Assembly: GCA_028723545.1 (NCBI GenBank)
Contig: JAQYER010000059.1
Location: 1 to 33,276 of the forward strand
Length of the DNA: 33,276 nucleotides
Direction of reading: 5' to 3'
From: Caryophanales bacterium
Lineage (GTDB): Bacteria > Bacillota_I > Bacilli_A > RFN20 > CAG-826
Position numbers and translations under genes: made by a program. Of the stretch, positions 1 to 33,276 are shown one piece after another (the stretch's first letter is position 1; each line of letters opens with the position of its first letter). The notes under the pieces were generated by a model. It made no database searches. It saw only the letters and a program-made list of their open reading frames with translations, and was not told the origin of the DNA.

Positions 1-2
1 TG

Positions 3-74
3 ATTTTATCAAAATCACATGCACGTACGCAAGTATTTTTTGAATTTACCGATTATGAAATAGATATTATTTAA
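3..74 (+). CDS. Possible C-terminal end of a + strand gene entering from the left edge (…ILSKSHARTQVFFEFTDYEIDII*)
   Basis: Open frame from the window edge to TAA at 72-74, followed by an intergenic region with a terminator-like hairpin. Only 23 codons visible, no family recognised. Confidence 0.3.
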   Translation: MLSKSHARTQVFFEFTDYEIDII

Positions 75-155
75 TTTATTAAATAAAATAAAAATAATTT
101 GTTATATTTTTTGAATTTTTTTCTCTCGTTTTTGCATCTTCATATGTAAAAAATA

Positions 156-203
156 AAACACCCGACTATCCCTAATTCATTTTTAGAAGAAGTGTGGGTG
201 TTT
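156..203. terminator. Hairpin terminator (aaacaccc…gggtgttt), probably bidirectional
   Basis: 8-bp perfect arms at 156-163/196-203; T-rich on the minus side, just past the P-type ATPase stop. Confidence 0.6.
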
Positions 204-208
204 AATTG

Positions 209-2362
209 TTATTTAATTTTTCTAATCAAAATTGATAATGAATGAAGAGTCATTATGATTGTTAATGGAATGTCCGCTAAAACCATGATGATTCCGATAT
301 ATTCACTTAATGATTGAACAAATATAATAAGTATCGCTGCAATGAATTTTAAGGCAAGAGTAACAATGATATTTATTAAAACTGTTCGATTAGTAATTTG
401 TGAAATTTTAATCGCTTCATAAATAGTTCCTGGATAATGTTTCATCAAGACAATATCAGAAGCATTAACTGCGTTATCAGCGCCTAATTCACCATTTGAA
501 ACCCCAATATCCGCTACTTCAAGGCTTGGAACGTCGCTATTATCAAATCCGGCGACAAGAATGTTCTTTTTGCCTTTTTTCTCTAATGCTTCTTTTACCA
601 ATTTTTGTTTACCTTCAGGATTTAAATCGGCATAACATTTTTCAATTTGAAGAATTTTTGCTAATACATCAGTGTTTGATTGACTATCTCCAGACATCAT
701 CACTACTTCAATACCTAATTTATGAAGATTTTGAACAAGCGGTTCAGCTTCATCGCGAATATATTCATATAAAACAACATACCCTCTATACATTCCATCA
801 ACCGCTAAATATACCAAAATTCCTTCTTCATTTGGTTTTTCAAATTCAATACCAACTGAATTCAAAAATTTATAAGAACCAGCAATAATTGAATGATTAT
901 CATAACGAGTTTTAACACCATATCCTGGAACTTCTAAATAATTTTCTTGAACCGCTCCTAAAGAGGCAATGTCTTGGCCATAACATAATGTTCTTGCAAT
1001 TGGATGGGCGCTTCTTGATTCGCAAGCAATCATATATTCGGCAAATAAATTGTCTTCAATATTAATTGGTACAACTTTTGCAATTTGGAAATCAGAAAAA
1101 GTTAATGTTCCTGTTTTATCAACAAATACAGTACCAACTTTAGATAATTTATCTAATATGTTCGCACCTTTAATAATAATCCCATATTTCATCGCTAAAG
1201 CGGATGAAGATGTATACGCTAAAGGAACGGAAATAACAATCGCACATGGGCAACCGATTACTAAAATTAATAATCCTTGATGAAGAGAATAAGCCCAATT
1301 TTGAGTAACTAATCCAAAAATTAAGAAAACAATTAATCCTAATCCTAAAATAATTGGAGTGTATATATGGGCAAATTTGGTAATAAATTTATCGCCTTTT
1401 CCTTTATGTTCTCCACTATTTTGAATCATCTCAATTGATTTAGATATTTGAGTATCGTTAAATAATTTAGTGACTGATAAAGTAATTGTTCCTTCTTTTA
1501 ATATTGTTCCACCAAGAATATTCATATCTTTTTGTAAAGATAATAAATTAGAATCGCCAGTAAATGATGAAGTATCTAAAAATCCACTTCCATCAAGAAT
1601 TATTCCATCAACTGGAACGATTTCTCCTTCATTAACGATAATTTGATCACCGATTTTTAATTCATCTGGGCTAACTTTGCTAACACCATTATCATCAATC
1701 CTATTAGCGAATTCCGCTCTTTTATCAATGACGCTTGCGATAGTGCTTTTTGCTTTTGTTGTAGCGAATTTTTCAACTAATTCTCCAACTTGATATAAAG
1801 CAACAACCATACATCCATCAAAGAAAGCTGGCTCTAAATCAGAAGGGACTAAATAAGATAAAAACATTCCAGCAGCGAATATTACCATCAATAAATTCAT
1901 ATCAACAGGGTTTTGCTTCTTAATAATGTTCATGAATAATCGATATATAATATCGTAAATAATAATCGCTAAAGCGAGGCAATATAAAATAATTCCATAT
2001 GGAACAAATAATTGCTCAAAATGTTCTTCAAAAACAAATTTGGCAACAAACATTAACAATAATGAAACAATGACTCTTGCTAATAAGATCCATTCTTTTT
2101 TAGTGAATCCTTTTTTATATGTTCTTTTGCGATATGCTTTTTCTAATTCAACATGAATAATACTTCCATCAATACGACCAATTAATTGGTGGATTTCATC
2201 TAGCGTTAATGGTTCATCCTTATATGTGATAAATAATTTTTCATTATTCACATCGATATTAACGCTTAAAATTTTGTCATTATTTGACAATATATCTTCT
2301 GCTTTAGTCGCGCACGCTAAACAATCGAATCCTTCGATATGATAAATAATTTTCTTTGCCAT
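209..2362 (-). CDS. Heavy-metal-transporting P1B-type ATPase (Zn/Cd-like), divergent
   Basis: N-terminal HMA-like GFDCLAC, CPC in TM helix (GCPCAIVISVPLAY), DKTGTLT phosphorylation site, SAHPIA; altered TGE (TGD) and GDGxND (GFDNSD) motifs. Confidence 0.9.
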   Translation of the reverse strand: MAKKIIYHIEGFDCLACATKAEDILSNNDKILSVNIDVNNEKLFITYKDEPLTLDEIHQLIGRIDGSIIHVELEKAYRKRTYKKGFTKKEWILLARVIVSLLLMFVAKFVFEEHFEQLFVPYGIILYCLALAIIIYDIIYRLFMNIIKKQNPVDMNLLMVIFAAGMFLSYLVPSDLEPAFFDGCMVVALYQVGELVEKFATTKAKSTIASVIDKRAEFANRIDDNGVSKVSPDELKIGDQIIVNEGEIVPVDGIILDGSGFLDTSSFTGDSNLLSLQKDMNILGGTILKEGTITLSVTKLFNDTQISKSIEMIQNSGEHKGKGDKFITKFAHIYTPIILGLGLIVFLIFGLVTQNWAYSLHQGLLILVIGCPCAIVISVPLAYTSSSALAMKYGIIIKGANILDKLSKVGTVFVDKTGTLTFSDFQIAKVVPINIEDNLFAEYMIACESRSAHPIARTLCYGQDIASLGAVQENYLEVPGYGVKTRYDNHSIIAGSYKFLNSVGIEFEKPNEEGILVYLAVDGMYRGYVVLYEYIRDEAEPLVQNLHKLGIEVVMMSGDSQSNTDVLAKILQIEKCYADLNPEGKQKLVKEALEKKGKKNILVAGFDNSDVPSLEVADIGVSNGELGADNAVNASDIVLMKHYPGTIYEAIKISQITNRTVLINIIVTLALKFIAAILIIFVQSLSEYIGIIMVLADIPLTIIMTLHSLSILIRKIK

Positions 2363-2373
2363 AATTTTTAGTT

Positions 2374-2402
2374 AAAAAGCAGCTAGCAAACTAACTGCTT
2401 TT
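2374..2402 (-). terminator. Intrinsic terminator-like hairpin between nusG and the P-type ATPase
   Basis: Minus strand AAAAGCAGTTAG-TTTG-CTAGCTGCTTTTT. Confidence 0.65.
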
Positions 2403-2430
2403 ATATTATATAATTTTTTATCAAAAATGA

Positions 2431-3006
2431 TTAATTAACTTTTTCAATAGATGCAAATTCAACTTCAGTTGGAGTTTCTGAACCAAAGAAGATGAGTGAT
2501 ACAGTGCAAAGGCCATTTACACGGTCAATATTTGTAATTGTTCCTTCAATTCCTTCAAATGGACCATGGATAATTTTAACGAGGTCACCTTCGTTATAAC
2601 GATCATACATTGATGAATCAATTTTACCAACTCTTTTGAGAACTGGTTCCATTTGTTCTTTAGTAACTGGAGATGGTTTTTGACCTCCACCAGCTGATCC
2701 AGCAATACCTGTTACATCTGGTGTATTACGAACGATATACCAAATTTCATCAGTCATAATCATTTCAACAAAGATATATCCTGGATAGAGGTTTACCATT
2801 CTTGTTTTTGGATTACCTTTTTTATCATATTGAGGCACTCCATCGCGAATGACAGGTACTTCTTCTTCGCAAACAACAACATCAAGAATACGATCGCCTA
2901 ATCCCATTGTTTCAACTCTTTTTAAAAGGTTGTCAGCGACTTTGCGTTCATGTGTTGAATATGTAGTAACAATGTACCATTGTTTTTCTGCTAAATTCTT
3001 TTCCAT
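2431..3006 (-). CDS. nusG: Transcription termination/antitermination factor NusG
   Basis: KQWYIVTTYSTHERKVADNL N-terminus, YPGYIFVEM, C-terminal KOW (GDLVKIIHGPFEGIEGTI). Confidence 0.97.
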   Translation of the reverse strand: MEKNLAEKQWYIVTTYSTHERKVADNLLKRVETMGLGDRILDVVVCEEEVPVIRDGVPQYDKKGNPKTRMVNLYPGYIFVEMIMTDEIWYIVRNTPDVTGIAGSAGGGQKPSPVTKEQMEPVLKRVGKIDSSMYDRYNEGDLVKIIHGPFEGIEGTITNIDRVNGLCTVSLIFFGSETPTEVEFASIEKVN

Positions 3007-3021
3007 TATTCAATTCCCCTA

Positions 3022-3282
3022 TTATTTCAATAAAAATAATTTAATTGCTTCCGCAACTGAACTGCTATTTTCAGTATTTCCAGAAACAGATAAATCTTTA
3101 AATATTTCTTTAATTTGTTGGATTAATGATCCAGCTGCCCAGTCTTCTAATGATAAAAATAAAGCAGCGACAACACAAACGACGAGAACAGCAACTAAAG
3201 CAGGAATAAATTCTTCTCTCTTTGGCCATCTAACACGTTTGCCTTCTTTGATTACTTCTTGTGCGTATTTTTTAACACCCAT
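3022..3282 (-). CDS. secE: Preprotein translocase subunit SecE
   Basis: EVIKEGKRVRWPKREEF motif followed by one TM helix; located between rpmG and nusG. Confidence 0.9.
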   Translation of the reverse strand: MGVKKYAQEVIKEGKRVRWPKREEFIPALVAVLVVCVVAALFLSLEDWAAGSLIQQIKEIFKDLSVSGNTENSSSVAEAIKLFLLK

Positions 3283-3293
3283 GGTAATACCTC

Positions 3294-3443
3294 CTATTTG
3301 CTTTCTTTATGCAAAGTATATTTATTGCATTTCGGACAAAATTTACTTATTTCAAGACGAGTTGAATTCCCTTCAACTTTTTTAGTTGTTGTGTAATTCC
3401 TACTTAAGCATTCAGGGCAAATTAAAAGAACTTTCTTTCTCAT
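3294..3443 (-). CDS. rpmG: 50S ribosomal protein L33 (zinc-ribbon form), 49 aa; not in the supplied ORF track
   Basis: Translated by eye: [49 protein letters not shown]; CxxC…CxxC; secE SD (AGGAGGT on minus) overlaps its stop. Confidence 0.93.
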
Positions 3444-3468
3444 ATAGTTTCAACCTTCTTGTGCGTTA

Positions 3469-3497
3469 ATTTTAATCTAAAAAAATTATTGTGTCAA
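3469..3497 (-). promoter_or_regulatory. Strong sigma-A-type promoter for rpmG-secE-nusG
   Basis: Minus strand TTGACA (3492-3497), 17-nt spacer, TAAAAT (3469-3474). Confidence 0.8.
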
Positions 3498-3516
3498 TAT
3501 GATTCAATTGAATTGA

Positions 3517-3576
3517 TTTTATATGTCTCTTATAAAGTGTTTAAAATTTTATATGTCTCTTACAAAGTGTTTAAAA
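3517..3576. repeat. Two adjacent 30-bp direct repeats, ttttatatgtctct-ta[t/c]-aaagtgtttaaaa
   Basis: 3517-3546 and 3547-3576 differ at one base (3532 t / 3562 c). Confidence 0.95.
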
Positions 3577-3620
3577 AAATTTATTTATATAAGAATAATA
3601 TTTATTCAATCACATAGAAA

Positions 3621-4229
3621 TTACTTTAATAAAATTTTAATATCATTTAGTACTGTACCTTCTTTATCATCTTCCAATAATCTTCTTACTTGAGCGACTG
3701 AGATTTTTAATTTTTCAGCAATTTCATTAATTGTGTAGCCATCTTTTTTTAATTTTAATACTGTGGCTTGGTTACTATTTTTTCCTTTTTTTCTACTTGG
3801 ACTAGATAAAATCAAATTTAATTGATTTAATTCATAATTTTTTCGCGGATCTTCATCGTTAGAGCCAACAATATCATGAAAAGTCGAACGAGTTGATATT
3901 TCGGAATCTAAATTAATGGGGTTCATTGATATACATTCTTGTTGATATTTATCAATTAATTTAAGTAAATCTCTAACAAATATCGTTCTAAATAAAACTC
4001 TAATAGGACACCCATATTGATAATGTGAAAAAGTGGTTAATATATCTTGGTACGCTAAACAATAAGCGTCTTCAACATCAAAACCTTTAATGTTATTTTG
4101 CGTTAATACATTGTAAATTATTCCTTTCGCGCACGTAAAAAGACGATTAACTAATTCGTTGTAGACTTGTTGATTTCCACGCGCTGCTAATCGATATAAT
4201 TGTTCGTCAGAAGCCGATTCAAATGACAT
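3621..4229 (-). CDS. sigH: Sigma-70 family RNA polymerase sigma factor, SigH-like by position
   Basis: Region 2-like N-terminus (…GFDVEDAYCLAYQDILTTFSHY…) and C-terminal HTH (GYTINEIAEKLKISVAQVRRLLE); flanked by rlmB and rpmG-secE-nusG as in Bacillus. Confidence 0.75.
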   Translation of the reverse strand: MSFESASDEQLYRLAARGNQQVYNELVNRLFTCAKGIIYNVLTQNNIKGFDVEDAYCLAYQDILTTFSHYQYGCPIRVLFRTIFVRDLLKLIDKYQQECISMNPINLDSEISTRSTFHDIVGSNDEDPRKNYELNQLNLILSSPSRKKGKNSNQATVLKLKKDGYTINEIAEKLKISVAQVRRLLEDDKEGTVLNDIKILLK

Positions 4230-4236
4230 AAATATA

Positions 4237-4980
4237 TCACTGTTTGCTTCTAATCATTGCTAAAATAATACCTGTTGCGACAGAAACATTTAATGAATTA
4301 ACATGACCTTTCATTGGGATTTTTATTTTAAAATCACTATTGTCAAGAACTAATCGAGATATTCCTCTTCCTTCACTACCCATAACAACTACAGTTTTGC
4401 CATTATAATCTAATTTTGAATAATCATCTTTGGCTGATCCATCGCTAGAATATACCCAATATCCAGCATCTTTGAGTTTATTAATTGCTGACACTAAATT
4501 GCTCACCATTGCGACTTTTACATAATTAATCGCTCCCGTTGATACTTTAGCGACCGTTGAATTAACATTTACTTGATTGCGATTTTTAATAATTATTCCA
4601 TCAACAGAAAAAGCATCAGCGCTTCTTAAAATCGCTCCAAAATTATGTGGATCTTCAATTTCATCTAAAATTAAAATTAATGGATTTTCTTTTTTGTTTG
4701 CTTCAGTAATTATTTCATCTAAAGAAACATATTGATAATCTTTTGCCACAGCGATAATTCCTTGGTGATTACCAAATTTTGTCTTCTTATTCATCTCATC
4801 TATTGGAAGATAGATAGTTTTAATATTTTTTTCCGAAATAAGAGATAGTATTTCTTTATTTGAAAAATGGTCTTGTAAATAAATTGTCTTAACTTGATTT
4901 TCTTTTAAAGAAGCAATTACAGTATTCCTCCCATAAATCAAGTTTGACACATCTTGCGATTTTCTATTCTCATTTTTCAT
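4237..4980 (-). CDS. rlmB: 23S rRNA (guanosine-2'-O-)-methyltransferase RlmB / SpoU family
   Basis: LILDEIEDPHNFGAILRSADAFSVDGII, MGSEGRGISRLVLDNSD, IPMKGHVNSLNVSVATGIIL SPOUT motifs. Confidence 0.93.
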   Translation of the reverse strand: MKNENRKSQDVSNLIYGRNTVIASLKENQVKTIYLQDHFSNKEILSLISEKNIKTIYLPIDEMNKKTKFGNHQGIIAVAKDYQYVSLDEIITEANKKENPLILILDEIEDPHNFGAILRSADAFSVDGIIIKNRNQVNVNSTVAKVSTGAINYVKVAMVSNLVSAINKLKDAGYWVYSSDGSAKDDYSKLDYNGKTVVVMGSEGRGISRLVLDNSDFKIKIPMKGHVNSLNVSVATGIILAMIRSKQ

Positions 4981-4984
4981 AAAA

Positions 4985-5725
4985 TTAAAATTCAGTTGAT
5001 ATTTTGATATCTAAAGGATGGGAAGTTAATTTAATTTCATCAATAAATTCAATGATTGTTGATTCTCTTGCAGGAGCAATACGGATAGAAACTCTTATGT
5101 ATTGTTCATTTTGATAATTGATTAATTGAGATTCAGTATCTTTAATGTTGATTGAGAAACGATTAGCGACTTGTAATATTTCTTTTAAGATTGGTTGATT
5201 TGGGCTACATACAATAATAATCATTGGATTATGTCTTGAAGCAACACGTTCAACGCGTCTTAAAGAAACGAGCACAAATAGCATAATTAACGTTGCAAAT
5301 ATACAAATAATTAAATTACCACTTCCAGCGCATAAACCAATCGCCATTGAGCCCCAAATTGTTGTTGCAGTTGTTAAACCTTTAATATCAGAACCATTTT
5401 GAATAATTGTACCAGCGCCTAAAAAACCAACACCAGTAACTACTTGGGCTGCTAAACGGGCTGGATCTCTTGTAGCAGCGTTTAATCCACCAAAACCAAA
5501 CATTGAAATGTACATAATTAAACATGAACCAACCGCAACTAAGACGTGGGTACGAAGACCAGCACTATGACCGCGATATTCACGTTCAAATCCTAATGCA
5601 CCACTACAAAAAATAGTAATAAGTAAGCAAACAACACCAAAAAGAACTACTCCCCAACCATTTCCATTAAAAAGGTTAGAAAACCATTCAGTAATTTTGT
5701 AATCAATTGGAACAATTTGATTCAT
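4985..5725 (-). CDS. MgtC/SapB family membrane protein
   Basis: GALGFEREYRGHSAGLRTHVLVAVGSCLIM…GVGFLGAGTI…GLTTATTIWG; C-terminal ACT-like tail. Confidence 0.9.
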   Translation of the reverse strand: MNQIVPIDYKITEWFSNLFNGNGWGVVLFGVVCLLITIFCSGALGFEREYRGHSAGLRTHVLVAVGSCLIMYISMFGFGGLNAATRDPARLAAQVVTGVGFLGAGTIIQNGSDIKGLTTATTIWGSMAIGLCAGSGNLIICIFATLIMLFVLVSLRRVERVASRHNPMIIIVCSPNQPILKEILQVANRFSINIKDTESQLINYQNEQYIRVSIRIAPARESTIIEFIDEIKLTSHPLDIKISTEF

Positions 5726-5740
5726 GTTTACCTCCTTTTT

Positions 5741-7075
5741 TTAAATTATGCGTCTAGCGATTAATATATTTCTTAGTTCATCGCTTTTTGCAAAATTCTT
5801 TTCTTTTTTATATTCGATATATTCGTTATAAATTTGTTCATCTTCGTTAGTTAATAACGGATAATCGATTTTTAACCCTAAAATATTTAACATATCGCGG
5901 TAATTGGCGAATATATCTTCTAATTTAGATAAATCAATTGGGTTTTTACGCAATTCTTGATTGGCTAATTTCATTACATTAAATAATTCAGTTAAAGCAT
6001 TTGAAACATTTAAATCATCAGCAAGAGCATTTAAGAAATTATCCATATTGTTCGCTTTTTTATTAATATCGCCTTTTAATAATTGAATTTTAACCGCTAA
6101 TTGAATAAAAGCTTTTTCGATTCTTTCATATGAATTTTTAGTAGATAAAATCGTATCATCAGTAAATTGCACTGGAGCGCGATAATGAGTAGATAAAATT
6201 AATAATCTCATTACATTTCCGCCATATGTTTTAATAGCGTCTTTCGCTAATACGACATTTCCAAGTGATTTAGACATCTTTTCATCGCCGAAATTAACAA
6301 ATCCGTTATGCATCCATATATTAGCGATTTTATTGTGGTTATGCGCTTTTGCTTGAGCGATTTCATTTTCGTGATGTGGGAATTTCAAATCAAATCCACC
6401 ACCATGAATATCTATTTTTCCACTTGGGAAAATTGAATCGATCATAACACAACATTCTGTATGCCATCCTGGTCGGCCTTCTCCCCAAGGAGAAACCCAT
6501 TTAATTCCTTGCTCAGTTGTTTTCCATAAAACAAAATCTAATGGTGATTCTTTTTTGGAATTTTCTTCGATTCTTGCACCGACAACTAAATCATCCATAT
6601 TGATTTTTGATAATTCGCCATAATCTTGAATTGAAGAAATTCTAAAGAATACATCTCCATCTTTTTCATAAGCCGCTCCAACAGAAATTAATTCACCGAT
6701 ATATTTGATAATTTGTTCCATATATTCAGTAACTCGAGGATTGTTGTAATATGGCTTAATATTCAATGAATTTAAAACGTCTTTATAAGCATTTATATAA
6801 CGATTTGTAATCACTGATTCAGGAACATTTTCCGCTAGTGCTTTTTTAATAATTTTGTCATCAACATCAGTAAAATTAGAAACCAATTTCACATTATAGC
6901 CAATATATTGTAAGAAATTTCTAAATGTATCAAAAACAATAGGAGGTCTAATATTCCCCACATGAGCATCTCCATAAACAGTTGGACCACAACAATAAAT
7001 AGAAACCTCATTTTCAACAATTGGCTTTAAGCTTTCTATTTTACCGGTAAGTGAATTATATATTTTAACTTCCAT
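5741..7075 (-). CDS. cysS: Cysteinyl-tRNA synthetase; start placed at MEVKIYN (7075), not the ORF-track start at 7108
   Basis: CGPTVYGDAHVGNIRP, GWHTECCVM, KMSKSLGNV; GGAGG lies 8 nt before ATG at 7075. Confidence 0.95.
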   Translation of the reverse strand: MEVKIYNSLTGKIESLKPIVENEVSIYCCGPTVYGDAHVGNIRPPIVFDTFRNFLQYIGYNVKLVSNFTDVDDKIIKKALAENVPESVITNRYINAYKDVLNSLNIKPYYNNPRVTEYMEQIIKYIGELISVGAAYEKDGDVFFRISSIQDYGELSKINMDDLVVGARIEENSKKESPLDFVLWKTTEQGIKWVSPWGEGRPGWHTECCVMIDSIFPSGKIDIHGGGFDLKFPHHENEIAQAKAHNHNKIANIWMHNGFVNFGDEKMSKSLGNVVLAKDAIKTYGGNVMRLLILSTHYRAPVQFTDDTILSTKNSYERIEKAFIQLAVKIQLLKGDINKKANNMDNFLNALADDLNVSNALTELFNVMKLANQELRKNPIDLSKLEDIFANYRDMLNILGLKIDYPLLTNEDEQIYNEYIEYKKEKNFAKSDELRNILIARRII

Positions 7076-7096
7076 TGTCATGACCTCCGTGAACGT

Positions 7097-7125
7097 ATTA
7101 TAACACATTTATTTAATGTGTTTAA
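7097..7125 (-). promoter_or_regulatory. cysS promoter region with an inverted repeat in the spacer
   Basis: -10 TATAAT (plus 7097-7102); 8-bp-arm inverted repeat aacacatt-tattt-aatgtgtt at 7102-7122. Confidence 0.55.
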
Positions 7126-7163
7126 TAGTGCGCTTTTTATCGGAAAAATACAAGCGAAAAAAT

Positions 7164-7234
7164 AAAAAAGAAGCGATTATATATCGGAAATTTAATAATT
7201 AAACACCTTTTATTAATTCGCTTCTATTTTTTTG
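7164..7234. terminator. Long-loop terminator-like inverted repeat (aaaaaagaagcga … tcgcttctattttttt)
   Basis: GAAGCGA/TCGCTTC arms with flanking A/T tracts on both sides. Confidence 0.4.
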
Positions 7235-7253
7235 TTAAAACATTAAATGACAA

Positions 7254-7448
7254 TTAATCAATAAAATAATATCCGCATAAACTAGATAAAACATCATCAT
7301 TTAGAAAGGCAATATAGTCTAAAGACATATCACTAACATTTATTCTATAAACAAAATATTTAGGCCTTTTATATTCATCATTAGAATCATGGCTTATAAG
7401 AACATATAAATTGTTATTTGAATAATAAAAACTGCTAGGCGAGGCCTA
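7254..7448 (-). pseudogene. Start-less ORF remnant (…FYYSNNNLYVLISHDSNDEYKRPKYFVYRINVSDMSLDYIAFLNDDVLSSLCGYYFID*)
   Basis: About 64 open codons ending at TAA (7254-7256), no plausible start near the 5' end; in-frame TAG just upstream within the rplQ terminator. Confidence 0.45.
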
Positions 7449-7457
7449 ACAGTTTTT
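7427..7457 (-). terminator. Terminator of the alpha operon after rplQ
   Basis: aaaaactg-c-taggc-gag-gccta-a-cagttttt hairpin. Confidence 0.75.
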
Positions 7458-7473
7458 AATAGATTAAGTTTAA

Positions 7474-7869
7474 TTATTTAACAAATTCAACAATAACTAA
7501 TTTTGCGTTATCGCCTTTACGAACTCCAGCTTTAATTCCGCGAGTGTATCCACCATTACGTGATACATAACGAGGACCGAGTTCATTAAATAATTTTTCT
7601 AAAGCTGTAACATCATTTTCCTTGTAATTGCGAACAACTGCTGCGGCTTGACGACGTGCATGTAAATCACCACGTTTTGCAAGAGTTACTAAATGATCCG
7701 CTAAAGATTTAATTGCTTTAGCTTCGCCACTAGTAACAGTGACACGTTCATTAAGGACTAATGTAGTAACAACGTTTCTTAAATAATTTTCATGTTTAGA
7801 TTTTGTGTAAGCGGCTTTGAAGCGAACACCTGTTTTTCCATGAACATTTTTACGACCTTGTGCTGCCAT
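7474..7869 (-). CDS. rplQ: 50S ribosomal protein L17
   Basis: NVHGKTGVRFKAAYTKSKHENYLRNVVTTLVLNERVTVT; downstream of rpoA. Confidence 0.95.
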   Translation of the reverse strand: MAAQGRKNVHGKTGVRFKAAYTKSKHENYLRNVVTTLVLNERVTVTSGEAKAIKSLADHLVTLAKRGDLHARRQAAAVVRNYKENDVTALEKLFNELGPRYVSRNGGYTRGIKAGVRKGDNAKLVIVEFVK

Positions 7870-7881
7870 AATATTTCTCCT

Positions 7882-7975
7882 TTATTTTGTGGTATTTCCT
7901 TGATTAATTAATATTATTTCAAGGTTTCTGACCTTCAATAAGCTTATAAAATAAGCACATTATCGAAGACATTTT
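7882..7975 (-). pseudogene. Decayed, internally deleted partial copy of the rpoA 3' end within the rpoA-rplQ spacer
   Basis: 7920-7937 identical (18/18) to rpoA 8072-8089; 7951-7975 matches rpoA 8188-8212 at 22/25; 7882-7905 loosely matches the rpoA stop-proximal end (from 7995); all in the same order and orientation. Confidence 0.7.
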
Positions 7976-7994
7976 TCTACTAGCTAAATTTAAA

Positions 7995-8984
7995 TTATTC
8001 AGCAGTATAATCCTTGAATGAAAGACCTAATTCAAGTAATTTATCTTTAACTTCTTTAAGTGATTTCTTTCCAAGGTTTCTGACCTTCATCATTTCTTCT
8101 TCAGTTTTTTGAGTTAATTCAGCAACTGTAGCAATAGCTGCTCTCTTGAGACAGTTATTTGAACGAACAGAGAGGTCAAGTTCTTCGATAGGCATATTTT
8201 CGAAGACATTTTCGACTACTTGAACTTCTTCTTTAATCATGTTGATTTCTTCAACAGCTTGTTCAAGTTCGACGAATGGACGGAAGTTTTCAACGAGCAT
8301 TTCTGCCGCTAAAGCGACAGCAGTTTGTGGCTTCATTGATCCGTTTGTCCAAACTTCGAGAGTTAATTTATCGAATTTTGAATCGTGGCCAACACGAGTT
8401 GGTTCAACGAAATATCTTGCTCTTGTGACTGGTGAATAATTTGAGTCTGTAGCAATTAAACCGACTTCTGTACCGTGTTCTTTGGCGGTTTTACGATCTG
8501 GTTTATTAGCTTCAGATGTAACATATCCACGTCCATTACGAGCATGAAGTGTCATCTTAAGATGTCCACCTTCAGTAACATGAGCAATAACGAGATCAGG
8601 ATTAATAACTTCAACTAACCCTGGAGTGCGAATATCTTGAGCTGTAACGACCTTTGGTCCTTCGACATCAATTTCGAGGAGTTTTGGTTCGTTGTCTTCG
8701 TCATCGATACGAAGAACTAAATCTTTAAGATTGAGAATGATGGCGGTAACGTCTTCTTCAACACCTTTAAGTGCACTGAATTCATGACGGGCACCTTCGA
8801 TTTCGACCGCAAATACGCTTGCGCCTGGAAGGCTTGATAATAATACTCTACGAAGTGAATTACCAAGTGTAAGTCCGTATCCTCTTTCAAGTGGTTCGAT
8901 AACGAATCTTCCAAATTCGCCAGTTGCATCGACAGTTGCTACTTTGAATATAGCTTTTTCGAATGGTTTTGCTAATTTTGCCAT
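7995..8984 (-). CDS. rpoA: DNA-directed RNA polymerase subunit alpha
   Basis: GNSLRRVLLSSLPGASV; CTD with LDLSVRSNNCLKRAAIATVAEL…VRNLGKKSLKEV. Confidence 0.98.
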   Translation of the reverse strand: MAKLAKPFEKAIFKVATVDATGEFGRFVIEPLERGYGLTLGNSLRRVLLSSLPGASVFAVEIEGARHEFSALKGVEEDVTAIILNLKDLVLRIDDEDNEPKLLEIDVEGPKVVTAQDIRTPGLVEVINPDLVIAHVTEGGHLKMTLHARNGRGYVTSEANKPDRKTAKEHGTEVGLIATDSNYSPVTRARYFVEPTRVGHDSKFDKLTLEVWTNGSMKPQTAVALAAEMLVENFRPFVELEQAVEEINMIKEEVQVVENVFENMPIEELDLSVRSNNCLKRAAIATVAELTQKTEEEMMKVRNLGKKSLKEVKDKLLELGLSFKDYTAE

Positions 8985-9003
8985 GTTTCTTTCCTCCTAA
9001 GTA

Positions 9004-9393
9004 TTATCCACGTGGACGCTTTGGTGGACGGCATCCGTTGTGTGGAATTGGTGTAGTATCGGTAATTGATAATACTTGTAATCCAGCTGTTGCAAGTGAG
9101 CGAACAGCAGATTCACGACCTGGACCTGGACCTTTGACTAATACATCAACTGTACGAAGTCCTTGATCATATGCAGCTTTACCAGCAGATTCACCAGCGA
9201 GTTGAGCAGCAAATGGTGTGCTCTTCTTTGCGCCTTTGAATCCTAATGCTCCTGCACTACTCCATGCAATGACATTACCTTGTTCATCAGAAATAGTAAT
9301 GATTGTGTTATTGAAAGTAGAGTGAATGTGTGCGACACCCTTAGTATATGCACGTTTAATTTTTTTCTTACGTGAATTTGATTTTGTTGCCAT
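9004..9393 (-). CDS. rpsK: 30S ribosomal protein S11
   Basis: [20 protein letters not shown]…[14 protein letters not shown]. Confidence 0.98.
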
Positions 9394-9412
9394 ACCTAAT
9401 TACTCCTTTCAA

Positions 9413-9787
9413 TTACATTGTTGCAACTTTCTTATTTGCAATTGTTTTACGTTTACCTTTTCTTGTACGAGCATTTGTTCTTGTACGTTGTCCACGAACA
9501 GGTAATCCTTTACGGTGTCTCATACCACGGTAACAACCGATTTCAGATAAACGTTTGATGTTTAAGGCGACTTCACGGCGGAGATCACCTTCAACTTTGT
9601 ATTTAGCAATTTCTGCACGAATTGCAGCAAATTGTTCTTCAGTTAAATTTTTAACACGGATGTCTTCTGAGACACCTGCGTCTTTACAAATTTTCTTTGC
9701 AGTTGTAGGTCCGATACCAAAAATGTAGGTAAGAGAGATTACAACGCGTTTTTCATTTGGGATATCAACCCCAACAATACGTGCCAT
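9413..9787 (-). CDS. rpsM: 30S ribosomal protein S13
   Basis: [15 protein letters not shown]…[22 protein letters not shown]. Confidence 0.98.
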
Positions 9788-9806
9788 AACAATGGTCCTC
9801 CTTTAA

Positions 9807-9920
9807 TTAACCTTGGCGTTGTTTGTGCTTTGGGTTTTCGCAAATGACCATGATTTTACCATGGCGGCGAATAACTTTGCACTTATCGCACATTGGTTTG
9901 ACGGAAGGTCTGACTTTCAT
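9807..9920 (-). CDS. rpmJ: 50S ribosomal protein L36, 37 aa; not in the supplied ORF track
   Basis: Translated by eye: [37 protein letters not shown]. Confidence 0.97.
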
Positions 9921-9952
9921 AGATTTTCCTCCTAGATCAAATCGATCCTAAA

Positions 9953-10174
9953 TTAGTTTTTGTATCTAAATGTGATACGTCCACGTGTTAAATCATAAGG
10001 CGAGATTTCTACCATTACTCTATCACCTGGTAAGATGCGAATGTAATGCATGCGGATTTTACCAGAAACGTGGGCAAGAATAACAACACCGTTTTCAAGT
10101 TTTACTCTAAATTGGGTATTAGGTAAACACTCAATAACAGTCGCCTCTACTTCGATAACATCATCTTTTGCCAT
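9953..10174 (-). CDS. infA: Translation initiation factor IF-1
   Basis: [28 protein letters not shown]…RGRITFRYK. Confidence 0.97.
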
Positions 10175-10986
10175 TAATTAGTCTCCTTAGTTTTTGCTAA
10201 TTGTTCAGCTTCATCAGTCACAACAACAATTGGGCCTTCAGCTTTTGTCAAGATTTCGAATCCATCTTTAGTAATAACAATGGAATTTTCATAATGGCAT
10301 GATAATTTGCCATCTTTGGTTTTTGCTGTCCAACCATCTGATAAGACACGGATTTTAAATGTTCCTTGAGTTACCATTGGTTCGACTGCTAGGCACATTC
10401 CTTCTTTGAGAAGAGGACCACTACCTCTTGTTCCATAATTAGGAATATATGGATCTTCATGAAGATGGGAACCAACTCCATGTCCAGTATATTCGCGGAC
10501 TATGCCATAGCCATTTTTTTCACAATATTCTTGAATAGCGTGAGATACATCACCTAGACGATTGCCAGGTTTCATATATTTCATGCCTTCAAAGAAGCTA
10601 TCTTCGGTTATTTTGATTAATCGCAAAGTTTCTTCTTTACAAATGCCAACCGGGAAAGTACGGCAAGCATCACCAACATAACCATGTAATGTTGCTCCAA
10701 CATCGACAGAAACTATATCTCCATCACGAAGGATACGTTTCTTAGATGGAATACCATGAACAATTTCATCATTGACGCTGACACATACAGCGCCAGGATA
10801 TCCAGAATAATTTAAGAAGGTTGGATAAGCTCCTTCATTTCGTATGATTTCTTCACACCAATTCGCGATATCTAATGTAGAAATTCCAGGGCGGATCTTT
10901 TCTTTGAGTTGATCGAAGACTTTCCCAACGACTCGACCCGCCTCTTTCATTAAATTTATTTCGCGAGGTGATTTAATAATAATCAC
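10174..10986 (-). CDS. map: Methionine aminopeptidase type I
   Basis: [50 protein letters not shown]. Confidence 0.96.
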
Positions 10987-10989
10987 CGA

Positions 10990-11640
10990 CTAATTCTCCT
11001 TAAAGAGCTTTTTGAGCTCATTTAATAATTCATCTGCACCAACTGTTCCATCAAAGGTGTGTAACAAATTCTTTTTTTGATAGAAATCAAGAAGAGGCTT
11101 TGTATCTTTGACATAATGATCTAAACGAATATTTAATGCTTCTTCGTTATCATCTTTACGTTGGATAAGATCGCCACCACATATATTACAAATTCCATCT
11201 TTTGCAGGTTTCATTGTAACAATGTGATATGGTGCGCCACAACATTTACAAACACGGCGACCACTAATACGTCTAATTAATTCTTGTTTTTCGACTTCGA
11301 TATCGACAACATGAGTAACTGGACGATTGATTTCTTTTGATAAGATTTCAAGAGCTTCCGCTTGTGGGATTGTTCTTGGAAAACCATCAAGAAGATATCC
11401 GTTTGCACAATCAGGTTGAGATAATCTTTCTTTAACCAATCCAATTGTTACATCATCAGGAACTAAATGTCCTTTTTCGATATAAGATTGGGCTAATTTA
11501 CCTAATGGTGTTTGTGCTTTGATTGCTTCTCTAAACATATCACCAGTTGAAATATGAGGAATGTTATAAGAAGCAACAATGCGTTTTGCTTGGGTGCCTT
11601 TTCCAGCACCAGGAGGTCCCATGAGAACGATATTTAACAT
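10990..11640 (-). CDS. adk: Adenylate kinase (four-Cys zinc-lid type)
   Basis: GPPGAGKGTQA, DGFPRT, CKCCGAPYH…CNICGGDL. Confidence 0.97.
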   Translation of the reverse strand: MLNIVLMGPPGAGKGTQAKRIVASYNIPHISTGDMFREAIKAQTPLGKLAQSYIEKGHLVPDDVTIGLVKERLSQPDCANGYLLDGFPRTIPQAEALEILSKEINRPVTHVVDIEVEKQELIRRISGRRVCKCCGAPYHIVTMKPAKDGICNICGGDLIQRKDDNEEALNIRLDHYVKDTKPLLDFYQKKNLLHTFDGTVGADELLNELKKLFKEN

Positions 11641-11642
11641 AT

Positions 11643-13013
11643 CTACTCTCTTCCAGCAGTTGCTTGGACCTCATCGTATGTCTTACCAGCAAGTAAGCCA
11701 TCGATTTGATGTGAAAGTTCAAGAGATACACCAGCGGCGATGATAAGGCCTGTACCACCAATCGCTAAGCTTGAGTTGCCATCAAAGATATTAGTCAATG
11801 TTAAGACAACTGGTAAAGCGGCGATGAATGTTAAGGCTGCAGCACCGATACAAGTGACGCGGTTGACAACTTTCTTAACATAACGTTCAGTTTCATTACC
11901 TGGACGAATACCAGGAATGTATGAACCGTTTTTACGGAAATTCTCAGCGAGTGTTTCTGGATCAATTTGTAATGATGAATAGAAGAATGAGAATAAGACG
12001 ATGAGAACAACATAAATAATTAATCCCCAAGGCATTTCCCAACTATCTCCATTAAACCATGGCATTGTCACAGTTTCACTATAAGAGAAAATCTTTAACC
12101 ATTCAGCGCTTGTATCACTAGTAATAAAGCTAGCAATAACTGATGGTGCCATCATGATTGAAGAAGCGAAGATGACAGGAATAACCCCAGCAGAGTTAAC
12201 TTTAATTGGAAGGAATGAAGCTTTGGACATTGATTGAGTTTGTCCACCACTTTTTCCTGAGTGTTGTACTGGGATTTTTCTTTTCGCTAATTCGATGAAG
12301 ACAACGAACGCTAAGATGAGAACAAGAGCGAGGACATAGACAACAAATTGTAATGCTCCTTTTACCCCTTGAGCAGTATCACCGAGTTGAATATTATATT
12401 TAACCCAAGTTTTATAAGCTGTACTAATTTGAATTGGTAAGCTTCTTACGATACCGGCGAAGATGATAACGGAAATACCATTGCCGAGTCCTTTTGTAGT
12501 AATTTGGTCACCAAGCCACATAACGAGCATGGAACCAGCAAGTAAGATAATAATGATATAAGCATAAGTCCAGAAATTAGTTTCAAGGTTAATAGTAATA
12601 TAATCACTATTTTCCATTGTTTTAATAATTCCATAGCCTTGAACAGCACCTAACATAAGTGTTAAGTAACGTGTTGCCATTTCAGTTTTCTTACGTCCAT
12701 ATTGTCCTTGCTTTGATAATTCAGTCAATGCTGGCAATACATCTTTTTGTAATAATTGGATGATAATTTGCGAAGTGATATATGGACTGACACCAAGAGC
12801 AAAGATTGAGAAGTTTGATAATGCACCACCACCAAGAAGGTCCATTAAGGCAACTGCGTTGGCTTGATTCATCGCGTTGTTTAATTCACCTGATGGAGTA
12901 ACACCTGGAACAGTAATTGCTGCTCCAATACGGATGACGAGGAGAATCATGATCGTAAAGAAAATACGACCCATGATTTCTTTGTTTTTAAAGATAGAGA
13001 TAATCTTTTTCAT
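11643..13013 (-). CDS. secY: Preprotein translocase subunit SecY
   Basis: Multi-TM, LGVSPYITSQIIIQLL, GLGNGISVIIFAGI, PGIRPG. Confidence 0.97.
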   Translation of the reverse strand: MKKIISIFKNKEIMGRIFFTIMILLVIRIGAAITVPGVTPSGELNNAMNQANAVALMDLLGGGALSNFSIFALGVSPYITSQIIIQLLQKDVLPALTELSKQGQYGRKKTEMATRYLTLMLGAVQGYGIIKTMENSDYITINLETNFWTYAYIIIILLAGSMLVMWLGDQITTKGLGNGISVIIFAGIVRSLPIQISTAYKTWVKYNIQLGDTAQGVKGALQFVVYVLALVLILAFVVFIELAKRKIPVQHSGKSGGQTQSMSKASFLPIKVNSAGVIPVIFASSIMMAPSVIASFITSDTSAEWLKIFSYSETVTMPWFNGDSWEMPWGLIIYVVLIVLFSFFYSSLQIDPETLAENFRKNGSYIPGIRPGNETERYVKKVVNRVTCIGAAALTFIAALPVVLTLTNIFDGNSSLAIGGTGLIIAAGVSLELSHQIDGLLAGKTYDEVQATAGRE

Positions 13014-13015
13014 AA

Positions 13016-13456
13016 TTAGAGAACCTCTGTTTTACCACCAGCAGCTTCAATCGCTTTAATAGCAGATTGAGAGAATTTATTGGCTTGGACTGTGAGCTTT
13101 TTAGTAAGTTCACCATTTCCAAGAATTTTAATTCCGTCTAATTCTTTACGGACTAAACCTTTTTCAATAAGTAATGCTGGGGTAACAATTGTCTCGTCTG
13201 CGAACATATTTAAACTTGAGACGTTAACGATAGCAAATTCTTTGCGTCCACCGTTTTTAAAACCAAATTTTGGTAAACGACGGAATAAAGCTGTTTGACC
13301 ACCTTCGAATCCAGGACGTGTTCCGCCACCAGAACGAGAGTTTTGACCCTTGTTTCCAGTACCGGCATTTTTACCGTTTCCTGAACCAACGCCACGGCCT
13401 TTGCGGTAAGGTTTTGTCTTAGCGCCTTCGGCATAAGTGAGTTCGTTTAGTTTCAT
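13016..13456 (-). CDS. rplO: 50S ribosomal protein L15
   Basis: [35 protein letters not shown]. Confidence 0.97.
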
Positions 13457-13504
13457 AATTGCACCTCCCTTTAATAGAAATTTTTATTTTTTGTAAATAA
13501 TTAA

Positions 13505-14158
13505 TTATTCTTCTTCTTTAGTTTCAACTGGTTCTTCGACTTTTGCACGAAGAGCTTGAACTTGTGAATAACTCTTTAAATTATTTAAGCCATTATGGGT
13601 GGCGCGGATAATATTGATTGGCGCACGTGAACCATAAACTTTTGAATAAACGTTGCGGATACCTGCTAATTCTAAAATAGCACGAACTGGACCGCCGGCG
13701 ATAATTCCTGTGCCTTCTGGAGCTGGTTTGAGGAATACTTGGCAAGCACCAAATTTTCCGATAACTTCATGAGGAATTGTATCACCTTTTACAATCTTAA
13801 AGGTAGAAGTATTCTTTTTAGCTGCTTCTAATGCTTTTTTAATTGCATCAGGTACTTCAGCTGCTTTACCCGTACCGAAACCGTATTTTCCTTTGCCATT
13901 ACCGACAACGATAAGAGCACTAAATCTCATACGGCGTCCGCCTTTAACAGTTTTAGAAATACGATTGATTTCAACTACTGATTCTTTGTATTCCTTAACT
14001 TCTTCTTGGCGAGGACGGCGTTGTCCTTTGCCATCGCGGCGTTGTCCTTTTCCATTTGGACGAGTTCCACGGCGTTCACCTTTTGGAGCATCAGCTACTG
14101 GAGAGCCTGCTTCTGGAGCTACTGGAGTAGCTTCAACTTTAACTTCATTTTCTGCCAT
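13505..14158 (-). CDS. rpsE: 30S ribosomal protein S5 with basic repetitive N-terminal extension
   Basis: [35 protein letters not shown]…; N-terminal [15 protein letters not shown]. Confidence 0.97.
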
Positions 14159-14175
14159 TAGTTTAATCTCCTTAA

Positions 14176-14532
14176 TTAGAATTTTAATCCTGCTTCACGA
14201 GCAGCATCAGCAAGAGCAGCAACACGTCCATGATAGACATAGCCGCCACGATCGAAGACAACATTTTCAATGCCTTTTGCTAAGCAAGCTTCAGCAACAG
14301 CTTTACCTACTTGAGCAGCAGCTTCGATGTTTGAACCGTTTTCGAGTTTGAGAGCGATTGAACTAGCAGAAGCTAATGTAACACCCTTTACATCATCGAT
14401 AACTTGAGCTTCGATATTTTTATTTGAACGGAAGACACATAAACGTGGACATTCAGCTGTTCCGCTAATTTTTGCTCTAACACGAGCATGTTTACGTAAG
14501 CGAATAACTTTACGAGATTCTTTTGTAACCAT
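14176..14532 (-). CDS. rplR: 50S ribosomal protein L18
   Basis: [37 protein letters not shown]…[12 protein letters not shown]. Confidence 0.97.
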
Positions 14533-14551
14533 AATTATTGCCTCCCTTCAA

Positions 14552-15094
14552 TTATTTAGCACCAGCGCGCTTACCTTCCTTACGGATGATATGTTCGCCT
14601 TTGTACATAATACCTTTACCATTGTATGGTTCAGGTTCACGAATTGCACGGATACGAGCAGCTGTTTGACCAACGGCTTGTTTGTCAATTCCTTCAACAA
14701 CCATTTCTGTATCAGATGTGCAAGAAATTTTTGCACCTGCATCAGGGACGATTGTTACTTCGTGAGAATATCCAGCTTTGACAACGACATTGTTTCCTCT
14801 CATTTGAGCACGGAATCCAATACCGACCATGACTAATTCTTTTTTGAAACCTTCGCTGACGCCTACGATAGCGTTGTGAAGATTTGCACGAGTTGTACCG
14901 TGAAGTTGTTTTGTGTGTTTTTCATCATTTGCACGAGCACATGATACTGTTGCACCATCAACTGTAACAGTAATAACTTCTGGGATGTTGACTTTTAATT
15001 CGCCTTTAGGGCCTTTAACAGTCATGACACCATTTTCTTGAGTAAGAGTAACGCCTGCTGGGACGTTGATAACTTTTAAACCGATACGTGACAT
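14552..15094 (-). CDS. rplF: 50S ribosomal protein L6 (start placed at MSRIG)
   Basis: MSRIGLKVINVPAGVTL…KGPKGEL…EPEPYNGKGIMY. Confidence 0.96.
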   Translation of the reverse strand: MSRIGLKVINVPAGVTLTQENGVMTVKGPKGELKVNIPEVITVTVDGATVSCARANDEKHTKQLHGTTRANLHNAIVGVSEGFKKELVMVGIGFRAQMRGNNVVVKAGYSHEVTIVPDAGAKISCTSDTEMVVEGIDKQAVGQTAARIRAIREPEPYNGKGIMYKGEHIIRKEGKRAGAK

Positions 15095-15099
15095 AAAGA

Positions 15100-15492
15100 T
15101 TACCAAACGTAAGCTAATACTTCACCGCCAACACCGAGTTGACGAGCAGTTTTGTCGCTTACGACTCCTTTACTTGTAGAGATAATAGCAATACCTAATC
15201 CTCTTAATACGCGTGGAAGTTTTTCGCATGGAACGTTAACGCGAAGGCCAGGTTTACTAATTTTCTTTAATCCAGAGATGACGCGTTGGCCATTTACTCC
15301 GTATTTTAATGTGATTGTTAATTGTTTTTTGACATCGCCTTTAACTTCGAAGTTAGAAATGAATCCTTCTTCTAATAAAATTTTAGCGATTTCAACTTTC
15401 ATTTTGCTGCTTGGCATTTCGACTGTAGCGTACTTTAAAGAGTTAGCATTACGAATGCGAGTAAGCATATCTGCAATTGGATCTGTCATCAT
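15100..15492 (-). CDS. rpsH: 30S ribosomal protein S8
   Basis: [14 protein letters not shown]…[33 protein letters not shown]. Confidence 0.98.
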
Positions 15493-15511
15493 AAATTACG
15501 TTACCTCCTTA

Positions 15512-15697
15512 TTACCAGCTTGATTTTTTCATGCCTGGGATTTCACCTTTGTAAGCAAGCTCACGAAGGCAAATACGGCATAATTTGAATTTTGAATACA
15601 CAGAGTGAGGACGTCCACAACGTTCACAACGAGTATATTCACGCACTTTGAACTTTTGTGGTCTAGCGCATTTAACTTTCATACTTGTTTTTGCCAT
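15512..15697 (-). CDS. rpsN: 30S ribosomal protein S14 type Z
   Basis: 61 aa with [11 protein letters not shown]…[10 protein letters not shown]. Confidence 0.97.
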
Positions 15698-15709
15698 TGT
15701 TCTATCCTC

Positions 15710-16309
15710 CTATTTGTGGAAAGGCATACCGATTAATTCGAGTAAGCTATATGCTTCTTCGTCGGTTTGAGCCGTTGTAACAATTACAATATCCATTCCG
15801 CGAATTTTAGATACTTTATCGTATTCAATTTCAGGGAAGATTAATTGTTCTTTAACACCGAGTGTGTAGTTACCATGACCATCGAAAGCATTTTTTGAAA
15901 CGCCACGGAAGTCACGAACACGTGGAAGTGCGATTGAGACTAATTTGTCGATGAATTCGTACATTCTTACACCACGGAGTGTTACTTTACATCCGATTTC
16001 TTGTCCTTCACGGAGTTTGAAGGTTGCGATAGATTTTTTAGCTTTAGTAGTTACAGGTTTTTGACCAGTGATGATCGCTAATTCTTTAACTGCTTCTTCT
16101 AATTGTTTCTTATCAGCAGTAGCTTCGCCGACACCGATGTTAATGACAACTTTTTCAAGATGTGGGATTTGCATAACAGAAGAATAATTATATTTTTCCA
16201 TTAATGCTTTTTTAATTTCTGATTCGTATCTATCTAATAAACGAGTAGATTTAGCACGAACTTTATTACCATTAGAAGTTGCAACTGCATTATTTTTATT
16301 TTCAGCCAT
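15710..16309 (-). CDS. rplE: 50S ribosomal protein L5
   Basis: [16 protein letters not shown]…[27 protein letters not shown]. Confidence 0.97.
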
Positions 16310-16325
16310 TGTAAGTTCCTCCTAA

Positions 16326-16637
16326 TTAGTTAAGCTTACTTCCGCTTGCTTTTGTGACACGGATTTTCTTTCCATCTTTGTCAACTGAATAAGCAACACG
16401 AGTAGCTTTTTTTGTTTTTGGATCAACGATAGCAACATTGCTAGCATCGATTGGTACGTAAATTTCAACAACTGATCCTTCTGGAGTTTGTTGTGTTGGT
16501 TTACGATGTTTTTTGTGAACATTGACGCCTTCAACAACGACTTTGTTCTTCTTTGGATAAACAGCTTGGACTGTTCCTTCTTTTCCTTTGTCTTTTCCAG
16601 CGATGACGACAACTTTATCACCTTTTAAAATCTTCAT
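16326..16637 (-). CDS. rplX: 50S ribosomal protein L24
   Basis: KILKGDKVVVIAGKDKGKEGTV KOW domain. Confidence 0.97.
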   Translation of the reverse strand: MKILKGDKVVVIAGKDKGKEGTVQAVYPKKNKVVVEGVNVHKKHRKPTQQTPEGSVVEIYVPIDASNVAIVDPKTKKATRVAYSVDKDGKKIRVTKASGSKLN

Positions 16638-16654
16638 AATTTGTCATCCTCCTA

Positions 16655-17029
16655 TTATAAGACTTCGATAGCGAGAGAAATGATTTTCATAAATCCTTCA
16701 CCCTTATCACGAAGTTCACGCGCTACTGGTCCAAAGACACGAGTTCCAATTGGAGCACCTTCGTTATCGATTAAGACAACTGCGTTGTCATCGAATGCGA
16801 TTGTTGATCCATCTGGTCTATTGATTGGATGTTTTGTACGAACAATAACACCACGAACAATATCAGATTTTTTAACACGGCCATTTGGGATAGCTTCTTT
16901 AACAGCACAAGTGACGATGTCACCAATGCTACATGATTTGCGGTAGCTTCCACCTTTAAGACGGAAGACACGAACTGAACGAGCACCTGAATTGTCGGCG
17001 ACGACTAAGTTTGTTTCTGTTTGAATCAT
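16655..17029 (-). CDS. rplN: 50S ribosomal protein L14
   Basis: [24 protein letters not shown]…[13 protein letters not shown]. Confidence 0.98.
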
Positions 17030-17046
17030 AACTTTGCAACCTCCTA

Positions 17047-17358
17047 TTATTCAGCTTTTGCTTCAGCTTCAAGTTCGAGTTCAGCTTCAGCTGTTTTGAT
17101 GTCTTCGAGAGCCTTCTTGTCAACGCTTACTAATCTAAATCTCTTAGTAGCGCTTAATGGACGGCAAGCCATAATTGTGACTGTATCTCCGACATTAGCA
17201 ACGTTATTCTCATCGTGTGCATAATATTTAGAAGCATATTTGACACGTTTAGAATATTTTGCGTGTTTTTTGTGAGTTTCAACTAAGACAACGATGGTTT
17301 TGTTCATCTTAGCAGAAGTAACAACACCTTGAAGTGTAATTCTAGCATTTCTTTCCAT
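17047..17358 (-). CDS. rpsQ: 30S ribosomal protein S17
   Basis: [32 protein letters not shown]; acidic C-terminal tail. Confidence 0.97.
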
Positions 17359-17370
17359 TGTCTAGTTCTC

Positions 17371-17568
17371 CTATTTAATTCCGAGTTCTCTTTCGCGAAT
17401 TACCATATTAACTCTGGCAATATCTTTACGAACTCTATTGATTTCTTCACCGTGTTCAAGTTGACCAACAGCTTGACGGCGACGAAGATTGAATAATTCT
17501 TCTTTAAGGGAGTAAACCTTAGCGGTCAACTCTTCATTACTTAATTCACGAACTTCACTGATCTTCAT
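17371..17568 (-). CDS. rpmC: 50S ribosomal protein L29
   Basis: MKISEVRELSNEELTAKVYSLKEELFNLRRRQAVGQLE. Confidence 0.97.
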   Translation of the reverse strand: MKISEVRELSNEELTAKVYSLKEELFNLRRRQAVGQLEHGEEINRVRKDIARVNMVIRERELGIK

Positions 17569-17571
17569 GGC

Positions 17572-17988
17572 TTACTTAACCTCCTTTTTCGCTACAACGC
17601 GGCAGCGGCATGGAAGTTTATATGATGCTAAGCGTAATGCTTCGCGTGCAACTTCTTCTGGGATGCCGCCCATTTCAAACATGACTCTGTTTGTTTTAAC
17701 GACTGCTACCCAGCTTTCTGGACTACCTTTACCAGAACCCATACGAACTTCAGCAGGTTTTTTAGTTTTTGCTAAGTGTGGGAAGATGCGGATATAAACT
17801 TTTCCTTCTTTTTTGGTATATCTAGAGAGAACAATACGAGCCGCTTCGATTTGACGGTTTGTTATCCAAGCACCTGTTACAGCTTGTAAACCGAATTCAC
17901 CGAATACTACTTCATTGCCACCTTTAGAGAGACCTTCGTACTTAATTGAATGAGGACGACGATATTTCACTCTTTTTGGTTGTAACAT
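17572..17988 (-). CDS. rplP: 50S ribosomal protein L16
   Basis: [13 protein letters not shown]…[47 protein letters not shown]. Confidence 0.98.
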
Positions 17989-17990
17989 GA

Positions 17991-18707
17991 TTATTCTCCT
18001 TTCTTAGCGTTGTCTTTTTCTTCTTTTGTATCTAAGACTTCGCCACGGCAGATCCATACTTTGACACCAAGACGGCCATAAGCAGTAACTGCTTCAGCAT
18101 GAGCATAATCAATATCAGAACGGAGTGTTGTTAATGGGACGATACCTTCCTTATAACCTTCACTACGAGCGATATCAGCTCCGCCTAAACGACCACTAAT
18201 CATTGTACGGACACCTTTAGCGCCGGCTTTACGAACTCTTTGAATCGCTTTCTTTTGTGCAACACGGAATGAAACACGATTTTCAAGTTCTTTTGCGATT
18301 GATTCGGCGACTAATGTTGCGTCGAGATCAGGATTCTTAACTTCGATTACAGCGATTTTAACTCTTGAACCTTTAAGCATTCCTGAAACGACTTTTGTAA
18401 TACGTTCAATATTTGAACCTTGTTCTCCGAGGACAACACCTGGACGAGCAACGAAGAGTTTAATAAGAACGTTGGCAGACTTCTTATCGGCTTTGCGGCG
18501 TTCAATTTCAATGTGTGAAACTAATGCGCGGCTATTTTCATTACCTTTATCAGAAGGTTTGCCATCTAATTCGTATTTGAGATATTTACGAATTTTAATA
18601 TCTTCATGGAGATATGTTGCGAAATCAGAATCATTAGCAAACCAACGTGAATTCCATTGTTTGTTAATGCCGATACGCATACCAATTGGACTAACTTTTT
18701 GACCCAT
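17991..18707 (-). CDS. rpsC: 30S ribosomal protein S3
   Basis: [23 protein letters not shown]…[12 protein letters not shown]. Confidence 0.98.
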
Positions 18708-18719
18708 TGTATTTACCTC

Positions 18720-19262
18720 CTAGCGAGACTTAACCACAACAGTGATGTGGCTAGTTCTTTTAACAAGACCTGACGCGCTTCCTTTAGCACGTGGAAGATA
18801 TCTTTTCATTTTTAATCCATCGTTAGCATAGATAGTAGCGATATATAATGAGCTTTCTTCCATGCCGAAGTTGTTGATAGCATTTGCTGCAGCGCTTTTA
18901 ATAACTTTTGCAACGATTGGAGAAGCAGCTTTATTAACGTTTTCAAGGATACCGAGAGCTTCGTTAACATTTTTGCCTCTTACTAAATCTATTACTAAAC
19001 GCGCTTTACGTGGAGTGACGCGTACGTCATACGCGACCGCTCTTGCTTCAGTTCTTGCAGGTTTTTTAGGTTCTTCAACAACTTTCTTTGCTGCTTTTTT
19101 AGCTTTTGGAGCTTTTGCAGGTTTTTCTTCGACTACTGCTTTTTCTTCAACTGGTGCAGCTGTTTCAGCTTTAACTGCTTTTTTAGTTGTTTTCTTTGCA
19201 GTTGTTGATTTTTTAGTTGTTGATGTAGCTTTCTTGGCTACTTCTTTCTTTTCTTCTGCCAT
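18720..19262 (-). CDS. rplV: 50S ribosomal protein L22 with a long Lys/Ala/Glu-rich N-terminal extension
   Basis: [25 protein letters not shown]…[22 protein letters not shown]; first ~70 aa low complexity. Confidence 0.97.
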
Positions 19263-19273
19263 TCTGCTACCTC

Positions 19274-19564
19274 CTATTTCTTAGCGGCTGCTCTATCTTC
19301 AGCGTTATTTCCGATGTGGCCATGGAATGTACGTGTAGGAGCGAATTCGCCGAGTTTATGTCCGACCATGTCTTCTGTAACATAGACGGTAATGTGTTCG
19401 CGGCCATTGTAGACAGCGAATGTGTGTTCAACGAATGAAGGGAAAATTGTTGAACGACGTGACCAAGTCTTGATGACTTCTTTTTTATTAGCCTTATTAA
19501 GTGCTTCAACTTTTTTCATTAAGCTTTCATCACAGAATGGGCCTTTTTTCAAACTACGTGCCAT
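19274..19564 (-). CDS. rpsS: 30S ribosomal protein S19
   Basis: [23 protein letters not shown]…[21 protein letters not shown]. Confidence 0.98.
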
Positions 19565-19583
19565 AACTTATTTTCTCCTTTCA

Positions 19584-20417
19584 TTATTTACCATTTCTTC
19601 TACGTACGATTAATTTAGTAGAAGGTTGTTTGTTGCGTCTTGTCTTAACACCAAGAGCTCTTTTACCCCAAGGTGTACGTGGTGCATCACGACCAACTGG
19701 ACACTTACCTTCACCACCACCGTGTGGGTGATCATTAGGGTTCATAACAGAACCACGAACGGTAGGACGTGTGCCAGCCCAACGTGTTTTACCAGCTTTT
19801 CCTTTATTAACAAGGATATAGTCTTCATTACCGACTACACCGATTGTTGCGCGGCATTCAGCTAAGACTTTACGGACTTCGCCAGATGCTAAACGAAGGA
19901 TAACGTGATTTCCTTCTTTACCAAGTACTTGTGCGCTTGTACCAGCAGCACGGCACATTTGGCCTCCCTTACCAGGTTGTAATTCAACATTGTGAACGAA
20001 TGTACCTTCAGGGATGTTCTTTAATTGAAGAGCGTTACCAACTTTGATATCGACTGCTTCACCAGAGACGATTTTATCTCCGACTTTTAATCCTTGTGGA
20101 GCAAGGATGTATCTTTTTTCTCCATCAGCATAACTGACAAGCATAATGTTTGCATTACGGTTTGGATCATATTCGACCGCTTTGATTGTACCAACGATTC
20201 CATCTTTGTTTCTCTTGAAATCAATGATTCTGTAACGACGTTTGTGTCCTCCACCGATATGACGTGTTGTAATAACGCCTTGGTTATTACGTCCGCCAGT
20301 CTTAGTTAATCTAACTGTTAAGCTTTTTTCAGGAGTGGACTTTGTGATTTCTTCAAACGTCAAGTTCGTCATGTTTCTACGTGATGGCGAAGTTGGTTTG
20401 TAAGTTCTAATTGACAT
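19584..20417 (-). CDS. rplB: 50S ribosomal protein L2
   Basis: [21 protein letters not shown]…[21 protein letters not shown]. Confidence 0.98.
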
Positions 20418-20449
20418 ATAAACCTCCTATATTTGGAATAAGAACTAAA

Positions 20450-20785
20450 TTATTCCTTGAATAAGTCAATTGCAGCACCGTCTGCGACAGTGACAATTGC
20501 TTTTTTGAATCCAGAGATAGAACCTTGATAACGTCCACCTCTAGTTGTCTTCTTGGCAACAACGTTGACAATGTTGACATCAGTAACTTTGACGTTGAAG
20601 ATGTTTTCGAATGCTTTTCTAACTTCAGCGCGATTAGCTTTAGCAGAAACTTCAACTGTTACTTTATTTTGCTCTTGCATAAGAGTCATTGTTTTTTCAG
20701 TGATAACAGGTCTAATAATTGTATCGAAGTCATGAATTGTTGCTTTTGATACAGTTTCAGCTGCTTTAGATACTTTTTTAGCCAT
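20450..20785 (-). CDS. rplW: 50S ribosomal protein L23
   Basis: IIRPVITEKTMTLMQEQNKVTVEVSAKANRAEVRKAFENIFNVKV. Confidence 0.96.
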   Translation of the reverse strand: MAKKVSKAAETVSKATIHDFDTIIRPVITEKTMTLMQEQNKVTVEVSAKANRAEVRKAFENIFNVKVTDVNIVNVVAKKTTRGGRYQGSISGFKKAIVTVADGAAIDLFKE

Positions 20786-20786
20786 A

Positions 20787-21422
20787 TTACTTCAATGCCT
20801 CCTCAACCATCTTAACGGTTGCTTTGTCCATAATAACGTTATCGAAGTACATTAAGTCATAAACAGAAACGTTTGTAACTGGTGTAACAACAACGTTAGC
20901 AATGTTAGCTGCTGATGCGATGAGGTTTTCATCTAAATCAGAGATAACAATGAGGGATTTCTTGTCAGCTTTAAGAGCTTTGAGCATAGCGACGACATTC
21001 TTTGTTTTGATTGAGTCAAATTTGAATTCATCGACGACAATTAATCCATTTTTAGCTTGTGCGCTATAAGCACACTTGAGAGCTAATTTGTGTTCCTTAC
21101 GGTTTTGAGAGAGCTTGTGGTTTTGAACACCTGTAGGTCCAAATACGCATCCACCGCCAACCCAAATTGGAGATCTTGTGGAACCAGCACGGGCACGGCC
21201 TGTACCTTTTTGTCTCCATGGTTTTTTACCACCACCACTGACTTCATCACGCTTTTTTGTTTTAGCTGTGTCTTGTCTCATGTTTGCTTGATAGACGAGA
21301 ACAGCATCATGCATGACTTGTTTGTTTTCTTCTACTCCGAAGACAGAAGCGTTGAGTGAGAGTGATTCGACTTTTTCGCCAGCCATATTGACTACAGCGA
21401 CACTAACTTTTTTAGTTGCCAT
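20787..21422 (-). CDS. rplD: 50S ribosomal protein L4
   Basis: RDEVSGGGKKPWRQKGTGRARAGSTRSPIWVGGG. Confidence 0.98.
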   Translation of the reverse strand: MATKKVSVAVVNMAGEKVESLSLNASVFGVEENKQVMHDAVLVYQANMRQDTAKTKKRDEVSGGGKKPWRQKGTGRARAGSTRSPIWVGGGCVFGPTGVQNHKLSQNRKEHKLALKCAYSAQAKNGLIVVDEFKFDSIKTKNVVAMLKALKADKKSLIVISDLDENLIASAANIANVVVTPVTNVSVYDLMYFDNVIMDKATVKMVEEALK

Positions 21423-21427
21423 GCGAA

Positions 21428-22111
21428 TTATTCTCCTTTCTCAACAACAGCAAGTGTTTTAACTTCTTCTGGCTTGCCGAGTTGAACTTTTACTGCGCTA
21501 CGAATTGTAACGATTGATTTTTTGGCTCCTGGAACTGAACCTCTAATGAGAATATAGTTCTTATCAGCGTTTGCTTCGATAACTAATTGATTGAGAATAG
21601 TTGCAGATTTGTTTCCCATGTGTCCTGACATGTGTTTGCCTGGAATAACGCGGTTATTGCAACGTCCGTTATTAGCGAAGGAACCTTGTTGTCTGTGGTA
21701 TCCAGATCCGTGACCTTTAGGACCAATCTTTCCACCCCAGCGTTTGATTGTACCAGCATATCCACGACCTTTTGATGTTCCGATTACGTCGACAACATCG
21801 CCAGCTTTGAAGATATCTGCTTTGATTTCATCTCCAACTTTGTATGAGAGCATTTCGTCGCCTTTGATTTCCATTAAGACTTTAGTTGCCTTAACACCAG
21901 CTTTTTCGAAATGACCTTTTTCGGCTTTGTTTACTTTAGATTCTTTCTTTTCTTCAATACCGACTTGGAGAGCGTCATAACCATCTTTTTCAGTTGTCTT
22001 TACTTGAGTGACAACGTTAGGTAAGACTTCAACAACAGTGACAGCATACATTGTGCCATCTTGAGCGAAGACTTCAGTCATGCCCATTTTGCGTCCAACG
22101 ATTTGTTTCAT
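21428..22111 (-). CDS. rplC: 50S ribosomal protein L3
   Basis: MKQIVGRKMGMTEVFAQDG…VIGTSKGRGYAGTIKRWGG…GSVPGAKKSIVTIR. Confidence 0.98.
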   Translation of the reverse strand: MKQIVGRKMGMTEVFAQDGTMYAVTVVEVLPNVVTQVKTTEKDGYDALQVGIEEKKESKVNKAEKGHFEKAGVKATKVLMEIKGDEMLSYKVGDEIKADIFKAGDVVDVIGTSKGRGYAGTIKRWGGKIGPKGHGSGYHRQQGSFANNGRCNNRVIPGKHMSGHMGNKSATILNQLVIEANADKNYILIRGSVPGAKKSIVTIRSAVKVQLGKPEEVKTLAVVEKGE

Positions 22112-22125
22112 TGTCTCGAGCCTCC

Positions 22126-22437
22126 TTATAACTTGATATCAATATCGACACCGCTTGGAAGATCGAGCTTTCTTAATTGTTCGACAGTTTCCTTGGTTGG
22201 ATTTTTGATATCGATTAATCTTTTGTGTGTTCTAATTTCAAATTGTTCACGAGAATCTTTGTACTTATGGACAGCACGTAAGATTGTGTAAACTTGACGT
22301 TCCGTTGGGAGCGGAATTGGGCCAACAACACTAGCGCCAGTTTTTTTCGCTGCAATTACGATCTTTTCAACAGACATATCGAGTACTCTGTGATCATAAG
22401 CTTGAAGACGAACCCTGATTGTTTTACTTTTCGCCAT
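22126..22437 (-). CDS. rpsJ: 30S ribosomal protein S10
   Basis: [21 protein letters not shown]…[16 protein letters not shown]; strong SD GTAGGAGG. Confidence 0.98.
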
Positions 22438-22461
22438 GAATTTTTCCTCCTACATTTCTTT

Positions 22462-22563
22462 TCAGGCATTTAACGATGCTCCATGCGAATTACCTGATCA
22501 CCAATTTCATGACAACGCCTGATGGTGTATCAGCAACCTCGCATATCAATGCAGACGTTAACG
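22462..22563 (-). ncRNA. Structured 5' leader of the S10 operon (candidate L4-type autoregulatory leader)
   Basis: Nested helices on minus: TTAACG…CGTTAA, TGC…GCA, ATGCGA…TCGCAT, CTGAT(a)CACCA…TGGTGATCAG. Confidence 0.65.
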
Positions 22564-22569
22564 ATTGGT

Positions 22570-22598
22570 ATAATACTCCTATATTTTATATAAGGCAA
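22570..22598 (-). promoter_or_regulatory. S10 operon promoter
   Basis: Minus TTGCCT (22593-22598), 17-nt spacer, TATTAT (22570-22575). Confidence 0.65.
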
Positions 22599-22628
22599 CA
22601 ATTTTTTTATTATTTTTTCCGAAAGTTA

Positions 22629-22662
22629 ACAAAAAGCTGAGTGATTTCCACCCAGTTTTTTT
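22629..22662 (-). terminator. Intrinsic terminator after the acyltransferase gene
   Basis: Minus AAAAAAACTGGGTG-GAAAT-CACTCAGCTTTTTGTT. Confidence 0.8.
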
Positions 22663-22674
22663 GAAATTTTTTTG

Positions 22675-23958
22675 TTATTTTTTGGTTTTTTCGTATGTTT
22701 TTAACTGGCTATAAAGCTCAACAAATTTTTGATGAAGTATCTCAGTTAATTTCACAATTGTTTCTTTTTGTTTTAATTGTTCTTCACTAAATATTTCACT
22801 AGGAATTATTTTCTTTCCAATCATTACATGATTGCGATGGAAAGGTTTGTATTCTTTTAAAGGAATATTTATGTATATTGGAGTGTTGGTTGAAATAGCG
22901 AAATACGCTGCTCCATTCATGAATTCACCAATCTCATTTTTGACAATTTTTCCTTCAGGATAAATACCCACTACTCCATTACATTTTAAAATGTTTCTTG
23001 TATCAATCATTAATTTTGGATCATTTTGTCCTTTTGTGCGGTTATATTTGATTACTCCGAGGTGTTTTACGATCTTAACTGAATTAAATGCATCATCACC
23101 AATAATGATTCTTGTTCTTCTTGTCCAATAATCAACTGTTAATATTGGTGGGTCAGTTAATCCATTATGTTTAGAAACAATAATTGCTCTTCCTTTAATC
23201 GTCTTATCGTTTTTCTTATTTGCCCCTTCTTCATAATGGACTTTGGTTGGGAAAACTAACCATTGACTAATTTTGCAAAAGAAGCGAAGGGAATCGAAAA
23301 CAAACCAATGAAAATCAATTTTGTTCCACGCTTTATATTTTTCATATAATTCGATTTGGTGTCCCAATTCTTTTACTTTGCTTCGAAGCATTTCACATAA
23401 TTGTTTGACTTTTTCAGAGCTTGGAATTTTTTCATTGCAATATTTTGTCAAATCAATTGGTTTACCAACATTTATTCTTTTTCTAGATAATGGACCATTA
23501 TGAGAAATATAAACCGGAATGATTGGAGTGTTTGTTCTTAACGCTAAATAAACAGCAGCAGGTTTAAATGTATCTAAGTCTTTTTCTTTAACAAATCTTC
23601 CTTCTGGGAATATACAAATAACATCGCCTTTATCTAATCTTTTTTCACATTCACTCATAAAAGATAAATCACTTCTTTCACGATGAACTAAGATGTTACC
23701 CACACATTTACAGAAAAACGCTAAAAGCTTTTTTTGATATATTAATTCAGACACTAGTGTTCTTACTCTTTTAAAGAAGAATGTTAAATATATAACAAAG
23801 AAATCACTGATGTTTTTATGATTGGCAATAACAATTGCTTTTCCTTTAATATGTTTGGTTTTTGCTTTTCGATCTTCACTATAAAATTTTGGTCGAAAAG
23901 CAATTAGCCCAGGAAGCCATCCAGTTATTTTGAATAAAATTCTCGCTAACCAAGTCAT
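22675..23958 (-). CDS. Tandem two-domain PlsC-like 1-acylglycerol-3-phosphate acyltransferase
   Basis: Two HX4D motifs (NHKNISD, KHNGLTD) and two PEG motifs (FPEGRFVKE, YPEGKIVKN), each followed by AAYFA/AVYLA…TNTPI. Confidence 0.88.
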   Translation of the reverse strand: MTWLARILFKITGWLPGLIAFRPKFYSEDRKAKTKHIKGKAIVIANHKNISDFFVIYLTFFFKRVRTLVSELIYQKKLLAFFCKCVGNILVHRERSDLSFMSECEKRLDKGDVICIFPEGRFVKEKDLDTFKPAAVYLALRTNTPIIPVYISHNGPLSRKRINVGKPIDLTKYCNEKIPSSEKVKQLCEMLRSKVKELGHQIELYEKYKAWNKIDFHWFVFDSLRFFCKISQWLVFPTKVHYEEGANKKNDKTIKGRAIIVSKHNGLTDPPILTVDYWTRRTRIIIGDDAFNSVKIVKHLGVIKYNRTKGQNDPKLMIDTRNILKCNGVVGIYPEGKIVKNEIGEFMNGAAYFAISTNTPIYINIPLKEYKPFHRNHVMIGKKIIPSEIFSEEQLKQKETIVKLTEILHQKFVELYSQLKTYEKTKK

Positions 23959-24614
23959 TTATTGTTTCTTTCCTTTTCTTTTTCTAAACCTTGCTGATAT
24001 GTGTATTTGCATCCACAATATAATTGTTGATATAAATCGTAATGGATTCTCATTTCACGAGCAATATCTATTCCTTTATTTTTCTTGAAATCAGAATAAA
24101 AATATTTAGTGAATTGATGTTCTTTTTCTAATTTTTTACCAATTTCATTTAATATTTGTGAATTCTTTTGACGTGAAATAGTCATCACTGTGGTGAAATA
24201 ATCAAACTTTTGTTCTTCAGCGAAATCATATGCCTCTTTCATTCTTTTTTCATAGCATAAATGGCACCTGTTTCCGCCTTCTTTTTCGTCTTTATATGGT
24301 TCTAAATCTAAATTATATTTATCATTATCATAATCTGTCTTAATAACTTTAACATCATATCCATAATCTTGTTTAAAAAAAGAAAGAAATTTGATTAATT
24401 CTTCATATCGACGATTATATTCTTTTTCTGGATAAATATTAGAATTATTAAAATAAATTGTTACATCAAAATGAGGTGTTAAATATAGCAAAGGAAAACA
24501 AGAACACGGACCACAGCAAACATGCAAAAGAATGGATGGTTTTGTATTACTTTTTTCAATTTCTTGAATCTTTTTTTCACTAATTTGAAAATAATTAATT
24601 TTTCTTGTTTCCAT
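23955..24614 (-). CDS. queH: Epoxyqueuosine reductase QueH (start probably METRKINYFQ)
   Basis: LLHVCCGPCSC, GGNRCHLCYEKRM, FTTVMTISRQKNS, YCGCKYT (DUF208 motifs); downstream of queA. Confidence 0.92.
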   Translation of the reverse strand: METRKINYFQISEKKIQEIEKSNTKPSILLHVCCGPCSCFPLLYLTPHFDVTIYFNNSNIYPEKEYNRRYEELIKFLSFFKQDYGYDVKVIKTDYDNDKYNLDLEPYKDEKEGGNRCHLCYEKRMKEAYDFAEEQKFDYFTTVMTISRQKNSQILNEIGKKLEKEHQFTKYFYSDFKKNKGIDIAREMRIHYDLYQQLYCGCKYTYQQGLEKEKERNNK

Positions 24615-25634
24615 ATATGAACATTGAATCGCCAAAACTAAAGAAGCGATATTGTTTTTCAATCGCGTGTTTATATACTTCTAAAGTGAATTCTCTTCCC
24701 ATTAACGCACTGACAAGCATGATTAAAGTTGATTTTGGCAAATGGAAATTGGTAATCAAACAATCAATCGCTTTGAATTCATAACCTGGTTTAATAAATA
24801 TTGCTGTATCTTCTTTGCATTCAACAAATTTATGATGCTTTTGCATTACTGATTCCAAAGTTCTTGTCGAAGTTGTTCCAATTGCGATAATTCGACGATT
24901 TTCTTCTTTGGCTTTGTTTAAAATGTCCGCAGTTTCTTGACTCATTTCATAATGTTCAGTATGCATTTTATGATTATCAACATCTTTCTCTTTTACTGGT
25001 TTAAATGTTCCTAAACCAATATGAAGAGTAACATCGACTACTGTCACACCCATTTTCTTAATTTTGTCAAATAATTCATCAGTGAAATGGAATCCCGCTG
25101 TTGGAGCAGCTGCGCTTCCTAATATTTTTGCATACACTGTTTGATAACGGTCATTATCTTCGCATTGTTTTTTAATATATGGAGGTAATGGCATATTACC
25201 TATTTCATTTAATATTTCCATAAATATTCCATCATAAATAAATTCCATGATGCGAATACCTTCTTCTTTGACTTCTAAGCATTTAGCTTTTAAAAGTCCA
25301 TCTTTAAAATCAATCACAGAACCAACTTTAATCGGTTTAGCGTTTCCGCATAAACATTCCCAAACATCGCCTTGAATTTGATGAAGTAATAATACTTCCA
25401 CATGAGCGTTAGTTTGTTCTTTATGTCCAAATAATCTAGCCGGAATTACTTTGGTGTTATTTCTCACTAAAACATCACCAGGTTTTAAATAATCAACAAT
25501 ATCATGAAATATTTTATCTTCATAAGTTTTATTATCGTTATTAATTGCTAAAAGACGAGATTCATCTCTTTTTAATGAAGGGGTTTGGGCAATTAAATGC
25601 TGAGGTAAATCAAAATCAAATAAATCTATATCCA

Positions 25635-25635
<1 letters not shown>
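24595..25635 (-). CDS. queA: S-adenosylmethionine:tRNA ribosyltransferase-isomerase
   Basis: FDFDLPQHLIAQTP, LVRNNTKVIPARLFG, AAPTAGFHFT, HIGLGTFKPV. Confidence 0.97.
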
Positions 25636-26765
<1,130 letters not shown>

Positions 26766-26798
26766 TTAATTATACACATATATAAAATAAATTCTATT

Positions 26799-27245
26799 TT
26801 ATTCAGTTAAAACATCATCTAATGACAAGAATTTTTTCTTTTTATCAGATGCGTGTTTTAATATTTCAAAATACACTAAATGGTCATTTTCATCAGCAAT
26901 AGATGGTTCGATTTTCATAACTTTACAAACCATTTGGACTTTTGAATCAGGGATAAGAATAGCTGAATCAATAATTGATATATCCACATCGTGAAATTTA
27001 TTAAATGAAGTAGAATGATTATCACCAAAAATTAATGCGATATCATCTTGTTTTTTAGCTAATGAAGAAACGCCAACAATATCGCCAACTTCTAAATTGT
27101 TACCAGTTTCAGATTGCCCACCTAAAAGCATTAATAAAACATTGTGATCAATCATCATAGCCCATGCACAAGTCATGCCATATTTTTGATTATTTTTTTG
27201 ATACGCAACAACGTTGCAACCCATATTAACTGCGTGTAATCCCAT
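26799..27245 (-). CDS. Flavin-reductase-like / FMN-binding split-barrel protein (start at MGLHAVNMG)
   Basis: CNVVAYQKNNQKYGMTCAWAMMIDHN…LLGGQSETGNN…VGVSSLAKKQDDIALIFG pattern; AGGAG before ATG at 27245. Confidence 0.65.
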   Translation of the reverse strand: MGLHAVNMGCNVVAYQKNNQKYGMTCAWAMMIDHNVLLMLLGGQSETGNNLEVGDIVGVSSLAKKQDDIALIFGDNHSTSFNKFHDVDISIIDSAILIPDSKVQMVCKVMKIEPSIADENDHLVYFEILKHASDKKKKFLSLDDVLTE

Positions 27246-27256
27246 CTTAATTCTCC

Positions 27257-27829
27257 TTACCAATATTTAACTCCCAATAACACTACTTTTTTATTAGCTT
27301 CTGCTTTTGATAAAACGTGTTCTAGTTTTGGAAGATTATTATCAATTAAATAATTATTTAATGTTGATGAATTAATCCAATAAAATAATCCTTCTTCCTC
27401 TAAAGAATGTTTTGGATCTTTTTTATACATTTCATTTAATAAATAATATAGCTTTCCATCTTTATAACAATAATTATCTGGATGATAATCTAAATCAAAT
27501 TTGTATAACCTCGCAAAACGATACATATTAAATAATAATTCAATGGCTTTTTCTTCTAGTTCATTTTTAGATAAATCAATTAGACAATTTTCTTTATCGA
27601 TATATTGTCTAATAATAATTAATTCTTTTTTTGATTTAGAAACAATTTTAGGAATTGTTATTCCATGTTTATTTAATGATTTATTGACTTCAATATATCT
27701 TTTATAATCTTCTAAATCATCAAAATGAATATATTCATATTTTTTGTCTTTATGAATAACAATGCGATGTTCATTTTGAATTTCCCAAGTTAATGAATAT
27801 GTTTTAAATCCAATTTTTATTTGTTCCAT
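27257..27829 (-). CDS. Small kinase-like-fold protein, probably catalytically atypical
   Basis: LDYHPDNYCYKDGKLYYLLNEMY resembles an APH/Kdo-kinase catalytic loop plus DFG region, with Asn in place of the DFG Asp. Confidence 0.5.
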   Translation of the reverse strand: MEQIKIGFKTYSLTWEIQNEHRIVIHKDKKYEYIHFDDLEDYKRYIEVNKSLNKHGITIPKIVSKSKKELIIIRQYIDKENCLIDLSKNELEEKAIELLFNMYRFARLYKFDLDYHPDNYCYKDGKLYYLLNEMYKKDPKHSLEEEGLFYWINSSTLNNYLIDNNLPKLEHVLSKAEANKKVVLLGVKYW

Positions 27830-27865
27830 ATTTCAAATTTTATCACATTGTTATATAGTTAAACT

Positions 27866-28390
27866 ATGGTAAAAAAAGATAATTCAAAAAGTATACCTTT
27901 AGAAATATTAAGATTTGTTGTCGTAGGATTAGGTTCGACACTAATTGATTATGGAGTTCATTCAATAATGGGCTTTATTTTAAAAAGCTCATCTATTTCA
28001 TCTTCATTAAACAATGCGATATGTGTGGCGTCTGGATTTTTAATTTCAGTTATTTTCAATTATATTTTAAGTTCAATTTGGGTTTATAAAAACGTTGATA
28101 AAGACGTAAATAAAAAATCCCCAAAATCAATGATGTTATTTTTGTTTTTATCCACAATAGGATTATTTATTGGCATTGGTTTATGGGAATTAGGAGCGTA
28201 TAAAGCTTTAATTGATTTAAATATTAATAATTTAAATAGTTGGACAGAAGGATTGTTTACTAATAATTTTGATTTTTCAAAATTTTTCTGGTTTACATTT
28301 TATTTCTGCTTTAAAACATTAATTACTCTCGTTTGGAATTATCTATCTCGAAAATTATTTATATTCAAAGCCCCAAAAGAACAAAAATAA
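27866..28390 (+). CDS. GtrA-like family membrane protein
   Basis: EILRFVVVGLGSTLIDYGVHSIM, FLISVIFNYILSSIWVYKN, LVWNYLSRKLFIFK. Confidence 0.85.
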   Translation: MVKKDNSKSIPLEILRFVVVGLGSTLIDYGVHSIMGFILKSSSISSSLNNAICVASGFLISVIFNYILSSIWVYKNVDKDVNKKSPKSMMLFLFLSTIGLFIGIGLWELGAYKALIDLNINNLNSWTEGLFTNNFDFSKFFWFTFYFCFKTLITLVWNYLSRKLFIFKAPKEQK

Positions 28391-28391
28391 A

Positions 28392-28751
28392 TTATTTCTT
28401 GCGTGATTTTTCTTTATATTCATCATATTTTTTTGATGAACCTTTTACTAATGAAGCTGGATATTTATTTTCGTTTATTATTAATTTTTCATTTATTATT
28501 TCATCTAAATCAAGATGATATGCGTCCGATAATAAAATGGAATACATTAAAACATCTGCGAGTTCTTCTTTAACTTTATCAATGGATTTTTCTTCTTTTG
28601 TATATTGAAATACTTCTAATAATTCTCCCGCTTCAATTAAAATCGATTTAGCGAGGTTTTCACCACTATGAAATTGTTTCCAGTCTCTTTCGTCTCTAAA
28701 TTTAATTAATCGGTTAATTGTTTCGTCTTTAATCATGTTTATTATCCTCAA
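28392..28751 (-). CDS. MazG-like nucleotide pyrophosphohydrolase
   Basis: FRDERDWKQFHSGENLAKSILIEAGELLEVFQ…VKEELADVLMYSILLSD. Confidence 0.9.
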   Translation of the reverse strand: MRIINMIKDETINRLIKFRDERDWKQFHSGENLAKSILIEAGELLEVFQYTKEEKSIDKVKEELADVLMYSILLSDAYHLDLDEIINEKLIINENKYPASLVKGSSKKYDEYKEKSRKK

Positions 28752-28773
28752 CTAATAATATTATATAAAAAAT

Positions 28774-28807
28774 TAAAAAGGAGTTTAAATAAATAAACCC
28801 CTTTTAA
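28774..28807 (-). terminator. Intrinsic terminator after eno
   Basis: Minus AAAAGGGGTTTA-TTTATT-TAAACTCCTTTTTAATTTTTT. Confidence 0.75.
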
Positions 28808-28824
28808 CAATTTTAGATAATTAA

Positions 28825-30198
<1,374 letters not shown>

Positions 30199-30245
30199 TT
30201 ATTAGTGAACAATAAAGTAAAATGTTAATAAATATTAATCGATTT

Positions 30246-31142
30246 TTATCGATTTCGAATGAAAAATTCGGCGATTGTCTCGTTTGTTTTAATACTTTCT
30301 TCAAATAATGGATGCATAATATTAAAACAGTGATCTAATTTATTAGATACATCTTTGACATCTAATAATTGATAAGGATATTTATATTGATTATATAAAT
30401 CCACTAATTCGATTGATTGGTAATAATAATGGTCATTTTTAGTTGTAACAATTAACGTTGGAGGTAATTGTGAATAACGGATAATATCTTGGATTGAAGT
30501 TAATTTATAATCATCTCCATTTTCACCATTGTTATATACAGCGTTTCTAAACCATTTAATGCGGGAATTTTTATCCATGGCTTTTTTGACATTTGCGACA
30601 GGGCAAATAAGCGCTAAAGCGTTGAATTTGATTGGATTTTCAAGAAGGAAATTATATTTCGCTCTTAAATATTTATTGTTGTTAACAATCGAATAAGTAA
30701 TGACTTGCCATCCACCAGCGGAATCACCTAATCCATATATTTGCTTAATGTCACCATGATATTCTTTTCCGTGTCGATATACCCAAATCAAAGCTTGGTT
30801 AACACTTTGAACCATATCAATTAAGTCAACTTCAGGTGCTAAATCGTAATTGATATTAATAACGCAGAAGTTTTGTAACGCTAAACGCATTCCAAATTCT
30901 TTATTATAAAATTTATCTCCAGCAACAAATGCCCCACCATGAATTGAAATAACAATTGGGAGTAATCCTTCAACATGTTCTGGATAATAAACATCTAATG
31001 AATGGTTAATGGTGTTATCATGTAAATAATGAATATCGCTAAAAACAGACACTCCCTCAGGAAGAGATTGTCCTTTCATTTGTTTAATAACTGAATGTGC
31101 TTGGATTTTTCGAATTAAATTGATAAAAGATGAACTACTCAT
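30246..31142 (-). CDS. Alpha/beta hydrolase (HSL-like esterase/lipase)
   Basis: ISIHGGAFVAGDK oxyanion motif, GLGDSAGGW nucleophile elbow. Confidence 0.85.
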   Translation of the reverse strand: MSSSSFINLIRKIQAHSVIKQMKGQSLPEGVSVFSDIHYLHDNTINHSLDVYYPEHVEGLLPIVISIHGGAFVAGDKFYNKEFGMRLALQNFCVININYDLAPEVDLIDMVQSVNQALIWVYRHGKEYHGDIKQIYGLGDSAGGWQVITYSIVNNNKYLRAKYNFLLENPIKFNALALICPVANVKKAMDKNSRIKWFRNAVYNNGENGDDYKLTSIQDIIRYSQLPPTLIVTTKNDHYYYQSIELVDLYNQYKYPYQLLDVKDVSNKLDHCFNIMHPLFEESIKTNETIAEFFIRNR

Positions 31143-31144
31143 AA

Positions 31145-31840
31145 TTAATAATAAAAGACAATTGATTTAATAAAGACACGATGCGCGACATCGTCATTTG
31201 AAATAGTGACCGTATTTGTAGATTCTACTTCACTAACAAATTCATGGATTGGGTTTTCTCCTTCAGTGGATATTGATAAGTCAAAATAATTACTATTGTC
31301 ATTAACATATATTTTAGCGGATTCATCTTTAGAATATGAAGAAGTATATTCAACATATTTTGAATAAGCTTGAACAACAAATTTAACTTTTTGGAAATTT
31401 GTTTTTGTATTAATTGTTAATGATCCAGATAATTTTTTAGATCCTAATGTTAATTCAAGACATGATTGATTATTTTCCATAACATGTTCTTGAACAAATA
31501 ATCCTGAAAATGAAACGGAAGAAATGAATTGTCCATTTGGATCTAATGCTTTCGTTAATTTTTCATCACTACCATCGGTGACATCAAAATTATATCCGGC
31601 CGAAAAAGAAGATGCAAAATCATCAGGTGTTTGATATTCATTTAAGGCTGAAACACTACTAGAAGTGCTTGAACTAACACTGTCTTCACTAGAAGTTGAA
31701 TTAGAAATAGTATTTGAATTATCTAATGTTGTAGAAGATGATGTGTTATCAACTGATGAATGATTATTGGTTGATGAAGAATCACAACTAGCGACGAGAA
31801 ATAAAGAACCCAATAAGAGGATTAATGATTTTTTTATCAT
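31145..31840 (-). CDS. Lipoprotein with Ser/Thr/Asn-rich linker and C-terminal beta-sandwich-like domain
   Basis: MIKKSLILLLGSLFLVASC lipobox; low-complexity linker; …LELTLGSKKLSGSLTINTKTNFQKVKFVVQAYSKY…HRVFIKSIVFYY. Confidence 0.8.
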   Translation of the reverse strand: MIKKSLILLLGSLFLVASCDSSSTNNHSSVDNTSSSTTLDNSNTISNSTSSEDSVSSSTSSSVSALNEYQTPDDFASSFSAGYNFDVTDGSDEKLTKALDPNGQFISSVSFSGLFVQEHVMENNQSCLELTLGSKKLSGSLTINTKTNFQKVKFVVQAYSKYVEYTSSYSKDESAKIYVNDNSNYFDLSISTEGENPIHEFVSEVESTNTVTISNDDVAHRVFIKSIVFYY

Positions 31841-31855
31841 TTAAGCCAATCTCCT

Positions 31856-32764
31856 TTACTTTTTTTCTGACTTAATAAAAACAATTGAATAATAGACTAT
31901 TAAGAAGATACAAACAACAAAAATAAATAAAATTCCTAGTGGAAGACCGAAATAAGGGTATCCAAATAAGAATAATGGTTGGGTACTTTCAGGATAATAT
32001 GATGGATTAATCGCGAATCCAACAAGCGCCCAAACATAAAAAGCAATAACTAAAAATGAGAAAGAGCTAACAAAAATAATCCAAATTGTTCTTCTTATTT
32101 TTGGAGAAATTAAAAAATATAATCCACCTAAAATTAATCCAATTGTTGGTAGTAACATAATAAATAAATTTGCTAAAACCCATGGAATATTTGGATCGTT
32201 TGGATTAGATAAAACATTACCACTTGAACAAATAACATTGCCAAGATGATATGACGCAAACGCTAATAAGAAAGTAAATAAAGCATTTGTTTTTCCTTTA
32301 ATGTATTGTTGGTTTGTTTTTTCTTTCAAATAATCTTTACGAAGCATTATTAAAATAAAGAAAACCAACGAAATAACAAAAACAATTAAAGATATTATTA
32401 AAATATCTAATGGATAATATTTAGTTAATGTTCCTATTATTTTTTTGGCATTAATATATTTGATTAATGAACAAACAAATGCAAATAACGAAATAGAATT
32501 AGTTGCAATTGTAGTCCCAAATAACAATTTCCATTTTTCTTTTTTTCCAATAGCCATATCAAATCTTCTAGACATAACAGTAATTAATAATGGAACAAAA
32601 TATAATAAAGAAACCGGCAAAATTGTTAATATTAACCTTCCTGCATGGGGAATAATTGGTGATAGCAAAACAAAGCCTTTATAAGTAAAAATACTTGATA
32701 TAGCAAATAAAACCCAAAATAACACGAGCTTCGAAATAGTTAATGTGTATCTTTTGTTTGCCAT
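31856..32764 (-). CDS. Polytopic membrane protein of unknown function
   Basis: 302 aa with multiple hydrophobic segments; no family recognised. Confidence 0.8.
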   Translation of the reverse strand: MANKRYTLTISKLVLFWVLFAISSIFTYKGFVLLSPIIPHAGRLILTILPVSLLYFVPLLITVMSRRFDMAIGKKEKWKLLFGTTIATNSISLFAFVCSLIKYINAKKIIGTLTKYYPLDILIISLIVFVISLVFFILIMLRKDYLKEKTNQQYIKGKTNALFTFLLAFASYHLGNVICSSGNVLSNPNDPNIPWVLANLFIMLLPTIGLILGGLYFLISPKIRRTIWIIFVSSFSFLVIAFYVWALVGFAINPSYYPESTQPLFLFGYPYFGLPLGILFIFVVCIFLIVYYSIVFIKSEKK

Positions 32765-33276
32765 AAATATTTCGCCTCGCCTTCATAAGACATGTGAATC
32801 ATTTTTAAATCAAAATATTCTTTATATGAAGTATTTCCGTCTTTTGTTGTTCTTGTATAGGGGGTATCTTTTAATTCATAAAATGTTGCGCCTAACGTCT
32901 CTTCATCATGATAAATACCATCAGTAGATTTTAATCCATAAATAAAGCGAACTGGGAAATCACCATCACCACTATAATGAATATCACAATTATTTATATG
33001 GTCGTGAGCAGCCCCTATTCCCACTGTTGATTTTAATTTTTGAATTGTTTCAAATAAATTATCATCTTGTCGACTATTAGCGATTTTTTCTTGCTTATCT
33101 AAATAATTTAAATCTAATTCATCTTGATGGTCGATATATCTATATACTTCATCGTATTCAGCGTATTGGCCAATCGCATATTCGAAATCAATATTAGGAA
33201 TATGGAAAAACATTAATGATTTAATCATGTTTTCTTTGATTGGATCATTTTTTGATAAGCCATTTGAATAACGAAC
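32740..33276 (-). CDS. C-terminal part of a calcineurin-like metallophosphoesterase, continuing beyond the right edge
   Basis: FFHIPNIDFEYA and AAHDHINNCDIHYSG…FIYGLKSTDG; frame stays open from 33228 to 33276 (VRYSNGLSKNDPIKENMIKS…), so 33228 is not the real start. Confidence 0.7.
   Translation of the reverse strand, partial: VRYSNGLSKNDPIKENMIKSLMFFHIPNIDFEYAIGQYAEYDEVYRYIDHQDELDLNYLDKQEKIANSRQDDNLFETIQKLKSTVGIGAAHDHINNCDIHYSGDGDFPVRFIYGLKSTDGIYHDEETLGATFYELKDTPYTRTTKDGNTSYKEYFDLKMIHMSYEGEAKYLWQTKDTH

Follow-up and report, generated by a model that had tools for sequence, protein, structure and literature searches.

Why do rpoA and rplQ, which are separated by only 2–19 bp in related bacteria, stand 125 bp apart in the genome of an uncultured gut-type Bacilli species, and where could the additional sequence have come from? 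The window, that is, the whole stretch of 33,276 nucleotides analyzed here, comprises one entire contig (C59) of a fragmented draft genome (1.32 Mb in 166 contigs). Its minus strand carries a ribosomal-protein/RNA polymerase operon, the 3' end of which is formed by rpsK (9004–9393), rpoA (7995–8984), and rplQ (7474–7869). The rpoA ORF encodes the RNA polymerase alpha subunit of 329 aa with the Pfam domains RNA_pol_A_bac, RNA_pol_L, and RNA_pol_A_CTD, the CTD being intact, and the rplQ ORF encodes ribosomal protein L17 of 131 aa (Pfam Ribosomal_L17). According to these gene boundaries the spacer occupies positions 7870–7994 of the minus strand, and the feature, originally delimited at 7882–7994, is better bounded by this whole interval.

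Spacer length in relatives

Among named relatives, the closest to the source organism are metagenome bins from rumen and gut that carry the labels Bacillales, Bacilli or Erysipelotrichaceae and whose RpoA is no more than 78% identical. The gap between rpoA and rplQ is 2–14 bp long, essentially a Shine-Dalgarno sequence, in 16 out of 16 congeners where both genes were read together, and 2–19 bp long in the further family members parsed. Apparent longer gaps in L024 and L062 arose from the choice of a later rplQ start codon, the other parse yielding 13 and 19 bp.

No homologous spacer was found in the 24 genomes of the genus and 146 of the family that were searched; the searches produced a few short matches at the chance level, three of them in the family, and those in L113–L115 are located outside rpoA. 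The original prediction had suggested comparing the spacer in close relatives, where conservation of its motif independently of rpoA would have spoken against a duplication, and we observe that the motif is absent from them. As the gaps of congeners are only 2–14 bp long and a homologous spacer is not seen in any of these genomes, approximately 110 extra bp have been gained in the lineage of the window, in a species sampled by one genome.

The segment adjacent to rplQ (7870–7881, minus strand; AGGAGAAATATT) is the ribosome-binding segment of this gene, equal in length and type to the whole spacer of congeners, e.g., AGGAGAAAATAA and GGAGGAACATTAA.

Segments shared with rpoA

Two blocks of the spacer, both on the minus strand, align with minus-strand segments of rpoA. 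The first block (7951–7975) is identical in 22 of 25 positions to rpoA 8188–8212, which encodes the beginning of the CTD (NVFENMP), and the second one (7917–7937), in 20 of 21 positions to rpoA 8069–8089, encoding KVRNLG of the CTD, with a core where all 18 positions match (7920–7937 vs. 8072–8089). In the coding-strand numbering, spacer positions 20–44 correspond to rpoA nucleotides 773–797, and positions 58–78, to nucleotides 896–916, so that the blocks are colinear with rpoA and retain its strand and orientation. The 18/18 and 22/25 matches had been noticed in the original prediction, and we find both at the same coordinates, in the claimed order and orientation. The distance between the blocks is 98 nt in rpoA vs. 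13 nt in the spacer, and hence about 85 nt would have been lost between them. A gapped alignment of the spacer covers rpoA nucleotides from approximately 748 to 990, its last bases being the TAA that immediately precedes AGGAG.

Compared with the window's own rpoA, the two blocks are identical in 42 of 46 bases, as opposed to 27–33 of 46 for the rpoA genes of congeners. Moreover, RpoA of the window has ENVFENMP, the counterpart in congeners being ENKFENMP, ENKLENMP or a close variant; the spacer contains the window's own GTC (V) codon, the congeners having AAA (K). The high match to own rpoA together with the common lineage-specific codon identifies the rpoA gene of this very species as the source, and the block identities and the GTC codon place the copying later than both the codon change and the divergence from every sampled congener. 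Four substitutions in 46 positions of the recognizable blocks have occurred since then.

In dinucleotide-preserving shuffling of the spacer, proposed along with the initial observation as a control for chance, none of 20,000 shuffles reached the single-match score of 18, and none reached the colinear-pair score of 34, the shuffle maximum being 27; hence, shuffles provide no equally good colinear matches. A less strict test with gaps allowed gave one shuffle in 2,000 above the single score of 18, and therefore the evidential weight lies on the colinear pair, not on the 18-mer alone. As a control based on real spacers, we compared all 234 gaps of 40–600 bp from approximately 785 kb of the same genome with both flanking genes of each. 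The rpoA–rplQ spacer is a clear outlier in these 468 comparisons (pair score 34 vs. 25 for the runner-up), and no comparable duplications were found elsewhere among these gaps. When the spacer was searched blastn-style against all 1.32 Mb of the genome, the same two rpoA segments were the top two non-self matches.

A looser resemblance had been reported between 7882–7905 and the stop-proximal end of rpoA. In our alignment this candidate third block (7882–7904, minus strand) pairs TCAAGGA-AATACCACAAAATAA with the rpoA end TCAAGGATTATACTGCTGAATAA, and its TAA stands directly before the ribosome-binding segment, exactly where AGGAGAAATATT begins. The match is suggestive only: a free local test gives it no significance, 2,436 of 5,000 shuffles being as good, and it stands out (0/5,000 shuffles) solely when anchored at the stop codon, the anchor having been picked after the alignment was seen.

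The remainders of the spacer at the 5' end (about 19 nt), in the middle (about 13 nt) and at the 3' end (about 35 nt) individually have no homology above chance. In all, approximately 67 nt before the ribosome-binding segment, or about half of the spacer, are without detectable homology, the blocks being approximately 91% identical. Short local direct and inverted repeats (GCTTAT...ATAAGCTTAT; GCTTATTTTATAAGCTTAT), absent from the corresponding part of rpoA, are observed in the middle of the spacer, at 7915–7955. The coding strand of the spacer has stops in all three frames, and most of the CTD is missing, so that no functional product can be encoded, in line with the earlier view that the copy is not a working CTD.

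Origin of the spacer

The spacer likely is what is left of a partial tandem duplication that covered the alpha-CTD-encoding part of rpoA, the extra copy having since been mostly lost. Under this scenario, in which the size of the duplicated unit, its origin in one event, and its decay through deletions are inferred, the alpha-CTD part of rpoA, some 240 bp from approximately codon 250 through the stop codon, would have been duplicated in tandem in the species' own lineage. The upstream copy would have remained attached to the body of the gene and served as the working CTD, and the downstream copy, following the stop codon, would have become an untranslated spacer, free to decay. About half of its length may then have been deleted, with substitutions and stops gained and two or three short islands left, and the original short (about 12-bp) ribosome-binding segment would have remained directly before rplQ. 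No present function would be required.

Tandem duplication had been suggested in the original prediction, and the homology with rpoA of the same species, the colinear order, and the restriction to one lineage speak for it, but the stop-proximal match is weak, about 67 nt have no homology, and a patchy templated insertion is not cleanly separable from it. Uniform neutral decay predicts alignable remainders, so that the account has to include additional indels or short insertions. The unaligned parts may reflect such small indels, AT-rich filler or a patchwork templated insertion.

The latter process could also account for the entire spacer, if short rpoA stretches were copied by template switching or error-prone end joining and combined with AT-rich filler. 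Such an origin is consistent with high-identity islands being separated by sequence without detectable homology, and with the short local repeats of the middle segment (GCTTAT...ATAAGCTTAT). We nevertheless consider it unlikely, as two or three patches in the gene order and orientation, ending at the stop by the ribosome-binding segment, are more simply explained by one collapsed duplicate.

The copied pieces might also have been kept as an RNA structure in the rpoA–rplQ message, affecting rplQ translation or mRNA processing. In the predicted minimum-energy fold the islands act as stem arms (the beginning of block 2 pairing with block 1, and block 2 also with the possible block 3), reversion of two of the four block substitutions weakens the fold by approximately 4 kcal/mol, and a longer stretch including the flanks has z = –2.8. 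However, z is –1.75 for the spacer alone (49 of 1,000 shuffles are as good), the spacer ranks 41st of the 83 similar gaps between co-directional genes in this genome, and there are neither Rfam matches nor homologous spacers for covariation. Retention of the pieces as RNA structure is quite improbable on these folding data, and the same holds for co-option of the CTD copy, with the islands forming an intercistronic hairpin that would tune rplQ relative to rpoA; if true, it would mean that a new regulatory spacer was born from a duplicated coding segment. A regulatory role of the spacer is not supported by the modeling. A structured RNA leader of a ribosomal-protein gene was considered as well and rejected, with no Rfam match in either the locus or the whole window and folding at the genome background (41/83). 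A promoter scan around the spacer found none, and the only terminator-like site (7436–7448, plus strand) lies beyond rplQ, outside the spacer.

The similarity could also be coincidental, the DNA being AT-rich, or the product of misassembly, and one could cite for this the single shuffle of 2,000 beating the single-match score and the 166 contigs of the draft. Both may be dismissed almost entirely: the colinear pair is absent from 20,000 shuffles and is not equaled by any other real spacer compared, misassembly by collapse or duplication would yield exact copies, yet the islands have substitutions, and the nearest contig end is 7 kb from the locus.

Related systems and other sites

The event is genuine and specific to this lineage; it is of an ordinary type, found in an unusual place. 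With bacterial pseudogenes and remnants of partial tandem duplications in general (e.g., the prokaryote pseudogene survey PMC522871) the spacer shares the features of a disabled, shortened, non-coding copy of a neighboring gene, eroded by deletions. Unlike those, it retains only about 46 clearly recognizable bp and resides within a ribosomal-protein/rpoA operon that is tightly packed elsewhere. Francisella has second copies of rpoA, which are whole expressed genes; extra rpoA-derived sequence is present in both cases, but the spacer studied here would be a CTD-only relic, not a whole gene. No precedent for an rpoA–rplQ duplicate was found in the literature searched. The locus may serve as a datable case of a compact essential operon gaining a longer spacer from a neighboring coding segment and then eroding it, and suggests tolerance of partial duplications that involve RNA polymerase alpha, with the understanding of any mechanism unchanged.

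Several other sites were observed along the way. In the window, a 30-bp unit (ATTTTATATGTCTCTTACAAAGTGTTTAAA) occurs in two tandem copies, 96% identical, at 3516–3576, between the called genes 3022–3282 and 3621–4229. The gap at 22438–22674, upstream of the 103-aa ORF 22126–22437, the first gene of the ribosomal operon and probably rpsJ, has z of approximately –3.6 relative to shuffles and no Rfam match, and is a possible leader. The strongest-folding intergenic gap in the surveyed part of the genome (z approximately –7.3) is found on another contig, C74 (L218:8884–9016).
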